A DNA stretch of 64,000 bases, taken from Rathayibacter sp. VKM Ac-2857 (GTDB lineage: Bacteria > Actinomycetota > Actinomycetes > Actinomycetales > Microbacteriaceae). Of this stretch, positions 1 to 64,000 are shown one piece after another. The notes below the pieces were generated by a model. That model saw only the letters and a list, made by a program, of their open reading frames with translations, did no database searches and was not told where the DNA came from. A program made the position numbers and the translations under genes. Position 1 is the stretch's first letter; the number at the start of each line of letters is the position of its first letter. The stretch is from positions 496,001-560,000 of the forward strand of contig NZ_JABMLE010000003.1 of assembly GCF_013205025.1 (NCBI RefSeq). Reading direction: 5' to 3'.

Positions 1-2
1 AG

Positions 3-1397
3 CGGGAGGACGAGTTCGAGGTCGTCGCCCTGGTCCTCCCGACGCCGAAGGACACCGCAGCGATCCGGCGCTTCGAGGACATGGAGAACCTCGAGGTCGT
101 GTTCGGCGACCTCACCGACTACTCCGCGGTCGGGCGATGCGTGCGAGGCGCCGACGTCGTGCTGCACATCGGAGCGATCGTCTCGCCCTTCGCCGACGAC
201 CACCCGGAGCTCGCTCACCGGGTGAACGTGGGGAGCATCCGGAACATCATCCGCGCAGTGAAGGCGCAGCCGGATCCGTCGGCGATCGCGGTGGTCGGTA
301 TCGGCACCGTCGCCGAGACGGGTGACCGCACTCCTCCGCAGCACTGGGGCAGAGTCGGCGACCCGCTGCGCGTCTCCCGGTACGACGAGTACGGGCAGAG
401 CAAGGTCATCGCCGAGAAGGAGCTCGTCGACTCGGGCCTGCCGCGCTGGACATGGCTGCGGCAGACCGGGATCCTCCACGCCGGGATGCTCGAGATCCGC
501 GACCCGATCATGACCCACTCGACCCTCGGGGGAGTGATGGAGTGGGTGACCGCCGAGGACGCCGCCCGGCTGATGGTGGGAGTCTCTGAGGCCGACGTCC
601 CCGACGAGCTGTGGGGCGGGATCTTCGACATCGGCGGCGGCGAGCAGTGGCGGCTGACGAACTGGCAGCTGCAGACCCGCATCGCTGCCGCCCTCGGCGT
701 CGCCGATCCGCGGGCCTGGTACGACCGCGACTGGTTCGCCACCCGCAACTTCCACGGCCAGTGGTACACCGACTCCGACCGTCTGAACGAGCTCGTCCCC
801 TTCCGCCGGGACACTCCCGACGCGGCGCTGGCACGTGCCGTCGCCGCGAACCCCCGCCTCAGAGCCGCTGGTCGAGTGCCGCCCTGGATCGTGAAGAACC
901 TGGTGATGAAGCCGCTCACCCTGAAGCACCGGGGCACCATGGGCTATCTGCGCGACGGCGACGAGCAGGCGATCGCCGCCTACTTCGGATCGCGGGCGGA
1001 CCACGACGCGATCGGCGACTGGAGCACCTTCTGGCCGCCACGCCCCAGCCGCGTCCCGGTGCAGCTCGCCCACGGCTACGACGAGAGCCTCCCGGCCGAC
1101 CGATGGGACAAGAGAGTGCTCGCGGGTGCGGCGGAGTTCCGCGGAGGAGTACTCCTCTCGGACACCGTGCGGCCCTTGGACGCGGCCACTCCGCTGCACT
1201 GGCAGTGCGCCTTCGGCCACGAGTTCTCCGGAAGCGCCCGTCTCGTCCTCATCGCCGGGCACTGGTGCCCGGTCTGTATCCGCGACGTCGCAGGCTACCC
1301 CGCACAAGCGGAGCGCAACCGCTTCCTCGCCCAGCTCGACGAGCTTGCACCGCCACCCTCGACGAGATCGGACCAGGAGCACCTTCACCAAAACTGA
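3..1397 (+). CDS. NAD-dependent epimerase/dehydratase family protein, 5' end outside window
   Basis: The reading frame is open from base 3, so the gene starts upstream of the window and its N-terminal Rossmann glycine motif is not visible. The visible part has extended-SDR features: a GDLTD segment after the first beta strands, VLHIGA, and the catalytic YGQSK (Tyr-x3-Lys) motif. This supports an NAD(P)-dependent sugar-epimerase or reductase fold, probably cytosolic; the substrate cannot be told. The last 100 residues are unusual for the family: after the SDR domain comes a segment with LHWQCAFGHEF and, 20 residues later, HWCPVC. The paired Cys/His residues look like a small zinc-ribbon-like module. 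The gene converges on the P450 gene at 1621. Confidence 0.8.
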   Translation, partial: REDEFEVVALVLPTPKDTAAIRRFEDMENLEVVFGDLTDYSAVGRCVRGADVVLHIGAIVSPFADDHPELAHRVNVGSIRNIIRAVKAQPDPSAIAVVGIGTVAETGDRTPPQHWGRVGDPLRVSRYDEYGQSKVIAEKELVDSGLPRWTWLRQTGILHAGMLEIRDPIMTHSTLGGVMEWVTAEDAARLMVGVSEADVPDELWGGIFDIGGGEQWRLTNWQLQTRIAAALGVADPRAWYDRDWFATRNFHGQWYTDSDRLNELVPFRRDTPDAALARAVAANPRLRAAGRVPPWIVKNLVMKPLTLKHRGTMGYLRDGDEQAIAAYFGSRADHDAIGDWSTFWPPRPSRVPVQLAHGYDESLPADRWDKRVLAGAAEFRGGVLLSDTVRPLDAATPLHWQCAFGHEFSGSARLVLIAGHWCPVCIRDVAGYPAQAERNRFLAQLDELAPPPSTRSDQEHLHQN

Positions 1398-1620
1398 CAT
1401 AATATCAATTATCGGATTTTCCTCAGCTGTGAGGAGGGGCGAAGGTGCCGAGAACTGCACGCACAAGCGAGCCGACCGGGCGGTTGCTTCGAAGGGGCCT
1501 TGACCGTCGAGATCTCCTGGGCGCAACCGCATCGCATGAAGTGTCGCCCCTGGTTCCGATGGAGGAAAGTCGCCCTCGGCTCGCCTGTCACTGCTGGCTG
1601 ACCCTAGCTGCGAGATCTCG
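1398..1620. other. Convergent intergenic region with AT-rich inverted repeat
   Basis: This gap lies between two convergent genes. Just after the epimerase stop it holds an AT-rich inverted repeat (ATAAT-ATCA-ATTAT, 1399-1412) and a small CCTCA-GCTG-TGAGG hairpin (1421-1434). These are the least GC-rich bases nearby and could act in transcript ending or protein binding. No gene is supported here. Confidence 0.4.
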
Positions 1621-2913
1621 TCAGTGGAACGGGCAGCGTGCGGGAGCTTCGGCGGCTCGTACGTCGCCTCCTGAGGCCGGCTTGGTCGGCAGTCGACGTC
1701 GGTTCACGCTCAGCCCGCTGCCCAGGATCCGAAGCCGTGGGTCGCTGAGCGCGGCGATCGCCGTCGCGAGGCCGGCGATGGCCGGCTTCTCCCCGGGGCA
1801 GCGATGACCGGTGGCGACGTCCGCTCCGCCGTGCGGAATGAAGACGGAGACGGACTCGTAGTCGTCGATACCGACGAAGCGCTCGGGGTCGAAGACGTCG
1901 GCGCGGGGCCAGGACTGCTCGTCCGTGTCGGTGCCCAGGATGTCCAGCAGCACTCGTCCTCCGGCGGGCAGTCGGGCGCCGTCGAGTTCGACGTCCGTGA
2001 TCGCCCAGCCGGGCAGCATCGGCACGAAGGGCGCCGTTCGCCGGATCTCCTGCGCGAAAGCGGTCGCGAGCCGGCCCGCCCTCGGCGCGCCGGACTCCTC
2101 CGACTCGCCGGCGATCCTCTGCCGCCACTCAGGCCGGTCGTGGAGCTCCTTCGCGGCGAAGGCGACGAACCGGGCGACGGCGATCATCGGCCGGATGCTG
2201 TTCTGCAGCTCGATGCCCGCGAGGCGGTCCGGCAGCAGCTCCCCCAACAGATCGCGATGCCACGCCCACTCGTGCAGCGCGGTGCCGGGTGGGGCGGACA
2301 GGGCGCCGCCTCTCACCGCTCCGATGAGCCGCTCCGCGTGCCGGTCGGACCACAGCCGGTTCGCGGCGGCAAGGAGGTACTCGGGCGAGTAGGGCGCACC
2401 GAACCCGTCGACGATCTGCGCGAGACGTGCGGCCCACCGGGTCTTCGCGCGCCGAGTCCCGGGAAGACCGGCCCAGCTCATGCTCGCCCGGCCGAACGCG
2501 CCGACCGCCGCGTCGTAGGCGCTCCGCGTTCCGCCCGCCAGCCACGCCTCCTGCTCGATCCGCCACTCCCGTTCGAGCAGGGGGATCAGCCGCTGGACCT
2601 GCGCGTCCTCGTAGGCGACGTCGACGAAGGCGGCCTTGCGGTGCCGGTGCTCGTCACCATCGAGGCTGTGCACCGAGCCGTTCCCGAACAGGGTCTGCTG
2701 CACGATCGCAGGCATCGCGCCGTGTCGAGCGATGCGGGCGTCGTCGTAGAACAGGTCGACGGCCTCAGCGCCGCGGACCAGGAGCGCATCGCGTCCCAGC
2801 AGACGAAGGGGCACCGCTCGAGCGTCGGCGCGGGCGCGACGCCAGATCCGGGCACCGAAGCCGTAGCCGCGCGTCAGCAGTGACAGGGAGTCGTCGCGGA
2901 GGACGGTCATCAT
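1621..2913 (-). CDS. Cytochrome P450, CYP152-type fatty-acid peroxygenase
   Basis: Encodes 430 aa. The haem-ligand loop GHRCPGE puts the proximal Cys at about residue 372. The I-helix carries Arg-Pro (about 241-242, in SIRPMIAVARF) where ordinary P450s have an acid-alcohol pair. Arg-Pro at this place is the hallmark of the CYP152 peroxygenases (P450 BSbeta, SPalpha, OleT), which use H2O2 to hydroxylate or decarboxylate fatty acids without redox partners. HSLDGDEHRHRKAAF (about 82-96) matches the C-helix of that group. I chose the start at 2913 (ATGATG) because AAGGAGGA lies just upstream; the frame stays open far upstream but lacks family sequence there. No ferredoxin or reductase gene is nearby, which fits a peroxygenase. 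Whether it hydroxylates or decarboxylates is unknown. Confidence 0.85.
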   Translation of the reverse strand: MMTVLRDDSLSLLTRGYGFGARIWRRARADARAVPLRLLGRDALLVRGAEAVDLFYDDARIARHGAMPAIVQQTLFGNGSVHSLDGDEHRHRKAAFVDVAYEDAQVQRLIPLLEREWRIEQEAWLAGGTRSAYDAAVGAFGRASMSWAGLPGTRRAKTRWAARLAQIVDGFGAPYSPEYLLAAANRLWSDRHAERLIGAVRGGALSAPPGTALHEWAWHRDLLGELLPDRLAGIELQNSIRPMIAVARFVAFAAKELHDRPEWRQRIAGESEESGAPRAGRLATAFAQEIRRTAPFVPMLPGWAITDVELDGARLPAGGRVLLDILGTDTDEQSWPRADVFDPERFVGIDDYESVSVFIPHGGADVATGHRCPGEKPAIAGLATAIAALSDPRLRILGSGLSVNRRRLPTKPASGGDVRAAEAPARCPFH

Positions 2914-3175
2914 CGTCCTCCTTCGCAGTCGGCGCGGCCGGACGAGCGGAGGTTCCTCTGAGACGTCATGCCACCCAGGGTCACCGCCAGGCCGTCTCTC
3001 GTCCAAGGGGGTGCCGCTCGCGCCGGAATCGTGCTCGCATGTCTCCGGAGCCGCAGTGCGTCCGGGTGACAGTCCGTCCGGCACACGCGGCCGACAGTTG
3101 GAGGGCGCAGGGCGCGTGTGCCGCTCCAGCGCGAAGAGGCGTTCGACGGGACGCCCGGCAGGAGGAGGGGCGCGA

Positions 3176-3658
3176 ATGACCATCGCGGATCGCAGCAGGA
3201 AGGGTGCGGGTGTCGTGCTCGCGGTGGCGCTGCTGAGCGGCTGCGGGATCCCCTCGGATCCGGACGGGACTCTGGAGAGTGTGCGCGGCCAGGTGCTGAC
3301 GGTCGGTGCGACGGCGGCCCGGGACCGCGTCTCGCTCAGCGCAGGCGAGGAGCCGACCGGGATCGAGCCGGATCTCGTGCGGGCGTTCGCGGACACGCTC
3401 GACGCCGACGTCGTCTTCGTCGAGGGCAGCGAGGCGGAACTGGTCGATCTCCTCGACCGCGACGCCATCGACATCGCGGTCGGCGGGTTCCTCGAGGACA
3501 CCCCCTGGACCGATCACGCCGGAACGACCCTTCCCTACGCCGAGACTCGGAGCCCCATCGGCAGCACGGACCGGCATGTCCTGCTCGTGCCTCTGGGCGA
3601 GAACGCGCTGCTGCTCGCACTCGACCGCTTCCTCACCGACCAGGAGAACGCACGATGA
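3176..3658 (+). CDS. Short substrate-binding-domain lipoprotein
   Basis: Encodes 160 aa starting at ATG 3176 behind GGAGGAGGGG. A lipoprotein signal ends in LLSGC (Cys about 23). The rest resembles the first lobe of family-3 solute-binding proteins (GIEPDLVRAFADTLDADVVFVEG, DIAVGGFLEDTPW). It then passes straight into a C-terminal GENALLLALDRFL, so it is much shorter than a normal binding protein of about 250 aa. It overlaps the following CDF cation-transporter gene by four bases (ATGA), so the two are probably co-translated. It may bind a ligand for, or regulate, that transporter rather than serve an ABC importer; no permease is present. It may be a true short subfamily rather than a degraded gene, since the frame is intact. 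Confidence 0.7.
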   Translation: MTIADRSRKGAGVVLAVALLSGCGIPSDPDGTLESVRGQVLTVGATAARDRVSLSAGEEPTGIEPDLVRAFADTLDADVVFVEGSEAELVDLLDRDAIDIAVGGFLEDTPWTDHAGTTLPYAETRSPIGSTDRHVLLVPLGENALLLALDRFLTDQENAR

Positions 3659-4665
3659 GTCAGCGACGTGCCGGTCACCCTCCGCGCTTCGGTCGCACCG
3701 AGCTCCCGGACGAGCAGCGTCGAGCCCTCCGGGACGCGACCCGGCTGGAGTGGGGCACCCTCGCGTTCCTCGCCGTCACCACCACGCTCGTGTTCCTCGT
3801 CCTGGGCAGCTCGCAGGCGATGCGCACGGCCTGGATCGAGGACCTCCTCTCCTTCCTCCCGCCGATCGCCTTCCTCATCGCCACTCAGGTGATCCGTCGC
3901 CCCCCGTCCCAGAAGCACCCGTACGGGCTGCACCGTGCCACGGCGATCGCCCACCTCGTCGCCGCCGTGTCCCTCCTGGTCACCGGCGGCTACCTGCTCG
4001 TCGACTCCGCCCTCACCCTCGTGACCGCCGAGCACCCCACCATCGGTGGCGTTCAGCTGTTCGGAACCACGATCTGGCTCGGCTGGCTGATGATCGCGGT
4101 CCTCGCGCTCACCGTCGTCCCCCCGGTTCTCTTCGGCCGGGCGAAGCTCACGCGCGCAGAGATCCTGCACGACAAAGTGCTGTACGCCGACGCCGACATG
4201 AACAAGGCCGACTGGCAGACCGCGGCGGCCGCGATCCTCGGCATCCTCGGGATCGGCATCGGCTGGTGGTGGGCGGACTCCGTCGCCGCGATCCTCATCG
4301 CGGCCAGCATCACCTGGGACGGCATCCGCAATCTCCGCTCCGCCGTCTCCGGTCTCATCGACACCCGAGCCCGCACCTACGACGACTCCGCCGTCCACCC
4401 GCTGGCCGACGACATCGACCACTTCCTGCGCCAGCAGGACTGGATCAGCGACGCCCGCTCCCGCCTCCGCGACCAGGGCCACGTCTTCCACGTCGAAGCG
4501 TTCATCGTTCCGCGCGAACCGGATCACCTGAGCACGAAACGGCTCGAGGAGACCCGGCTGGCCTGCAGCCGACTCGACTGGAAGATCCAGGACCTCGTGC
4601 TCGTCCCTGTCGAGACCCTCCCGGAGGAGTTCCTTCCCGGCCTCGCCTCCTCCGGCGAGCAGTAG
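3655..4665 (+). CDS. Cation diffusion facilitator (CDF) family transporter
   Basis: Encodes 336 aa. An N-terminal cytosolic stretch is followed by about six hydrophobic segments (about 35-225) and a C-terminal cytosolic domain. HPYGLHRATAIAH matches the histidine-rich loop after TM2 of cation-efflux proteins. The TM5/TM6 region has acidic residues in NKADWQTA and WWADSVAA where CDF metal-site Asp/His residues lie. Members export Zn, Fe, Mn or Co by proton exchange; the metal cannot be assigned. The start overlaps the stop of the lipoprotein gene at 3176. The gene ends before a GC-rich hairpin at 4718-4743. Confidence 0.87.
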   Translation: MSQRRAGHPPRFGRTELPDEQRRALRDATRLEWGTLAFLAVTTTLVFLVLGSSQAMRTAWIEDLLSFLPPIAFLIATQVIRRPPSQKHPYGLHRATAIAHLVAAVSLLVTGGYLLVDSALTLVTAEHPTIGGVQLFGTTIWLGWLMIAVLALTVVPPVLFGRAKLTRAEILHDKVLYADADMNKADWQTAAAAILGILGIGIGWWWADSVAAILIAASITWDGIRNLRSAVSGLIDTRARTYDDSAVHPLADDIDHFLRQQDWISDARSRLRDQGHVFHVEAFIVPREPDHLSTKRLEETRLACSRLDWKIQDLVLVPVETLPEEFLPGLASSGEQ

Positions 4666-4717
4666 CCGGACGGAGCCCGCGTCCGCGCCGGAGCAGGGCG
4701 GTGGCACCGACGGAGGA

Positions 4718-4743
4718 CGGCGCCGCACCTGCGCGCGGCGCCG
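4718..4743. terminator. GC-rich hairpin between convergent genes
   Basis: Perfect 9-bp inverted repeat (CGGCGCCGC / GCGGCGCCG) with an 8-base loop, placed between the convergent CDF and hxlA genes. There is no T tract, so it is a possible bidirectional terminator only by position and symmetry. Confidence 0.45.
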
Positions 4744-4771
4744 CCCCGGGGGGATCAGGCGATGGCGGCGA

Positions 4772-5395
4772 TCAGGCGATCGCGGCGCGCAGCGCGGCGG
4801 CGGCCGCACCCACGTCGGGCGCGCCGTAGATCGCGCCGCCCGCGACGGCGACCACGGCGCCGGCGCGCTGCACGGACTCGATGGTGGCGGTGCTCACGCC
4901 GCCCGCGACCGAGAACGGGACGCCCGAGGCCTCGCCGTCGCGCAGGAGCGTCTCGAAGGTGAAGCCCTTTTCGGCCTGCTCGTCGAGGCCGGCGTGCATC
5001 TCGACGAACTCGGCGCCGAGGGCGACGACCTCGCGGGCGCGGGCGGCCTTGTCGGGGACGCCGATCAGGTCGACGACCACGCCCTTGCCGTGCTTCTTGC
5101 CGGCGGCGATCGCGCCGGCGATGGTGCTGTCGCCGGCGACGCCGAGGACGGTCACCAGGTCGGCGCCGGCCTTGAAGGCCATGTCGGCCTCGAGCTCGCC
5201 GGCGTCCATGGTCTTGAGGTCGGCGAAGACCGTCTTGTCGGGGTGCGCCTCCTTGATGGCGGTGATGGCCGAGAGGCCGGCGCTCTTGATCAGCGGGGTG
5301 CCGAGCTCGAGGATGTCGACGTGCGGGGCGGCCGCGGCGGCGAGCTCGAGGGCGGCGTCGGTGCTGAGGGTGTCCATGGCGAACTGGAGCTTCAC
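4772..5395 (-). CDS. hxlA: 3-hexulose-6-phosphate synthase
   Basis: Encodes 207 aa, full length for the family. This cytosolic aldolase joins formaldehyde to ribulose 5-phosphate, the first step of the RuMP route. It shows the orotidine-decarboxylase suprafamily catalytic pattern D-x-K-x-x-D in VFADLKTMDAGE (about 59-64), the N-terminal LQFAMDTL, and VTVLGVAGD. The start is GTG at 5395 with AGGAAG upstream. The paralogous activity, 3-keto-L-gulonate 6-phosphate decarboxylase, is possible in principle. The next upstream gene is hxlB, the partner isomerase, which makes the synthase call strong. The order on the minus strand is hxlB then hxlA. Confidence 0.9.
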   Translation of the reverse strand: MKLQFAMDTLSTDAALELAAAAAPHVDILELGTPLIKSAGLSAITAIKEAHPDKTVFADLKTMDAGELEADMAFKAGADLVTVLGVAGDSTIAGAIAAGKKHGKGVVVDLIGVPDKAARAREVVALGAEFVEMHAGLDEQAEKGFTFETLLRDGEASGVPFSVAGGVSTATIESVQRAGAVVAVAGGAIYGAPDVGAAAAALRAAIA

Positions 5396-5447
5396 GGGGT
5401 GCTTCTTCCTGTCGAGGTGGGGGTGGTGAGGAGGGTGGGGCCGGTCG

Positions 5448-6026
5448 TCATTCGAGGTTCGCGTGGCGCGGCCAGAGCTCGTCCGCGCTCGCGCCGCCGC
5501 GCTTCCAGAGCGCGTGGAACAGGGCGTCGCCGGTGAGCACGACCACCTGCTCGAAGAGCCCGCCCGAGTACTGCGCCGACGCGGCGCCCGACCGGTCGAG
5601 CTTGTCGGCGGCCGGCACGATCACGACGGCGGAGGCCAGCCCGGCCAGCGGGGATCCGGCGGCGGTGGTGATTGCGGCGACCCGCGCGCCGGCGTCGACG
5701 GCGGACTGCGCAGCGCGCACGATGCCGCCGGTGGTGCCGGAGCCGCTCGCGGTGAGCAGCACGTCACCCTCGCGGATCGCGGGGGTGGTGACGTCGCCGA
5801 CCACGTGCACGACGAGACCGAGGTGCATCAGGCGCATGGCGGTCATCCGCAGCGCGAGGCCCGAGCGGCCCGCGCCGTGCACGTAGACGCGCTCGGCGCC
5901 CGCGAGCAGCTCGGCGACGGGCTCGAGGCGGTCGGTCGTGAGTGCGGCGGTCGCTGTCGAGACCTCGGCGACGATCGCGGCGAGGGCCTGGGCGGGGTCG
6001 GTGGTGTCGTCGGTGGATGCGGGCAT
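5448..6026 (-). CDS. hxlB: 6-phospho-3-hexuloisomerase
   Basis: Encodes 192 aa from ATG 6026. It is a single SIS-domain isomerase converting 3-hexulose 6-phosphate to fructose 6-phosphate. Seen in the sequence: YVHGAGRSGLALRMTAMRLMHLG (first phosphosugar-binding loop, about 53-75), LLTASGSGTTGGIV (second loop), and a C-terminal FEQVVVLTGDALFHALW. An upstream in-frame Met at 6065 would add 13 residues without family similarity. It is the first gene of the hxlBA pair and is divergent from the LuxR-type regulator at 6138. The 111-bp spacer should carry both promoters; it contains CGATCGGGTGGG-type sequence but no operator I can prove. Confidence 0.9.
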   Translation of the reverse strand: MPASTDDTTDPAQALAAIVAEVSTATAALTTDRLEPVAELLAGAERVYVHGAGRSGLALRMTAMRLMHLGLVVHVVGDVTTPAIREGDVLLTASGSGTTGGIVRAAQSAVDAGARVAAITTAAGSPLAGLASAVVIVPAADKLDRSGAASAQYSGGLFEQVVVLTGDALFHALWKRGGASADELWPRHANLE

Positions 6027-6137
6027 GTGGCCAGCCTGCGCGCGGAGGACGGCGGCTCCCACCACCCGATGGGACGGTTGCGCCTACCCGATCGGGTGGG
6101 TGGCGCCGTGCGCGGGTAGGCCGGGTAGGTTCGAGGG

Positions 6138-6965
6138 ATGGAGCCCGCTGATACCGCCGCCGAGACCCCCGCCTCCCGCTCGCTGCTGCAGCAGCACGCG
6201 CGGACCGTCGCCGAGCAGGCCGACCGGCACGCGGTGGCGCTGGAGTCGGTGCTCGCCGCCCTGCGCGCCGAGCGCCTGGACGATCGGGCGGCCCGCACCG
6301 TCGCGATCGACATCGCCGCGAACGCGCTGGTCGAGCTGCGCACCGCCTCCGACGAGCAGCGCAGTGCGATGCTCGAGCCCGTCGTCGGCGCCTTCGCCCG
6401 GCTGCGGCGCGATCTGCGCCCGCTCGTGCGGTTCGGCGACCTCGACGTGCAGTTCGTCGAGCCGCCGGCGACCGGTCGCGCGCTGCCCGGCGAGGTCGCG
6501 CACGCGGCCCGTGCGATCGTCCGCAGCGCGGTGCTGGCCTTCGTGGAGTCGGAGCAGACGCGGCGGGTGCGGATCCAGTGGGACTGCGACGGGCTGAACC
6601 TGCTGGTCGAGATCCGCGACGACGGCCGCGGCGAGCTGACCACCCGCGACGAGGCGCTGCGCCCGATCGCGGAGCGCGTGCGCGGTCTCGACGGCGAGCT
6701 GTCGATCGCGTCGACCGCGGGCTGGGGCTCGACCCTGTCGATCCGCCTGCCGCTCGACCCGCCGGCTCAGCCGGACGGACTCGACGTCGCCGAGCTGAGC
6801 GCTCGCGAGCGCGAGGTGCTGAACCTCATCACGCTCGGCGCCTCGAATCAGCGGATCGCGGACGACCTCGGCATCAGCGGCAACACGGCGAAGTTCCACG
6901 TGTCGAACCTGCTGCGCAAGGCCGGCGCGCGCAACCGGGCCGAGCTGGCCGCCCTGGCCCGGTGA
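6138..6965 (+). CDS. HATPase-like / LuxR-HTH fusion transcription regulator
   Basis: Encodes 275 aa in three parts. Residues 1-100 are a helical region rich in Ala, Leu and Glu. Residues 100-206 look like a histidine-kinase-type ATPase: DDGRG G1 box at 161-165, then GWGSTLSIRLPL as the G2 region. Residues 217-272 are a LuxR/GerE helix-turn-helix (LSAREREVLNLITLGASNQ, then TAKFHVSNLLRKAGARNRAEL). There is no receiver domain and no membrane segment. The N-box Asn normally found before the G1 box is not recognisable (AARAIVRSAVLAFVES), so ATP binding may be altered. It is divergent from hxlBA and is the likely local regulator. The binding signal is unknown. Confidence 0.8.
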   Translation: MEPADTAAETPASRSLLQQHARTVAEQADRHAVALESVLAALRAERLDDRAARTVAIDIAANALVELRTASDEQRSAMLEPVVGAFARLRRDLRPLVRFGDLDVQFVEPPATGRALPGEVAHAARAIVRSAVLAFVESEQTRRVRIQWDCDGLNLLVEIRDDGRGELTTRDEALRPIAERVRGLDGELSIASTAGWGSTLSIRLPLDPPAQPDGLDVAELSAREREVLNLITLGASNQRIADDLGISGNTAKFHVSNLLRKAGARNRAELAALAR

Positions 6966-7019
6966 CGGTGGTCACGGGCGAGGGCGGCCGGCTCGACGAG
7001 GATCCGCGGACCGGCGCGC

Positions 7020-8639
7020 CTACTCGCTCTTCAGCAGTCCGAAGCGGAAGCGCCCGGAGCCGTCGAGCGTCTCGTCGATCCCCGAGATCTCCTTCGAGGC
7101 GATGACCGTCTCCGTGCCCTCGAGCAGCGGCACGGTGATCGCCTTCTCGGCGGCCAGGCGCTGCGCCTCCTCGATGGCAGCGGTGCGCTCGTCGCCGGCG
7201 GCGAGGCTGCGCTCGCGCAGGACGACCTCGTTGTACGCGTCGTCCTGGACGGCCGCGCCGAGGATCGAGGGCGCCTCGTCCGTCCCGTAGAGCAGGTTGA
7301 GGTAGTTGTCCGAGTCCGGGTAGTCGGCGAACCAGCCCTGCTGGTACAGCGGGTACGACGTCGCCTTCTCCTTCACGTACTGCGTCCACTCCGTCGACTG
7401 CAGGTCGACCGTGAACAGCCCGGTGCGCTCGAGCTGGTTCTTGATCAGCGCGTACTCGTCCGAGGTGCTGGAGCCGTAGTGGTCGGTGTTGTACTGCAGC
7501 TTGAGGTCGACGGGCCCGGTGATGCCGGCCGCCTGCAGCACGGACGCCGCCTCGTCGGGGCTGGGACCGCCGCTCCCGTCGCCGAAGGCCTGCTCGTAGG
7601 CGGGGGTCGAGCCGGTCAGCGCGCTCGGGACGATCGAGTAGACCGGCGCGTAGGTGCCGCGGTAGACCTGCTCGGACAGCTCGTCGCGGTCGATCAGATC
7701 GGCGACGGCGGTGCGGACGGCGAGCGCCTTGTCGGCGTCGGCCTCGGGGGTCGCGGCGCCGTAGGGCATGGTCTCGGGGTTGAAGACCAGGAAGCGCATC
7801 TCGGCACCGGGGCCGGAGTGCACCGTCAGGGAGTCCTCGCCGCGGAGGTCCTCGATGTCGGTCGCGTTGAGCGTGCGGTAGGCGACCGCGATCTCGCCGC
7901 GCTGGATGTCGAGCTTGAGGTTGCTCTCGTCGGCGTAGTAGCGGACGATCACCGACTCGTTGGCGGGGGCGCCGAGGAGGCCGTCGTAGGAGTCGTTGCG
8001 GGTCAGCTGCACGAGCGAGTTCAGCGAGTAGCTGGTGATCGAGTAGGGCCCGCTGAAGGCGTCGCCGGCGACGATGTCGTCGTCGGTGGTGACCGCGTCG
8101 GCGGAGAAGACGTCCTCGTCGACGATCGCTCCGGCCGGGCTGGTGAGGATCTGCGGCCAGAGCGCGTTATCCGGCGTGGCCAGCGTGAACACGACGGTGG
8201 AGTCGTCCTCCGCCTCGACCGAGACCAGGTCCGAGAGCAGCGAGGAGGGCCCGTTCGGAGCGGCGATCGCCTGCTGGCGCTGGAAGGAGAAGACGGCGTC
8301 GGAGGCGGTGATCGCGTTGCCGTTCGCGAAGGTCGCGTCCGGGCGCAGCACCACGCGGTAGTGGGTGGAGTCGGTGAACTCGGCGGAGGCCGCGAGGTCC
8401 GGCACGGGGTCCGTGGAGCCGGGGGCGGAGGTCAGCAGCCAGGAGAAGACCTGGTTCTGCAGCGTCGCCGAGCCGAGGTCCCAGGAGGCGGCCGGGTCCA
8501 GGGCGGTCACCTTGTCGGTGGTGCCGAGCAGGATCCCGGGGGCGGCCTGCGGGCTGCTCGTGCCGGGGGAGCAGGCGGAGAGGGCGAGGGCCACCGCCGC
8601 GCCGGCGACGACGAGGGGAGCCAGTGGTCGAGGTCTCAT
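7020..8639 (-). CDS. ABC transporter family-5 (peptide/nickel type) substrate-binding lipoprotein
   Basis: Encodes 539 aa. The start at 8639 is set by AAGGAG just upstream; the frame is open further but without signal sequence. The signal peptide ends in a lipobox LALSAC. The mature chain has the family-5 layout: LDPAASWDLGSATLQNQVFSWL, VVLRPDATFANGNAITASDAVFSFQR, then later YPLYQQGWFADYPDSDNYLNLLYG near the C terminus. Such proteins deliver peptides, opines or other amines to a Dpp-type importer. It is separated from the permease/ATPase genes at 10151-13840 by a divergent flavoprotein gene, an unusual split of one transport system; the two probably work together. The ligand is unknown. Confidence 0.87.
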   Translation of the reverse strand: MRPRPLAPLVVAGAAVALALSACSPGTSSPQAAPGILLGTTDKVTALDPAASWDLGSATLQNQVFSWLLTSAPGSTDPVPDLAASAEFTDSTHYRVVLRPDATFANGNAITASDAVFSFQRQQAIAAPNGPSSLLSDLVSVEAEDDSTVVFTLATPDNALWPQILTSPAGAIVDEDVFSADAVTTDDDIVAGDAFSGPYSITSYSLNSLVQLTRNDSYDGLLGAPANESVIVRYYADESNLKLDIQRGEIAVAYRTLNATDIEDLRGEDSLTVHSGPGAEMRFLVFNPETMPYGAATPEADADKALAVRTAVADLIDRDELSEQVYRGTYAPVYSIVPSALTGSTPAYEQAFGDGSGGPSPDEAASVLQAAGITGPVDLKLQYNTDHYGSSTSDEYALIKNQLERTGLFTVDLQSTEWTQYVKEKATSYPLYQQGWFADYPDSDNYLNLLYGTDEAPSILGAAVQDDAYNEVVLRERSLAAGDERTAAIEEAQRLAAEKAITVPLLEGTETVIASKEISGIDETLDGSGRFRFGLLKSE

Positions 8640-8941
8640 GGGAACTCCTTGCGGGTCGGCCGGGGAGGCGGGGGAGGGAGGAGCGCGTCGGGGCGCTGGC
8701 TCCATGGTGGCGAGGGAGCGTGCGTCCGGCGTCGAGTAGTCGTCGGGGACTGCGGGGCCGAGTTGCGACATCTGTCGGACCGCGCTCGCGCCCGGCGCCC
8801 GCTCGCGTCCGGCCGGGTTCGACGTCTGCTGAGTCGCGGGGCCCCCGGGCTCGCCAGCTGTCCATGGCCGCGGTCGGCGCCGGCCGCCAGAGTGGAGGTC
8901 TCCTCGTTCCGCGCGGGTCGGTCCGGGAGAGAGAGGTCACG
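8640..8941. other. Divergent promoter region between binding protein and flavoenzyme
   Basis: About 300 bp of GC-rich DNA between two divergent genes. It must contain both promoters and the two ribosome binding sites (AAGGAG for the minus gene, GAGAGAGAGG for the plus gene). I see no clear operator palindrome, repeat or extra gene. Confidence 0.4.
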
Positions 8942-10048
8942 GTGCGCGAGAACGTCGACACGGTCGTCATCGGAGGAGGCGCGATGGGCTCGGCCACCGC
9001 CTGGCAGCTGGCTCAGCGCGGCACGGACGTGGTCCTGCTCGAGCAGTTCGCCCCCGGGCACTCCCACGGGGCGTCGCACGGTCGCACCCGCAACTTCAAT
9101 CAGGCCTACGCCTCCGACGACTACCTCGCGCTGCTCGACGAGGCGTCCGAGCTCTGGGAGCGCCTGAGCGCGGAGGAGGGCGTGACGCTGCTGGACCGGG
9201 TGGGCCTCGTGAACCACGGGGCCGTCGAGCCGCTCCGTGCGGTCCGCCGTGCGCACGAGGCCCACGGCGTCGCGAGCGACTTCCTCTCCGCCGCCGAGGC
9301 CCGCGACCGCTGGCCCGCGCTCCGCTTCGAGAGCGAGGTGCTGCACGTCCCCAGCAGCGGGCGCATCCGCGCGGCCGATGCGCTGACCGCGCTGCGCTCC
9401 GGCGCCGAGCGCCGCGGTGCGCGGTTCCGCTACGACTCGCCGGTGCGCGGGCTGGACGTCGTCGGCCCGGACTCCGTGGTCGTCACCACCGACGACACCG
9501 AGTACCACGCGCGCCGCGTCGTCGTCACGGCCGGCGCCTGGACGCGGCCCCTGCTCGCCGGCACCGTGCCGCTGCGCCCGCTCCGGGTCTCCGAGGAGCA
9601 CCCCGCGCACTTCCGCCTGCGGACCCCCGATGCGGTCTGGCCGAGCTTCAACCACACGCCGGACCCGGACCGCTCCGACCACTCCTTCTTCCTCAGCCCC
9701 GTCTACGGCATGCTCACGCCCGGCGAGGGCCTCAAGGTCGGCTGGCACGGCGTGGGCGCGAGCGTCGACCCGGACCGCCGCACCCGGCGGCCGGTGCCCG
9801 AGCAGCTCGCCGCCCTGCGCCGCTACGTCGCGGAGTGGATCCCCGGCGCGGACGCCGAGGTCTGCGACGTCATCAGCTGCACCTACACGATGACCGAGAA
9901 CGAGGACTTCGTCCTGGACCGCAGCGGACCGGTCGTCGTGGGAGCCGGCTTCTCCGGCCACGGCTTCAAGTTCACCCCGGCGATCGGCCGGGTGCTCGCG
10001 GATCTGACGGCGGGCATCGCGGCCCCGCGGCGGTTCGCGGCGGCCTGA
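8942..10048 (+). CDS. FAD-dependent sarcosine oxidase / N-methyl amino acid oxidase family (SolA-like)
   Basis: Encodes 368 aa, close to monomeric sarcosine oxidase length. The GTG start at 8942 follows GAGAGAGAGG. The N-terminal FAD motif GGGAMGSATAWQL (about 11-23) and HGASHGRTRNF match this oxidase group. Near the C terminus ISCTYTMTENEDF places a Cys at about 313, the position of the covalent flavin-linking Cys315 of monomeric sarcosine oxidase, followed by GAGFSGHGFKFTPAIG. Members oxidise N-methyl groups of amino acids, giving formaldehyde, H2O2 and the free amine. The formaldehyde-fixing hxlA/hxlB genes 3 kb away make this chemistry plausible here. The actual substrate (sarcosine, N-methyltryptophan, other) is open. 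Confidence 0.85.
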   Translation: MRENVDTVVIGGGAMGSATAWQLAQRGTDVVLLEQFAPGHSHGASHGRTRNFNQAYASDDYLALLDEASELWERLSAEEGVTLLDRVGLVNHGAVEPLRAVRRAHEAHGVASDFLSAAEARDRWPALRFESEVLHVPSSGRIRAADALTALRSGAERRGARFRYDSPVRGLDVVGPDSVVVTTDDTEYHARRVVVTAGAWTRPLLAGTVPLRPLRVSEEHPAHFRLRTPDAVWPSFNHTPDPDRSDHSFFLSPVYGMLTPGEGLKVGWHGVGASVDPDRRTRRPVPEQLAALRRYVAEWIPGADAEVCDVISCTYTMTENEDFVLDRSGPVVVGAGFSGHGFKFTPAIGRVLADLTAGIAAPRRFAAA

Positions 10049-10150
10049 GCCGAGCCGCGCCGCGCCGCGCCGAGCCGCACCGCCCGCGGGCGCGGCCCGG
10101 CGCCGCAGCGCGCGGAGTCGGCCAGCGGAGTCGGCCCGCCGCGCGCGGAC

Positions 10151-11812
10151 TCAGCCCGCGGCCGCCAGCGCCTCGCGGGCGGCCCGCTGCAGCACCGGGT
10201 CCGGCACGGGGAGCGACGCGAGCAGCTTCCGCGTGTACGCCTCGCGTGGCGCGCGCAGCACCTCGCGGGTCGGGCCCTGCTCGACGATCGCGCCCTGCCG
10301 CAGCACGACGACCCGGCCGGCGATCCGATCGACGACGGCGAGGTCGTGGCTGACGAAGAGGCAGCCGAAGCCGAGGGCGCTCTGCAGCTCGGCGAACAGA
10401 TCGAGCACGGTCGCCTGCACCGAGACGTCGAGCGCGCTGGTGGGCTCGTCGGCGATGAGCAGTCGCGGGCGGAGGGCGATCGCCCGGGCGAGCGAGGCCC
10501 GCTGCCGCTGCCCGCCCGAGAGCTCGTGCGGGAACCGGTCGGCGAAGCCGCGGGGCAGACGCACGGCGTCGAGCAGCTCGTGCACCTCGGCTCGCACGGC
10601 GGCGGTCGACTCGGCGCGCCTGTGGATGACGAACGGCTCGGCGATGCACTCGCCGATGGTCAGGAACGGGTTGAAGCTGGTCGCCGGGTCCTGGAAGACG
10701 AAGCCGAGGTCCGCGCGCGCCGCGGCGCCGAGACCCGCGCGGCGGCCGACGAGCTCCGCGCCGAGGACCGACAGCGATCCTCCGGTGGCGGGGACCAGCC
10801 CGGCGATGGCCCGGGCGAGCGTCGTCTTGCCCGAGCCGGACTCGCCGACCAGGCCCAGCACCTCGCCGGGCGCGAGGGACAGCGACAGGTCCGCGATCGC
10901 GGTGAAGGAGGGGCGGCCCATCCGCCCGGGGTAGACGATCTCGAGCTGCTCCGCGGCGACGAGCGGCGCCTCGGCCGAGGGCTCCGGCACGGCCGCCGGC
11001 TCCCCGGCGTCGCCCGCCCCGATGCGCGGCACCGCGGCCAGGAGCGAGCGGGTGTACTCGTGCTGCGGGTCCGCGAACAGCGACTGCACGTCGGCGCTCT
11101 CGACGATCCGGCCGCCGTTCATGACGATCACCCGGTCGGCGAGATCGGCCACCACGCCCATGTTGTGCGTGATCAGCAGCATCGAGCCGCCGAGGTCGTG
11201 CCGCAGCGTGCGCAGCAGCTGGAGGATCTCGGCCTGCACGGTCACGTCGAGCGCGGTCGTCGGCTCGTCGGCGACGATCAGCGGCGCGCCCTGGATCAGC
11301 GCCATCGCGATCACGATGCGCTGCTTCTGGCCGCCGGAGAACTGGTGCGGGTAGTCGTCGATCCGCTTCTCGGGGTCGGGGATGCCGACCGTCCGGAGCA
11401 CGCGGACCGCCTCGGCCCGCGCCGCCCGCCGGCCGAGCGAGGTGTGCGCGCGGATCCCCTCGACGATCTGCCAGCCCACGGTGAAGACGGGGTTCAGGGC
11501 GGTCGACGGCTCCTGGAACACCATCGCGGCCGCCGCGCCTCGCAGCCGCCGCATCGTCCTCTCGGGGGCGCCGACGATCTCGACGTCGCCGTCGCCGTCC
11601 CGCAGCCGGATGCTGCCCGAGACGATCGCCGACTCCGGCAGCAGCCCGAGGACCGCCTTGCCGGTCACGGTCTTGCCCGAGCCCGACTCGCCCACGAGCG
11701 CGACGATCTCCCCGGGCGCGACGTCGAGATCGACGCCCTCGAGCGCCGCGACGGGGCCGTGATCGGTGTCGAAGACGACGCGGAGGTCGCGGATGCTCAG
11801 TACGGCGGTCAT
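10151..11812 (-). CDS. Dpp/Opp-type ABC transporter, two ATP-binding domains in one protein
   Basis: Encodes 553 aa made of two complete ABC domains (DppD-like plus DppF-like). Domain 1 has Walker A GESGSGKT, signature FSGGQKQR and Walker B LIVADEPTTALD. Domain 2 has GESGSGKT, LSGGQRQR and LLIADEPTSALD. Each ends in the oligopeptide-type C-terminal extension with Pro-rich linkers (YTRSLLAAVPRI and YTRKLLASLPVPDP). The start ATG 11812 overlaps the stop of the upstream permease (11809), so the three genes 13840-10151 form one operon. It energises uptake of the ligand brought by a family-5 binding protein, most likely that at 7020. Confidence 0.92.
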   Translation of the reverse strand: MTAVLSIRDLRVVFDTDHGPVAALEGVDLDVAPGEIVALVGESGSGKTVTGKAVLGLLPESAIVSGSIRLRDGDGDVEIVGAPERTMRRLRGAAAAMVFQEPSTALNPVFTVGWQIVEGIRAHTSLGRRAARAEAVRVLRTVGIPDPEKRIDDYPHQFSGGQKQRIVIAMALIQGAPLIVADEPTTALDVTVQAEILQLLRTLRHDLGGSMLLITHNMGVVADLADRVIVMNGGRIVESADVQSLFADPQHEYTRSLLAAVPRIGAGDAGEPAAVPEPSAEAPLVAAEQLEIVYPGRMGRPSFTAIADLSLSLAPGEVLGLVGESGSGKTTLARAIAGLVPATGGSLSVLGAELVGRRAGLGAAARADLGFVFQDPATSFNPFLTIGECIAEPFVIHRRAESTAAVRAEVHELLDAVRLPRGFADRFPHELSGGQRQRASLARAIALRPRLLIADEPTSALDVSVQATVLDLFAELQSALGFGCLFVSHDLAVVDRIAGRVVVLRQGAIVEQGPTREVLRAPREAYTRKLLASLPVPDPVLQRAAREALAAAG

Positions 11813-12762
11813 CGCCGGGCCTTTCTCTGGCTGCGGCGGCGGACGCGCAGGCGGGGGTCGGACAGGTCGTTGAGGCTCTCGCCGACGAGGGTGATCCCGA
11901 GCACGACGATCATGATCGCGACGCCGGGAGCGACGCAGGTCCACCAGACCCCGCTCGTGACGTCCTGCACCGAGCGGTTGAGGTCGTAGCCCCACTCGGC
12001 GGCCGAGGTCGGCTCGATGCCGAAGCCGAGGAAGCCGAGCCCGGCGAGGGTCATGATCGCCTCGGAGGCGTTGAGCGTGATGATGACGGGCAGCGTGCGG
12101 GTGGAGTTGCGGAGCACGTGCCGCAGCAGGATCCGCCGGTCGCGCGCGCCCATCACCCGGGCCGACTCCACGAACGACTCCGAGACCACCCGGAGCACCT
12201 CGGCCCGGACCACCCGGAAGTACTGCGGGACGAACACCACGGTGATGGACATCGCCGCGGCGACGACTCCGCCCCAGAGACTCGACTGGCCGCCGGAGAT
12301 CACGATCGACAGGACGATCGCGAGCAGCAGGCTCGGGAACGCGTAGACGGCGTCGGCGAGCACCACGAGGATCTTGTCGAGCCAGCCGCCGACGTAGCCC
12401 GAGACGGCGCCGAGCAGCACGCCCGCCGCGACCGAGGTCAGCAGCGACAGGGCGATCACCTGGACCGCCGTCCGCGCGCCCCACAGGGTACGGGAGAGGA
12501 CGTCGTAGCCGCCGACCGTGGTGCCCAGCAGGTGCTGACCACCGGGCGGCTGCTGCGCGCCGAAGTTGCGGCCGCCTTCGGACAGCTGGTCGTAGCCGAA
12601 CGGCGCCAGGAGCGGCGCGCACGCGGCGACGATCACGAGGGCGGCGACCAGCGCGAGCCCGATCAGGAGCATCGCGCGCTGGGACCCGGCGCTGCTGCGC
12701 ACCTGCGCGACGAGGGGGAGGCGGTCGCGCAGAAGGCGCGGCGGGGCGACGGCGGTGGTCAT
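11809..12762 (-). CDS. Dpp/Opp-type ABC transporter permease (DppC-like)
   Basis: Encodes 317 aa. An N-terminal tail precedes the first membrane segment (MLLIGLALVAALVIVAACAPLLAP), then a periplasmic-type loop with QLSEGGRNFGAQQPPGGQHLLGT, then five more hydrophobic segments. The inner-membrane-permease EAA-like loop ESFVESARVMGARDRRILLRHVL contacts the ATPase. GTTVGGYDVLSRTLWGARTAV fits DppC proteins, which carry GTDxxGRDxxSR here. It lies one base after the DppB-like gene and overlaps the ATPase gene by four bases. No regulator binding site is visible inside the operon. Confidence 0.9.
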   Translation of the reverse strand: MTTAVAPPRLLRDRLPLVAQVRSSAGSQRAMLLIGLALVAALVIVAACAPLLAPFGYDQLSEGGRNFGAQQPPGGQHLLGTTVGGYDVLSRTLWGARTAVQVIALSLLTSVAAGVLLGAVSGYVGGWLDKILVVLADAVYAFPSLLLAIVLSIVISGGQSSLWGGVVAAAMSITVVFVPQYFRVVRAEVLRVVSESFVESARVMGARDRRILLRHVLRNSTRTLPVIITLNASEAIMTLAGLGFLGFGIEPTSAAEWGYDLNRSVQDVTSGVWWTCVAPGVAIMIVVLGITLVGESLNDLSDPRLRVRRRSQRKARR

Positions 12763-12763
12763 C

Positions 12764-13840
12764 TCAGAACCTCACTCGGGGGTCGATCAGGGCGGCGAGG
12801 ACGTCGACCACGAAGTTCGTGACGGCGACGATGATCGCGAGCACGGCGACGATGCCCTGCACGGCGACGAAGTCGCGGGCGGCGAGGTACTGGCCGAGCA
12901 TGAAGCCCAGGCCGCGCCACTCGAAGGTCGTCTCGGTGAGGACCGCGCCGCCCAGGAGCATCGCGATCTGCATCCCGATGACGGTGATGATGGGGATCAG
13001 GGCGGGCCGGAAGGCGTGCCGGGAGACGAGCCGCCCCTCGGAGACGCCGCGGGAGCGGCCCGCCTCGACGTAGCCGGCCTGCAGGGTGCCGATCATGTTG
13101 GTGCGCACGAGGCGGAGGAAGGTGCCGGCGGTGAGCAGGCCGAGCGTCAGCCCCGGCAGGACGGCATGGGCGAGGACGTCCGTCACCGCGGAGGTGTCGC
13201 CGGTGCGCAGCGCGTCGACCAGGAAGAGCCCGGTCGGCTGCGGCATCGTCGAGAGCAGGAGCTCCGTCCCGGTGCTCGAGCGGCCCGCGGTGGGCACCAG
13301 GTCGAGGACGACGCCGAAGATCAGCTTGAGCAGCAGCCCGGCGAAGAAGACCGGGGTCGCGTAGCTGAGGATCGCGAGGACGCGCAGGACGATGTCCGGC
13401 ATCCGGTCGCGCCGGCGGGCGGCGAGGGCGCCGAGCGGCACCCCGACGATCAGGGCCACCAGGAGCGCGTAGCCGGCGAGCTCGAAGGTCGCGGCGCCGT
13501 AGACGGCGAGGACCTCGGTGACCGGGCGGTTGTCGCTGAGGGTGGTGCCGAAGTCGCCGCGCAGGACGCCGCCGAGGTACTCGACGTACTGGACGATCAC
13601 GGGGCGGTCGTAGCCGGCCGCCGCCACCCGGGTGGCCAGCTCGGCGGCCGAGAGGCGACCGCCGAGGGCGGCCGTGATCGGGTCGCCGGTCAGGCGCATC
13701 AGGAAGAAGACCATCGTGACGAGGATGAGCACCGTCGGGACGATCAGCAGGAATCGGAGGAAGAGATAGCGCAGGAGGGGGTTCGAGGCGCTCTTCACGC
13801 CGCGACGCCCGGGGAGGACGAGGGGCAGGGAGACGGACAC
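12764..13840 (-). CDS. Dpp/Opp-type ABC transporter permease (DppB-like)
   Basis: Encodes 358 aa from a GTG at 13840, chosen because GGAAGGAG lies four bases upstream; an in-frame ATG at 13882 has no such site. The first membrane helix (LRFLLIVPTVLILVTMVFFLMRL) is followed by the extracytoplasmic loop and five further segments. The loop VEAGRSRGVSEGRLVSRHAFRPALIPI is the ATPase-contacting EAA loop, and the C terminus VVDVLAALIDPRVRF is typical of DppB. It is the first gene of the importer operon 13840-10151. Confidence 0.9.
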   Translation of the reverse strand: MSVSLPLVLPGRRGVKSASNPLLRYLFLRFLLIVPTVLILVTMVFFLMRLTGDPITAALGGRLSAAELATRVAAAGYDRPVIVQYVEYLGGVLRGDFGTTLSDNRPVTEVLAVYGAATFELAGYALLVALIVGVPLGALAARRRDRMPDIVLRVLAILSYATPVFFAGLLLKLIFGVVLDLVPTAGRSSTGTELLLSTMPQPTGLFLVDALRTGDTSAVTDVLAHAVLPGLTLGLLTAGTFLRLVRTNMIGTLQAGYVEAGRSRGVSEGRLVSRHAFRPALIPIITVIGMQIAMLLGGAVLTETTFEWRGLGFMLGQYLAARDFVAVQGIVAVLAIIVAVTNFVVDVLAALIDPRVRF

Positions 13841-13980
13841 GGGGCTCCTTCCGGCAGCGCCGGTCGATCCGGCCCGTCTCACGCTAGGCAGTGCGTCCCG
13901 CGCCCCTCCCCGTCAGGATTCGCGTTCTCGGGGCGGCCGTTCCGACAGCTGTCTGAACGGCCGGACGGCGCCTCGCGCGC

Positions 13981-14439
13981 TCACCGGCGCGCGGGAAGAG
14001 GGGACTGCGGCTTGGTCACTCCGTAGGCGAAGGAGGTCTCGATCGACGCCAGTGCGGGGATCATCCGGATCCTCGTGCGTACCAGCGTCTCGTAGCCCTC
14101 GAGGTCCTCGACGGCGATCTTGAGCAGGAAATCGCTGTCGCCTGCCATCAGGTACGCCTCGGTCACGTGCGGGATCCCGCGGATGGCGGCCTCGACCTGC
14201 TCGACGATCTCGGGGCTGTGGCTCTCGAGGCGCAGCCGCACGAAGGCGGTGATCGCCAGGCCCACCGCGCGGGGGTCGACGACGGCGCGGTAGCCGATCA
14301 GCACGCCGTCCTCCTCCAGTCGGCGGACCCGGCGCAGGCACGGCGAGGGCGAGAGGCCCACCCGGTCGGCGAGATCCTGGTTGCTGAGGCGCCCGTCCCG
14401 CTGGAGCTCCTCGAGAATGCGCACGTCGATGTCGTCCAT
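13981..14439 (-). CDS. Lrp/AsnC family transcription regulator
   Basis: Encodes 152 aa from ATG 14439 (MDDIDVRILEELQRDGRLSN). An N-terminal winged helix-turn-helix (about 1-60, with LADRVGLSPSPCLRRVRRLE as recognition part) is followed by the ligand-binding RAM domain (HVTEAYLMAGDSDFLLKIAVEDLEGYE). Lrp-type regulators sense amino acids. It is divergent from the EamA exporter/aminotransferase/peptidase operon at 14565-18099, the likely target; the spacer of about 125 bp should hold the binding site, although no clear palindrome stands out. Confidence 0.92.
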   Translation of the reverse strand: MDDIDVRILEELQRDGRLSNQDLADRVGLSPSPCLRRVRRLEEDGVLIGYRAVVDPRAVGLAITAFVRLRLESHSPEIVEQVEAAIRGIPHVTEAYLMAGDSDFLLKIAVEDLEGYETLVRTRIRMIPALASIETSFAYGVTKPQSPLPARR

Positions 14440-14564
14440 GTCGCCGACTGTGGCAGATCCTGCTCCCGCGGGCCACTTCCGCGCTCGAATCCGCAATCGT
14501 GCGCCGGGGCCCGCCACCTAGCCTCGGAGGAGCCGGGATCCGCCGGCCCGCCGAGAGGACCGTC

Positions 14565-15542
14565 ATGACACCGCCCCCGCGCTCCGCGCTCGTCGGGAGC
14601 CTCGCGATGATCACGACCGTGGCCACCTGGGCCGGCTTCGCGCTGAGCATCCGCGGCATCGGCGGATCGGGACTCGGCACGGGCGACGTCGCCCTGCTGC
14701 GCTTCGGCGTGCCGCTGCTGGTGCTGGCGCCCGCGGTCCCCGGCGCCCTGCGGGCGATCCGGCGCGAGTCGCCGCTCACCCTCGCCTGCCTCGCGCTCGG
14801 CGCGGGGCTGCCCTACTTCCTGACGGCGGCCGCGGGCGGGAGCCTCACGAGCGCCGCCCTCGTCGGCCTGGTGATCCCGGGCTCGGTGCCGGTGTTCGTC
14901 GCCGTGCTCGCCCTGCCGCTGCTGCGGGAGCGCCCGAGCCGCACCCGGCTCGCGGGGCTCGGTGCGATCGTGGTCGGCGTCGTCCTCATCGTGCTGCTCA
15001 CCTCGGCGGCCACGGTCACCGCGGGGATCGCGATCCTGCTCGGCGCGGGCGTCCTCTGGGCCGTGTACACGCTCGGGCTGCGGCGGACGCGGCTGACGCC
15101 GGTCTCCGTGGTGGTCGCGGTCTGCGCGCCGTCCTTCGTGCTGAGCCTCCTCGCCGCCGTCACGGGCGCCCTGCCGACCACCCTGCTCTCCGGCTCGGCG
15201 GATCCGGGCGCCGTGGCCGTCTTCGGCCTCGTGCAGGGCATCGGAGTCGGCGTCGTCGCGGCGCTCGCCTACACGGTCGCCGTCCGCTCGCTCGGCGCGG
15301 GGCGCGCGGCGGCCTTCGGCTCGCTGAGCCCGGTGGTCACCGCCCTGCTCGCCCTGCCGCTGCTCGGCGAGGTGCCGCCGGTGAGCGAGCTCGTCGGGCT
15401 CGCCGTGATCGTGCTCGGCGTGGTGGTCGCGAACGCGGCGCCCCGCGCAGTGCCCGCGGGCGCCGCCCCTCCTCGTCGCCGCCCGTCCCCGATCCGCCCG
15501 GCCCCGTCCCGCACCCCGTCCCCGACCAGGAGTCCCCGATGA
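14565..15542 (+). CDS. EamA/DMT family transporter
   Basis: Encodes 325 aa with ten hydrophobic segments in two EamA repeats (about 10-145 and 155-300), as in the drug/metabolite superfamily. Members export amino acids or related metabolites; the Lrp regulator next door fits amino acid export. The C-terminal 25 residues are Pro/Arg-rich (PRRRPSPIRPAPSRTPSPTR), a hydrophilic tail. The stop overlaps the ATG of the aminotransferase (ATGA at 15539), so they are translationally coupled. The start ATG 14565 follows GAGAGGACCGTC. Confidence 0.88.
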   Translation: MTPPPRSALVGSLAMITTVATWAGFALSIRGIGGSGLGTGDVALLRFGVPLLVLAPAVPGALRAIRRESPLTLACLALGAGLPYFLTAAAGGSLTSAALVGLVIPGSVPVFVAVLALPLLRERPSRTRLAGLGAIVVGVVLIVLLTSAATVTAGIAILLGAGVLWAVYTLGLRRTRLTPVSVVVAVCAPSFVLSLLAAVTGALPTTLLSGSADPGAVAVFGLVQGIGVGVVAALAYTVAVRSLGAGRAAAFGSLSPVVTALLALPLLGEVPPVSELVGLAVIVLGVVVANAAPRAVPAGAAPPRRRPSPIRPAPSRTPSPTRSPR

Positions 15543-16741
15543 TCGTCACCGCGCACAGCCTCGCTCCGGACCCCGTCTGGGAGCTCACCCGCCGCTACGC
15601 CGCCGACCCGCGGCCCGATCGCCTCGATCTCACCCTCGGCGTCTACCGCGACGAGAGCCTGCAGGCCCCGGTGATGGACGCCGTGCACGCCGCCGAGCGC
15701 CGGCTGCTCGAGCGCCGCGAGTCGAAGCAGTACCGCGGCCCGAGCGGCCACCCCGAGTTCACCGCGCGGATGAGCACCCTCCTGCTCGGCGACGAGCTGG
15801 CGCAGCGGGCGATCGGCGTGCAGACCGTCGCGGGCACCGGTGCGCTGCGGCTGCTGGCCGAGTTCCTCGCGCACTTCGATCCGGGGCGCCGGGTGATCCT
15901 GGGCGCGCCCTCCTACGTGAACCACGCGCCCGTGCTCCGCGCCGCGGGGCTCGCCGTCCAGTCCGTGCCGTTCGTGGACGAGGCCGGGCTGCCCTGGCTC
16001 GAGCCCACGATCGACGCGCTCCGCTCGGCCCGCCCGGGCGACGCGGTGCTGCTGCAGGGCAACTGCCACAACCCGACCGGAGCGTCGCTGACCACGGCGA
16101 TGTGGGACCGGCTGACCGACGAGATCGTCCGCGCCGGCGTGATCCCCTTCGTCGACCAGGCCTACTACGGCCTCGGCGACGGCCTCGAGGAGGACCTCGC
16201 CGGGATGCGCCGCCTGCTCGCCCGCGTCCCCGAGGCCGTGGTCTCGGTCAGCTGCTCGAAGGCGTTCAGCCTCTACAGCGAGCGGGTCGGCTGCGCCCTC
16301 CTGCTCCTGGACCCGAGCGGGACACCGGGGGCGATGAGCACTCTCGAGGGCATCGCGCGCGCCGCGTACTCCCAGCCCCCGCACCACGGGGCGGCGATCG
16401 TCGCGACGATCCTCGGTGACGAGGAGCTCGAGCGGTCGTGGCGGGACGAGCTGGAGCGGATGCGCCACCGCGTCACCCGGCTCCGCGACGGCCTGGTCGC
16501 CGGCGCGCTCGCGGCGGGCGCGCCCTCGCGGTTCGCCGCTCTGCGCGAGCAGCGGGGCCTGTTCCTGTCGCTCCCGCTGTCGCCGGCGGCGATGCACCGG
16601 CTCCAGCGCGAGTTCGGCGCCTACGGCCTCCCCTCGGGGCGGATCAACCTCGCCGGCGTGCCGCGGACGGCGGTCGACCGGCTCGCCGCGGCCCTGGCCG
16701 AGGTCGCGGCCGAGGACGCCGTCGTCCGGGCGGTGGCCTGA
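15539..16741 (+). CDS. Aspartate/aromatic aminotransferase-like PLP enzyme (class I)
   Basis: Encodes 400 aa. It carries fold-type I motifs: LTLGVYRDE near residue 33, GNCHNPTG (174-181), DQAYYGLGDGLEED (206-219), and the PLP-binding Lys241 in SVSCSKAFSLYSERVG. The pattern is that of the AspC/TyrB subgroup. It would transfer an amino group between an acidic or aromatic amino acid and a keto acid; the donor is not determinable. It overlaps both neighbours (EamA upstream by 4 bp, M20 peptidase downstream by 1 bp), forming one operon under the Lrp-type regulator. Confidence 0.88.
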   Translation: MIVTAHSLAPDPVWELTRRYAADPRPDRLDLTLGVYRDESLQAPVMDAVHAAERRLLERRESKQYRGPSGHPEFTARMSTLLLGDELAQRAIGVQTVAGTGALRLLAEFLAHFDPGRRVILGAPSYVNHAPVLRAAGLAVQSVPFVDEAGLPWLEPTIDALRSARPGDAVLLQGNCHNPTGASLTTAMWDRLTDEIVRAGVIPFVDQAYYGLGDGLEEDLAGMRRLLARVPEAVVSVSCSKAFSLYSERVGCALLLLDPSGTPGAMSTLEGIARAAYSQPPHHGAAIVATILGDEELERSWRDELERMRHRVTRLRDGLVAGALAAGAPSRFAALREQRGLFLSLPLSPAAMHRLQREFGAYGLPSGRINLAGVPRTAVDRLAAALAEVAAEDAVVRAVA

Positions 16742-18099
16742 TGGCCGGCGACCCGGCGGCCCACGACCCGGCGCGCCGGGGTCTCGTCGACCGCGAGGAG
16801 CGCGCCCGGCTGCTCGGCGAGCTCGTCGCGCTGCCGACCGTCTCGGCCGACCCCGCGCGCCTGCCCGACCTGCACCGCAGCGCCGCGCTGCTGGCGGGGG
16901 CGCTGCGGGAGCGCGGCTTCGACGTCCGGCTCGTCGAGGACGGCGCCGGCCGCCCGTCCGTCGCGGCGACGCGGGGTCTGCGCCAGGGCGTCCCGTCCGC
17001 ACTGCTCTACGCGCACCACGACGTGCAGCCCGCGGGCGCCGGCTGGACGACGGACCCGTTCGTCCCGGTCCGCCGCGGCGACGTCCTCGTCGGCCGGGGC
17101 AGCGCCGACAACAAGGCGGGCGTGGTCGCGCACCTCGCGGCGATCGACGCGCTCGACGCCGACGCCGACTCCGGCTCCGGCTCCGGTCGCGGGCTCGGTC
17201 TGATCGTGCTCCTCGACGGCGGCGAGGAGGTGGGCTCGCCCGGCGCCCCGGCGCTGCTCGCCGGCCTCGCGCTCCCGGAGCCGCCCGCGCTCGTCCTCGT
17301 GAACGACGGCGTGAACGCGACCCGGGGCACCCCCTCCCTGACCACGTCGCTGCGGGGGCTGCTCGCGGTCGACGTCGAGGTCGCCGTGATGACCGAGCCC
17401 GCGCACAGCGGCATCAACGGCGGCGGGGTGCTCGACGCCCTGACGGCGTTCTGCCGGCTCGCCGCCTCCCTGCACGACGAGCACGGCGAGGTGGCCGTGC
17501 CGGGCCTGCGCATCGCGGGACCCGCGACCGCCCGCGTCGATCCCGCCGCGTTCCGGGCCCGCCTCGGGCTGCTCGACGGCGTGCACGTCGCGGACGACCT
17601 GGCGACCGCACTGTGGGCGTCGCCGGCCCTGTCCGTGCTCGGAGTGGACGCGCCCGCCGTCGCGGACTCGGCGAACGTGCTCCTCCCTTGGGTGCGCGCG
17701 CGCCTGTCGCTGCGGGTGCCGCCCGGCCTCGCGACCGCCGACGCGGCGGCCGCGCTCCGAGCGCACCTGCTCGCGCACCGGCCCTTCGGCGCGCAGGTCC
17801 GCGTCGACGAGGTGAGCCGGAGCGAGCCGTGGAGCGACGCGCGGATCTCGGCCGTGGTGGTCGACGCTCTGCGCGAGGCGTGGGGCCGGGCGCCCGACCT
17901 GCTCGGCGGCGGCGGCGGGATCCCCGTCGTCAGCGCGCTCGCCGCAGCATTCCCGGAGTCGGTCGTCTGCATCACCGCGATCGCCGACGCCGACTCGCGC
18001 GTGCACGGACCGGACGAGAACGTCGACCTGCGGGAGCTCGACCGCGCGGTCGCGGCCGAGACGGCGATCCTCACCGCCCTCGCTCTGCCGCGGGACTGA
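16741..18099 (+). CDS. M20 family metallopeptidase / dipeptidase
   Basis: Encodes 452 aa. M20 features: LLYAHHDVQPAG (first metal His and Asp), GRGSADNKAG (bridging Asp region), DGGEEVGSPG (catalytic Glu-Glu), and EPAHSGINGGG in the lid domain. The C terminus has VHGPDENVDL with the last metal His. Such enzymes split dipeptides or N-acyl amino acids. The start ATG 16741 overlaps the aminotransferase stop, so peptide cleavage, transamination and EamA-type export are encoded together. It is followed by a strong hairpin at 18107. Confidence 0.9.
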   Translation: MAGDPAAHDPARRGLVDREERARLLGELVALPTVSADPARLPDLHRSAALLAGALRERGFDVRLVEDGAGRPSVAATRGLRQGVPSALLYAHHDVQPAGAGWTTDPFVPVRRGDVLVGRGSADNKAGVVAHLAAIDALDADADSGSGSGRGLGLIVLLDGGEEVGSPGAPALLAGLALPEPPALVLVNDGVNATRGTPSLTTSLRGLLAVDVEVAVMTEPAHSGINGGGVLDALTAFCRLAASLHDEHGEVAVPGLRIAGPATARVDPAAFRARLGLLDGVHVADDLATALWASPALSVLGVDAPAVADSANVLLPWVRARLSLRVPPGLATADAAAALRAHLLAHRPFGAQVRVDEVSRSEPWSDARISAVVVDALREAWGRAPDLLGGGGGIPVVSALAAAFPESVVCITAIADADSRVHGPDENVDLRELDRAVAAETAILTALALPRD

Positions 18100-18106
18100 C
18101 GACGAA

Positions 18107-18140
18107 CGGCCGCCCCCGCCGCGGAGCGGGAGGGCGGCCG
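18107..18140. terminator. Strong GC hairpin, likely bidirectional terminator
   Basis: Arms CGGCCGCCC and GGGCGGCCG pair perfectly, extended inside by CCCGC/GCGGG with a small bulge. It sits eight bases after the M20 peptidase stop and before the end of the convergent oxidoreductase gene. No T tract is present. Confidence 0.55.
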
Positions 18141-18166
18141 GGCGGCCGGTCAGCGCGGACCGCGTG

Positions 18167-19411
18167 TCAGCGCATCGCCTTCAGCACGCGGTCGCCGGCC
18201 ATCGCCGCGATCATCGACGCCTCGTCCGGGTAGAGCGCGGGGTCGACGCGGTCGAGGCGGAACGGCTCGGGATCGGCGAACGGCTCCGTCCCGGTGATCA
18301 TCTCGGCAGCGAGGCGGCCCATGCCGGGCCCGTGCGTGACTCCGGACTCGTTGTCGCCCGCGAGCACCCAGAGGCCGTCGCACTCGGGCACGGGGCCGAT
18401 GTAGAGGCCGCCGTCGACGGAGTAGACCGGGACGCCCTGGATGATCTCGGCGGTGCCGAGCCCCGCGAGCGCGGGGAACACCTCGGCGACGGCCGCCTGG
18501 TACTCGCGCTGCGCCTCGATCAGCTGCGGCGAGACGGGGCGGGCGAAGGCGCGCTCCAGGCCCTCCTCGCGCTCGAGCACCGAGACGCGGCGGTAGGCGA
18601 AGCCGCCGCCCCAGGAGAAGGCGCCGCGCAGCTCGCGCAGCCAGAGGCCCAGGTCGAGGCTCTGCACGGTCGGCATCAACGGCGAGAGGCCGGCCTGCTC
18701 GGAGACGAAGCGGGTGGCGACTGTGGGGATGAGCGGCAGCGCCCGGCCGACGGTGCCCAGGAGCGAGGGGGTCCAGGCTCCTGCGGCGAGCACGACGGTC
18801 GCGGCGTCGACGACGCCCGCCGTCGTCTCGACGCCGGTCACCCGGTCGCCGTCGCGCCGGATCCCGGTCGCCTCGGTCCCCCAGGAGAAGCGGACGCCCA
18901 GCGCCTCGGCCCGGCGGAGGACCTCCTGCAGCGCGAGGCCGGTGGTGACCTGGATCGCGTCGGGCAGCAGCACGCCGCCGACGACGCTCGCCGGGTCGAC
19001 CGCGCCGAAGGTCATCGCCGCGACCTCGTCCGCGCTCAGCGCGCGGGTGCCCGGGGACGCCAGCGGGTGGCGGACGATGCCCTCGACGAGGGTGGTCAGG
19101 GTGCGCTCGGTGCGGGCGATCGCGATGTTGCCGTTGGCCGAGTACTCGATCTCGACGCCGTCGTCGTGCAGGCCCCGGTAGAAGGAGAGGCCGTACTCCT
19201 CGAGCGGGATCGCGTGCGTGCCGATGCGGCGGTTGCTGTCGGCGCCGTAGCGGGCGACGAAGCCGGCACCGGCCGGTGTGGTGCCGCTGAGCGGCGAGCC
19301 GGCGTCGATCACGGTGACGTCGCGGGCGCCGAGCTCGATCAGGTGCAGGGCGGCGGAGGCGCCGATGATGCCCGCGCCGACGACGCAGACGGGTCCAGGA
19401 TTCGAAGGCAT
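18167..19411 (-). CDS. FAD-dependent oxidoreductase, glycine/D-amino acid oxidase (DadA-like) family
   Basis: Encodes 414 aa. The N-terminal Rossmann motif is VVGAGIIGASAALHLIELGA (about 8-27) and the C-terminal FAD contact is GDNESGVTHGPGMGRLAAEMI, both as in the DAO family. The middle has VVLAAGAWTPSLL. Members oxidise secondary or D-amines such as sarcosine, glycine or D-amino acids; the substrate is not clear and the protein is distinct from the oxidase at 8942. It lies 144 bases downstream of a PucR-type regulator on the same strand, which may control it. The start at 19411 is chosen for the FAD motif distance; a Met at 19447 is less likely. Confidence 0.85.
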   Translation of the reverse strand: MPSNPGPVCVVGAGIIGASAALHLIELGARDVTVIDAGSPLSGTTPAGAGFVARYGADSNRRIGTHAIPLEEYGLSFYRGLHDDGVEIEYSANGNIAIARTERTLTTLVEGIVRHPLASPGTRALSADEVAAMTFGAVDPASVVGGVLLPDAIQVTTGLALQEVLRRAEALGVRFSWGTEATGIRRDGDRVTGVETTAGVVDAATVVLAAGAWTPSLLGTVGRALPLIPTVATRFVSEQAGLSPLMPTVQSLDLGLWLRELRGAFSWGGGFAYRRVSVLEREEGLERAFARPVSPQLIEAQREYQAAVAEVFPALAGLGTAEIIQGVPVYSVDGGLYIGPVPECDGLWVLAGDNESGVTHGPGMGRLAAEMITGTEPFADPEPFRLDRVDPALYPDEASMIAAMAGDRVLKAMR

Positions 19412-19555
19412 GCCCGATGGTAGGCAGAGGGCGCGCCGCGGGGTCACGTGCTGCTGTCGAAGGGTCGGCGGATCCGGCTCGACGGCTGTCGGAGCGCCGG
19501 TGTCGCCTGCCTCCCGCGGCCAGTCAGCCCTCGGCCCGTCAGCCCCCTCGGCGAG

Positions 19556-20761
19556 TCAGGCCTCGTCGATCCGGACGTACGGCGCCATCCGGAACCAGAG
19601 CTGCAGCATCAGCCGGGTGTCGCCGTCGGCGAGGTCGAGCCCGGTCGTCTCGGCGAAGCGGCTGAGGCGGTAGTAGACGGTGGTGCGGTGCAGATGCAGG
19701 TCCGCGCCGGTCTGCACGACGTTGCCCGCGTTCGCCAGGAAGGTGCGCACGGCGAGGATGTTGTCCTCGGACTGGTCCTGCATCGCGCGCCCGAGCTCGG
19801 GCGGCACCAGGTGCGCGGGCAGCCCGGCCGGCAGCAGCGCCGCGAGCATGCCGTCCAGGCCCGATCGGTCCCAGCGGGTCCCGCCGACACCGGTCACCCC
19901 GGCGACGCGGGCCGCGCACTCGGCCTGCTCGTGCGAGAGCAGCACGTCGCCCAGCTCCGAGACGAGCGCGCCGACGCCGAGCGTGGCGGCGATCCCGGCG
20001 CTCTCGAGCCCGCGCCGCAGCGCGTCGACGAGCGCGTCGATCCGGTCGTCGGCGGGGGCGACCGAGTAGCCGACCAGGACGACGACCCCCTGATCGGTGC
20101 GGGCGACGGCGACCCCGGAGCTGTGCGGGGCGACGGCTCGCGCGATCACCCGGACCGGGGCGCCGATCGGGCGGTCGCCCTCGCCCGTCCCGAGCACGAG
20201 GCCGAGCACCTGATAGGCGACGCAGCCGCGGAAGAGGCCGCCCGCGGCGATCTCCTCGGCCGCGTCGATCCGGTCGTCGGAGCGATCGGAGAGCAGGGCG
20301 AGCACCTGCGCCTCGACCTGCTGGAGGCCGTCGTCGAAGGTCATCGCGCGGCGGACGAGCACGGTGCGCATGTCGTCGACGGCCCGGTCGACCGCGGCGA
20401 AGTCGGCCTCGGTGAGCGTCTCGTCGTCGATGATCCAGATCACCGCGGCGAGCTCGCGGTCCACGCGCACAGGGGCGACGTAGCGGCGCCGAAGCCCCAG
20501 CTCCGGCGCCGCATCGGTGAAGAACGCGGTGGTCGCGCGGAGCACCCCGGCCCGCCGCGCCCACTCGGCGCGCTCCGGCGAGACGGAGCGGCCGACCAGG
20601 GACTCGACCCGGCCCTGGTCCTCGTCGCCGAAGTGCGCGCTGTGCGCGAGGAGCTGGAGCTCCGCGTCGTCGACGGCGACCGAGCGTCCCAGCACGCCGG
20701 CGAGGCGCTCGACGATGTTCTGGAGCGGCTCGGGCGAGAATCCTTGGCCCTCGGGCGGCAT
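19556..20761 (-). CDS. PucR/CdaR family transcription regulator
   Basis: Encodes 401 aa. The last 60 residues form the PucR-type helix-turn-helix (LHLHRTTVYYRLSRFAETTG followed by DTRLMLQLWFRM). The N-terminal half contains a GAF-like sensory region (AVDDAELQLLAHSAHFGDEDQG). Family members regulate purine, polyketide or amine catabolism. ATG 20761 has GGAGGAG upstream. The closest plausible target is the FAD oxidoreductase at 18167, downstream in the same direction; no operator is visible in the 144-bp gap. Confidence 0.87.
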   Translation of the reverse strand: MPPEGQGFSPEPLQNIVERLAGVLGRSVAVDDAELQLLAHSAHFGDEDQGRVESLVGRSVSPERAEWARRAGVLRATTAFFTDAAPELGLRRRYVAPVRVDRELAAVIWIIDDETLTEADFAAVDRAVDDMRTVLVRRAMTFDDGLQQVEAQVLALLSDRSDDRIDAAEEIAAGGLFRGCVAYQVLGLVLGTGEGDRPIGAPVRVIARAVAPHSSGVAVARTDQGVVVLVGYSVAPADDRIDALVDALRRGLESAGIAATLGVGALVSELGDVLLSHEQAECAARVAGVTGVGGTRWDRSGLDGMLAALLPAGLPAHLVPPELGRAMQDQSEDNILAVRTFLANAGNVVQTGADLHLHRTTVYYRLSRFAETTGLDLADGDTRLMLQLWFRMAPYVRIDEA

Positions 20762-20845
20762 GGGCTGCTCCTCCTCGACGCGTGCCTCGGGAGCACCGTC
20801 GGTTCAAAGTAGTCCAGGCGGGCCCGCGGGTCGGCGACGGGCCCG

Positions 20846-20885
20846 GCCGATCAGCCGATCAGCCGATCAGCCGATCAGCCGATCA
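20846..20885. repeat. Five tandem copies of an 8-bp unit (GCCGATCA)
   Basis: Five perfect direct copies of GCCGATCA overlap the stop codon and last codons of the minus-strand gene 20875-21378. Read in the gene the stop lies in the second unit, so changes in copy number should barely alter the protein. Confidence 0.9.
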
Positions 20886-21378
20886 GCTCGGCCACCGTGT
20901 AGCCGAAGACGGCGCCGTCCGCGTCCTCCGCTTCGACGCCCGCGTAGACGAAGCCGAACGGGTTGTCGCCGCCGACGATCGCGTTGTAGACGCCGTGGAC
21001 CTCGAAGCGGCCCGTCGCCGGGTCGACCGCGACGTACCGGCCGGCGTCGCGGCGGAGGTCGACGCGTCCTTCGCTGACCTCGGAGAAGTTGAGGAAGACC
21101 TTCGTCGGCAGCGGTCCGCGGGAGATCGTGACGACGCCGGTCAGGACCGGGAAGTCGACCCGGTCGCCGGCGCGCGTGCCGTGGTACTGGACCGGCGTGA
21201 AGGCGATGGTGCCGGTGATCGGGCCCTTGTCGGCCTCGGGGGCGGTCGAGGCGGCGGCGGCCGGCGTGGCGATCGCGACGGCGATCACGGGGACCGACCA
21301 GGCGGCGCCGGAGAGGACGCTGCGTCGGGGCAGGGTGGGCGAGGTGGGCAGGGTGGAGCGCAGGCGGGTGTCGTTCAT
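20875..21378 (-). CDS. Small secreted protein with Tat-like signal, function unknown
   Basis: Encodes 167 aa from ATG 21378, with GGACACC upstream. The N terminus carries twin Arg (PRRSVLSGAAW), a hydrophobic stretch (VPVIAVAIATPAAAA) and a likely AxA cleavage site near residue 44. The mature part of about 120 aa is beta-rich in look (GTIAFTPVQYHGTR, VVTISRGPLPTKVFLNFS, GRFEVHGVYNAIVGG). I recognise no enzyme motif; it may be a surface or matrix protein. The last codons and stop lie in a tandem octamer repeat. It is divergent from the LacI gene at 21935, with repeats between. Confidence 0.75.
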   Translation of the reverse strand: MNDTRLRSTLPTSPTLPRRSVLSGAAWSVPVIAVAIATPAAAASTAPEADKGPITGTIAFTPVQYHGTRAGDRVDFPVLTGVVTISRGPLPTKVFLNFSEVSEGRVDLRRDAGRYVAVDPATGRFEVHGVYNAIVGGDNPFGFVYAGVEAEDADGAVFGYTVAELIG

Positions 21379-21635
21379 CAGGGTGTCCTTGGGGGTGAGG
21401 AGCCCGGGCCCGGGCGCTCCGGAAGGAGACGGGCCGGCGGCGGGCGTGAGAGCGGCGGGGCAGCGCCGCACGCGAGGTGCGCCGCTCGGGATGCCCGTGC
21501 CGCTCAGGTCTTCGTCACGACGGCAGTTTCGGGTTGCCTGTCGCGACAACCGACTGTCTCACACCCTCAATGCGTATGCATAGACCTTCTCCGGCAATCG
21601 TCGGGTTTCGACGTGCCGGCGGCTAGGGCGGTCTG

Positions 21636-21797
21636 CATGCCGATCGAGCAGCCCGCATCGCAGGCCTCCATGCCGATCGAGCAGCCCGCGCAGCGGGCCT
21701 ATCGAGATCCACCACCGCCCGAAGTCGAGTCTGCAGTCCCGCCCTGCTGGCGACGTCGGGTCTCGATACGCCCCTGCGGGGCTACTCGACCAGCATG
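21636..21797. repeat. Family A inverted repeat, extended copy
   Basis: Half elements starting CATGCCGATCGAGCAGCCCG face a half ending GGGGCTACTCGACCAGCATG, with TATCGAGATCC/GGTCTCGATACG arms. The inner stem is GCCCGC-GCA-GCGGGC. The pair is separated by a longer middle than other copies. It lies upstream of both neighbouring genes, unlike most copies, which follow genes. Confidence 0.85.
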
Positions 21798-21874
21798 GGG
21801 TGGGCGCAGGTCTCGATCCGGGGGTCAGCGCGGCGCCGGCACTTCCCCCCGTCCGCGCATGGATGCTACGGTGC

Positions 21875-21901
21875 CTGAACCGGTTAAGTAAACCGGTTCA
21901 G
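21875..21901. promoter_or_regulatory. LacI-type double operator upstream of lacI/sugar operon
   Basis: Perfect inverted repeat: CTGAACCGGTT, 5-bp spacer AAGTA, AACCGGTTCAG. It contains two copies of AACCGGTT, itself a palindrome with the central CG typical of LacI-family operators. It lies 34 bp before the LacI-type gene at 21935, so it probably mediates autoregulation of the whole sugar operon. Confidence 0.8.
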
Positions 21902-21934
21902 ACCCGGACTCGACGACGAGCAGGAGGCGCGGCC

Positions 21935-22972
21935 ATGGCGGCACGACCGACGATCCTCGACGTCGCCCGCGCGGCCGGCGTCAGCAAGGCGCTCGTCTCC
22001 TTCGCGCTGAACGACCGGCCGGGCGTCTCGCCCGAGTCGCGCGAGCGGATCCTCCGCGTCGCCGCCGACCTCGGCTACCGGCCGAGCCTCACCGCCCGCT
22101 CGCTGTCGACGAGCGTCTCCTTCGCCGTCGGGCTCGTCGTCGCCCGTGACCCCGAGGTCATCGCGGCCGACCCGTTCTTCCCCGCCTTCATCTCCGGGGT
22201 CGAGCGGGTGCTCGCCGAGCACGGCCGGGTGCTGGTGCTCAGCGTCGTCGACCCGGGCGCCTCGGAGGAGGCGGTCTACCGCACGCTCGCCGCCGACCGC
22301 CGCGTGGACGGCGTCTTCCTCAGCGATCTGCGCGAGGCCGACGCGCGCCCCGCGCTGCTCGCCGAGCTCGGCCTGCCCGCGGTCACGCTCGGCCGCCTCG
22401 ACGGCTCGACCTCGCCCGCGGTCGTGATGGACGACACCGCCGGCATCACCGGCGCGGTGCAGCACCTCGCCGCACTCGGCCACCGCCGCATCGCGCACGT
22501 CGCCGGCTCCGGGCACCTGCTGCACTCCCTCCGCCGGCGCGAGGCGTTCGAGCGTGCCTGCGCCGACGCCGGCCTCGAGCCCGGCCCGGTCGTCGTCACC
22601 GACTTCAGCGCCGGCCAGGGCGCGAGCGCCACGGAGACCCTGCTCGACTCCGCCGTGCCGCCCACCGCGATCGTCTTCGCGAACGACCCGATGGCCATCG
22701 CCGGCCTCGGCGTCGCGCACACCCGCGGGCTGCGCCTGCCCTACGACCTCTCGATCACCGGCTTCGACGACTCCGAGATCGCCGCGCACGTCTACCCGTC
22801 GCTGACCTCGGCCCGCACGCGCCCCGCGCGCTGGGGCGAGGCGGCCGCGCGAACCCTCCTCGACCTGATCGAGAACGGCACCGCCCCCGACGTCGACCTC
22901 GAGCCCGCAGGACTCGTGGTCCGCCACTCGACCGCCGCACCGCGGTCCCAAATCCTGAACCCGACCCCCTGA
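21935..22972 (+). CDS. LacI family transcription regulator of sugar operon
   Basis: Encodes 345 aa. The N-terminal helix-turn-helix and hinge helix are canonical (TILDVARAAGVSKALVSFALN, then the hinge YRPSLTARSLST at about 50-60). The rest is a periplasmic-binding-like sugar sensor (VDGVFLSDLRE, GHRRIAHVAGSG, AIVFANDPMAIAGL, SITGFDDSEIA). Start ATG 21935 with CAGGAGG. It heads a co-directional set with the sugar ABC genes at 23031-26216 and GH130 at 26213. The palindrome at 21875-21901 is the probable binding site, with release by a sugar from the imported oligosaccharide. Confidence 0.92.
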   Translation: MAARPTILDVARAAGVSKALVSFALNDRPGVSPESRERILRVAADLGYRPSLTARSLSTSVSFAVGLVVARDPEVIAADPFFPAFISGVERVLAEHGRVLVLSVVDPGASEEAVYRTLAADRRVDGVFLSDLREADARPALLAELGLPAVTLGRLDGSTSPAVVMDDTAGITGAVQHLAALGHRRIAHVAGSGHLLHSLRRREAFERACADAGLEPGPVVVTDFSAGQGASATETLLDSAVPPTAIVFANDPMAIAGLGVAHTRGLRLPYDLSITGFDDSEIAAHVYPSLTSARTRPARWGEAAARTLLDLIENGTAPDVDLEPAGLVVRHSTAAPRSQILNPTP

Positions 22973-23030
22973 ACCCGATCCACTGACGCGCCTGCGCACC
23001 GCCGCGCACGCGCAGAACAAGGAGAACACC

Positions 23031-24326
23031 ATGGCCTCGATGAAGAGACGCTGGCTGACCGGAGTGGGCATCGCCTCGCTCGCGACCCTCGGACTGACCG
23101 CCTGCAGTGGTGGCGGAGGGGGCGCCTCCACCGATCTGACCGCGACCGGCCCGATCACCATCTGGTACTCGAACAACGAGCAGGAGGTGCAGTGGGGCAA
23201 GACGATGGTCGACGCCTGGAACGCCGACCACCCCGACGAGCAGATCACCGGCCAGGAGATCCCGGCCGGCAAGAGCAGCGAGGAGGTCATCGGCGCCGCG
23301 ATCACCGCGGGGAACGCGCCCTGCCTCGTCTTCAACACGGCACCCAGCGCGGTCGGTCAGTTCGAGCGCCAGGGCGGACTCGTCGACCTCTCGACCTTCG
23401 AGGACGGCGTCGACTACATCGAGACCCGCAGCGGCGACCTCGCCGAGCAGTACCAGAACGCCGACGGCGACTACTTCCAGATGCCGTGGAAGAGCAACCC
23501 GGTAGTCATCTTCTACAACAAGGACATCTTCACCGCGGCCGGCCTCGACCCGGAGAACCCCTCGCTCGCCACCTACGACGAGTTCACCGCCACCGCGAAG
23601 ACCCTCGTCGAGTCCGGAGCCGCGCCGGCAGCGATCCAGCCCGCGCCGACCAGCGAGTTCTTCCAGACCCAGTTCGACTTCATGCCGCTCTACGCCGCGG
23701 CGACCGGAGGGACGGGGCTGGTCGAGGACGGGAAGGCCACCTTCGCCGACGACGCCGGCTACCAGGTCGCCGACTTCTGGAAGAGCCTCTACGACCAGGG
23801 CCTCGCCGGCCGCGAGCAGTACCAGGGCGACGCGTTCGCCGACGGCCAGGCCGCGATGTCGATCGTCGGCCCGTGGGCGGTCTCGGTCTACGAGGACCTC
23901 AACTGGGGCTCCGTCTCCGTGCCCACCCCCGACGGCACGCCCGCCGAGGACACCTGGACCTTCAGCGACGCGAAGAACGTCGGCCTCTACTCCGCCTGCG
24001 AGAACAAGGGCACCGCCTGGGACGTCCTGAAGTTCGCCACCAGCGAGGAGCAGGACCGCTCGCTGCTGGAGACCACCGGCCAGATGCCGCTGCGCACCGA
24101 CCTGCAGACCACCTACGCCGACTACTTCGAGGCCAACCCCGCCTATCAGCGCTTCGGCGACCAGGCGAGCCGCACCATCGAGGTGCCCTCCGGCCCGAAC
24201 ACCGTGCAGATGCTGCAGGCGATCCGCGACGCCTGGGGCAAGACCGTGATCTTCGGCGACGGCGACGTGCAGTCGGCGCTCGACGGGGCGGCGGAGACCG
24301 TCACCGGGCTCGCCGGCCAGCAGTGA
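23031..24326 (+). CDS. Carbohydrate ABC transporter substrate-binding lipoprotein (family 1)
   Basis: Encodes 431 aa. Lipoprotein signal MKRRWLTGVGIASLATLGLT ends in TACSG; start ATG 23031 after AAGGAG. Family-1 features: ITIWYSNNEQEVQWGKTMVDAW, VIGAAITAGNAPCLVF, FQMPWKSNPVVIFYNKDIFTAAGL, and AAMSIVGPWAVSVYEDL. It captures an oligosaccharide for the permeases at 24346 and 25299. The GH130 gene in the operon suggests a beta-mannoside-like ligand, by inference only. Confidence 0.92.
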   Translation: MASMKRRWLTGVGIASLATLGLTACSGGGGGASTDLTATGPITIWYSNNEQEVQWGKTMVDAWNADHPDEQITGQEIPAGKSSEEVIGAAITAGNAPCLVFNTAPSAVGQFERQGGLVDLSTFEDGVDYIETRSGDLAEQYQNADGDYFQMPWKSNPVVIFYNKDIFTAAGLDPENPSLATYDEFTATAKTLVESGAAPAAIQPAPTSEFFQTQFDFMPLYAAATGGTGLVEDGKATFADDAGYQVADFWKSLYDQGLAGREQYQGDAFADGQAAMSIVGPWAVSVYEDLNWGSVSVPTPDGTPAEDTWTFSDAKNVGLYSACENKGTAWDVLKFATSEEQDRSLLETTGQMPLRTDLQTTYADYFEANPAYQRFGDQASRTIEVPSGPNTVQMLQAIRDAWGKTVIFGDGDVQSALDGAAETVTGLAGQQ

Positions 24327-24345
24327 GACGCCGGACGGCAGTGAG

Positions 24346-25302
24346 ATGACGACTCTCGCCCCGAAGGCTCCGGCGTCGCAGGGCGCCGGAGCCGCGCGGC
24401 CCCAGGACAAGCGGAGCCTGCTCCGCCGCGTCCTCGGTCCGCAGCCGTTCGGGCTGCTGCTCGGCAGCCCCTACCTGCTGTTCGTGCTCGCGGTCTTCGC
24501 GTTCCCGGTCGGCTACTCCGTCTACATCGCCTTCCACGACTTCTTCTTCGCGGCTCCCAGCGTGCAGGTCGAGCGCCCGTTCGTCGGCTTCGACAACTTC
24601 GTCACCGCGTTCTCGAGCCCGCAGGTCATCCGCTCCTTCGGCAACATCGGGATCTTCCTGGTGATCAACGTGCCGCTGACGGTGGTGCTCTCGCTGCTGC
24701 TCGCCTCGGCGCTGGACAAGGTCGTGCACCTGCGCACGTTCCTCCGGGTCAGCTTCTACGTGCCCTACGTCACCGCGAGTGTCGCGGTCGTCGGCGTCTG
24801 GCTGTTCCTCTTCAACGGCAACGGACTCGTGAACAGCCTGCTCGGGCCGCTCGCGCCGGACCCGTCCTGGCTGATCAACGACAAGCTGGCGATGCCGATC
24901 ATCGCGCTCTACGTCACCTGGAAGCAGCTCGGCTTCTACATCCTGCTGTACCTCGCGGCGCTGCAGAACGTGCCGAAGGAGCTCTACGAGTCGGCGTCGA
25001 CCGACGGCGCGGGCCGCATCCGGCAGTTCTGGTCGGTGACCGTGCCGAGCGTGCGGCCGGCGACGCTGCTGGTGCTGCTCGTCTCCACCGTGACCGGCGC
25101 GAACCTCTTCACCGAGCCCTACCTGCTCACCGGCGGCGGCGGCCCCAACGGCGCCTCCGCCTCGCCCGTGCTGCTGATGTACCAGCTCGGCATCCAGCAG
25201 GGGCAGCCCGACGTGGCCTCGGCCATCGGCGTCGTGCTGGTGCTGCTCGTGCTCGTCATCGCCTACCTGCAGAACCGCTTCGCCGGGGAGAGGAACTCAT
25301 GA
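24346..25302 (+). CDS. Carbohydrate ABC transporter permease (MalF-like)
   Basis: Encodes 318 aa with six hydrophobic segments after a charged N-terminal tail. The ATPase-contact loop is ELYESASTDGAGRIRQFWSVTVPSVRP (about 205-231). The first segment FGLLLGSPYLLFVLAVFAFPVGYSVYIAF is typical of sugar permeases of the MalF/UgpA type. It is followed by the second permease with a 4-bp overlap. No ATPase gene lies in this operon. Confidence 0.93.
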   Translation: MTTLAPKAPASQGAGAARPQDKRSLLRRVLGPQPFGLLLGSPYLLFVLAVFAFPVGYSVYIAFHDFFFAAPSVQVERPFVGFDNFVTAFSSPQVIRSFGNIGIFLVINVPLTVVLSLLLASALDKVVHLRTFLRVSFYVPYVTASVAVVGVWLFLFNGNGLVNSLLGPLAPDPSWLINDKLAMPIIALYVTWKQLGFYILLYLAALQNVPKELYESASTDGAGRIRQFWSVTVPSVRPATLLVLLVSTVTGANLFTEPYLLTGGGGPNGASASPVLLMYQLGIQQGQPDVASAIGVVLVLLVLVIAYLQNRFAGERNS

Positions 25303-26216
25303 GCACGCTCGCCAGTGCCGGAGGCGCGACCTCCGCGGTCCCCGCCGCCGCCGCCCCGCCGACCCGGCGGAAGCGCCCGGCCTCGAGTCGATCGGCCGTG
25401 ATCCTGCGCGGTGTCGTGCTCGCGCTCGGCGCGATCGTCTTCCTGTTCCCCTTCTACTACATGGTGATCGGCTCGCTGCAGACCGACCCCGACCCCACCC
25501 TGGCCGGGGCGATCCCGGAGGCGGGCAACCTCACCCTCGACAACTACGTCAACGTCAATGAGCGGATCAACCTGCTCACCGGCCTGATCAACTCGGGGAT
25601 CTTCACCGGCGGCGTCCTGCTCTGCACGATCGTCTTCGGGGTGCTGGCGGGCTACGCGCTCGCGATGCTCGAGTGGCGCGGCCGCAACGCCGTGTTCGCG
25701 CTCGCGCTGCTGGTGCAGGTCATCCCGTTCCAGCTGCTGCAGATCCCGCTCTACGTGCTGATCGCCCGCGACTACGGACTCGCGGACAGCCACCTGGGCA
25801 TGATCCTGCCGTTCGCGATCAACTCGACGGCGGTGATCATCTTCCGCCAGTACTTCCTGCAGCTGCCCAAGGAGCTGTTCGAGGCCGCGCGGATCGACGG
25901 GGCCGGCGAGATCAAGCTGCTCTGGAACATCGCGCTGCCGCTCGTGCGCCCCGCGCTCGTGACGGCCGTGCTGCTCACCTTCATCGGCCCCTGGAACGAG
26001 TTCCTCTGGCCGTTCCTGATCACGAAGGACGCGTCGCTGCAGCCGCTCGCCGTGTCCCTCGCCAACTACATCTCCAACGTCGCGTCGTCGACCGACAACC
26101 CGTTCGGCGCGATCCTCGCGGGCGCCGTCGTGCTGGCCGCCCCCGTCGTCGTGCTCTTCATCGTGTTCCAGCGCTACTTCGTCTCGACGGATCTCGGATC
26201 CGGAGTGAAAGGATGA
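25299..26216 (+). CDS. Carbohydrate ABC transporter permease (MalG-like)
   Basis: Encodes 305 aa with six membrane segments. The EAA loop is ELFEAARIDGAGEIKLLWNIALPLVRPAL, and the C terminus is VVVLFIVFQRYFVSTDLGSGVKG, typical for MalG/UgpE. It overlaps the MalF-like gene at its start (ATGA) and the GH130 gene at its end (ATGA). As no ATP-binding gene is encoded nearby, a shared MsmK/MsiK-type ATPase elsewhere probably drives the pump. Confidence 0.93.
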   Translation: MSTLASAGGATSAVPAAAAPPTRRKRPASSRSAVILRGVVLALGAIVFLFPFYYMVIGSLQTDPDPTLAGAIPEAGNLTLDNYVNVNERINLLTGLINSGIFTGGVLLCTIVFGVLAGYALAMLEWRGRNAVFALALLVQVIPFQLLQIPLYVLIARDYGLADSHLGMILPFAINSTAVIIFRQYFLQLPKELFEAARIDGAGEIKLLWNIALPLVRPALVTAVLLTFIGPWNEFLWPFLITKDASLQPLAVSLANYISNVASSTDNPFGAILAGAVVLAAPVVVLFIVFQRYFVSTDLGSGVKG

Positions 26217-27313
26217 CCATGACTCCCACCCCCGGTACCACCGCCACTACTCGCACCGCCGTCCCCTACCGCCTCGAGCGCGTCGGCGTCGTGATGGAGC
26301 CGCTCGCCGGCGAGCCGCTCGAGGCCGAGGGGGTGCTCAACCCCGGCAGCGGACGCGGCCCGGACGGCGAGCTGTACCTGCTGCCCCGGATGGTCGCCGC
26401 CGGCAACGTCTCCCGGATCGGTCTGGCCCGCGTGCTCGTCGAGGGCGGCGTGCCCGTCGGCGTCGAGCGCCAGGGCGTCGTGCTTGCGCCCGACCGCGGC
26501 TTCGAGCGCGGGGCGACGCATTCGGGCGTCGAGGATCCGCGGGTCACCTTCATCGAGGCGCTCGGGCTGCACGTGATGACCTACGTCGCCTACGGGCCGC
26601 TCGGGCCGCGGACGGCGCTCGCCGTCTCGGAGGACCTGCGCGACTGGCGGCGTCTCGGCCCGGTGACCTTCGCCTACGACGACGCCCTCGACATCGACCT
26701 CGGGCTCTTCCACAACAAGGACACGGTGTTCTTCCCCGAGATCGTGGCGGCGCCGGACGGCACGCGCTGCTTCGCGGTGCTGCACCGGCCGATGTGGGAC
26801 CTCGGCGAGACCCGGCCGGGGGAGGGCGTGCGGCTGCCCGCCGGCGTCGACGACCCGCGGCAGAGCATCTGGATCAGCTACGTGCCGGTCGACGAGGTGG
26901 ACCGCGACCTGGCGAACCTGACCCGCTGGACCCGGCACCGCTTCGTCGCGGGCCCCGAGTTCGCCTACGAGGAGCTGAAGATCGGCGGCGGCCCCGTGCC
27001 GCTGCGGGTGCCCGAGGGCTGGCTGCTGCTGCACCACGGCGTCACCGGCACGATCGACAGCGCCTTCTCGCAGCAGCAGCACGTCAACTACGCGGCCGGC
27101 GCCATCCTCCTCGACGCCGACGACCCCTCCCGCGTGATCGCCCGCACCTCCGAGCCCCTGCTCGAGGCCGAGACGGAGGAGGAGCGCAGCGGCATCGTCC
27201 CCAACGTCGTCTTCCCCACCGCCATCGAGGAGATCGACGGCCGCCACTTCGTCTTCTACGGCATGGCCGACTCCAAGATCGGCGCGGCCCGCCTGCTCCG
27301 CACGGACGAGTAG
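26213..27313 (+). CDS. Glycoside hydrolase family 130 protein (mannoside phosphorylase-like)
   Basis: Encodes 366 aa. The five-bladed beta-propeller pattern of GH130 is visible: LNPGSGRGPDGELYLLPRMV near the start, GVEDPRVTFIEALGLHVMTY in the middle, HNKDTVFFPEI, and IVPNVVFPTAIEEIDGRHFVFYGMADSKIG at the end. GH130 members phosphorolyse or hydrolyse beta-mannosides. The start ATG 26213 overlaps the permease stop, so it is co-translated with the importer and probably works on imported oligosaccharide in the cytosol. Whether it is a phosphorylase or hydrolase cannot be told. Confidence 0.87.
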   Translation: MTMTPTPGTTATTRTAVPYRLERVGVVMEPLAGEPLEAEGVLNPGSGRGPDGELYLLPRMVAAGNVSRIGLARVLVEGGVPVGVERQGVVLAPDRGFERGATHSGVEDPRVTFIEALGLHVMTYVAYGPLGPRTALAVSEDLRDWRRLGPVTFAYDDALDIDLGLFHNKDTVFFPEIVAAPDGTRCFAVLHRPMWDLGETRPGEGVRLPAGVDDPRQSIWISYVPVDEVDRDLANLTRWTRHRFVAGPEFAYEELKIGGGPVPLRVPEGWLLLHHGVTGTIDSAFSQQQHVNYAAGAILLDADDPSRVIARTSEPLLEAETEEERSGIVPNVVFPTAIEEIDGRHFVFYGMADSKIGAARLLRTDE

Positions 27314-27775
27314 GCGCGGCGGAGCCCGCGCTGCGGGCGCCCACCGAGCCCGCAGAGCGGGCGCCCACCCGCCGAGCCCGCAGAGCGGGCGCCGTCTCAT
27401 GCTGATCGAGTAGCCCGCTTGCGGGCGTATCGAGATCCGCCGTTCTGCAGGCGCCGGGTCTCGATACGCCCCTCCGGGGCTACTCGACCAGCATGAGGCG
27501 GCGCCCGCCGATCCAGCCCGCCCTCCTTCTCATGCTGATCGAGTAGCCCGCTCCGCGGGCGTATCGAGATCCACCGTCCTGAGCACGTGTGGTCTCGATA
27601 CGCCCCTCCGGGGCTACTCGACCAGCATGCAATCGCCCCACCGAGCCCGCAGAGCGGGCGCCTTGCCTCCGATTCCGCGCCGTGGGCGCCTTTTCATGCT
27701 GATCGAGTAGCCCGCTCCGCGGGCGTATCGAGATCCCCCACCCCCAGCCACCACCCCCCTCAAGGAGAGAGTTCA
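27314..27775. repeat. Family A repeat cluster plus small GCCCGC hairpins
   Basis: Contains two full family A elements (27398-27495 and 27531-27629) and one half (27695-27736). Several short GCCCGC-AGA-GCGGGC hairpins lie at 27334-27391 and 27643-27660. Inner stems of the elements are GCCCGC-TT-GCGGGC and GCCCGC-TCC-GCGGGC, with GCCCC-TCC-GGGGC on the opposite arm. The cluster follows the GH130 gene and may end its transcript. No coding gene is supported here except the ribosome binding site (AAGGAGAG) for the next gene. Confidence 0.85.
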
Positions 27776-29806
27776 ATGACGAACTTCAGACCCCGCGCCG
27801 CCGCCGTCCTGGTCGCGACCGCCCTCGCCGCCGGAGGCCTCGCCGTCGGCGCGGCCCCGGCGCAGGCCGCCGAGCCGCTGACCAACACCGCGCACCTCGA
27901 CTTCCTGCTCGACACCGCCACGCCGCAGCCGCAGGCCGGCCACAGCACCTACCGCCTCGCCGAGGAGCCGGACCTCGTGCTCCCGTGGACCTACGCCGAC
28001 GCCCGCGACGGCGGCACCTTCGAGCGCGTCGGCGGCGGCCCCCTCGACCCGGCGACCGGCGACTGGGCGCAGGGCGCCTACAACACCGACGACGTCTCCC
28101 GCGCCGCCGTCGTCTACCTCCGGCACTGGCAGCAGACCGGCTCGACGGCGAGCCGCGACAAGGCCTACGAGACCCTCCGCTCCCTCGCCTACTTCCAGAC
28201 CACTGACGGCGCCGACGCCGGCAACGTCGTCCTCTGGATGCAGCCCGACGGCGACCTGAACCCCAGCGCCGAACCCGTCGAGCTGCCCGACCCGAGCGAC
28301 TCCGAGGACAGCTACTGGCTCGCCCGCACCCTCTGGGCGCTCGGCGAGGGCTACGCGGCGTTCCAGGACGAGAACCCCGACTTCGCCGCCTTCCTGCAGG
28401 ATCGCCTGCGCCTCGGCGTCTCCGCCGTCGACCGCGAGGTGCTCACCCGCTACGGCGAGTACGCGGTCGCCGACGGCGTCGACGTGCCCGCCTGGCTGAT
28501 CGTCGACGGCGCCGACGCCACCGCGGAGGCGCTGCTCGGCCTCTCCGCCTACGTCGCGGCCGCGCCCGACGACGCCGCCGTGCGCGCCAGCACCGCGAAG
28601 CTCGCCGAGGGCGTCGCCGCCTACGCCCGCACCACGACTCAAGGCGACACCACCTCCTGGCCCTACGGCGCGATCCTGCCCTGGACGAAGTCCCGCTCGC
28701 TCTGGCACTCCTGGTCGTCGCAGATGGCGGGCGGCCTGGCCGCCTCGTCCATCGCGCTCGGCGACCCGTCGCTCCTCGAGCCGGCCGTCGTCGACGCCGC
28801 CCGGTTCGCCCCCGAGCTGTTGACTGCCGGCGGCCCGGACAACGGCTGGAACCCGACGCCGACCGACCGCGTGCAGATCGCCTACGGCGCCGACTCCCGG
28901 CTGCAGAACTCGCTCGCCCTCGCCGACGCGACCGGATCCAGCGCCACTGGTCCCACCGCCTACCTCGACCTCGCGGGCGTGCAGGGCGCCTGGTTCTTCG
29001 GCCTCAACCTCAGCGGCGCCCCCGTCTACGACCCGGCGACCGGAGTCACCTACGACGGTGTCCAGGCCGACGGCAGCGTCAACCGCAACAGCGGCGCCGA
29101 GAGCACCATCCACGGCCTGCTGTCGATGCTCGCGCTCGACGCGCACCCGTCGGTCGCCGCCCGCGCGACCGCGGTCACGACCCAGGCGAGCCGCGACGGC
29201 CTCCGCCTCGTCGAGGCCGAGTCGGCCCGCGGCGGCACGGTCGTCACCCCGGAGTCGGCGTGGACCGGCGAGTCCGGCTGGAGCGGCTCCTACCTGTCGC
29301 TCACGAACTGGCGCCGCTCGGCGACCATCTCCGTCGGCTCCGCGACCCAGGACCGCCTGGTCGAGGCCGTGATCTTCGCCGCCGAGCGCGGCACCGAGAA
29401 GACCCCGATCAGCCTCTGGAACTCGGGCCGCCGCCCGCTCGACGTGCTCACCAGCACCGTCGGCGCGCAGGGCGTCACCGAGGCGTCCGGGATCCTGCTG
29501 CCCCAGAAGCTGCGGCGCACGCTCCCCGCGAGCGCGACCACCGTCGAGGTCCGCGCCCTGTCCGGCGAGACGAAGCTCGACGCCCTGCTCGTGCGCCCCG
29601 TCGTCTCGCGCCTGGTCCTCGTCGGCGACACCGGCCGCACCGAGCTCGTCCGCAACTCGACCGCGTCGCCCCAGCCGACCACGGTCGACGGCACCGGCAC
29701 CCTCCGCGTCTACGCGCAGGACGGCGCCCTGGTGAGCGAGTCGCCCGCCACGGGTGCGACCCCGGTCACCCTCCCCGCCCAGGGCTTCGCGATGCTCGTC
29801 GGCTGA
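27776..29806 (+). CDS. Large secreted protein, six-hairpin-glycosidase-like with C-terminal carbohydrate-binding-like region
   Basis: Encodes 676 aa. ATG 27776 follows AAGGAGAG. A Sec signal peptide ends at about residue 33 (GAAPAQA-AEP). Residues 40-450 are rich in regularly spaced helices with aromatic and acidic residues (WQQTGSTASRDKAYETLRSL, DSYWLARTLWALGEGYAAFQ, GWNPTPTDRVQIAYGADSRL), suggesting an (alpha/alpha) barrel. From about 480 the sequence LVEAESARGG and SGWSGSYLSLTNW resembles the start of CBM6/35-type modules. It is a candidate extracellular polysaccharide-degrading enzyme next to a GH130/sugar-import operon. The enzyme family and catalytic residues are not identified. Confidence 0.65.
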   Translation: MTNFRPRAAAVLVATALAAGGLAVGAAPAQAAEPLTNTAHLDFLLDTATPQPQAGHSTYRLAEEPDLVLPWTYADARDGGTFERVGGGPLDPATGDWAQGAYNTDDVSRAAVVYLRHWQQTGSTASRDKAYETLRSLAYFQTTDGADAGNVVLWMQPDGDLNPSAEPVELPDPSDSEDSYWLARTLWALGEGYAAFQDENPDFAAFLQDRLRLGVSAVDREVLTRYGEYAVADGVDVPAWLIVDGADATAEALLGLSAYVAAAPDDAAVRASTAKLAEGVAAYARTTTQGDTTSWPYGAILPWTKSRSLWHSWSSQMAGGLAASSIALGDPSLLEPAVVDAARFAPELLTAGGPDNGWNPTPTDRVQIAYGADSRLQNSLALADATGSSATGPTAYLDLAGVQGAWFFGLNLSGAPVYDPATGVTYDGVQADGSVNRNSGAESTIHGLLSMLALDAHPSVAARATAVTTQASRDGLRLVEAESARGGTVVTPESAWTGESGWSGSYLSLTNWRRSATISVGSATQDRLVEAVIFAAERGTEKTPISLWNSGRRPLDVLTSTVGAQGVTEASGILLPQKLRRTLPASATTVEVRALSGETKLDALLVRPVVSRLVLVGDTGRTELVRNSTASPQPTTVDGTGTLRVYAQDGALVSESPATGATPVTLPAQGFAMLVG

Positions 29807-30135
29807 GCGGCATGGTTCCGGCGTCCGCCCCCGACATGTTGATCGAGTAGCCCGCTTGCGGGCGTATCGAGATCCCCCGTCCTGACCACGTGGGGTCTCG
29901 ATACGCCCCTCCGGGGCTACTCGACCAGCAAAGGGTCCGCGACCGCTCCCACTGCATGCTGACCGAGCAGTCCGCCCCTCATGCAGGCCGCCGCAGCATG
30001 CTGATCGAGTAGCCCGCGTGCGGGCGTATCGAGATCCCGCCCGCCGGGCGCCCCCACTCCTCGAAAGTTGCGGTAGTCGCGCTCGACTACCGCAACTTCT
30101 GCGTTGTCGACGCGGCTGTCGGCGGGACCCGTGCG
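29807..30135. repeat. Family A repeats and a family B palindrome between convergent genes
   Basis: Holds one full family A element (29835-29930), a half element (29997-30038) and a family B palindrome (30065-30098). It separates the ends of the secreted-protein gene and the aquaporin gene. I see no coding gene here. Confidence 0.85.
30065..30098. repeat. Family B palindrome, copy 1
   Basis: Perfect 15-bp arms AAGTTGCGGTAGTCG and CGACTACCGCAACTT around loop CGCT, followed by CTGCG. Related to the two palindromes at 41105-41149 and 41192-41228, which share AAGTTG and CAACTTCTGCG. It could act as a terminator hairpin for the converging genes. Confidence 0.85.
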
Positions 30136-30918
30136 TCAGCGGCTGCGGTGCAGCGTCTTCGAGGCGAGGCCGGCGATCGCCGCGCCGAGCACCGGCGCCA
30201 GCAGGAACACCCACACCTGCCCGAGCGCATCGGGCCCGGCGAAGACGGCGGCCGCGATCGAGCGGGCCGGGTTCACCGAGGTGTTGCTGATCGGGATGCT
30301 GATCAGGTGGACGAGGGTCAGCGTGAGGCCGATCGCGAGCGGGGCGACGGCCTTGTACTCGCTCTTCGCGGTGACGGAGAGGATCACGCCGACGAAGACG
30401 GCCGTCAGCACGACCTCGGCCAGGATCACCGCGCCGAGCCCGAAGCCGCCGGGGGAGGCGGCGCCGTAGCCGTTCGAGGCGAAGCCCGAGTCGCGGGCGG
30501 CGTCGAAGTAGCCGGCCGGCCCGTCGGCCGCGATCAGCGCGACGACTCCGGCGCCCACGACACCGCCGACGATCTGGGCGACGATGTAGCCGGGGATGTG
30601 CCGCCACTCCGTCCGCCCCGCGAGGGCGAACCCGATCGAGACGGCCGGGTTGAAGTGACCGCCCGAGATGTGACCGACGGCGTAGATCCCGGCGACCAGC
30701 GTGAGCCCGAAGGCGAGCGCGACGCCGAGGAAGCCGACGCCGAGCGCGTTGCCGTCGTCGGGGAAGGCGGAGGCGAAGATCGCCGTGCCGACGCCGCCCG
30801 CGACGAGGAGGAACGTGCCGAACGCCTCGGAGGCGTAGCGCGCCGCGGCGGAGTACTGCTCGGCGTGCTCCTTCCGCTGCTCACTCGTGGTGCGGCTGGC
30901 GGGCTTCGATGACGGCAT
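30136..30918 (-). CDS. Aquaporin (AqpZ/MIP family)
   Basis: Encodes 260 aa. Both MIP signature loops are intact: HISGGHFNPAVSIGFALAG and SNTSVNPARSIAAAVFAG (the two NPA boxes). Six membrane segments are visible, with an N-terminal hydrophilic tail of about 25 residues. ATG 30918 follows GGAGGAA; the frame is open further upstream but without similarity. AqpZ-like channels pass water; glycerol facilitators differ by a longer loop near the second NPA. The gene is alone on its strand, with repeats on both sides. Confidence 0.92.
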   Translation of the reverse strand: MPSSKPASRTTSEQRKEHAEQYSAAARYASEAFGTFLLVAGGVGTAIFASAFPDDGNALGVGFLGVALAFGLTLVAGIYAVGHISGGHFNPAVSIGFALAGRTEWRHIPGYIVAQIVGGVVGAGVVALIAADGPAGYFDAARDSGFASNGYGAASPGGFGLGAVILAEVVLTAVFVGVILSVTAKSEYKAVAPLAIGLTLTLVHLISIPISNTSVNPARSIAAAVFAGPDALGQVWVFLLAPVLGAAIAGLASKTLHRSR

Positions 30919-31486
30919 GGGGGTTCCTCCGCGGGTCGTGGACGGCCCCGCGGCGCGCGAGGGCAACCGCCACTCCAGCACCCGCGGGCGCCGGGGGAGC
31001 CGCGCGCCCAGTCGGCTCCCGGCCGCGCGGCCCCGGAGGCCCCTTGCGCGGCCAGCCGCCCCTCGCTCAGCGGCCAGCCCTTCCGCCCGCATGCCGGCCG
31101 AGTAGCCCCTCCATGCTGGTCGAGCAAGCCCGGAGGGCCCCCAGCATGCTGGTCGAGTAGCCCCGGAGGGGCGTATCGAGACCCCACCCTCCGAACCGGC
31201 GTGGATCTCGATACGTCCGCTGCGCGGCCTACTCGATCAGCATGCAGGGGGCCCGCGCTGAGCGGGGCGTCACCCTTCCATGCTGGTCGCGTAGCCCGGA
31301 GGGTCCCTTGCATGCTGGTCGAGTAGCCCCGGAGGGGCGTATCGAGACCCGCCCTCCGAGCGACGGTGGATCTCGATACGTCCGCTGCGCGGACTACTCG
31401 ATCAGCATGCAGGGGGTCCGCTGCGTGGGCTACTCGATCAGCATGCAGGGGGCCCGCTCCGCGGTGCGCGACCGCAGTGCAGCGCG
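30919..31486. repeat. Repeat-filled region with family A elements
   Basis: Full family A elements at 31145-31244 and 31311-31409, with fragments at 31111-31140, 31279-31310 and 31430-31447. The stems here are GCCCC-GGA-GGGGC on one arm and TCCGC-TGC-GCGGA on the other. The region lies between the 5' end of the aquaporin gene and the 3' end of the HxlR gene. The first 60 bp carry the aquaporin ribosome binding site. No gene is seen. Confidence 0.85.
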
Positions 31487-32143
31487 TCACGCCGCGAGGT
31501 GGAACGTGCTCGCGAAGCGCCCGAGCAGCGCGTCGCGTCCTCGGAGCACCGTGACCGCGCCGGTCGCGATCGCCCGCTCCGGCGCGAGCTCGCCCGACAG
31601 CAGCAGCCGGATGTCCGCGCCGGTCGAGAACGCGAGATCCACCGGCACTTCCCCGCCCGGCACCTCCCCGCGCGTGACGTCCAGCGCCGCGCCGTCGACG
31701 CGGATCAGCAGCCCGGCCGGTCCGACCTGCGCCGCGTACACCGTCGCCGGCAGCTCGGCCGCGACCTGCGGCCGGAACGCGGTGCGCAGGTCCACCGTCA
31801 TCGAGTCCGGGGTGATCACCTGCTCCTCGCGCGGATCGCCCAGCGCCTTGAAGCCCCAGGCGCCGAGCGCGAGCACGATCGGCTCGAGCTCGCGGCCGTA
31901 GGGCGTCAGCTCGTAGACGATGATGCGCGAGCGCGGCGCCCGCCGGATGATCCCGGCCGCCTGCAGCTCCTTCAGCCGGCCGGCCAGCACGTTGCTCGGG
32001 ATGCGCGCGAGTCCCTGCGCGAGCTCACTGTACCTGCGCGGCCCGACCAGCAGATCCCGGACGATCAGCAGCGCCCAGCGCTCGCCGACCAGCTCGACCG
32101 CGCGGGTGAGCGCCGAGTACTGCCCGTAGTCGCGTGCGGCCAT
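31487..32143 (-). CDS. HxlR family winged-helix transcription regulator
   Basis: Encodes 218 aa from ATG 32143. Residues 1-95 are an HxlR-type winged helix (ALTRAVELVGERWALLIVRD, then RRYSELAQGLARIPSNVLAGRLKELQAAG and YELTPYGRELEPIVLALGAWG). The C-terminal half (about 120-218: VDLRTAFRPQVAAELPATVYAA, PVDLAFSTGADIRLLLSGEL) looks like an SCP2-like lipid-binding fold, an arrangement common among longer HxlR proteins. It lies five bases after the VOC gene on the same strand, so the two form an operon. No operator is evident. Confidence 0.88.
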   Translation of the reverse strand: MAARDYGQYSALTRAVELVGERWALLIVRDLLVGPRRYSELAQGLARIPSNVLAGRLKELQAAGIIRRAPRSRIIVYELTPYGRELEPIVLALGAWGFKALGDPREEQVITPDSMTVDLRTAFRPQVAAELPATVYAAQVGPAGLLIRVDGAALDVTRGEVPGGEVPVDLAFSTGADIRLLLSGELAPERAIATGAVTVLRGRDALLGRFASTFHLAA

Positions 32144-32148
32144 CGCCC

Positions 32149-32583
32149 TCAGGCCTGCTCGCCGGTGTACGCCTCCGGCCCCTGCGCCGCGGCGACCGGG
32201 TCCATCCAGCCGAACTCGAGCAGGTTGCCGTCGGGGTCGGAGACCTGGCGCTGGTACATGAAGCCGTAGTCGGAGGCGGGCCGCGACTCGGAGCCGCCCG
32301 CGGCGAGCCCCGCGGTCACGGTGGCGTCGACCGCCTCGCGGGTGTCGAGGAAGATCGCGGTCGACACGGAGGGGTTCACGGCCGGGTCGCCGATCGGCAG
32401 GTCGCTGAAGGTCTGGAAGTACTCGCGCACCAGGATCATGAAGTAATTGTGGTCCTCCTCCACCACGACGCAGGCCGCGTTGTGGTCGGAGAAGGCGGGG
32501 TTGATCGAGAAGCCGAGCGCGACGTAGAACGCCTTCGCGCGCTCGAGGTCGGTGACGGGCAGGTTGACGAACATCGAGGTCAT
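32149..32583 (-). CDS. VOC family protein (glyoxalase/extradiol dioxygenase fold)
   Basis: Encodes 144 aa from ATG 32583. Two beta-alpha-beta-beta-beta motifs are visible: MTSMFVNLPVTDLERAKAFYVALGF at the start and QVSDPDGNLLEFGWMDP near the end, the latter holding the usual metal-ligand Glu. The substrate is unknown. It is the first gene of the VOC-HxlR pair; the ribosome site GGAGAGA precedes the start. Confidence 0.88.
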   Translation of the reverse strand: MTSMFVNLPVTDLERAKAFYVALGFSINPAFSDHNAACVVVEEDHNYFMILVREYFQTFSDLPIGDPAVNPSVSTAIFLDTREAVDATVTAGLAAGGSESRPASDYGFMYQRQVSDPDGNLLEFGWMDPVAAAQGPEAYTGEQA

Positions 32584-32689
32584 GGCGGTCTCTCCTTCTC
32601 GGCGGGAGCCGCGAGCCGCGGCGTCTGCGCCCATGCTTGTGAAAAACAAGTGCCACGTCAAGAGGCGGTCTCGAGACGCCTTCGATCCG

Positions 32690-33180
32690 GGAACCGCCTC
32701 CGGCCTGTGAGGCGACCTCCGGCTCGCTGTTCCGCCCGGTTCCGCGTGCCGGAGTTGCTTCGGCGTCACCTGCGGCTCGCCAGGTCAGCACCGGCTCGTC
32801 GTTTCCGCGGGTTTCCCCGTGCCGAGGGTGATTCCGCGTGTCGGAGGTATCCCGAGCCGACTCCGGCGCGTCGGATCGCCTCCGGGTCGCAGATCTGCTG
32901 GATTTCCGCGTGCCGAGGGCCGTTCCGCGTGCCGGAACCGTGCCGGATGTGCGCCGGAACCGTCCGGAGCCGCCCGCGGTCCCGGGGGATCTCGGGCTCG
33001 CACGCCTCCGGCTCGCTGAACCAGCTCCGGCACGTTGTTTCGTCCGGTTTCCACGTGCCCGAGGCCGTTCCGCGTGCCGGACGTCGCCCGGCGCTGCCTC
33101 CGGCTCGCGGAAGCACCCCCGGCTCGCGGTTCCGGCCCGACTTCGCGTGCCGAGGGCGATTCCGCGAGCCGAACCTGCTC
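32690..33180. repeat. Family C: degenerate GC-rich repeat array
   Basis: About 490 bp without a plausible gene. Motif TTCCGCGTGCCGAGGG followed by TTCCGCGTGCCGGA occurs, with variation, at about 32811, 32901, 33046 and 33139, with a partial copy at 32738. Between copies CTCCGGCTCGC recurs. CGGCTCGCGGA and TCCGCGAGCCG are reverse complements, so units can pair with each other. Many frames are open here, but only because the repeat lacks stops. It separates the VOC/HxlR operon from the sugar operon at 33352. Confidence 0.75.
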
Positions 33181-33204
33181 CAGGACTCACCCCGGGTATC
33201 GAAA

Positions 33205-33315
33205 GAGAGCGCTCTCACAAAACGCTTGACCTCCCCGCGACCCGCTCCGTATGCTCGCCTCATACCTCGTGAGAGCGCTCTCACACACGGCAGCACAGCA
33301 CCGTGAGAGCGCCCC
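33205..33315 (+). promoter_or_regulatory. Sugar-operon promoter with three LacI-type operators
   Basis: Promoter TTGACC (33226-33231), 18-bp spacer, TATGCT (33250-33255). Palindrome GAGAGCGCTCTC lies just upstream (33205-33216), a second copy TGAGAGCGCTCTCA lies just downstream of the expected start site (33270-33283), and a half copy TGAGAGCGCCCC lies at 33304-33315. CG-centred palindromes like this are typical of LacI-family operators. The layout suggests repression by looping or blocking, probably by the LacI-type protein encoded at 37201. Confidence 0.82.
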
Positions 33316-33351
33316 CAGGGGTGCCCTGACACCCATCACGAAGGAGTGACC

Positions 33352-34662
33352 GTGCTCGAATCACGACGCGCCAGGATCGCCACGGCGATCGCCGGCGCCG
33401 CCACCCTGGCCCTGCTCGTCTCCGGATGCTCGTCCGGATCCGGCGCGGCCGAGGGCGGGGACATCGAACTGACCGTGACCACGTTCGGCGCCATGGGGTT
33501 CGACGACCTCTACGCCGAGTACGAGGCCGCCCACCCGGGCGTCACGATCGTCCCGAACAACATCGACACCGGCGGCAACGCCCGGACCGACGCGTTCACC
33601 AAGCTCGCCGCGGGCTCCGGCCTCGCCGACGTCGTCGCGATCGAGGAGGGCTGGCTCGGCTCGATCATGGAGGTCTCCGACCAGTTCGTCGACCTGCGCG
33701 ACCACGGCATCGAGGACCGCAAGGCCGACTGGGTCGACTGGAAGTACGAGCAGGCCGTCGACCCCGACGGCCGCGTCATCGGCTACGGCACCGACATCGG
33801 CCCCGAGGGTCTCTGCTACAGCACCGCCGCCTTCGAGGCCGCGGGCCTGCCCACCGATCGCGCCGCCGTCGCGGAGCTGCTCGGCGGCGCGGACGCGACC
33901 TGGGAGGACTACTTCGCGGCCGGGAAGCAGTACCACGACGCGACCGGCAAGGCCTGGTACGACCAGTCCGGCTTCGTCTGGAACGCCATGGTCAATCAGC
34001 TCCCCGAGGGCTACTACACCGCCGACGGCGAGCTGAACATCGACGGCAACGCCGAGCTGCAGGAGCGCTGGGGCTGGATCACCGACGGCGCCGCCTCCGG
34101 ACTCTCGGCCGCGCAGAAGGCCTGGGACTGGAACAAGGGCAAGTCCTTCACCGACAGCACCTTCGCGACCTTCGTCTGCCCGGGCTGGATGCTCGGCCAG
34201 GTGAAGGCGCAGGTCGAGGCCGGCGGCGGCGACCCCGAGGCCACCGGCTGGGACTTCGCCGACGTCTTCCCCGGCGGCGCGGCCAACTGGGGCGGCTCGT
34301 TCCTCTCCGTCCCGACGCAGTCGAAGCACCCCGCCGAGGCCGCGGAGCTCGCCTCCTGGCTGAGCGAGCCGGAGCAGCAGATCGCCGCGTTCGACGCGAC
34401 CGGCCCGTTCCCGAGCACCGTCTCCGCCCAGGAGCAGCTCGCCTCCGCCGCCGCGCCCGACCCGGCGCTGAACGGCTCGCCGACCGGCGCGATCCTCGCC
34501 GAGCGCGCCCAGGGCGTCGTCGCCCAGTACAAGGGACCGGACGACTCGCTGATCCAGGAGAACGTCTTCGGCCCGGTCCTGCAGAAGGTCGACCGCGGCG
34601 AGCTCGACGGCGACAAGGGCTGGAACGAGGCGCTCTCGCTCCTCGACGAGCTGGTCGACTGA
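33352..34662 (+). CDS. Carbohydrate ABC transporter substrate-binding lipoprotein
   Basis: Encodes 436 aa. The start is GTG 33352, with AAGGAG at 33341-33346; a GTG at 33346 overlaps that site and is less likely. The signal peptide ends in LLVSGCSS. The mature part has family-1 sugar-binding features: LTVTTFGAMGFDDLYAEYEAAHPG, DVVAIEEGWLGSIM, YGTDIGPEGLCYSTAAFEAAGLP and SFLSVPTQSKHPAEAAELASWL. The gene is followed by a strong hairpin (34678) and then the two permeases. The sugar is unknown. Confidence 0.92.
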   Translation: MLESRRARIATAIAGAATLALLVSGCSSGSGAAEGGDIELTVTTFGAMGFDDLYAEYEAAHPGVTIVPNNIDTGGNARTDAFTKLAAGSGLADVVAIEEGWLGSIMEVSDQFVDLRDHGIEDRKADWVDWKYEQAVDPDGRVIGYGTDIGPEGLCYSTAAFEAAGLPTDRAAVAELLGGADATWEDYFAAGKQYHDATGKAWYDQSGFVWNAMVNQLPEGYYTADGELNIDGNAELQERWGWITDGAASGLSAAQKAWDWNKGKSFTDSTFATFVCPGWMLGQVKAQVEAGGGDPEATGWDFADVFPGGAANWGGSFLSVPTQSKHPAEAAELASWLSEPEQQIAAFDATGPFPSTVSAQEQLASAAAPDPALNGSPTGAILAERAQGVVAQYKGPDDSLIQENVFGPVLQKVDRGELDGDKGWNEALSLLDELVD

Positions 34663-34677
34663 CCCGCTCCCGCTGAC

Positions 34678-34714
34678 AGGGCCCCCGTCCGGTAGCAGGC
34701 CGGGCGGGGGCCCT
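34678..34714 (+). terminator. Hairpin between binding-protein and permease genes (partial terminator or 3' stabiliser)
   Basis: A 15-bp stem (34678-34692 with 34700-34714, one G-T type mismatch) and a 7-base loop, followed by a pyrimidine-rich run CCCTCCCTCC. Placed between gene 1 and gene 2 of one transporter operon, it likely lowers downstream expression so the binding protein is made in excess. Confidence 0.7.
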
Positions 34715-34729
34715 CCCTCCCTCCTTCCG

Positions 34730-34785
34730 ATGACGCGTCCGACGAGGCGTCCCATGACGCGTCCCACGACGCGTCCACGAACGAG
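34730..34785. repeat. Short tandem repeats of GACGCGTCC type
   Basis: Four to five imperfect 11-14 bp units around (GA)CGCGTCC lie in the leader of the MalF-like permease gene, after the hairpin at 34678. A further ACGAGAGCGACC direct repeat lies just before the start codon. The permease has only a weak ribosome binding site here. Confidence 0.65.
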
Positions 34786-34818
34786 TCCCCCCACGAGAGC
34801 GACCGACGAGAGCGACCC

Positions 34819-35856
34819 ATGACGAGCACCCTGACCCCGCCGACCGCGTCGGCCGCGCCGCCTCCCGGCCGCCGCCCCGCGCCCCGCCTGCCGCTCACCG
34901 CGCGGCAGCGGATGAGCCGCTTCGACGTCAAGGCGTCGCCCTACCTCTACATCTCGCCGTTCTTCCTGCTGTTCGCGATCACGGGAGCCTTCCCGCTCGT
35001 CTACACGCTGGTGGTCTCGCTCTACGACTGGCAGCTGCTGCAGGGCCAGGGCGACTTCGTCGGCCTCGGCAACTTCGCCGCGGTGCTCGGCGACCGCTTC
35101 TTCTGGAACTCGATCGGCAACACGCTGAGCATCTTCCTGCTCTCCACGATCCCGCAGCTCGCCGTCGCCCTGGTGCTCGCGGCGGTGCTCGACCAGTCGC
35201 TGCGCGCCCGCACCTTCTGGCGGATGAGCGTGCTGCTGCCCTACGTCGTCTCGCCCGTCGCCGTGGCGCTGATCTTCTCGAGCATCTTCGGCGACCAGGA
35301 GGGCCTGGCGAACAACCTGCTCGGCCTGGTCGGCATCGCCCCGATCGACTGGACCAACGACCGCCTCGCCAGCCACATCGCGATCGCCTCGATGGTCAAC
35401 TGGCGCTGGACCGGCTACAACGCGCTCATCCTGCTCGCCGCGATGCAGGCCGTGCCGCGCGACCTGCACGAGTCGGCCGCGCTCGACGGGGCGGGCTCGT
35501 TCCGCCGCTTCACCTCGGTCACGATCCCGAGCATCCGGCCGACCCTGATCTTCGTGATCATCACGGCCACCATCGGCGGGCTGCAGATCTTCGCCGAGCC
35601 GCGCCTCTTCGACGTCTCGAACGCGGGCGGCATCGGCGGCTCGGACCGCCAGTTCCAGACGACCGTCCTCTACCTCTGGGAGATGGCGTTCTTCCGGCAG
35701 AACTTCGGCGAGGCGGCGGCGGTCGCCTGGCTGCTGTTCCTGCTGATCGTGCTGATCGGACTGGTGAACTTCGCGATCTCGCGGCGGATCGCGTCCGTCG
35801 AGAACCGCGTGAGAACGCGCACGCGCCGACCGGCGCAGAAGGTGAGCGACCGATGA
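34819..35856 (+). CDS. Carbohydrate ABC transporter permease (MalF-like)
   Basis: Encodes 345 aa with six hydrophobic segments (first: YLYISPFFLLFAITGAFPLV). The loop DLHESAALDGAGSFRRFTSVTIPSIRPTL contacts the ATPase. ATG 34819 has a poor Shine-Dalgarno site (GAGAGCGACCC) behind tandem repeats, which may keep its expression below that of the binding protein. It overlaps the next permease by four bases. Confidence 0.93.
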   Translation: MTSTLTPPTASAAPPPGRRPAPRLPLTARQRMSRFDVKASPYLYISPFFLLFAITGAFPLVYTLVVSLYDWQLLQGQGDFVGLGNFAAVLGDRFFWNSIGNTLSIFLLSTIPQLAVALVLAAVLDQSLRARTFWRMSVLLPYVVSPVAVALIFSSIFGDQEGLANNLLGLVGIAPIDWTNDRLASHIAIASMVNWRWTGYNALILLAAMQAVPRDLHESAALDGAGSFRRFTSVTIPSIRPTLIFVIITATIGGLQIFAEPRLFDVSNAGGIGGSDRQFQTTVLYLWEMAFFRQNFGEAAAVAWLLFLLIVLIGLVNFAISRRIASVENRVRTRTRRPAQKVSDR

Positions 35857-36755
35857 CCGCGACGATTCCTACCGTTCCTGCCGCTGTCGCGGCCGAGCCC
35901 GAGCGACGCATCCGGCGCCCGCGCTCCTCCGGCGCCGGCCGCGTCGACCGCCCCGGCTTCCTCACCTACGGACTGCTCAGCGCCTTCATCCTCGGCTCGA
36001 CCTACCCGCTGTGGTGGTCGTTCGTGGTGGCCAGCGGGAGCAACGCGACCCGCGGCGAGACGCTGCCGCTGATCCCGGGCGGCAACTTCCTCGCCAACGC
36101 GGCGCAGGTCTTCACGGCGATCCCGTTCTGGACGGCGCTGCTGAACAGCGTGGTCGTCTCGGGGATCATCACGCTCTCGGTCGTCTCGTTCTCGACGCTG
36201 GCCGGCTACGCCTTCGCGAAGCTGCGCTTCCGCGGGCGGGACGGGCTGATGATCACCGTGATCGCGACGATGGCGATCCCGACCCAGCTGGGCATCATCC
36301 CGCTGTTCATCCTGATGCGGCAGCTCGGCTGGACCGGCACCCTCGGCGCCGTCATCGTGCCGACGCTGGTCACCGCGTTCGGCGTGTTCTTCATGCGGCA
36401 GTACCTCGTCGACGTGATCCCGGACGAGCTGATCGAGGCGGCGCGGGTCGACGGAGCGAATCAGTTCCGGACCTTCCTGACCGTCGCGGTGCCGGCCGCG
36501 CGGCCCGCGATGGCGATCCTCGCGCTGTTCACGTTCATGATGGCGTGGACCGACTTCCTCTGGCCGCTGATCGTGCTGAGCCCGACCAACCCGACCCTGC
36601 AGACCGCCCTGTCGCAGCTGCAGTCCGGCTACTACGTCGACTACTCGATCGTGCTGGCCGGCGCGGTGCTGTCGATCGTCCCGCTGCTCGTGCTGTTCGC
36701 GCTGGCGGGCAAGCAGCTGATCGCCGGCATCATGGGCGGCGCGGTCAAGGGCTGA
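35853..36755 (+). CDS. Carbohydrate ABC transporter permease (MalG-like)
   Basis: Encodes 300 aa with six hydrophobic segments. EAA loop ELIEAARVDGANQFRTFLTVAVPAARPAM and C terminus LALAGKQLIAGIMGGAVKG are typical of MalG/LacG proteins. Its ATG overlaps the MalF-like stop. As with the other sugar importer, no ATPase gene lies in the cluster, so a shared ATPase is inferred. The gene is followed by family A repeats. Confidence 0.93.
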   Translation: MTATIPTVPAAVAAEPERRIRRPRSSGAGRVDRPGFLTYGLLSAFILGSTYPLWWSFVVASGSNATRGETLPLIPGGNFLANAAQVFTAIPFWTALLNSVVVSGIITLSVVSFSTLAGYAFAKLRFRGRDGLMITVIATMAIPTQLGIIPLFILMRQLGWTGTLGAVIVPTLVTAFGVFFMRQYLVDVIPDELIEAARVDGANQFRTFLTVAVPAARPAMAILALFTFMMAWTDFLWPLIVLSPTNPTLQTALSQLQSGYYVDYSIVLAGAVLSIVPLLVLFALAGKQLIAGIMGGAVKG

Positions 36756-36798
36756 CCGGCACTCGCCCTGGTCGAGCGTCGTCGGCGGTCGCGGCGAT

Positions 36799-37051
36799 CA
36801 TGCTGGTCGAGTAGCCCCGGAGGGGCGTATCGAGACCCACGTTGGTCAGCAGATCGGGTCTTCGGGCCGGCCTGCGGATGATGGTGGATCTCGATACGCC
36901 CGCTGCGCGGTCTACTCGATCAACATGGGTGGTGCCCGCTGTGCGGCCTACTCGATCAACATGAGGTGCCCGCTGTGCGGCCTGCTCGATCAGCAGGGAC
37001 CGGCCGCCATCATGCTGGTCGAGTAGCCCCGGAGGGGCGTATCGAGACCCG
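36799..37051. repeat. Family A repeat cluster
   Basis: One full element (36799-36927), two right-half fragments (36930-37000, ending CTCGATCAACATG or CTGCTCGATCAGCA) and one left half (37012-37051). Left stems are GCCCC-GGA-GGGGC. The cluster fills the gap between the permease end and the LacI-type gene at 37201. The remaining 150 bp before 37201 show no operator. Confidence 0.85.
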
Positions 37052-37200
37052 CCGTCCTCAGCAGGGAGGAGCTGCAGACCCGCCTCCCGGCGCCGGCGGT
37101 CGGCATGGACGGTGAGCGAGCAGTCGCCAGGGGCGTCTCGAGCCCCGCCCGCCCCCTCGGCTACTCTCGGGCCCGGGGGACCACCGCTCGAGAGGCACGC

Positions 37201-38229
37201 ATGAGTCACGACACCGCACCGGCCGCACCCACGCTCGAGGCCGTCGCCGCGCTCGCCGGAGTGTCCCGGGCGACGGTCAGCCGGGTCGTCAACGACTCGC
37301 CGAAGGTGAAGGCCGAGGCGCAGGCCGCCGTCCGCCTCGCGATCGAGCAGCTCGGCTACGTGCCCAACCGCGCGGCGCGCTCGCTCGCCAGCCGCCGGAC
37401 CCAGGTCCTCGCCCTCCTCGTGCCCGAGTCGATCGGCAAGGTCTTCGGCGACCCGTTCCTCGCCGCCGTCGTGCAGGGCGCGGCGACCCGGCTCGCCGCG
37501 ACCGACTACATGCTCAACATCGTGATCGCCTCCGAGGCCACGCCCGACAAGACCCGCCGCTACCTCCTCGGCGGCAACGTCGACGGCGCGCTCGTCGTGT
37601 CGCACCACAGCGGCGACCACTCCTACGCGCGCATCGGCGCGAGCGTCCCCCTCGTCTTCGGCGGACGCCCGCTCAGCCTCGACGACCACGACAGCCACTT
37701 CGTCGACGTCGACAACGTCGGAGCGGCGCGCCAGGTCACCGAGCACCTGCTGGGCCTCGGGCGCCGCGCCCCCGCGATGATCGCGAGCCGCCAGGACATG
37801 CCCGGCGCGATCGACCGGCTGGCCGGCTGGCGCGCGACCGTCGAGTCGGCGGGCCTGGACGCCTCGCTCGTCGAGATCGGCGACTACTCCCCGCGGGACG
37901 GCGCCGAGGCGATGCGGCGCCTGCTCGACTCCGGCCGCCCGGTCGACGCGGTCTTCGCCTCCAACGACCAGATGGCGTCCGGTGCCCTGGCGGTGCTGCG
38001 CGAGCGCGGGCTGAGCGTGCCGGGCGACGTGGCGCTGGCCGGCTTCGACGGCGACTACTCCTCCGAGGCGGCCGAGCCGCCGATCACGACCGTCCGCCAG
38101 CCGGCCGCCGGCCTCGGCGACGCGATGGCCGAGGTCCTGGTGCGGCTGCTGGCCGGCGACGACGTCCCCCGGGCGACGCTGCTGCCGACGGAGCTGCTGA
38201 TCCGCGGGTCGACGGTGCCGCGGAGTTGA
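37201..38229 (+). CDS. LacI family transcription regulator
   Basis: Encodes 342 aa. DNA-binding part: TLEAVAALAGVSRATVSRVV, then the hinge region YVPNRAARSLASRR. Sensor domain: FGDPFLAAVVQGAATRLAATDY, GNVDGALVVSHHSGDH, VDAVFASNDQMASGALAVL and LAGFDGDYSSEAAEPPITTV. ATG 37201. It is downstream of the sugar importer 33352-36755, separated by repeats, and is the best candidate repressor for the TGAGAGCGCTCTCA operators. No copy of that site lies before its own start, so it may not regulate itself. Confidence 0.92.
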   Translation: MSHDTAPAAPTLEAVAALAGVSRATVSRVVNDSPKVKAEAQAAVRLAIEQLGYVPNRAARSLASRRTQVLALLVPESIGKVFGDPFLAAVVQGAATRLAATDYMLNIVIASEATPDKTRRYLLGGNVDGALVVSHHSGDHSYARIGASVPLVFGGRPLSLDDHDSHFVDVDNVGAARQVTEHLLGLGRRAPAMIASRQDMPGAIDRLAGWRATVESAGLDASLVEIGDYSPRDGAEAMRRLLDSGRPVDAVFASNDQMASGALAVLRERGLSVPGDVALAGFDGDYSSEAAEPPITTVRQPAAGLGDAMAEVLVRLLAGDDVPRATLLPTELLIRGSTVPRS

Positions 38230-38262
38230 CTCCGGCGCACAACATCAGCTGAGAAGCGTGTC

Positions 38263-38327
38263 CATCGCCGATGGGCGATGACGGCGACTCCTGGCTGACG
38301 TTATGCGCGAGCGAGCGCCCGTCAGCC
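38263..38327. terminator. Inverted repeats between convergent regulator genes
   Basis: Two inverted repeats: CATCGCC-GATG-GGCGATG (38263-38280), and GGCTGACG paired with CGTCAGCC (38293-38300 with 38320-38327). The second overlaps the stop codon of the GntR gene. They could end transcripts from both sides. Confidence 0.45.
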
Positions 38328-39014
38328 CGTGAACACCGTCGAGGAGCGCCGCTCGTACCAGTGCGCGAGGTGCTCCCCGGCGCGGAGGACGTGCTCGCGC
38401 ATGATCGCGGCGGCGCGCTCGCGGTCGCCGGCGACGAAGGCCTCGACGATCTGCTCGTGCTCGCGGAAGTTCTCCTCGCGGTGGCGCGAGTTCTCGCGGA
38501 GGACCAGGCCCGAGACGTTGCGCGGGAAGGCGTCGTTGATCTCGATCAGCATCCGGCTGAGGCGGGTGTTGCCCGAGGCCTGGTAGATAAGCCCGTGGAA
38601 CTGGTCGTTGGCGCTGCCGTCGCGCTCGGCCGCGGTGCCGGCAGCGACGGCGAGCGAGCGCTCGTACATCGCCGTGTTGACGGAGCGGAGCTCGGCGATC
38701 GTCGCATCGTCCAGGCGGTCGACCGCGCGGCGGGCGGCGAGCGACTCCAGCTCGGCGCGGACCTCGTAGGCCTCGCGCACCTCCCACGGCACCGGCACGC
38801 GGACGACGGCGCCGCGGTTGGGGACGACCTCGATCAGCCCGCCCGTCTGCAGTTGCCGCAGCGCCTCGCGGACCGGGGTGCGGCTGATGCCGAACTGCGT
38901 CGCGAGCTCGGCCTGGCGCAGCGGGGCGCCGATCGGGATCTCGCCGGACATGATCTTCGCCCGGATCCGGGCGGCCAGATCGTCCACGAGTGCGTTGTCG
39001 CCCTGGGTCGTCAC
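38322..39014 (-). CDS. GntR family (FadR-type) transcription regulator of the adjacent catabolic cluster
   Basis: Encodes 230 aa from GTG 39014, preceded by GGAGGGGA. The GntR winged helix is clear (LAARIRAKIMSGEIPIGAPL, then LATQFGISRTPVREALRQLQ). It is followed by an all-helical FCD effector domain (YEVRAELESLAARRAVDRL, NDQFHGLIYQASGNTRLSRM, EHEQIVEAFVAGDRERAAAIMREH) with metal-site His residues. It is divergent from the operon beginning at 39207. GGATCCAAT-type inverted repeats lie in its upstream region and at two downstream promoters, so it probably regulates itself and the cluster. The inducer is unknown. Confidence 0.92.
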   Translation of the reverse strand: MTTQGDNALVDDLAARIRAKIMSGEIPIGAPLRQAELATQFGISRTPVREALRQLQTGGLIEVVPNRGAVVRVPVPWEVREAYEVRAELESLAARRAVDRLDDATIAELRSVNTAMYERSLAVAAGTAAERDGSANDQFHGLIYQASGNTRLSRMLIEINDAFPRNVSGLVLRENSRHREENFREHEQIVEAFVAGDRERAAAIMREHVLRAGEHLAHWYERRSSTVFTG

Positions 39015-39050
39015 GCGATGATCCCCTCCGATCAGCGGCCAGGTCGGCCG

Positions 39051-39078
39051 GGATCCAATCATGGCAGGTATTGGATCC
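39051..39078. promoter_or_regulatory. Inverted repeat GGATCCAAT/ATTGGATCC near the GntR gene start
   Basis: Arms GGATCCAAT (39051-39059) and ATTGGATCC (39070-39078) with a 10-bp spacer, 37 bp upstream of the GntR start codon. They match the half sites of the palindromes at 39155 and 43453, suggesting autoregulation. Confidence 0.7.
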
Positions 39079-39127
39079 CACGCGAGGGTCGGTGTCGTCG
39101 AGCGGCGAGCCCGCTCCTGCGTCCGGC

Positions 39128-39166
39128 TTGACCCATGGATCCGCACAGCCTTAGATTGGATCCAAT
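39128..39166 (+). promoter_or_regulatory. Promoter with overlapping GntR-type operator
   Basis: TTGACC (39128-39133), 17-bp spacer, TTAGAT (39151-39156). The perfect palindrome ATTGGATCCAAT (39155-39166) overlaps the -10 end and the expected start site. A bound repressor here would block RNA polymerase. It drives the genes from 39207. Confidence 0.8.
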
Positions 39167-39206
39167 GTTGCCCGCCGTGGCGACCGATCGAGGTCAGGAG
39201 GCCGGC

Positions 39207-39725
39207 ATGGACGTGCTGCTGGTCGTGATGCTCGTGGGCGCCGCCGCCTCCCTCGCGCTCGGCCTGGCCGGCTGGCGCGGCGTCGGCCGCGGCTGGCTCG
39301 TCGCCGAGGCGGCCATGCTCGCCGCGATGCTCGACGTGCACCTGCCCGCGCTGCACCTCCTGCCCGCGCCGCTCTGGTCCGCACTGCTCGCGGGCTGCGC
39401 GCTCGTCGCCGCCCTCGTCGACCGGGTGCGCCGCGGCCGAGGCGTCCGGCGGCACGGCGCCGACGCCCTGCACGCCGTCGGGATGCTGCTCGCCGCCGTC
39501 CTCGTGCTCGTCGCCGAGGCCGCGCCCACCGCCGGTGCCCTCGCGAGCGCGGGGCACACGCACGGCGGCGGACTCGCCCTGCCGCTCGGCGCCGCCGTCG
39601 CCGTCTACGCGGCGTGCACGCTCCGCGTCGCCCTCGCCGGTCGCCCCGGCCGCCTCGACACCGCCCGGAGACTCGCCTCCCTCGCCGCGCTCGTCGCCAT
39701 GGGCGCGATGGCCGCGGTCGGCTGA
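39207..39725 (+). CDS. Small multi-pass membrane protein, function unknown
   Basis: Encodes 172 aa, ATG 39207 after AGGAGG. Five to six hydrophobic segments make up nearly the whole chain. Histidines sit at segment ends (MLDVHLPALHLL, RRHGADALHAVGM, GHTHGGG), recalling small actinobacterial DUF5134-like proteins, but I cannot confirm this. It is the first gene after the GntR-type operator, ahead of the amidohydrolase at 39814. It could be a transporter accessory or a metal-binding membrane protein. Confidence 0.72.
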   Translation: MDVLLVVMLVGAAASLALGLAGWRGVGRGWLVAEAAMLAAMLDVHLPALHLLPAPLWSALLAGCALVAALVDRVRRGRGVRRHGADALHAVGMLLAAVLVLVAEAAPTAGALASAGHTHGGGLALPLGAAVAVYAACTLRVALAGRPGRLDTARRLASLAALVAMGAMAAVG

Positions 39726-39813
39726 GCATCCCGCTGCGCCCCCGGACGACACCCCACCCGCCGCACGACACCCAGCACGCCCCCCGCACGACCATGGAAG
39801 AAGGAGACGCCGC

Positions 39814-40575
39814 ATGATCATCGACGCGTACAACACCACGCAGGACCGCCGAGGCCGCAGCGACTACCTCAGCGGGGTCCGCCCCGGCGAGAAGCCCCCC
39901 GCCTACACCCCGTTCGACCCCCAGCGCATCCTCGACCGGATGGACGCCGCCGGCGTCGACCGCGCGATGGTCTGCTCCCTCGCGCAGGGCATCGAGAACG
40001 ACTTCCTGATCGACCTCGTCAAGGCCCACCCCGACCGCCTGTTCGGCTTCGGCCAGGTCATGCCGCAGTGGGAGAACGCGACCGACGAGATCCGCCGCTT
40101 CGCCGACGGCGGCCTGGTCGGGCTCAAGCTGCACCCCAGCCTGCACGGCTACCACGTGGCCGACCACGGGCTGCTCGACCCGCTGTTCGAGGTCTGCGAC
40201 GAGCTCGGCCTGCCCGTGCTGATCAACGCCCTCGACGACGCGTTCTGCGCGCCGTTCGCCATCGAGGAGATCGCCAAGGGCTTCCCCGGAGTGCCGACGA
40301 TCATCGCCCACATGGGCGCGGTCTGGAACGTGCCCGAGGCGATCATCGTCGCCGAGCGCAATCCGCACATCTACCTCGAGACCTCGGCGACGCTGATGTC
40401 CGACGTCAAGCGCGCCTACGCCCGGCTCGGCGCCGAGAAGATCCTGCTCGGCTCGGAGTGGCCGGGCAGCGACTTCGACCTCGAGCGGATGAAGATCGCC
40501 AAGGCGATCCCGGACGAGGCCGACCGCGCGCTGGTCGAGGGCGGCAACATGGCGCGGATCCTGGGCTGGTCGTGA
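39814..40575 (+). CDS. Amidohydrolase-fold protein lacking the N-terminal HxH metal motif
   Basis: Encodes 253 aa, ATG 39814 after GAAGGAG. The amidohydrolase-2 pattern is present: GFGQVMPQW, GLVGLKLHPSLHGY, IIAHMGAVWNVPEAIIVAERNP and KILLGSEWPGSDFDLERMKIAKA. At the N terminus, where relatives have DxHxH, this protein has IDAYNTTQ, so one metal-ligand pair is missing. It may use a single metal or none. It overlaps the deaminase-like gene (GTGA). It is part of the GntR-linked cluster; the substrate is unknown. Confidence 0.78.
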   Translation: MIIDAYNTTQDRRGRSDYLSGVRPGEKPPAYTPFDPQRILDRMDAAGVDRAMVCSLAQGIENDFLIDLVKAHPDRLFGFGQVMPQWENATDEIRRFADGGLVGLKLHPSLHGYHVADHGLLDPLFEVCDELGLPVLINALDDAFCAPFAIEEIAKGFPGVPTIIAHMGAVWNVPEAIIVAERNPHIYLETSATLMSDVKRAYARLGAEKILLGSEWPGSDFDLERMKIAKAIPDEADRALVEGGNMARILGWS

Positions 40576-41090
40576 CCGAGGGGGCGGCGTCGGAGCGGGT
40601 GGTGCCGGTGCCGTCGGTGCCGGAGCGAGCCGTGCCGGAGAGCCCGGTGCTCGATCGGCCGGTGCTCGACGGGCCTCCCGCCGGGATGTCCGCACCGGAC
40701 CGCGAGCTGCTCGAGACCGCCTCGGTGATCCTCGATGCGCGCTACCGGACCGGCGTGCACGAGGTCGCGGCGGCGCTGCGGCTCGTGGACGGGCGGATCG
40801 TGACCGGCCTGCACGTCGAGGCGAGCGCCGGCCGGGCCTCCGTCTGCGCCGAGTCGGCCGCACTGAGCGCCGCGGTCGTCGCCGGCTCCCCGGTCGTCTC
40901 GATCGTCGGAGTGCTGCAGCGCCCCGGCGGCTCGCGGCACCTGATCGAGCCGTGCGGCGTCTGCGCCGAGCTCCTCGGCGACCACGCCCCCGACGCGACC
41001 GTCTGGGTCGCCGTCGCCGACGCCTTCGCCCCGGTCCCCGTCGCCACCCTGCTCCCGCACCGCCGCCGCCGCGCAGCCCGCCCGGTCTGA
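40572..41090 (+). CDS. Cytidine-deaminase-fold protein
   Basis: Encodes 172 aa from GTG 40572, overlapping the previous stop. A Pro/Val-rich N-terminal stretch of about 38 residues precedes the deaminase domain. Zinc-site motifs are CAESAALSAAVV (catalytic Cys-Ala-Glu) and PCGVCAELLG (PCxxC). Cytidine or blasticidin-type deaminases hydrolyse amino-pyrimidines or similar. An internal ATG (MSAPDRELLETA) could be the true start. Its place between an amidohydrolase and an isochorismatase-fold hydrolase suggests a nitrogen-rich ring or ureide substrate. Confidence 0.75.
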   Translation: MTEGAASERVVPVPSVPERAVPESPVLDRPVLDGPPAGMSAPDRELLETASVILDARYRTGVHEVAAALRLVDGRIVTGLHVEASAGRASVCAESAALSAAVVAGSPVVSIVGVLQRPGGSRHLIEPCGVCAELLGDHAPDATVWVAVADAFAPVPVATLLPHRRRRAARPV

Positions 41091-41104
41091 CGGCCGCACC
41101 GCCC

Positions 41105-41149
41105 CGCAGAAGTTGTCGTACTCGCCCACCCGCTACGACAACTTCTGCG
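41105..41149. repeat. Family B palindrome, copy 2
   Basis: Perfect 16-bp arms CGCAGAAGTTGTCGTA and TACGACAACTTCTGCG around a 13-base loop. It follows the deaminase-like gene closely. Confidence 0.88.
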
Positions 41150-41191
41150 CAGCGGATCCGCCGAGCCCTGCGCTGCTCACGCCCCTCTCCG

Positions 41192-41228
41192 GAAGTTGTC
41201 GTACTGGGTGCGCGAGTACGACAACTTC
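41192..41228. repeat. Family B palindrome, copy 3
   Basis: Perfect 14-bp arms GAAGTTGTCGTACT and AGTACGACAACTTC around a 9-base loop, again followed by TGCGCA. It lies 43 bp after copy 2. Together they fill most of the gap before the isochorismatase-fold gene, which may need its own promoter or rely on readthrough. Confidence 0.88.
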
Positions 41229-41423
41229 TGCGCACCGGAGGAGCCGACTCTCCTCCACATGCCGAGCGATCCGAGGTTTTACCCCGGGGAAACACGGCCG
41301 ACCCCCGCCCGAACGATCGCCTGGCCAGACTTGCCGGGCGGACGACGGGCCTCGCCCCTCGCTCCGCCGGGGACGTGGGGGCACCTCACCCGACCCGCGC
41401 ACCACCCGGAAGGATCCACCCGC

Positions 41424-42029
41424 ATGCTCGCCGTCTCCGGCACTCCCGTCCTGCTCGTCGTCGACATCCAGGGGGGTGCCGCCTCGGGCCTGCCGACGCC
41501 GGGCATCCCCGTGATGAGCGGCCGAGCGGAGCGCACGCCCCGGGTGCGCGACCTGATCGCGCACTGCCGTAGTGCCGGCGTGCCGGTCGTCTTCGTGCAG
41601 GAGGTGCACAAGCGCGACCTGATCGACATCGGCCGCGAGCTCGACGGCGCCGAGGGCCCGCACTGCCTCGAGGGCGACCCGGGCACCGAGCTGGCGTCCT
41701 GGCTCGAGCCGCGGCCGGAGGAGTTCGTGATCCGCAAGCGCCGCTACTCCGCCTTCTTCGGCACCGAGCTCGAGATCGTGCTGAAGGCGTACCGCGCGGG
41801 CACGCTGCTGCTGGTCGGCGGCCTCACCGACGTCTGCATCCACTACACGGCGGCTGACGCGCACCAGCACGACTACGCCGTCCGGGTGCTCACCGACTGC
41901 GTCGCCGGCTCGAGCGAGCGCGCGCACGCCGCCACCCTCGAGGCGATCGAGTACCTCCAGCGCGACGCCCTCGTCACCGCGGCCGACGTGCACGACTGGC
42001 TCGACCGCCGCGAGACGATCGATGCCTGA
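41424..42029 (+). CDS. Isochorismatase-family (nicotinamidase-like) hydrolase
   Basis: Encodes 201 aa, ATG 41424 after GGAAGGA. The catalytic triad of this fold is visible: Asp in LLVVDIQGG, Lys in IRKRRYSAFFGTELE and Cys in GLTDVCIHYTAADAHQHDYAV. Members hydrolyse amides such as nicotinamide, N-carbamoyl sarcosine or ureidoacrylate. It overlaps the amidohydrolase at 42022 by 8 bp. As a carbamoyl- or amide-hydrolase it would fit a ring-opening pathway with its neighbours, but this is inference. Confidence 0.85.
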   Translation: MLAVSGTPVLLVVDIQGGAASGLPTPGIPVMSGRAERTPRVRDLIAHCRSAGVPVVFVQEVHKRDLIDIGRELDGAEGPHCLEGDPGTELASWLEPRPEEFVIRKRRYSAFFGTELEIVLKAYRAGTLLLVGGLTDVCIHYTAADAHQHDYAVRVLTDCVAGSSERAHAATLEAIEYLQRDALVTAADVHDWLDRRETIDA

Positions 42030-43416
42030 GTCGCAGAACGGCACCGCGCCCCGCCTCCTCGTCACCCGCATCCGCACGATGGACCCCGACCACCCGCTCG
42101 CCGAGGCCCTCCTGATCGAGGGCGACCGGATCACCGCGGTCGGCACCCTGCAGGAGGTCCGTGCCGCAGCCCCCGCCGGCACCCCCGAGGAGCACCTCGA
42201 CGGCACCCTCCTCCCCGGCTTCATCGACGCGCACTCGCACGCCCAGCGCGCGGGCCTCAAGGCCCTGCAGCTGCTCGACGCGGGCGCCGGAGCCGACGCC
42301 TTCTCGGCCGCGATGCTCGCCGACGCGGACGCCGATCCGGACGCCCCGGACTGGCTCGGCGACACCCCGCCCACCCCCGAGGACCGCCGCGCGGCCCTCC
42401 TCCGCATCCAGCCGCTGCTGCACGAGCTGGGCTTCACCGGCGTCATCGACCCGGCCGTCACGCTCGACGAGCTCGCCGCCTACCGCGCGGCGCACGCCCG
42501 CGGCGAGCTGTCACTGCGCGTCGTCGCGATGCCCTACCCCGAGCTCGGCACCGCCAGAGTCCCGGGCGTCGACGAGGCGCTGGCCCTCCTCGACACCGTC
42601 GACGGCACGACCGGCGACGGCGACGAGCTGCTCCGCCTCGGCCCGATCAAGGTCTACTACGACGGCGAGGGGATGAAGGGCCAGGCCCTCCTCGAGCAGC
42701 CCTGGCCCGGCGGCGGCGGCCACGGCGTGCAGCGGATCGAGACGCCCGAGTTCGCGCGGCTCGCCGCGGAGTGCGTCGCCCGCGGCTGGGGCCTGGGCGT
42801 GCACGCGGTCGGCAGCCGCGCGGTCGCCGAGGTGCTCGACGCCCTCGAGGCGGCGGGCCCGCCCGAGTGGATCGCCGCCCTGCGCTGCCAGCTGATCCAC
42901 GCCTACCTCGAGCCCAGCGCCGAGAGCCGCGAGCGCGCGGCCCGACTCGGCGTCGTCGCCTCGCTGCAGCCCTCGATCGCCTGGAGCAACGCGGCCGGAC
43001 TGGCGCAGCGGCTCGGCGCGCGGGCCGACCCGGTGAACCCGATGCGCGACTGGCGCGACTCCGGCGCCGTGATCGCGCTCGGCTCCGACGCCCCCTACTT
43101 CCCGTTCGATCCGCGGCGGGTGGTCGCGACCGCGGTGAGCCGCCGGATGCGCCGCCTGCCCGACCCGCTCGGTCCGGAGCAGGCGCTCACGGTGCTCGAG
43201 GCCGTCGAGGGCTACACGCGGGGCGCGGCGCACGCGGCGTTCGCGGAGGACCGCCGCGGGATGCTCCGCGCCGGCTTCCTCGCCGACCTGGTGCTGCTCT
43301 CGGTCGACCCGGGGGAGTGCTCGGCGGAGGAGTTCGCCGGGGCGCGCGTGCTGCGCACGGTGGTCGGCGGGCGGACGGTGCACGGGCACGCGGCGGGGGA
43401 CGCCGAGCAGATGTAA
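42022..43416 (+). CDS. YtcJ-like amidohydrolase
   Basis: Encodes 464 aa. Amidohydrolase family 3 features: LLVTRIRTMDPDHPLAEALLIEGDRI at the N terminus, metal motif GFIDAHSHAQRAG, GVHAVGSRAVAEVLDAL, LIHAYLEP and LGSDAPYFPFDPRR. Such enzymes deacylate or hydrolyse amides and cyclic imides. It is co-translated with the isochorismatase-fold gene (8-bp overlap). It is the last gene before the second GntR-type operator and the binding-protein gene. Confidence 0.85.
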   Translation: MPESQNGTAPRLLVTRIRTMDPDHPLAEALLIEGDRITAVGTLQEVRAAAPAGTPEEHLDGTLLPGFIDAHSHAQRAGLKALQLLDAGAGADAFSAAMLADADADPDAPDWLGDTPPTPEDRRAALLRIQPLLHELGFTGVIDPAVTLDELAAYRAAHARGELSLRVVAMPYPELGTARVPGVDEALALLDTVDGTTGDGDELLRLGPIKVYYDGEGMKGQALLEQPWPGGGGHGVQRIETPEFARLAAECVARGWGLGVHAVGSRAVAEVLDALEAAGPPEWIAALRCQLIHAYLEPSAESRERAARLGVVASLQPSIAWSNAAGLAQRLGARADPVNPMRDWRDSGAVIALGSDAPYFPFDPRRVVATAVSRRMRRLPDPLGPEQALTVLEAVEGYTRGAAHAAFAEDRRGMLRAGFLADLVLLSVDPGECSAEEFAGARVLRTVVGGRTVHGHAAGDAEQM

Positions 43417-43429
43417 TCCCGACGAAACA

Positions 43430-43464
43430 CAATGGGATCCGTATTGCCTTAGATTGGATCCAAG
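43430..43464 (+). promoter_or_regulatory. Promoter region with second GntR-type operator
   Basis: TTAGATTGGATCCAAG (43449-43464) repeats the -10/operator overlap seen at 39151-39166. A related imperfect site CAATGGGATCCGTATTG lies at 43430-43446. The -35 is weak. It lies 70 bp before the binding-protein gene at 43534, so the transport operon should be co-regulated with that at 39207. Confidence 0.75.
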
Positions 43465-43533
43465 TTGAGCGGCCCCCCGAGCAACTCCGCCCCGCCCCCG
43501 ATGCACCACCCGTACCCCTTGGAGGACAGCACC

Positions 43534-45114
43534 ATGGTCAGGAAGAGCTTGCTCGCCGGCGTCGCACTGGCGGCCGTCGCGAGCCTCGCGCTCACCGCCT
43601 GCGGGACCACCAGCGCCCCGCAGAGCGCCACCGGCACCGCCGGCACCACCGACACCATCAACGCGGAGCTCTGGTACGCGCCGTCCACCTTCGACCCCGC
43701 GAAGGCCTCCGCCGACGCCGACGTGACCGTCGCGCGCCTCGGCTTCGACACCCTGCTCCGCCAGGGCGAGACCGAGGGCTACATCGGCGGCCTCGCCACC
43801 GAGTGGAACGCCGTCTCGGCCTCCGAGTACACGTTCACCCTCCGCGACGGTGCCACCTGCGCCGACGGCACCGCGATCACGCCGACCGTCGTCGCCGACT
43901 CCTTCACGTACCTCACCGGTCTCGAGGACTCGGGCGCGCAGACCTGGAAGAACCAGGCCTTCGGCTCCGGCGACGCGACCTTCACCCCCGACGACGCGGC
44001 CGGCACGCTGACCATCTCGCTCAGCGAGCCCTACTCGCAGCTGCTCGGCGGCGTCACCCGCCCCGGCACCGGCATCATCTGCCCCGCCGGTCTGGCCGAC
44101 CCCGAGGGCCTCGCCGCGGGCACCGTCGACGGCGCCTGGTCCGGCCCGTACATGCTGTCGAACCTGTCGGCCGGCGTCAGCGCCGCCTACACGCTCCGCG
44201 ACGACTACGACGCCTGGCCCGACTGGCAGGACGTCGAGGGCGAGCCCGCCAAGACGATCAACCTGACCGTGCAGTCCGACTCCAACACGAGCGCCAACCT
44301 GCTCGAGTCCGGCGGCGTCGACCTGGCCCGCTTCTACGACTCCAACGCGCTGCGCTTCGAGGACGACCCGGCCTACACGACCGTCACCTTCGCCAGCTCG
44401 GCCTACAACCTCGTCTTCAACGAGGCCCCCGGCTCCGGCTCGATCTTCGAGGGCAAGGAGGACCTCCGCGCCGCGGTCGCCCAGGCGATCGACACCCAGG
44501 GCTTCAACTCCGCCGGTCTCGACGGCCTCGGCGTGCCGCAGTACACCGTCAACGCGGCGAGCTACCGCTGCGCGCTGGACGACGAGTCGCTCGTCCAGAA
44601 GTACGACCCGGCCGCCGCGACGCCCGAGCTCACCGGTCAGTCGATCCGCCTGCTGATGATGTCGAACTGGGACCCGGCCGCCGACTACCTGGCCGAGTCG
44701 CTCCGCGCCGCGGGCGCCACCGTCACCGTCTCGGCGCTCGACCCGGCCGACTGGTCGAAGGCCATGCGCACCGAGCCCGCCACCTGGGACGTCGCGATCG
44801 CGGCGGAGAACGCCGGCCCCGGCCTCATCCACACCACGATCGCCCGCTACCTCGGCCCGACCTACGCCGAGGGCGGCACCAACGTCGCCTCCAGCGACAA
44901 CCCCGAGGGCGTCGCGTACTACGAGGCCGCGATGGCCGCCTCGGACACCGAGACGCAGTGCGAGAACCTGCTCGCCGCCCAGAAGACGATCCTCGAGCGC
45001 GTCGACATGACGCCGCTGATCACCGACACGCACCGCTACGTGGCCCGCTCCGGCTTCGCGACCTCGGTGTTCTCGGGCTACTGGGACATCTCGGCCATGC
45101 GGATCCTGTCCTGA
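43534..45114 (+). CDS. ABC transporter family-5 substrate-binding lipoprotein
   Basis: Encodes 526 aa. ATG 43534 follows TTGGAGGA. Signal peptide MVRKSLLAGVALAAVASLAL ends in lipobox TACG. Family-5 features: ELWYAPSTFDPAKASADADVTVA, YTFTLRDGATCADGTAITPTV, and YMLSNLSAGVSAAYTLRDDY. It heads the importer operon 43534-48798. The ligand is unknown but should be the substrate of the surrounding hydrolases. Confidence 0.92.
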   Translation: MVRKSLLAGVALAAVASLALTACGTTSAPQSATGTAGTTDTINAELWYAPSTFDPAKASADADVTVARLGFDTLLRQGETEGYIGGLATEWNAVSASEYTFTLRDGATCADGTAITPTVVADSFTYLTGLEDSGAQTWKNQAFGSGDATFTPDDAAGTLTISLSEPYSQLLGGVTRPGTGIICPAGLADPEGLAAGTVDGAWSGPYMLSNLSAGVSAAYTLRDDYDAWPDWQDVEGEPAKTINLTVQSDSNTSANLLESGGVDLARFYDSNALRFEDDPAYTTVTFASSAYNLVFNEAPGSGSIFEGKEDLRAAVAQAIDTQGFNSAGLDGLGVPQYTVNAASYRCALDDESLVQKYDPAAATPELTGQSIRLLMMSNWDPAADYLAESLRAAGATVTVSALDPADWSKAMRTEPATWDVAIAAENAGPGLIHTTIARYLGPTYAEGGTNVASSDNPEGVAYYEAAMAASDTETQCENLLAAQKTILERVDMTPLITDTHRYVARSGFATSVFSGYWDISAMRILS

Positions 45115-45177
45115 TCCGCTGACGCCCTGAACACCCGAGCAGCCCACCCGAGCCGGACGACACGAGGAGACGACGCG

Positions 45178-46242
45178 ATGAGCACCACGACCGCCACCAC
45201 CGCTGCATCGTTGGGCCTCGGGTCGTCCGGCGCGGGAGGTGCGGGCCCGACCCCGGCCGCCGTCCGCGCCGGCACCCTCGGCGGGGCCTGGCGGAGATTC
45301 CTCCTCCGTCGGGCCCTCGGCCTGCTCGTCAACCTCGCGCTGCTCGTGCTGGTCACCTTCCTGATCGTGCAGCTCATCCCCGGCGACCCGGCGATCGCCA
45401 TCGCGGGGGAGTCGGCCTCGCTCGACCAGGTCGAGCTGGTCCGCACCCAGCTCGGCCTCGACCAGCCGCTGCCCGCGCAGCTCTGGACCTATCTGCTCGG
45501 CGTGCTGCAGGGCGACTTCGGCGCCTCCTACCGCTACACGATCCCGGCGATGGACCTCGTGATGACGGCCGTGCCGTACACGCTGACCATCACGATCTCC
45601 GCGGTGCTGCTCCTGCTCGTGCTCGGCATCGCGCTGGGCATGGCGGTCGGCGTCGCGACCCGCGGCGACCGCCGCCGCTGGCTCGACGCGGTGTTCAGCA
45701 CCGTCACCGGGCTGATCTCCTCGGTGCCCACCTATGTGCTGGCGACCGGCTTCGTCGTCGTCTTCGCGGTGCTGCTGAAGGTGCTGCCGCCCGCGTACTC
45801 GCCGGCCTACGACTTCGGCACCGCCGCGATCCTGCCGATCGCCTCGCTCACCGTCGGCGGCACCTGCTCCGTCGCGAGGATCGTCCGCCGCGAGACCGCG
45901 GTGATCCTCGAGCAGGACTACATGCGCACGGCCCGCGGCTGGCGGCTGCCCGCGCTCACCCTCTACGCCAAGCACATGCTGCCCAACCTGCTCACCACGG
46001 CGCTGACGCTCTCGGGCATCATCCTCACCGCGCTGCTCGGCTCGGCGCTGATCACCGAGGCGGTCTTCGCCTGGCCCGGCCTCGGCGGCGTGATCGTCCA
46101 GGCGATCGCGATCGACAAGGACTACCCGGTGATCCGCGCGGCCGTCTTCGTCATCGGGCTCATCTCCCTCGTGATCACCCTCGTGATCGACGTCATCCTG
46201 GGTCTGATCGACCCGCGCACCCTCGGAGAGCAGCGTGGCTGA
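45178..46242 (+). CDS. Dpp-type ABC transporter permease (DppB-like)
   Basis: Encodes 354 aa. ATG 45178 follows CGAGGAGACG. After a Thr/Ala/Gly-rich N-terminal tail, six hydrophobic segments follow (first: LVNLALLVLVTFLIVQLIPG). The EAA-type loop is LEQDYMRTARGWRLPALTLYAKHMLPNLL, and the C terminus is VIDVILGLIDPRTLGEQRG. It overlaps the permease-ATPase fusion by 8 bp. Confidence 0.92.
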   Translation: MSTTTATTAASLGLGSSGAGGAGPTPAAVRAGTLGGAWRRFLLRRALGLLVNLALLVLVTFLIVQLIPGDPAIAIAGESASLDQVELVRTQLGLDQPLPAQLWTYLLGVLQGDFGASYRYTIPAMDLVMTAVPYTLTITISAVLLLLVLGIALGMAVGVATRGDRRRWLDAVFSTVTGLISSVPTYVLATGFVVVFAVLLKVLPPAYSPAYDFGTAAILPIASLTVGGTCSVARIVRRETAVILEQDYMRTARGWRLPALTLYAKHMLPNLLTTALTLSGIILTALLGSALITEAVFAWPGLGGVIVQAIAIDKDYPVIRAAVFVIGLISLVITLVIDVILGLIDPRTLGEQRG

Positions 46243-47968
46243 GTCCCTCCCCGCCGTCCGCGGCCTGAAGCCCGCCGGCGCGCGCACCTTCGCCTGGAAT
46301 CCCGGGCTCGTGATCGGGCTCGGCCTGCTCGGCGTGATCGCCCTCACCGCGCTGATCGCCCCGATCGCGCTCGAGGGCCAGGCCACCGGCCTCGGCGGCA
46401 GCCCCAGCCTCGGCTCGACCGCCGAGCACCCGCTCGGCACCGACACCCTCGGCCGCGACATGCTCGCCCGCACCCTCGTCGCCACCCGCTCGACCGTGCT
46501 GATGGCGCTCGCCGCGACCGTGCTCTCGGCGATCGTCGGCATCGCGGTCGGCATCGGCGTCTGGCTCGCCCCGCGCCGGGTCCGCGAGCTCGGGCTGCGC
46601 GCGATCGAGCTGGCCGTCAGCTACCCGACGATGCTCGTCGCGATCATCGTCGCCGCGATCCTCGGCCAGGGCGTCGTCCAGGTGGTGGTCGCCATCGCGG
46701 TCGCCAACATCGCCGGCTTCGCGCGGCTGACCGCCAACCTCGCCTCCAAGATCGCGGCGAGCGAGTACGTCACCACGGCCCGGCTGACCGGAGTGCCGAC
46801 GCACCTCGTCGCGCTGCGGCACGTGCTGCCGAACATGGCCGAGCCGACGCTGATCCTCGTCGCCGGTGCCTTCTCCGGCGCCCTCGTCGAGATCTCGGGT
46901 CTCTCCTTCATCGGCCTCGGCGCGCAGACGCCCGCCTTCGACTGGGGCACGCTGCTCAACGACGGGCTGAGCCGGATCTCGGTGAACCCGGTCGTCATCC
47001 TCGGCCCGGCGCTTGCCCTTACTGTCGCCTCCTTCGCGGCGCTGCTGGTCGGCGACGGCCTGGCGGCGGCGGCGAACCCGCGCTCGAACACGACGCGGGC
47101 CCGGATGACGAGGGCCACCGGCTCCGCGACCGCCGACTCCTCGACCGCCGCACCCGCCCCCGCCGACGCCGTGCTCGTCGCCGACGGCATCACCGTCCGC
47201 CACGGCGCGACCGGCCGCGAGCTCGTCTCCGACCTCTCCTTCGCCATCCGCCGCGGCGAGGTGCTCGGCATCGTCGGCGAGTCCGGCTCGGGCAAGTCGC
47301 TGACGGCGTCCGTGGTCGCGAAGCTGCTCGGCGAGGGCCTGGAGGCGTCCGCGCGCCGGCTCGAGCTCGGCGGCACCGACCTGCTCGGCCCCGTCCCGGA
47401 CCGGGTGCTCGCCGCGAAGATCGGCCTGATCTACCAGGACCCGGGCACCGCGCTGAACCCCGCCATGGTCCTCGGCACCCAGCTCTCGGACGTGCTGCGG
47501 ATCCGCCTGCGCCACTCCCGTCGCGACGCGCTCGACCTGCTGCTGCGCGGCTTCCGCTCGGTGATGCTCTCCGATCCGGAGGGGCGCCTGCGGCAGTACC
47601 CGCACCAGCTCTCCGGCGGCATGAAGCAGCGCGCGATGATCGCCTCGGCGATGAGCGCGAAGCCCGACCTGCTGATCGCGGACGAGCCGACCACCGCGCT
47701 CGACGTGACGGTGCAGCGCGAGGTGCTGAGCGTGCTCAAGCGCATGAACGAGGACTCCGGCACCGCCGTGCTCTTCATCTCGCACGACCTCGGCGTCGTC
47801 CGGGCGCTCTGCGACCGCGTCCTCGTGATGAAGGACGGCCGCATCGTCGAGCGGATCGACGACATCGCCCACCTCTCGGAGGAGACCGTGATGCATCCGT
47901 ACACGAGGCAGCTGCTCGCCGCGACGCCGGTCGTGACCGTGCCGACGCCGCCGGAGGTGCGCTCGTGA
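46235..47968 (+). CDS. Fused DppC-type permease and DppD-type ATP-binding protein
   Basis: Encodes 577 aa. The start is GTG 46235. Residues 1-275 are a DppC-like permease (LGTDTLGRDMLARTLVATRS and EYVTTARLTGVPTHLVALRHVLPN as EAA loop). An Ala/Thr/Ser-rich linker (about 280-312) leads to a full ABC domain: Walker A GESGSGKS, signature LSGGMKQR and Walker B LLIADEPTTALD. No stop or frameshift interrupts the frame. The same arrangement is known among actinobacterial oligopeptide importers. It overlaps the second ATPase gene at 47965. Confidence 0.92.
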   Translation: MAESLPAVRGLKPAGARTFAWNPGLVIGLGLLGVIALTALIAPIALEGQATGLGGSPSLGSTAEHPLGTDTLGRDMLARTLVATRSTVLMALAATVLSAIVGIAVGIGVWLAPRRVRELGLRAIELAVSYPTMLVAIIVAAILGQGVVQVVVAIAVANIAGFARLTANLASKIAASEYVTTARLTGVPTHLVALRHVLPNMAEPTLILVAGAFSGALVEISGLSFIGLGAQTPAFDWGTLLNDGLSRISVNPVVILGPALALTVASFAALLVGDGLAAAANPRSNTTRARMTRATGSATADSSTAAPAPADAVLVADGITVRHGATGRELVSDLSFAIRRGEVLGIVGESGSGKSLTASVVAKLLGEGLEASARRLELGGTDLLGPVPDRVLAAKIGLIYQDPGTALNPAMVLGTQLSDVLRIRLRHSRRDALDLLLRGFRSVMLSDPEGRLRQYPHQLSGGMKQRAMIASAMSAKPDLLIADEPTTALDVTVQREVLSVLKRMNEDSGTAVLFISHDLGVVRALCDRVLVMKDGRIVERIDDIAHLSEETVMHPYTRQLLAATPVVTVPTPPEVRS

Positions 47969-48798
47969 GCGCCGCCGCGGCCACCGGAGCCGCCGCGTCC
48001 TCCGCGATGGTCGACGTCCGCGGTCTCGACGTGGTCTTCGGCCACGCGAAGGTCCTGCACGGCGTCGACCTGCGGGTCGAGCGCGGCCGCACCGTCGGCG
48101 TGGTCGGCGAGTCCGGCTCCGGCAAGTCGACCCTCGCCAAGGTGCTCGTCGGCTCGGTCCGCGCGGCCGCCGGCACGGCGACCGTGGACGGCGTCGACGT
48201 CGTGGCCGCGAACCGGGCGGCGATGCACGCCTACCGCCGGCGCACGCAGATGATCCCGCAGGACCCCTACTCCTCGCTCTCGCCGCGGCGCACCATCGCG
48301 CAGACCCTCGCCGAGGCGATCGACCCGGTCCGCGCCCGCGTCGGCCGGAACGAGGAGCTGATCGTCGCCTGGCTGGAGCGCGTCGGCCTCAGCGCCGACA
48401 TGCGGCACCGGTTCCCGCACGAGTTCTCCGGCGGCCAGCGCCAGCGCGTCGCGATCGCCCGCGGGCTGATCATCGACCCGACCTTCGTGATCGCCGACGA
48501 GATCACCTCCGCCCTCGACGTCTCGGTGCAGGGGCAGATCCTCGACCTGCTGGCCGGGATCAAGGAGTCGCTCGGCCTGACGATGATGTTCATCTCGCAC
48601 AACCTCGCCGTCGTCCAGCGGGTCAGCGACGAGGTCGTGGTGCTCTACCGCGGCGAGGTCGTCGAGGCAGGCCCGGTCGAGCGGATCTACGCCGACCCCC
48701 AGCACTGGTACACCCGCCGCCTGCTCGACGCCGACCCGGGCTCGCCCGGCTTCAGCCTCACCGGAGCGGCGTCGATCCCCGCGAAGGAGAGCGCATGA
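47965..48798 (+). CDS. Dpp-type ABC transporter ATP-binding protein (DppF-like)
   Basis: Encodes 277 aa from GTG 47965. Walker A GESGSGKST, signature FSGGQRQR and Walker B FVIADEITSALD. The usual Pro of the DEPTSALD box is Ile here, a small departure in the Walker B region. The C terminus YTRRLLDADPGSPG is oligopeptide-type. It pairs with the ATPase half of the fusion at 46235. Its stop overlaps the ATG of the amidohydrolase at 48795. Confidence 0.92.
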   Translation: MSAAAATGAAASSAMVDVRGLDVVFGHAKVLHGVDLRVERGRTVGVVGESGSGKSTLAKVLVGSVRAAAGTATVDGVDVVAANRAAMHAYRRRTQMIPQDPYSSLSPRRTIAQTLAEAIDPVRARVGRNEELIVAWLERVGLSADMRHRFPHEFSGGQRQRVAIARGLIIDPTFVIADEITSALDVSVQGQILDLLAGIKESLGLTMMFISHNLAVVQRVSDEVVVLYRGEVVEAGPVERIYADPQHWYTRRLLDADPGSPGFSLTGAASIPAKESA

Positions 48799-50063
48799 CC
48801 GCCCGACTGCCCCTCACCCCCGTGGCCGAGGGCGTGCTCCGGCTCGTCGGCGCGACGCTCGTCGACGGCACGGGCGCCGCTCCACTCGAGGACTCCGAGG
48901 TCGAGATCCGCGACGGCGTGACCGCCTACGCGGGGCCGCGCCGTGCGGATCCCGGGCCTGACGGTCGCACGGTCGACGTCTCCGGCGCGTTCCTGCTGCC
49001 GGGCTTCGTCGACGTGCACGTGCACCTCGCGATGGTGCCCGTCGCCCCGGAGACGGCGCGCGAGCGCTTCCCGGAGGAGGACGTCCTCGAGATCGCCGGG
49101 CTGCTCCGCCGCACGCTCGACGCGGGGGTCACCACCGCGCGCGACCTCGACGGGCTCTCCCCGGGCTACCGCGAGGCCGTCGCGCGCGGAGCCGTCGACG
49201 GCCCGCGACTGCACCTCGCGATCGCGATGCTCTCGCCGACCGGCGGCCACGCCGATCCGCACCACCGCAACGGCAGCCTGCCGGCCTGGGCCGTGCGCCC
49301 GGGCATGCCCGCGCCCGGCCTCGTGGACACGGACGAGGACGTGGTCCGGATGGTCCGGACGCTCGTGCGCACCGGTGCCGACGTGATCAAGGTCGCGACT
49401 TCGGGCGGGCTCGGCTCCCCGAACGACGACGCGCGGGACGTGGGGATCACGCAGAAGCAGGTCGCCCTGATCGCGGAGCTGCTCGCCGAGCGCGGCGGCC
49501 GGCCGATCACCGCGCATGCCCTCTCCGACGACGCCGCGCGGGACGCCGTGCTGGGCGGCGCGACGAGCATCGAGCACGGCTACGATCTCTCCGACGAGAC
49601 CATCGCGCTGATGCGCGAGCGGGGGACGACCCTCGTGCCGACCCTGAGCATCCTGGTCCGCGAGTTCGACCCCGCGACGACCACCGCCGAGCGGCTGCGA
49701 CAGCGCGAGCTGCTGCGCGAGCGGGGGCTGGACTCGGTGCACCGAGCCGTCGCGGCGGGCGTCCCGCTCGCCCTCGGCACGGACGCCGGAGTGCACCCGC
49801 ACGGCCGGAACCTCGCCGAGCTGGCGCAGCTGGTCGCCGTCGGGCTCACTCCGCTCCAGGCCTTGAGTGCCGGCACGCTCGGCGGCGCCCGCCTGCTGGG
49901 GCTCGACGCGCAGCTCGGCTCGGTCGAGCCGGGCAAGCTCGCCGACCTGGTGCTGACCGACGCGGACCCGCTGGCCGACATCGCCGCGCTGGGCGACCCC
50001 TCGGCGGTGCGAGCCGTGCTGCAGTCGGGCCGCGTGGTCAAGGACCTCGACGGGCGGCTCTGA
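48795..50063 (+). CDS. Amidohydrolase, imidazolonepropionase/prolidase-like
   Basis: Encodes 422 aa. Features of the metal-dependent amidohydrolase group that splits Xaa-Pro or cyclic amides: GFVDVHVHLAM (HxH), DVIKVATSGGLGSPNDD (metal Lys), ITAHALSDDAARDAVLGGATSIEHGYDL, and LALGTDAGVHPHG (last metal Asp). Start ATG 48795 overlaps the ATPase stop, so it is part of the importer operon, which makes the transported compound its probable substrate or precursor. Confidence 0.87.
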   Translation: MTARLPLTPVAEGVLRLVGATLVDGTGAAPLEDSEVEIRDGVTAYAGPRRADPGPDGRTVDVSGAFLLPGFVDVHVHLAMVPVAPETARERFPEEDVLEIAGLLRRTLDAGVTTARDLDGLSPGYREAVARGAVDGPRLHLAIAMLSPTGGHADPHHRNGSLPAWAVRPGMPAPGLVDTDEDVVRMVRTLVRTGADVIKVATSGGLGSPNDDARDVGITQKQVALIAELLAERGGRPITAHALSDDAARDAVLGGATSIEHGYDLSDETIALMRERGTTLVPTLSILVREFDPATTTAERLRQRELLRERGLDSVHRAVAAGVPLALGTDAGVHPHGRNLAELAQLVAVGLTPLQALSAGTLGGARLLGLDAQLGSVEPGKLADLVLTDADPLADIAALGDPSAVRAVLQSGRVVKDLDGRL

Positions 50064-50193
50064 AGCACGAGCCCGCTTCTCCTCGCCTGCGAGCGAGGTG
50101 GCGGTCTCTCCTTCGACCGGTCGTTCCACGCCATGAGCAGGAGCGGAACTGAGTAAGTCACTGTTCTGGTTGCCGTTTCAGTATCGTTGAGGG

Positions 50194-50964
50194 ATGACGC
50201 TCAGATCCGGATACGTGAACGCGCCGCTCGAACTCGTCGTCTTCGAACTCGCGCACCCACCGAGCCCGTTGCGTCAGGAAGAGGTCTACGCCGTCAAAGC
50301 GGTCCTGGGCGACCTTGCTCCGATCGCTCGGCTGGAGGTCGAAGGGGGTCCCCTGCTCATGTCCCGGGGTCGGCATCTGAACATCTCCTTCGGGCCGGAG
50401 GCGCTGACGATCAGCACGACGTCGTACGAGGGCTGGCCCGGCTTCCGGACCACGATCGAAGCCGCGATCCGAGCGCGTCACGGGATCAGCCCCATCGATG
50501 CCTCCGAGCGCGTCGGTCTTCGGTACATCAACGAGATCCGCGTCCCGCAGCCTCCCGACCGCGACGGCGACGGCGACGGTGATGTGGACTGGTCGGAGTG
50601 GCTCGTGCCGAGCGTGACCGCTCCGGCGTTCGATCTGGACGGCGACAGCCTTCATCTCCAGGTCCACCGAGGTCTCGCAGCGTTCTCGCTCGACGAGGAG
50701 GGAGATGTCGTCGCAGTGCGGTACTCGGCCGCGCGGGAGGAGGCGATCGAATCGACACCCACCCTCGTCCGCCGCAGTCCCAGCCCGGGCGGCCCGTTCT
50801 TCCTCCTCGACACGGATGCGTCGTGGACGAGGGCTGACAGTGCCCGGCTCGAGACCTTCGATGTCGAGAGCACCCTCGCGACGTGCGATCGACTTCATGC
50901 TCCGATCGGCACGATCTTCGAGAAACTCATCACCGATCGCTTGAGGAAGGAAGTGCTGCTCTGA
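50194..50964 (+). CDS. TIGR04255-like family protein
   Basis: Encodes 256 aa. The pattern matches the TIGR04255 group as I remember it: NAPLELVVFELAHPP at the start, SERVGLRYINEIRVP in the middle and the C-terminal APIGTIFEKLITDRLRKEVLL. Its function is not established. There is no signal peptide or membrane segment. TATCGT lies six bases before the ATG, so the transcript may be leaderless. Codon use is looser than in neighbours (more A/T third bases). It is the first gene of a cassette: its stop shares bases with the ATG of the HTH protein (TGATG at 50962). Confidence 0.72.
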   Translation: MTLRSGYVNAPLELVVFELAHPPSPLRQEEVYAVKAVLGDLAPIARLEVEGGPLLMSRGRHLNISFGPEALTISTTSYEGWPGFRTTIEAAIRARHGISPIDASERVGLRYINEIRVPQPPDRDGDGDGDVDWSEWLVPSVTAPAFDLDGDSLHLQVHRGLAAFSLDEEGDVVAVRYSAAREEAIESTPTLVRRSPSPGGPFFLLDTDASWTRADSARLETFDVESTLATCDRLHAPIGTIFEKLITDRLRKEVLL

Positions 50965-51608
50965 TGGCGGAGAGAACACGTTCGGACCGTCTCACCGGCG
51001 GACGGTTGTACGAGACGGCGACGCAGCGATCGAGTGGCGAGGCGGCTCGCGCCATGGTCGGTCAGGCGGATGTCCTGCGCCGCGAGTCCTGGACTCTGAC
51101 CAAGCGCGTCCATGTCCTGCACCGGCAGGCGAGTGACGCGGAGTTGGACGCTCTGACGAACAAGCGTGCGGCCGAGAGTCCTGTCGAGGTGCTCGAGTAC
51201 CTGAGCGACCAGGGGATCGCCTGGCGCGACATCGCGAGTGTGGTCGGCGTCAGTGTCGCTGCCGTGAAGAAGTGGCGTCAGGGCGAAACCATGACGGGGG
51301 AGAATCGGCTCCGTCTTGCGGGTTTCGCGGCCGTGCTGGACAAACTGCACGACCGGATGATCTCGGACCCGGCTTCCTGGCTCGAGATGCCGATCGTCCG
51401 CGACGTCTTCGTGACCGGTCTCGATCTCCTCATCGCCGACAGGAGAGATCTCCTGATCCAGCACGCGGTCGACTACGAATCCGTCCCGAAGGAGGCCGTC
51501 TTGGACGCCTTCGACCCCGAATGGAGGACGACCCGCGTCGACGACTCGTTCGAGACGGTCGTCGGAGCAGACGGGAAGCTCTCGATCGCACCGAAGTCCT
51601 CGTCCTAG
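50964..51608 (+). CDS. HTH protein, Xre/ParS-type antitoxin-like
   Basis: Encodes 214 aa. A helix-turn-helix occupies about 85-115 (GIAWRDIASVVGVSVAAVKKW). It is followed by LAGFAAVLDKLHDRM and DPASWLEMPIVRDVFVTGLDLL, which resembles the toxin-binding region of MbcA/ParS-type antitoxins (conserved WL-x-P and G-x-LL). No RES or other known toxin is adjacent. It is coupled to both neighbours: TGATG with the TIGR04255-like gene and TAGTG with the gene at 51608. It could be the regulator or antitoxin of the cassette. Confidence 0.65.
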   Translation: MAERTRSDRLTGGRLYETATQRSSGEAARAMVGQADVLRRESWTLTKRVHVLHRQASDAELDALTNKRAAESPVEVLEYLSDQGIAWRDIASVVGVSVAAVKKWRQGETMTGENRLRLAGFAAVLDKLHDRMISDPASWLEMPIVRDVFVTGLDLLIADRRDLLIQHAVDYESVPKEAVLDAFDPEWRTTRVDDSFETVVGADGKLSIAPKSSS

Positions 51609-52267
51609 TGCTCCAGCTTCAGACACCGACATCGCTGCTCGACCTCTACGCGGCATGCGGCGAAGAGGTGGAGACCCACCGTCCGCTCTTCACCGGAGAC
51701 GTGTTCGACTCGGCGGACGAGCTGGTGCAGGTCGTCCAGCACCCGTGCGCGCTCAGACGCGGGCCGGAGCTCTTGCCGCGTCTCCTCGTCGTCCCTGTCC
51801 GCCCCTGTTCGCGGCCGCGGTCCGACTGGGCGAAGGCCGACTACAAGACCATGCCGTTGCCGGCGCTGCTCGGACCGGCGGGGCACCATGAGGGACTTTT
51901 CGCCGAGCCGTCGGTGGTCGAGTCGTCCGTGCTCGTCGCGCTCCCTCGGGTGGCCACACTCGCGCCGACGGGCGTCGATCTTCTTCTCCAACGATTCGTC
52001 CACCACTCCTCGAGGGTGATCGTGCCGATCGACCGGCTCGACGAGGTGACGAGCGGCCCGTTCGAAGAAGCGGACCTGCACGCGGAGTGGGTCGAGGGCC
52101 GACGGACTGCGCCTGAGGAGGCGGCGCTCGAGTTCGACAGGTGGATCAGGGAGGAGGAAGGAGGAGGCACTCGGCAGTCACGGTTGGACGTTCCTGCGTT
52201 CCGATCGACCATCCGTCGCGCTCTGCGTGCAGAGCTGAAGAAGCGGAACGCTCAGAACTCCTCGTAG
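51608..52267 (+). CDS. Unknown protein of the three-gene cassette
   Basis: Encodes 219 aa from GTG 51608, whose G is the last base of the previous TAG stop. I do not recognise the family. Visible features: ADELVQVVQHPCALRRGPELLPRLLVVPV (a QxxCxLR pattern after a hydrophobic strand), SVLVALPRVATLAPTGVDLLLQRFVHH, and a charged C terminus (IRRALRAELKKRNAQ). It is not secreted. It could be an effector or toxin held in check by the HTH partner, but nothing in the sequence proves that. It ends 16 bp inside the convergent gene at 52252. Confidence 0.6.
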   Translation: MLQLQTPTSLLDLYAACGEEVETHRPLFTGDVFDSADELVQVVQHPCALRRGPELLPRLLVVPVRPCSRPRSDWAKADYKTMPLPALLGPAGHHEGLFAEPSVVESSVLVALPRVATLAPTGVDLLLQRFVHHSSRVIVPIDRLDEVTSGPFEEADLHAEWVEGRRTAPEEAALEFDRWIREEEGGGTRQSRLDVPAFRSTIRRALRAELKKRNAQNSS

Positions 52268-52599
52268 TTGTAGGGCTCCGGGTCCGGCTCGACGACGGGG
52301 CGCGCGACGGTGCGCTTGTTGTTCTTGATCCGCGAGCGGATGTCCTCGACGGCCTTCGCGACGGCGTCCTCGGTCGCGGCCTCGTCGTCCACGGCCCGCT
52401 CCACGGGCACGGCGACGAGCTCGCTGCTCGCGTCGAGTGTCATCTTGGCCTCGATGAGCACGCCCTCGTCGGTGAAGGCGGGGACGCTGACGGCCTCCGA
52501 GTGCTCCTGCCGGTCGATCGCGGTCACGAGGTCGAGGAGGGCCTCGGTGACGGCGTCGGTGGTGACGATGCTCTTGGAGGCGTAGGTCAGCTGCTGCAT
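52252..52599 (-). CDS. Conserved-looking hypothetical protein
   Basis: Encodes 115 aa from ATG 52599 (MQQLTYASKSIVTTDAVTEALL). The chain is acidic and mixes strands and helices (VSVPAFTDEGVLIEAKMTLDASSELVAVPVE), then a helical stretch and a C terminus rich in Pro, Glu and Tyr. Third-position GC is high, unlike the cassette next to it. No known motif. It converges on and overlaps the gene at 51608 by 16 bp. Confidence 0.65.
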   Translation of the reverse strand: MQQLTYASKSIVTTDAVTEALLDLVTAIDRQEHSEAVSVPAFTDEGVLIEAKMTLDASSELVAVPVERAVDDEAATEDAVAKAVEDIRSRIKNNKRTVARPVVEPDPEPYNYEEF

Positions 52600-52738
52600 G
52601 ATTCCAGTCTGGTCGGCGCGGCGCGGCGGCTCTCGGGCTTGCGGCGGGGGCGGGTGGGCGTCTAACGGGGCCGGCTGTGGATCTCCGTTCACCTCGGCGA
52701 CCTTGCGGCGGGCGTGCCGCGCGCCGCAGTCTGGAGGC

Positions 52739-52954
52739 ATGCGAGACGTGCTGAGGAGATCCAGCGGCGGCGAGATCGCCGGCGCCGTCCTGATCGTGCT
52801 GGCTTCGATCGCGCTCCTGATCGGCGCGTTCGCCGCGGGCGCGGGGAGCGTCTACGGGATGCTCGGCGTGATCGTCGCGTTCACCGCAGGCATCACCGGT
52901 CTCGGCGTGCACATCGCCGGCCGCGAGGCCCGGCTGCGCCGCGACGGGAACTGA
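52739..52954 (+). CDS. Small two-helix membrane protein
   Basis: Encodes 71 aa, ATG 52739 with CTGGAGG upstream. Two hydrophobic segments (AGAVLIVLASIALLIGAFAAG and YGMLGVIVAFTAGITGLGVHI) are flanked by charged ends. Function unknown. Divergent from the gene at 52252 and followed by family A repeats. Confidence 0.65.
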   Translation: MRDVLRRSSGGEIAGAVLIVLASIALLIGAFAAGAGSVYGMLGVIVAFTAGITGLGVHIAGREARLRRDGN

Positions 52955-52960
52955 CGCCTT

Positions 52961-53331
52961 CATGCTGATCGAGTAGCCCTCGGAGAGGGCGTATCGAGAT
53001 CCGCCCACCGCTGGCACGGGGGTCTCGATACGCGCTGCGCGCTACTCGACCAGCATGGGACGGGCGTGCCCGCCCGTGCTGTGCAGCATGCTCGCGCCCG
53101 TCCATCAGGGTTCCGCCGCTGAGCCGATTCATGCTGATCGAGTAGCCCTCGGAGCGGGCGTATCGAGATCCGCCCACCGCCGGCACGGGGGTCTCGACAC
53201 GCGCTGCGCGCTACTCGACCAGCATGCGGCGATTCATGTTGATCGAGTAGCCCGCGCAGCGGGCGTATCGAGATCCGCCCACCGCCGGCACGGGGGTCTC
53301 GATACGCGCTGCGCGCTACTCGACCAGCATG
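52961..53331. repeat. Three consecutive family A repeats
   Basis: Full elements at 52961-53057, 53130-53226 and 53235-53331. Left inner stems are GCCCTC-GGA-GAGGGC, GCCCTC-GGA-GCGGGC (one mismatch) and GCCCGC-GCA-GCGGGC. Right arms all use CGCGCTGCGCG. They fill the space between the small membrane-protein gene and the end of the GntR gene at 53350. Confidence 0.88.
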
Positions 53332-53349
53332 CGGCGACCCCGCCGCGGG

Positions 53350-54114
53350 TCAGCGGTCGACGAGGGTGATCTCGAAGGAGTAGAGGTCGGGGCGGTAGCA
53401 GTGCTGGCCGTACTCGACGGCGCGGCCCGAGTTGTCGAAGGCGGTGCGGGTCATCGTCAGGACCGCGGCGCCCTTGCGAAGGTCGAGGAGCTGCGCCTCA
53501 CGGGGGGTCGTGGCGCGGGCGCCGATCCGCTGCTTGGCGACGCGCATCGCCACTCCGCGGGCGCGGAGCAGCTGGTAGAGGCCGTGCGACTCGAGGGCGC
53601 CGAGGTCGAGGTCGACGAAGTCGGCCGGCAGGGTGTTGTCGAGGACGGCGAGCGGGACCCCGTCCGCGGACCGCAGCCGCACGAGGTGCAGGACGGGCGA
53701 GCCGACCTCGACGCCGAGCGCCTCGGCGGTCTTCTCGTCGGCCGTGCCGACGGTGGAGGAGAGGGTGCTCGTCGTGGGGCTCTGGCCGGAGCGCTGGAGG
53801 TCCTCGAACAGGCTGGTGAGCTCGACGTTGCGGGTGACCCTGCCGTGCACGACCTGCGTGCCGATGCCGCGGCGGCGGACGAGGAGGCCCTTGTCGACGA
53901 GGTCCTGGATCGCGCGGCGGATGGTCGGCCGCGACATGCCCAGCCGGTTGCCGAGCGACACCTCGTTCTCGAGCCGGGAGCCGGCCGGGAGCGTCTCGTC
54001 GAGGATGGCCCGCTCGAGGCGGGTCGCGATCTGGTGGTAGAGCGGGATGGGCCCGGAGCGGTCGAGGTCCATGAAGAGGTCCATCGGCAGGGCGTGCTCC
54101 TCCTGCAGCGCCAT
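53350..54114 (-). CDS. GntR family regulator with UTRA domain, probable inositol regulator
   Basis: Encodes 254 aa from ATG 54114, preceded by GGAGGGG. The N-terminal GntR winged helix is clear (IPLYHQIATRLERAILDETL, then LGNRLGMSRPTIRRAIQDLV). The C-terminal UTRA effector domain (about 95-250: VGSPVLHLVRLRSADGVPLAV, GLYQLLRARG, YGQHCYRPDLYSFEITLVD) binds a small sugar-like ligand. It is divergent from the iol genes at 54332 onward, so it likely represses them and responds to an inositol intermediate (an IolR role by context). Confidence 0.88.
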   Translation of the reverse strand: MALQEEHALPMDLFMDLDRSGPIPLYHQIATRLERAILDETLPAGSRLENEVSLGNRLGMSRPTIRRAIQDLVDKGLLVRRRGIGTQVVHGRVTRNVELTSLFEDLQRSGQSPTTSTLSSTVGTADEKTAEALGVEVGSPVLHLVRLRSADGVPLAVLDNTLPADFVDLDLGALESHGLYQLLRARGVAMRVAKQRIGARATTPREAQLLDLRKGAAVLTMTRTAFDNSGRAVEYGQHCYRPDLYSFEITLVDR

Positions 54115-54214
54115 GTCGTCCCCCTCCGCCGGTCACCCGTCGTCCTCGACACCCGTCGGCGTCACTACATTATGCAGCGCACGTCGGCAGCTCAGCAGTC
54201 CGTCCCATTGTGTT

Positions 54215-54228
54215 ATTGTAAGGACATT
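54215..54228. promoter_or_regulatory. Candidate operator of the iol regulator
   Basis: ATTGTAAGGACATT differs at two of 14 positions from the perfect palindrome AATGTCAGGACATT at 63851. It lies in the spacer between the GntR gene and iolE-like gene, in an AT-rich patch. Confidence 0.6.
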
Positions 54229-54331
54229 AAAGACCGCCCCGTCGAGGAGTTGTACACCGCCGTATGGTCCAGATGATCCGCCGCGCCCTCGTGCACGCCG
54301 CCCCTGCGTTCGTCGTCCCCGGAGCGTCCCG

Positions 54332-55249
54332 GTGAAGGCCGCGGTCGCCGGCGCCCCCGTCAGCTTCGGCGTCTTCGAGCTCACCCCGGAGGGCGCCGAC
54401 ACGGTCTCGCCCGACGACCTCGTCGACGTGCTCGCCGAGGCGGGCTACACCGGCGTCGACCTGGGACCGGCCGGCTACCTCGGCCGCGGACGAGAGCTGC
54501 GCCAGCGCCTCGAACGGTCGGGACTCGACGTCGCCGGCGGCTGGATCCAGCTGCCCTTCTCGGACGACGAGGCCTTCGCGGCGTCGCTGCCCGAGCTCGA
54601 CGCCGCGCTCCGCCTCTTCGCCGAGGCGTCCGAGCACGGCCCCGCGCGGCTCCCGCTGCCGACCCTCGCCGACGACGGCTCCGCGGTCCGGCGCTCCTCG
54701 CCCGGGCGCGGCGCCGGCGCCGATCCGCTCGACGACGCGCGCTGGTCGCGGCTCGCCGCCAACGTCGAGCGCGCGACCGCCACCGTCCGCGCGGCCGGCT
54801 TCGAGCCGACGTTCCACCACCACGCGGGCACGTACATCGAGTCGCCGGAGGAGATCGACCGCTTCCTCGGCGCCGTCGACATCGGCCTCACCCTCGACAC
54901 CGGTCACCTGCTGATCGGCGGCGGCGACCCGGTCGCGGCCGTCGAGCGCTGGGGCTCCCGGATCAACCACCTGCACCTCAAGGACGTCGACGTCGCCGAG
55001 CTGCGCCGGGTCCTCGCGGCCGGCGGCGGGATGCGCGAGGTCTGGTCCTCCGGGTCGTTCGTCGCCTTCGGCCGCGGCGACATCGACCTCGACGCGGTGA
55101 TGACCGCGATCGACGCCCAGGGCTACGACGGCTGGGTGGTCGTCGAGCAGGACGTCCTCAACGCCCCCGACGCCGACCTCGCCGCGTTCCGCGACGAGCG
55201 CCGCGACGACCAGGCCGTCAACCGCGAGGCCCTGCGCGCCTGGGCCTGA
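54332..55249 (+). CDS. iolE: Inosose dehydratase-like TIM-barrel protein
   Basis: Encodes 305 aa. GTG 54332 follows CCGGAGCG. The AP-endonuclease-2 TIM barrel starts AGAPVSFGVFELTPEGA and continues LAEAGYTGVDLGPAGYLGRG, like IolE, which dehydrates scyllo-inosose. Metal-site residues appear in FHHHAGTYIE, LDTGHLLIGGGDP, NHLHLKDVD and VVEQDV. It leads the iol operon. The IolE assignment rests on the first 60 residues and the operon; another isomerase/epimerase activity is possible. Confidence 0.78.
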   Translation: MKAAVAGAPVSFGVFELTPEGADTVSPDDLVDVLAEAGYTGVDLGPAGYLGRGRELRQRLERSGLDVAGGWIQLPFSDDEAFAASLPELDAALRLFAEASEHGPARLPLPTLADDGSAVRRSSPGRGAGADPLDDARWSRLAANVERATATVRAAGFEPTFHHHAGTYIESPEEIDRFLGAVDIGLTLDTGHLLIGGGDPVAAVERWGSRINHLHLKDVDVAELRRVLAAGGGMREVWSSGSFVAFGRGDIDLDAVMTAIDAQGYDGWVVVEQDVLNAPDADLAAFRDERRDDQAVNREALRAWA

Positions 55250-55307
55250 CCGCGCCCCTCTCGAACCCCGACCCCCCAGACCGCCCCCGGGCAGCAAGGA
55301 CACCGCC

Positions 55308-56315
55308 GTGACCGACACCCCTCTCCGCTTCGGACTCGTCGGCACCGGCCGCATCGGCCAGGTGCACGCCGCGAACATCGCCGCCGACCCCGAGGCGACG
55401 CTCGCCTGGGTCTGCGACCCGTTCGTCGACGGCGCGAACGCCGTCTCGGCCCGCTACGGCGGAACGGTGACGACCGACGCCGCCGAGATGTTCGCCTCCG
55501 GCGGGATCGACGCGGTGCTGATCGCCTCGCCGACCGCGACGCACGTCGACCTGCTCGAGGCCGCGATCTCGGCCGGGATCCCCGCGCTCTGCGAGAAGCC
55601 GATCGACCTCGACATCGCGCGGGTCGACGCGCTCCTGCCGCGCGTCACGTCATCGGGAGTGCCGATCGCGCTCGGCTTCAACCGCCGCTTCGACCCGGCC
55701 TTCGCCGAGGCGCGCGCCCGCGTCGCCGCCGGCGAGATCGGCGCGCTGGAGCAGCTCTCGATCATCAGCCGCGACCCCGCCGCCCCGCCCGCGGCCTACA
55801 TCGGCGTCTCCGGCGGCATCTTCCGCGACATGACGATCCACGACTTCGACATGGCGCGCTTCTTCCTCCCCGACATCGTCGAGGTCACCGCGACCGGCGC
55901 GACGACCTTCGACCCCGGCGCGCGCGAGCACGGCGACTTCGACACCGCGGTCGTCACGCTCCGCTCCGCCTCCGGTGCGCTCGTCTCGATCACCAACTCG
56001 CGGCACAGCTCGGTCGGCTACGACCAGCGCATCGAGGCCTTCGGCGCCGACGGCTCGATCGAGGTCGCCAACGCCCTCACCAGCCTGGTCAGCGTCTCGA
56101 ACGGCACGAGCGTGCAGGCGAAGCCGCCGTACCAGGACTTCTTCCTCGAGCGGTACTCCGTGGCCTACCGGGCCGAGCTCACCGAGTTCATCAAGCTCGC
56201 CCGCGGCGAGGAGTCGACGAGCCCCACGTTCGCCGACGGCCGCGCCGCCCTCGTCCTCGCCGACGCCGCCGCCCGCTCCGCGGTCGAGCGCGTCTCGGTG
56301 AGCGTCGAGCTGTAG
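55308..56315 (+). CDS. iolG: Inositol 2-dehydrogenase, Gfo/Idh/MocA family
   Basis: Encodes 335 aa from GTG 55308. N-terminal Rossmann motif GLVGTGRIGQVHAANIA (7-23), the conserved CEKPIDLDI with catalytic Lys, and IHDFDMARFFLPD with the catalytic Asp/His region. This NAD-dependent enzyme oxidises myo-inositol to 2-keto-myo-inositol, the first step of the pathway. The operon supports the inositol assignment over other sugars. Confidence 0.88.
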   Translation: MTDTPLRFGLVGTGRIGQVHAANIAADPEATLAWVCDPFVDGANAVSARYGGTVTTDAAEMFASGGIDAVLIASPTATHVDLLEAAISAGIPALCEKPIDLDIARVDALLPRVTSSGVPIALGFNRRFDPAFAEARARVAAGEIGALEQLSIISRDPAAPPAAYIGVSGGIFRDMTIHDFDMARFFLPDIVEVTATGATTFDPGAREHGDFDTAVVTLRSASGALVSITNSRHSSVGYDQRIEAFGADGSIEVANALTSLVSVSNGTSVQAKPPYQDFFLERYSVAYRAELTEFIKLARGEESTSPTFADGRAALVLADAAARSAVERVSVSVEL

Positions 56316-56325
56316 GGCGCCGGCC

Positions 56326-57180
56326 GTGACCGTCCGCCTCGCCGCCTCCGCGGAGATGCTCTTCCCGGAGCTCGAGTTCGTCGACCGCGTCCGCCGCCTG
56401 CACGAGCGCGGCTTCGAGGTCGAGATCTGGGACTGGTCCACCAAGGACCTGCCCGCGCTTGCGGCGATCGGAGCGACCTTCTCGTCGATGACCGGCTACC
56501 TCACCGGCGATCTGATCACGCCCGACGGCATCGCCGAGACGCTCCGCACGGCCGAGATCTCGCTCGCGGCCGCCGAGATCATCGACAGCCCGCGGCTGAA
56601 CCTGCACGGCACCGGCCTCGCGCCGGGCGGCCTGCCCGTCCGGCCCGGCACCGAGGTGACGCCCGACGACCGCGATCGCGCCGAGGACACCCTCCGCCGG
56701 CTCGCCGCGCTCGGCGAGGAGCGCGGCCGGGTCTTCACCCTCGAGAACCTCAACACGGCGGTCGACCACCCGGGCACCCCGTTCGCCCGCGCCGAGGACA
56801 CCCTCGCGCTGGTCAGCGCGGTCGACCGCCCGGGTCTGCGGCTGAACCTCGACCTCTACCACGCGCAGATCGGCGAGGGGAACCTGCTCGAGCTCGTGCG
56901 CCGCTGCCTGCCCTGGATCGGCGAGATCCAGGTCGCCGACGTGCCCGGCCGCTGCGAGCCCGGGACCGGCGAGATCCGCTACCCGGCCGTCGCGCAGGAG
57001 CTGTGCGTCCTCGGCTACGACGGGGTCGTCGGGCTCGAGGCGTGGCCGTCGACCGACTCCGAGGCGGCGCTCGACGCCTTCGAGGAGGCCTTCCTGAGCC
57101 GGCCGGAGTCCCGGCCTCGATCCCCGATCGTCGTCACCGCCGGAGCCACGGCCGACAGAGAGGTGGACAGGGTCGTATGA
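56326..57180 (+). CDS. Hydroxypyruvate-isomerase-like TIM-barrel protein
   Basis: Encodes 284 aa from GTG 56326, ten bases after iolG. The start MLFPELEFVDRVRRLHERGFE resembles Hyi/IolI-type isomerases. Metal ligands appear as Glu in TLENLNTAVDHPG, Asp-His in LDLYHAQIGEGN, and Glu in VGLEAWPS. It probably interconverts inosose or keto-sugar intermediates. The C-terminal 25 residues are a polar tail. It overlaps iolC by four bases (ATGA). Confidence 0.75.
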   Translation: MTVRLAASAEMLFPELEFVDRVRRLHERGFEVEIWDWSTKDLPALAAIGATFSSMTGYLTGDLITPDGIAETLRTAEISLAAAEIIDSPRLNLHGTGLAPGGLPVRPGTEVTPDDRDRAEDTLRRLAALGEERGRVFTLENLNTAVDHPGTPFARAEDTLALVSAVDRPGLRLNLDLYHAQIGEGNLLELVRRCLPWIGEIQVADVPGRCEPGTGEIRYPAVAQELCVLGYDGVVGLEAWPSTDSEAALDAFEEAFLSRPESRPRSPIVVTAGATADREVDRVV

Positions 57181-58145
57181 GCACCTCCACCACGCCCTAC
57201 GACGTGCTGACCATCGGCCGGGTCGGGGTCGACATCTACCCGTTGCAGGACGGCCTCGGGCTCGAGGACGTCGAGACCTTCGGCAAGTACCTCGGCGGGA
57301 GCGCCGCGAACGTCGCCATCGCGGCCGCCCGGCACGGGCACTCCGCCGCGCTGATCTCGCGGGCCGGTGAGGACCCGTTCGGCCGCTACGTGAAGCGCGA
57401 GCTGGTCCGGCTCGGCGTCTCGGACGAGTTCGTCGGCACCGAGCCGGACCTGGCCACGCCGGTGACGTTCTGCGAGATCTTCCCGCCGGACGACTTCCCG
57501 CTGTACTTCTACCGCAAGCCCAAGGCGCCCGACCTGGCGATCACCGCGCAGTCGCTCGACCTCGACGCGATCGTCCGGGCGACGGTCTACTGGTCGACCG
57601 TCACGGGGCTCACGGAGGAGCCCAGCCGCTCGGCGCACTTCGTCGCCTGGCAGGCGCGCGACCGCCGGCCGTTCACCGTGCTCGACCTCGACTACCGGCC
57701 GATGTTCTGGCGCTCGCCGGAGCGGGCGTCGCAGGAGGTCGCGAAGGCGCTGGAGTGGGTCACCGTCGCGGTCGGCAACCGCGAGGAGTGCGAGATCGCC
57801 GTCGGCGAGACCGACCCGTCGCGCGCGGCCGACGCGCTGCTCGACCGCGGCGTCGAGCTCGCGATCGTCAAGCAGGGCCCCCGCGGAGTCCTCGCGAAGA
57901 CCCGCTCCGAGACGGTCGAGGTCGAGCCGTTCCCGGTCGAGGTCGTCAACGGCCTCGGCGCCGGGGACAGCTTCGGCGGGGCGCTCATCCACGGGCTCGT
58001 CGAGGGCTGGGACCTCGAGCGCATCCTCCGCTTCGCGAACGTCGCCGGCGCGATCGTCGCCTCGCGGCGCGAGTGCTCGACGGCGATGCCCACCACGGCC
58101 GAGGTCGAGACCTTCCTGAAGGAGCGCACCGATGTCACGCTCTGA
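57177..58145 (+). CDS. iolC: 5-dehydro-2-deoxygluconokinase
   Basis: Encodes 322 aa. PfkB family: substrate-binding GKYLGGSAANVAIAAARHG near residue 38, and the ATP-site motif NGLGAGDSFGGALIHGL (about 260) with the catalytic Asp. It phosphorylates 5-dehydro-2-deoxygluconate. ATG 57177 overlaps the upstream stop and the gene overlaps the aldolase-like gene by 14 bp, so translation is coupled. Confidence 0.9.
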   Translation: MSTSTTPYDVLTIGRVGVDIYPLQDGLGLEDVETFGKYLGGSAANVAIAAARHGHSAALISRAGEDPFGRYVKRELVRLGVSDEFVGTEPDLATPVTFCEIFPPDDFPLYFYRKPKAPDLAITAQSLDLDAIVRATVYWSTVTGLTEEPSRSAHFVAWQARDRRPFTVLDLDYRPMFWRSPERASQEVAKALEWVTVAVGNREECEIAVGETDPSRAADALLDRGVELAIVKQGPRGVLAKTRSETVEVEPFPVEVVNGLGAGDSFGGALIHGLVEGWDLERILRFANVAGAIVASRRECSTAMPTTAEVETFLKERTDVTL

Positions 58146-59016
58146 TCGCGACTTCGCGGAGCTGCGCCGGCTCCGCGCCGAGGACCCGGCCGCCGTCGCG
58201 CGGGCGCTCGCCGGGCGCCGGCGCCGTCCGCTGCTCGGCGGCGACGGGCGGCTGCTCCTCGTCGCCGCCGACCACCCCGCCCGCGGCGCTCTCGGCGTGC
58301 GCGGCGACGCCATGGCGATGGCCGACCGCTACGACCTGCTCGACCGGCTCGCCACCGCGCTCTCGCGGCCCGGTGTCGACGGGGTGCTCGGCACGCCGGA
58401 CATCATCGACGACCTCGCGCTCCTCGGGCTGCTCGACGACAAGGTCGTGGTCGGATCGATGAACCGGGGCGGCCTGCGCGGCGCCTCCTTCGAGATGGAC
58501 GACCGCTTCACCGGCTACGACATCGACGGGATCGTCCGCGACGGCCTCGACTTCGCGAAGACGCTGCTGCGGATCAACCTCGCCGACGCCGGCTCGGTCG
58601 CAACGCTGGAGGCGAACGCGGCCGCCGTGACCGCGGCTGCCGCCGCTCGCGTGCCGATCATGCTCGAGCCGTTCCTCAGCGAGTGGATCGACGGCGCCGT
58701 CGTCAACGACCTCTCGGCCGACGCCGTGATCACCTCGATCGCGATCGCCTCCGGGCTCGGCTCCTCCTCGGCCTGCACCTGGCTGAAGCTGCCCGTCGTC
58801 CCCGAGATGGAGCGGGTGATGGCCGCGACCACGCTGCCGACCCTGCTACTCGGCGGCGATCCGACCGGCAGCCCGGACGAGACCTACGCGTCGTGGGGTG
58901 CGGCTCTCGCACTGCCCGGCGTCCGCGGCCTCGTCGTCGGGCGCACCCTCCTCTATCCGGCCGACGGCGACGTCGCGGCGGCGGTCGACACCGCTGCCGC
59001 GCTCGTGCACGGCTGA
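58132..59016 (+). CDS. Class I aldolase-like barrel (Cgl0158/IolJ-like)
   Basis: Encodes 294 aa from ATG 58132. It resembles the Cgl0158-type beta/alpha barrel group found in actinobacterial iol clusters: LLLVAADHPARGALGV at the N terminus, PIMLEPFLSEW, SSACTWLKLPVVPEMERVM (with a Lys in the Schiff-base position) and LLLGGDPTGSPDETYASW. It probably cleaves 2-deoxy-5-keto-gluconate 6-phosphate to malonic semialdehyde and DHAP, the IolJ step, for which no other candidate is present here. Confidence 0.8.
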   Translation: MSRSDRDFAELRRLRAEDPAAVARALAGRRRRPLLGGDGRLLLVAADHPARGALGVRGDAMAMADRYDLLDRLATALSRPGVDGVLGTPDIIDDLALLGLLDDKVVVGSMNRGGLRGASFEMDDRFTGYDIDGIVRDGLDFAKTLLRINLADAGSVATLEANAAAVTAAAAARVPIMLEPFLSEWIDGAVVNDLSADAVITSIAIASGLGSSSACTWLKLPVVPEMERVMAATTLPTLLLGGDPTGSPDETYASWGAALALPGVRGLVVGRTLLYPADGDVAAAVDTAAALVHG

Positions 59017-59051
59017 CTCCATCCCTCCCCTTCGAGAAAAGAACAGGAACC

Positions 59052-60575
59052 ATGTCCGAGACCATCGGAACCACCCCGCTCCACCAGCTCGCCGTCGTCC
59101 CGCACTGGATCGACGGGCGCGAGTCGCCGTCGACCTCGGGCCGCACCGCCCCGGTCTTCGACCCCGCGCTGGGCGTCGCGACCAAGGAGGTCGCGCTGGC
59201 CGACGAGGCCGAGATCGCCGCCGCGATCGCCTCGGCGAAGGCCGCGTTCCCGGCCTGGCGCGACCTGTCGCTCGCCAAGCGCCAGCAGATCCTCTTCACG
59301 TTCCGCGAGCTGCTGGAGGCGAAGAAGGGCGAGCTGGCCGAGATCATCACGTCCGAGCACGGCAAGGTCGTCTCCGATGCGCTCGGCGAGATCACCCGCG
59401 GGCAGGAGGTCGTGGAGTTCGCGACCGGGCTCGCGCACCACCTCAAGGGCGAGTACTCCGAGCAGGTCTCGACCGGCGTCGACGTCTACTCGACGAAGCA
59501 GCCGCTCGGCGTGGTCGGGATCATCTCGCCGTTCAACTTCCCGGCGATGGTGCCGATGTGGTTCTTCCCGATCGCGATCGCGGCCGGCAACACCGTGATC
59601 CTGAAGCCGTCCGAGAAGGACCCGACCGCCGCGATCTGGCTCGCGAAGCTGTGGAAGGAGGCCGGCCTGCCCGACGGCGTCTTCACGGTGCTGAACGGCG
59701 ACAAGCAGGCCGTCGACGGGCTGCTGACCTCGCCCGACGTCCGCTCGATCTCGTTCGTGGGATCCACGCCGATCGCGCAGTACGTCTACGAGACCGGGAC
59801 GAAGCACGGCAAGCGCGTCCAGGCCCTCGGCGGCGCGAAGAACCACATGCTGGTGCTGCCGGACGCGGACCTCGATCTGGTCGCCGACTCGGCGATCAAC
59901 GCCGGCTTCGGCTCGGCGGGGGAGCGCTGCATGGCGATCTCGGTCGTCGTCGCGGTCGAGCCCGTCGCGGACGAGCTGATCGGCAAGATCCAGGAGCGCG
60001 CGTCGAAGCTGCGCATCGGCGACGGCCGCCGCGGCTGCGACATGGGGCCCCTGGTCACCGAGGCGCATCGCGACAAGGTCGCCTCCTACATCGGCATCGC
60101 CGAGCAGGACGGCGCCGAGGTCGTCATCGACGGCCGCGGGATCGAGGTCGACGGCGACGAGAACGGCTTCTGGCTCGGCCCGACGCTGCTCGACAAGGTG
60201 CCGACCACCTCGCGCGCCTACACCGAGGAGATCTTCGGACCGGTGCTCTCGATCGTCCGCGTCGCCTCCTACGAGGAGGGCGTCGAGCTGATCAACACCG
60301 GCGCCTTCGGCAACGGAACCGCGATCTTCACCAACGACGGCGGAGCGGCCCGCCGCTTCCAGAACGAGGTCGAGGTCGGGATGATCGGCATCAACGTGCC
60401 GATCCCGGTGCCGGTCGCGACGTTCTCGTTCGGCGGCTGGAAGTCGTCGCTGTTCGGCGACACGAAGGCCCACGGCGCGGAGGGTGTCCGCTTCTTCACG
60501 CAGCAGAAGGCGATCACGAGCCGCTGGCTCGACCCGTCGCACGGCGGCATCAACCTGGGCTTCCCCCAGAACTGA
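59052..60575 (+). CDS. iolA: CoA-acylating malonate/methylmalonate-semialdehyde dehydrogenase
   Basis: Encodes 507 aa, ATG 59052 after AACAGGAACC. The aldehyde-dehydrogenase nucleophile Cys is in SAGERCMAISVVVAV (about 290); SPFNFPAMVPMWFFPIA and LGGAKNHMLVLPDADLD match the MmsA/IolA subgroup, which lacks the usual general-base Glu. It makes acetyl-CoA from malonic semialdehyde. The gene is separated from iolB by a repeat block. Confidence 0.92.
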   Translation: MSETIGTTPLHQLAVVPHWIDGRESPSTSGRTAPVFDPALGVATKEVALADEAEIAAAIASAKAAFPAWRDLSLAKRQQILFTFRELLEAKKGELAEIITSEHGKVVSDALGEITRGQEVVEFATGLAHHLKGEYSEQVSTGVDVYSTKQPLGVVGIISPFNFPAMVPMWFFPIAIAAGNTVILKPSEKDPTAAIWLAKLWKEAGLPDGVFTVLNGDKQAVDGLLTSPDVRSISFVGSTPIAQYVYETGTKHGKRVQALGGAKNHMLVLPDADLDLVADSAINAGFGSAGERCMAISVVVAVEPVADELIGKIQERASKLRIGDGRRGCDMGPLVTEAHRDKVASYIGIAEQDGAEVVIDGRGIEVDGDENGFWLGPTLLDKVPTTSRAYTEEIFGPVLSIVRVASYEEGVELINTGAFGNGTAIFTNDGGAARRFQNEVEVGMIGINVPIPVPVATFSFGGWKSSLFGDTKAHGAEGVRFFTQQKAITSRWLDPSHGGINLGFPQN

Positions 60576-60976
60576 GGCACGCCACCAGGAGGGGCGGATC
60601 TCGATACGGCCGCTCCGCGCCCTACTCGATCAGCATGAATGCGGACGCTGCGCGGCCTACCCGATCAGCATGAAGCGCCACATGTTGGTCGAGTAGCCGC
60701 CGCAGGCGGCGTATCGAGACCCACCCACCGCCGGCCGTGCAGCCGCCCGAGCATGCCGGCCGGGCGACCGCCCGCCAGCCACATGCTGGTCGAGTAGCCG
60801 CCGCAGGCGGCGTATCGAGACCCGCCCCCTGCAGGACGGTGGATCTCGATACGGCCGCTCCGCGCCCTACTCGATCAGCATGAGGCGCCACATGCTGGTC
60901 GAGTAGCCGCGCAGCGGCGCATCGAGACCCGCCCCACCAGCACCCCCCCGCACCGAGACACGACGGAAGGCCCGAG
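60576..60976. repeat. Family A repeat cluster inside the iol operon
   Basis: Right half 60594-60637, a shorter fragment at 60640-60670, left half 60680-60722, full element 60782-60882 and left half 60891-60933. Left inner stems are GCCGCC-GCA-GGCGGC, and the last is GCCGC-GCA-GCGGC. These hairpins lie between iolA and iolB, which otherwise run in one direction. The last 40 bp carry the iolB ribosome binding site (CGGAAGG). Confidence 0.87.
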
Positions 60977-61932
60977 ATGACCACGCACAACGAGTGGCTG
61001 TTCCCGCGGGGCGCGCTCGCCCGCGACGGCTGGGAGTCCGTCGTCGACGTCGGCCTGCCCGGCTGGCGGCACACGGGCCTCCGCGTCGCGGACCTCGGCC
61101 TCGGCGACGAGCTCGCTCTCCCCGCGGCGGGCGTCGAGCGCCTCGTCGTCCCGCTCGCCGGCTCCTTCACCGTCCGGCACGCGGCAGACGGCCCCGCCGA
61201 GACCACCGTCCTCGCGGGTCGAGCCTCGGTCTTCGACGGCCCGAGCGACGTCCTTTACCTCTCGACGCTGTCCTCCGCGACGGTGTCGGGGGAGGGCCGC
61301 GTCGCGATCGCGGAGGCCCCCGCCGCGACCGCGCACCCGAGCCGCTACATCCCGCGCGCGGAGGTCCCCGTCGAGCTCCGCGGCGCCGGCCGCTCCAGCC
61401 GGCAGGTGCACAACTTCGGCACCCCGAGCGCGCTCGAGGCCGACCGCTTCATCGTCTGCGAGGTCATCACTCCGGCCGAGAACTGGTCGAGCTACCCCGC
61501 GCACAAGCACGACGAGGACGTCCCCGGCCACGAGTCGCGGCTCGAGGAGATCTACTACTTCGAGACCGCCGTCAGCCGCGGCGTCGACGCGCCCGCGGGC
61601 GCCGAGCCGTTCGGGATGTTCAGCACCTCCACCTCGCCCGCCGGCGAGATCGCGATCGACGCGACCGTGCGCACCGGCGACATCGCGCTCGTCCCGTTCG
61701 GCTACCACGGCCCCGCGGTCGCGGCGCCCGGCTACGACCTCTACTACCTCAACGTGATGGCCGGCCCGGGCGAGGAGCGGGCCTGGCTGATCAGCGACCA
61801 TCCGGCGCACGGCTGGATCCGCAGCACCTGGGACGACCAGGACATCGACCCCCGACTCCCGTACACGCCCGACAGCACGATCAGCACAGACACGACCGAC
61901 AGCACACCCAGCACCACCGGAGGACAGCACTG

Positions 61933-61933
<1 letters not shown>
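60977..61933 (+). CDS. iolB: 5-deoxy-glucuronate isomerase
   Basis: Encodes 318 aa, somewhat longer than the usual 270-300. Double cupin protein: ELALPAAGVERLVVPLAGSF in the first half, then NWSSYPAHKHDEDVPGHESRLEEIYYF with the metal-binding His/Glu, and DIALVPFGYHGPAVAAPGYDLYYLNVMAGP. It isomerises 5-deoxyglucuronate to 5-dehydro-2-deoxygluconate. The C-terminal tail is Thr/Ser/Asp-rich (about 25 residues) and ends in an overlap with iolD (TGATG at 61931). Confidence 0.9.
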
Positions 61934-63825
<1,892 letters not shown>

Positions 63826-63850
63826 TTGCTCGGCGGGCAAGTGCTGCCCT

Positions 63851-63885
63851 AATGTCAGGACATTTGCACAGAATCGACCTAGAAT
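63851..63885 (+). promoter_or_regulatory. Promoter with overlapping iol-type operator
   Basis: Perfect palindrome AATGTC-AG-GACATT (63851-63864) overlaps a probable -35 AGGACA (63857-63862); 17 bp later comes TAGAAT (63880-63885). It lies 50 bp before the gene at 63935 and matches the site at 54215 at 12 of 14 positions. Confidence 0.72.
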
Positions 63886-63934
63886 GAGCATCACCGCAAT
63901 CGGCGCCGACGCGCCCCACCCCCTGGAGAGAACC

Positions 63935-64000
63935 ATGAGCGCCACCGTGACCGCCGACGCAGCGACCGCCCCGTACGAGCCGCTGCGGGCCGGCGCCGCG
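63935..64000 (+). CDS. Start of a gene, product unknown (truncated by window end)
   Basis: ATG 63935 follows CTGGAGAGAACC and begins MSATVTADAATAPYEPLRAG, running off the window after 22 codons. Too little is visible to assign a function. The operator-like site upstream suggests it belongs to the inositol regulon, so a transporter or another iol enzyme is likely. Confidence 0.6.
   Translation, partial: MSATVTADAATAPYEPLRAGAA

What the first reader, a model, noticed from the sequence alone, without database searches (positions are those of the whole stretch)
50194..52267. Three-gene coupled cassette (TIGR04255-like, HTH/ParS-like, unknown) as a possible undescribed system
Seen: three genes with stop-start overlaps TGATG and TAGTG, so they are made together; codon third positions are less GC-biased than in flanking genes, which suggests transfer; a possible own promoter lies before the first ATG; the cassette sits between an importer operon and a convergent housekeeping-like gene. 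Known: TIGR04255 proteins have no settled function, and WL-x-P plus G-x-LL after an HTH resembles MbcA/ParS antitoxins. Inference: a toxin-antitoxin or anti-phage module in which the third protein is the effector.
Basis: partly seen in the sequence, partly recalled or inferred. Interest (0 to 1): 0.75.

Follow-up and report, generated by a model that had tools for sequence, protein, structure and literature searches.

The report
Conserved three-gene toxin-antitoxin-like cassette
Three small overlapping genes that were inserted as a unit into this bacterial chromosome form a widespread, apparently unnamed three-part module whose third protein is predicted to fold like known bacterial toxins, so it looks like a self-poisoning defence or stability system.

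Summary
The trio is real. A (50194-50964, TIGR04255), B (50964-51608, helix-turn-helix) and C (51608-52267) overlap by one base at each junction and have low GC3. In four of five close relatives with the upstream gene the site is empty: 13-33 bp lie between the same flanking genes. A, B and C occur together in 36 of 38 loci examined, Actinomycetota where named. A diverged A-B'-C' form lies on plasmids of Pseudomonadota, Deinococcota and Cyanobacteriota. C hits no sequence family, but its model (pLDDT 93) matches MazF/CcdB toxins over residues 25-138. B matches the antitoxin MbcA weakly, B' better. In the three damaged trios C is the broken gene. In five loci of one lineage the trio runs straight into type I restriction genes. 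Best reading: a three-part toxin-antitoxin-like system: C toxin, B DNA-binding antitoxin, A co-antitoxin or sensor of unsettled fold. Toxicity, target and phage defence are untested.

The parts
50194..50964 (+). Gene A, TIGR04255 family protein, 256 aa; candidate co-antitoxin or sensor
   Evidence: NCBIfam TIGR04255 E 9.7e-34, 117.3 bits against cut-off 30; model pLDDT 91.6; fold matches weak and divided between AdoMetDC/TBP and guanidino-kinase catalytic domains
50964..51608 (+). Gene B, 214 aa, N-terminal part, helix-turn-helix, MbcA-like part behind it; candidate antitoxin and autorepressor
   Evidence: HTH_23 hit in 30 of 30 family members, best E 1.1e-6; family profile against solved MbcA (6fkg_C) E 0.0017 and 0.0049
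51608..52267 (+). Gene C, 219 aa, candidate toxin: MazF/CcdB-fold domain (residues 25-138) plus helical tail (about 141-218)
50061..52252 (.). Inserted stretch: everything between the resident amidohydrolase gene and the resident convergent gene, including about 130 bp upstream of A
   Evidence: blastn to four congeneric genomes: matches stop at 50056-50063 and resume at 52250-52254, with 13-33 bp between them in the relatives
52250..52267 (+). Last codons of C and its stop, apparently supplied by resident DNA (3' end of the convergent gene)
   Evidence: Nearly the same bases are present in the trio-less relatives L083 and L084

Best explanation
A horizontally acquired, three-component toxin-antitoxin-like module. 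C is the toxin: a MazF/CcdB-fold domain with a family-specific set of invariant residues (P26, G30-D31, H45-P46-C47, R50, W74, R114, Q128-R129, R136, E154) and a helical C-terminal extension. B binds the operon's own control region through its helix-turn-helix and holds C through its MbcA-like and C-terminal parts. A, translated first, is a co-antitoxin or sensor that keeps the B-C complex shut and releases it when an invading element or its damage is sensed; freed C then stops growth by attacking RNA or a topoisomerase. Shown here: gene architecture, insertion, co-conservation, co-inheritance, predicted fold of C, weak MbcA kinship of B, loss pattern. Inferred: toxicity, complex formation, autoregulation, trigger, target, defence role.
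Against: C is not recognisable as MazF by sequence (no PemK hit in 31 members; hhalign 8.8%), and in that weak alignment the Thr that is invariant in 12 of 12 MazF-type proteins falls on a variable column (T or S in 12 of 31 members), so the RNase chemistry is doubtful. No Foldseek match reaches E 0.001. B's MbcA match lacks the dedicated Pfam domain, and the B' profile also hits generic helix-turn-helix proteins nearly as well. Mantel correlation also arises from shared descent alone. L026 and L033 are in draft assemblies, so their breaks could be sequencing errors. Eight of ten neighbours in the second PADLOC call had no hit. No background control for defence neighbourhoods was run.
Confidence: 0.58

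Rival explanations
1. A is the effector and C the sensor or regulator. A carries an invariant charged set (R106, R110, E114, R176, R193, D206, D208) that would suit an enzyme or a nucleotide- or nucleic-acid-binding protein; C uses an old toxin fold only to bind partners.
Against: In damaged trios C, not A, is broken; A stands without B or C in three genomes of one genus, which a free toxin should not; A's fold matches are weak and differ between methods.
Confidence: 0.15
2. A control cassette for neighbouring defence genes: A senses, B represses, C tunes expression of, for example, the type I restriction genes, as small repressors do for other defence islands.
For: Trio runs directly into hsdM-hsdS-hsdR in five loci; RptR is a small repressor of a type I RM island with an embedded toxin-antitoxin pair (PMC12255303, passages read).
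Against: The five RM loci are one lineage (B 96-99% identical); no relative of those hsd genes was found in the other loci compared, and in the window the trio sits alone between resident genes.
Confidence: 0.12
3. A plasmid or island stabilisation (addiction) module without any role against phages.
For: Often on plasmids and mobile elements, once between a MobF relaxase and transfer genes.
Against: Also a lone chromosomal insertion (window), and next to restriction genes and PADLOC candidates. Compatible with the same toxin-antitoxin chemistry, so it differs only in the selective advantage.
Confidence: 0.12
4. Not a conflict system at all: three co-inherited genes of an unknown housekeeping or metabolic pathway.
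For: No functional test exists; the C family is unannotated.
Against: Sporadic (C in 6 of 394 class and 6 of 396 order genomes, own genome included), mobile, toxin fold, C-specific decay.
Confidence: 0.03

Closest known systems
MazEF/PemIK and CcdAB toxin-antitoxin pairs
   Same: C shares the toxin fold over residues 25-138
   Different: No sequence-profile match; different conserved residues; extra helical tail; three genes; antitoxin candidate of another type
Xre/MbcA/ParS antitoxins with RES toxins (MbcA-MbcT; pairing recalled)
   Same: B and B' match solved MbcA over the helix-turn-helix and following residues
   Different: The partner matches MazF/CcdB folds and has no RES hit; B has a long N-terminal segment; a third gene is present; dedicated Pfam domain not hit
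VapKSC (kinase, STAS protein, VapC-like toxin; PMC13373217, abstract and passages read)
   Same: Three-gene logic: a sensor-type protein, a regulator and an RNase-type toxin; linked to phage defence
   Different: Unrelated protein families as described there (GHKL kinase, STAS, PIN)
TAC and CmdTAC tripartite systems (PMC9098466, PMC11618068; search listing and start of abstract only)
   Same: For TAC the abstract says toxin inhibition needs both antitoxin and a third protein
   Different: That third part is a SecB-like chaperone; A belongs to TIGR04255
TIGR04255 (NCBIfam sporadTIGR04255)
   Same: A is a clear member
   Different: The family name carries no function; 'TIGR04255' occurs in no paper of the held library

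Membership tests
TIGR04255 (gene A) | Score over the curated cut-off of 30 bits | tested here: met
   117.3 bits, E 9.7e-34
MazF/PemK toxins (gene C) | Sequence profile PF02452 | tested here: not met
   No hit at E 1 in any of 31 members; hhalign against 12 PemK-family proteins of related genomes 8.8%
MazF/PemK toxins (gene C) | MazF/CcdB/Kid fold | tested here: met
MazF/PemK toxins (gene C) | Catalytic Arg and Thr/Ser of MazF RNases (roles recalled) | tested here: inconclusive
   In the weak hhalign the Thr that is invariant in 12 of 12 falls on C column 65, which varies; no residue-level structural alignment was available
MazF/PemK toxins (gene C) | Toxicity by RNA cleavage | not testable with these tools
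   Needs expression and RNA assays
CcdB toxins (gene C) | Fold and gyrase poisoning | tested here: inconclusive
Xre/MbcA/ParS antitoxins (gene B) | Helix-turn-helix followed by MbcA/ParS toxin-binding region | tested here: inconclusive
   Alignment to Rv1990c MbcA over about 90 residues at E 0.0049, B' 5.9e-5; no MbcA/ParS family among the 25 of 26 Pfam families shown for 30 members
Xre/MbcA/ParS-RES systems | RES-domain toxin partner | tested here: inconclusive
   No RES Pfam hit for C; listed fold matches are MazF/CcdB-type, but an unlisted fold is not excluded
PADLOC-DB 2.0.0 defence systems | Match of A, B or C to a system protein | tested here: not met
   At E 1 only a partial homing-endonuclease hit of B, E 0.001
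Tripartite toxin-antitoxin systems in general | Three co-encoded genes found together | tested here: met
   36 of 38 loci
Tripartite toxin-antitoxin systems in general | One gene toxic, rescued by the others | not testable with these tools
   Bench assay

The most novel reading that the evidence does not exclude
TIGR04255 - HTH(MbcA-like) - C is an undescribed tripartite immune system found in at least four phyla, in which a TIGR04255 protein, perhaps a TBP/AdoMetDC-like tandem fold, is the dedicated infection sensor that gates a MazF/CcdB-fold toxin with a new active site (HPC...R...QR) through an MbcA-like antitoxin. It would give TIGR04255 its first function.
Probability: 0.4. Interest if true: 0.85.

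Novelty: new variant of a known kind. Interest (0 to 1): 0.7.

Why it matters
TIGR04255 is a curated family without an assigned function and without mention in the held library. Placing it in a fixed three-gene unit with an MbcA-like regulator and a MazF/CcdB-fold protein gives it a testable role, adds a toxin-fold family that sequence libraries miss, and pairs two toxin-antitoxin components (MbcA-type antitoxin, MazF/CcdB-type toxin) that I did not see paired in the listings of my searches.

Tried and rejected
Metabolic reading of C: no family hit (over 31 members only scattered single hits, best E 0.012) and a toxin fold, so rejected. RES toxin for C: no sequence hit; RES is absent from the listed fold matches, which proves nothing. 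Phage origin: no phage record matches A or C by tblastn; two IMG/VR contigs carry the trio, one with a ParB and an AAA gene, so 'phage gene' is not supported but mobile carriage is. E. coli copies: the Klebsiella plasmid trio has no blastn match in E. coli genomes. tRNA-linked integration: no tRNA in 46000-56000; I saw no convincing flanking repeat pair, so the insertion mechanism is unknown. Own promoter: none by scan. The first scans with the window's C alone found nothing in genome contigs and viral contigs. Four weak partial hits (G096, G103, G273, G379; E 7e-5 to 7e-4) were dropped as chance. Fold of A: two methods disagree (Foldseek TM-scores below 0.4), left open. C to C' homology by profile alone is weak (14.4%), although the GD...HxC stretch aligns; it rests mainly on synteny. 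The B' profile is not very specific: beside B' it hit another helix-turn-helix gene on the Pseudomonas plasmid at E 0.0013. PADLOC scans covered 19 neighbours picked by size (9, 10), not all neighbours, and no random-neighbourhood control was run.

Full report
OBSERVATION. A runs 50194-50964, B from the ATG at 50964 to 51608, C from the GTG at 51608 to 52267; each start shares one base with the preceding stop. GC3 is 0.80-0.83 for the trio and 0.95-0.99 for nine flanking genes. A sigma-70 scan found no promoter.

INSERTION. The gene just upstream of the trio (48795-50063) has close orthologues (84-96% identity) in five other genomes of the genus (15 searched, own included). In four of the five the gene that is convergent with C lies right behind it, with 18, 28, 13 and 33 bp between the matching parts (L082-L085), where the window has about 2.2 kb; in the fifth (L086) the convergent gene did not match. 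The trio is therefore an insertion in this genome. The last bases of C, including its stop, are nearly the same in the trio-less relatives L083 and L084, so C appears to end in resident DNA. None of the nine other same-genus genomes listed had a match to C. No tRNA lies within 46000-56000.

FAMILIES. A is TIGR04255 (E 9.7e-34). B has only weak helix-turn-helix hits on its own, but all 30 family members hit HTH_23, best E 1.1e-6. C hits nothing at E 1 in Pfam, NCBIfam, PADLOC or PHROGs.

CONSERVATION. C was found on two Rhodococcus plasmids and in 6 of 398 family (own and G107 strong; four weak partial hits dropped), 6 of 394 class and 6 of 396 order genomes, the own genome counted each time; then in 21 loci of genome contigs and 2 of viral contigs with alignment A7. 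The named genome records are Actinomycetota (Mycobacterium, Arthrobacter, Frankia, Arachnia, Kocuria, Leifsonia, and MAGs of Acidimicrobiia and Thermoleophilia among others; phylum of the last two recalled). Of 38 loci scanned with profiles of A, B and C (window included), 36 carry all three. The exceptions are L027 (a distant C alone) and L008, where the rest of the trio lies about 19 kb away on the same plasmid, with transposase genes next to the C fragment. L036 and L050 repeat L023 and L031, which leaves 34 of 36. Order and strand are the same in 35 of the 36; in L028 C is convergent. Distance matrices of A, B and C over 28 loci correlate at 0.96 (Mantel p 0.0001, 9,999 permutations); shared descent contributes to this.

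WIDER FAMILY. TIGR04255 occurs in 13 of 148 class genomes. Five of these have B and C (G000, G402, G408, G414, G527). Of the other eight, none has a B or C hit at E 1. Four of them (L087, L091, L092, L093) nevertheless have a helix-turn-helix-like gene and a 'QGD/QGH...C' gene in the same places (by reading). Profiles built from the plasmid relatives and L087 find B' in L092 and L091 and C' in L092 and L093, which were not in those profiles (E 6e-4 to 1e-5); C' of L091 and B' of L093 rest on reading alone. L088, L089 and L090, all of one genus, have A without B or C; L094 was a partial hit and was not resolved. On plasmids, L087's A finds 12 records and its C' finds 9; eight records are shared, with the two genes about 590-760 bp apart in each. 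I viewed eight plasmid loci (five of the shared eight, plus Vibrio, Mesorhizobium and Sinorhizobium); five of the 13 records were not viewed. All eight show TIGR04255, then a 166-226 aa gene, then a 234-287 aa gene on one strand. They span Alpha-, Beta- and Gammaproteobacteria, Deinococcota and Cyanobacteriota. B and B' are homologous (hhalign 98.4%, E 9e-15). C and C' are not proven homologous by profile (14.4%), though the GD...HxC stretch aligns.

WHICH GENE IS THE TOXIN. A covers at least 85% of its model in 36 of 36 loci and B in 35 of 36 (79% in L055), while C falls below 85% in four of 38: L008, L026, L033 (broken) and the distant L027. L037's C keeps 88% but has a diverged tail. Three broken copies are few, and L026 and L033 are drafts. 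A also stands alone in L088-L090. Both facts fit C as the costly part and A and B as harmless parts.

CONTEXT. In L029, L042, L044, L045 and L054 the trio is followed directly by hsdM, hsdS and hsdR (PADLOC-typed in L029 for all three and in L044 for hsdM and hsdR; the rest by similarity); serine recombinase genes lie near the trio in the same five loci (Pfam-typed in L029 and L044, the rest by similarity). Their B proteins are 96-99% identical, so this is one lineage, not five events. L022 and L037 have PDC-S39 relatives (L037 by similarity), L043 a PDC-S06 relative, L031 an SNF2-type helicase. L037 and the Pseudomonas putida plasmid have TniB-type transposition genes. Of the 19 neighbours scanned, picked by size, one of nine (E 1e-5) and eight of ten (E 1e-15) had no PADLOC hit; there was no background control. 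Of ten plasmids viewed, eight are typed conjugative or mobilizable.

MECHANISM. I commit to a tripartite toxin-antitoxin-like module (0.58): C toxin, B DNA-binding antitoxin, A co-antitoxin or sensor. The nearest described logic is VapKSC, in which a kinase and its partner control a VapC-like toxin and respond to DNA damage (PMC13373217; abstract and passages read). TAC-type systems also need a third protein to hold the toxin (PMC9098466, PMC11618068; listing and start of abstract only). RptR shows that a small repressor can govern a type I RM island that embeds a toxin-antitoxin pair (PMC12255303, passages), which keeps the control-cassette rival alive.

NOVELTY. The word TIGR04255 occurs in no paper of the held library. 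Six further searches for MbcA/ParS, MazF, tripartite, three-gene or RM-embedded systems listed no paper that I recognised as describing this trio (listings and abstract starts only, most lists capped at 10-15 rows); most subscription papers are not held. I rate it a new variant of a known kind.

Noticed in passing
window 52959-53336: Three copies (93-95% to the reference) of a 104-nt repeat with internal palindromes, start-to-start 169 and 105 bp, between the convergent gene and a GntR-like gene; similar pieces occur in the relatives compared. Looks like a palindromic intergenic repeat element.
   Followed up: partly
L029, L042, L044, L045, L054: A conserved island: serine recombinase, (in four of the five by the gene calls) a 264-277 aa gene with no Pfam hit in L044, A-B-C, hsdM-hsdS-hsdR.
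   Followed up: partly
L008 (plasmid pRaL13e): The C fragment lies about 19 kb from A and B, next to ISL3 and IS1380 transposase genes, while a related plasmid (pNAPH, L007) has the intact trio between mobF and transfer genes.
   Followed up: partly
L088, L089, L090: TIGR04255 genes close to A but with no B or C beside them: orphan A genes in one genus.
   Followed up: no
L040 2484-3134 and L048 3417-4034: An extra 206-217 aa gene follows C in two Arachnia loci; the L040 copy has no Pfam hit.
   Followed up: no
L126 (Pseudomonas putida plasmid) 3868-4416: A gene annotated as RES family NAD+ phosphorylase lies about 1.6 kb from the diverged trio, so a RES system and the trio may share one plasmid.
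   Followed up: no
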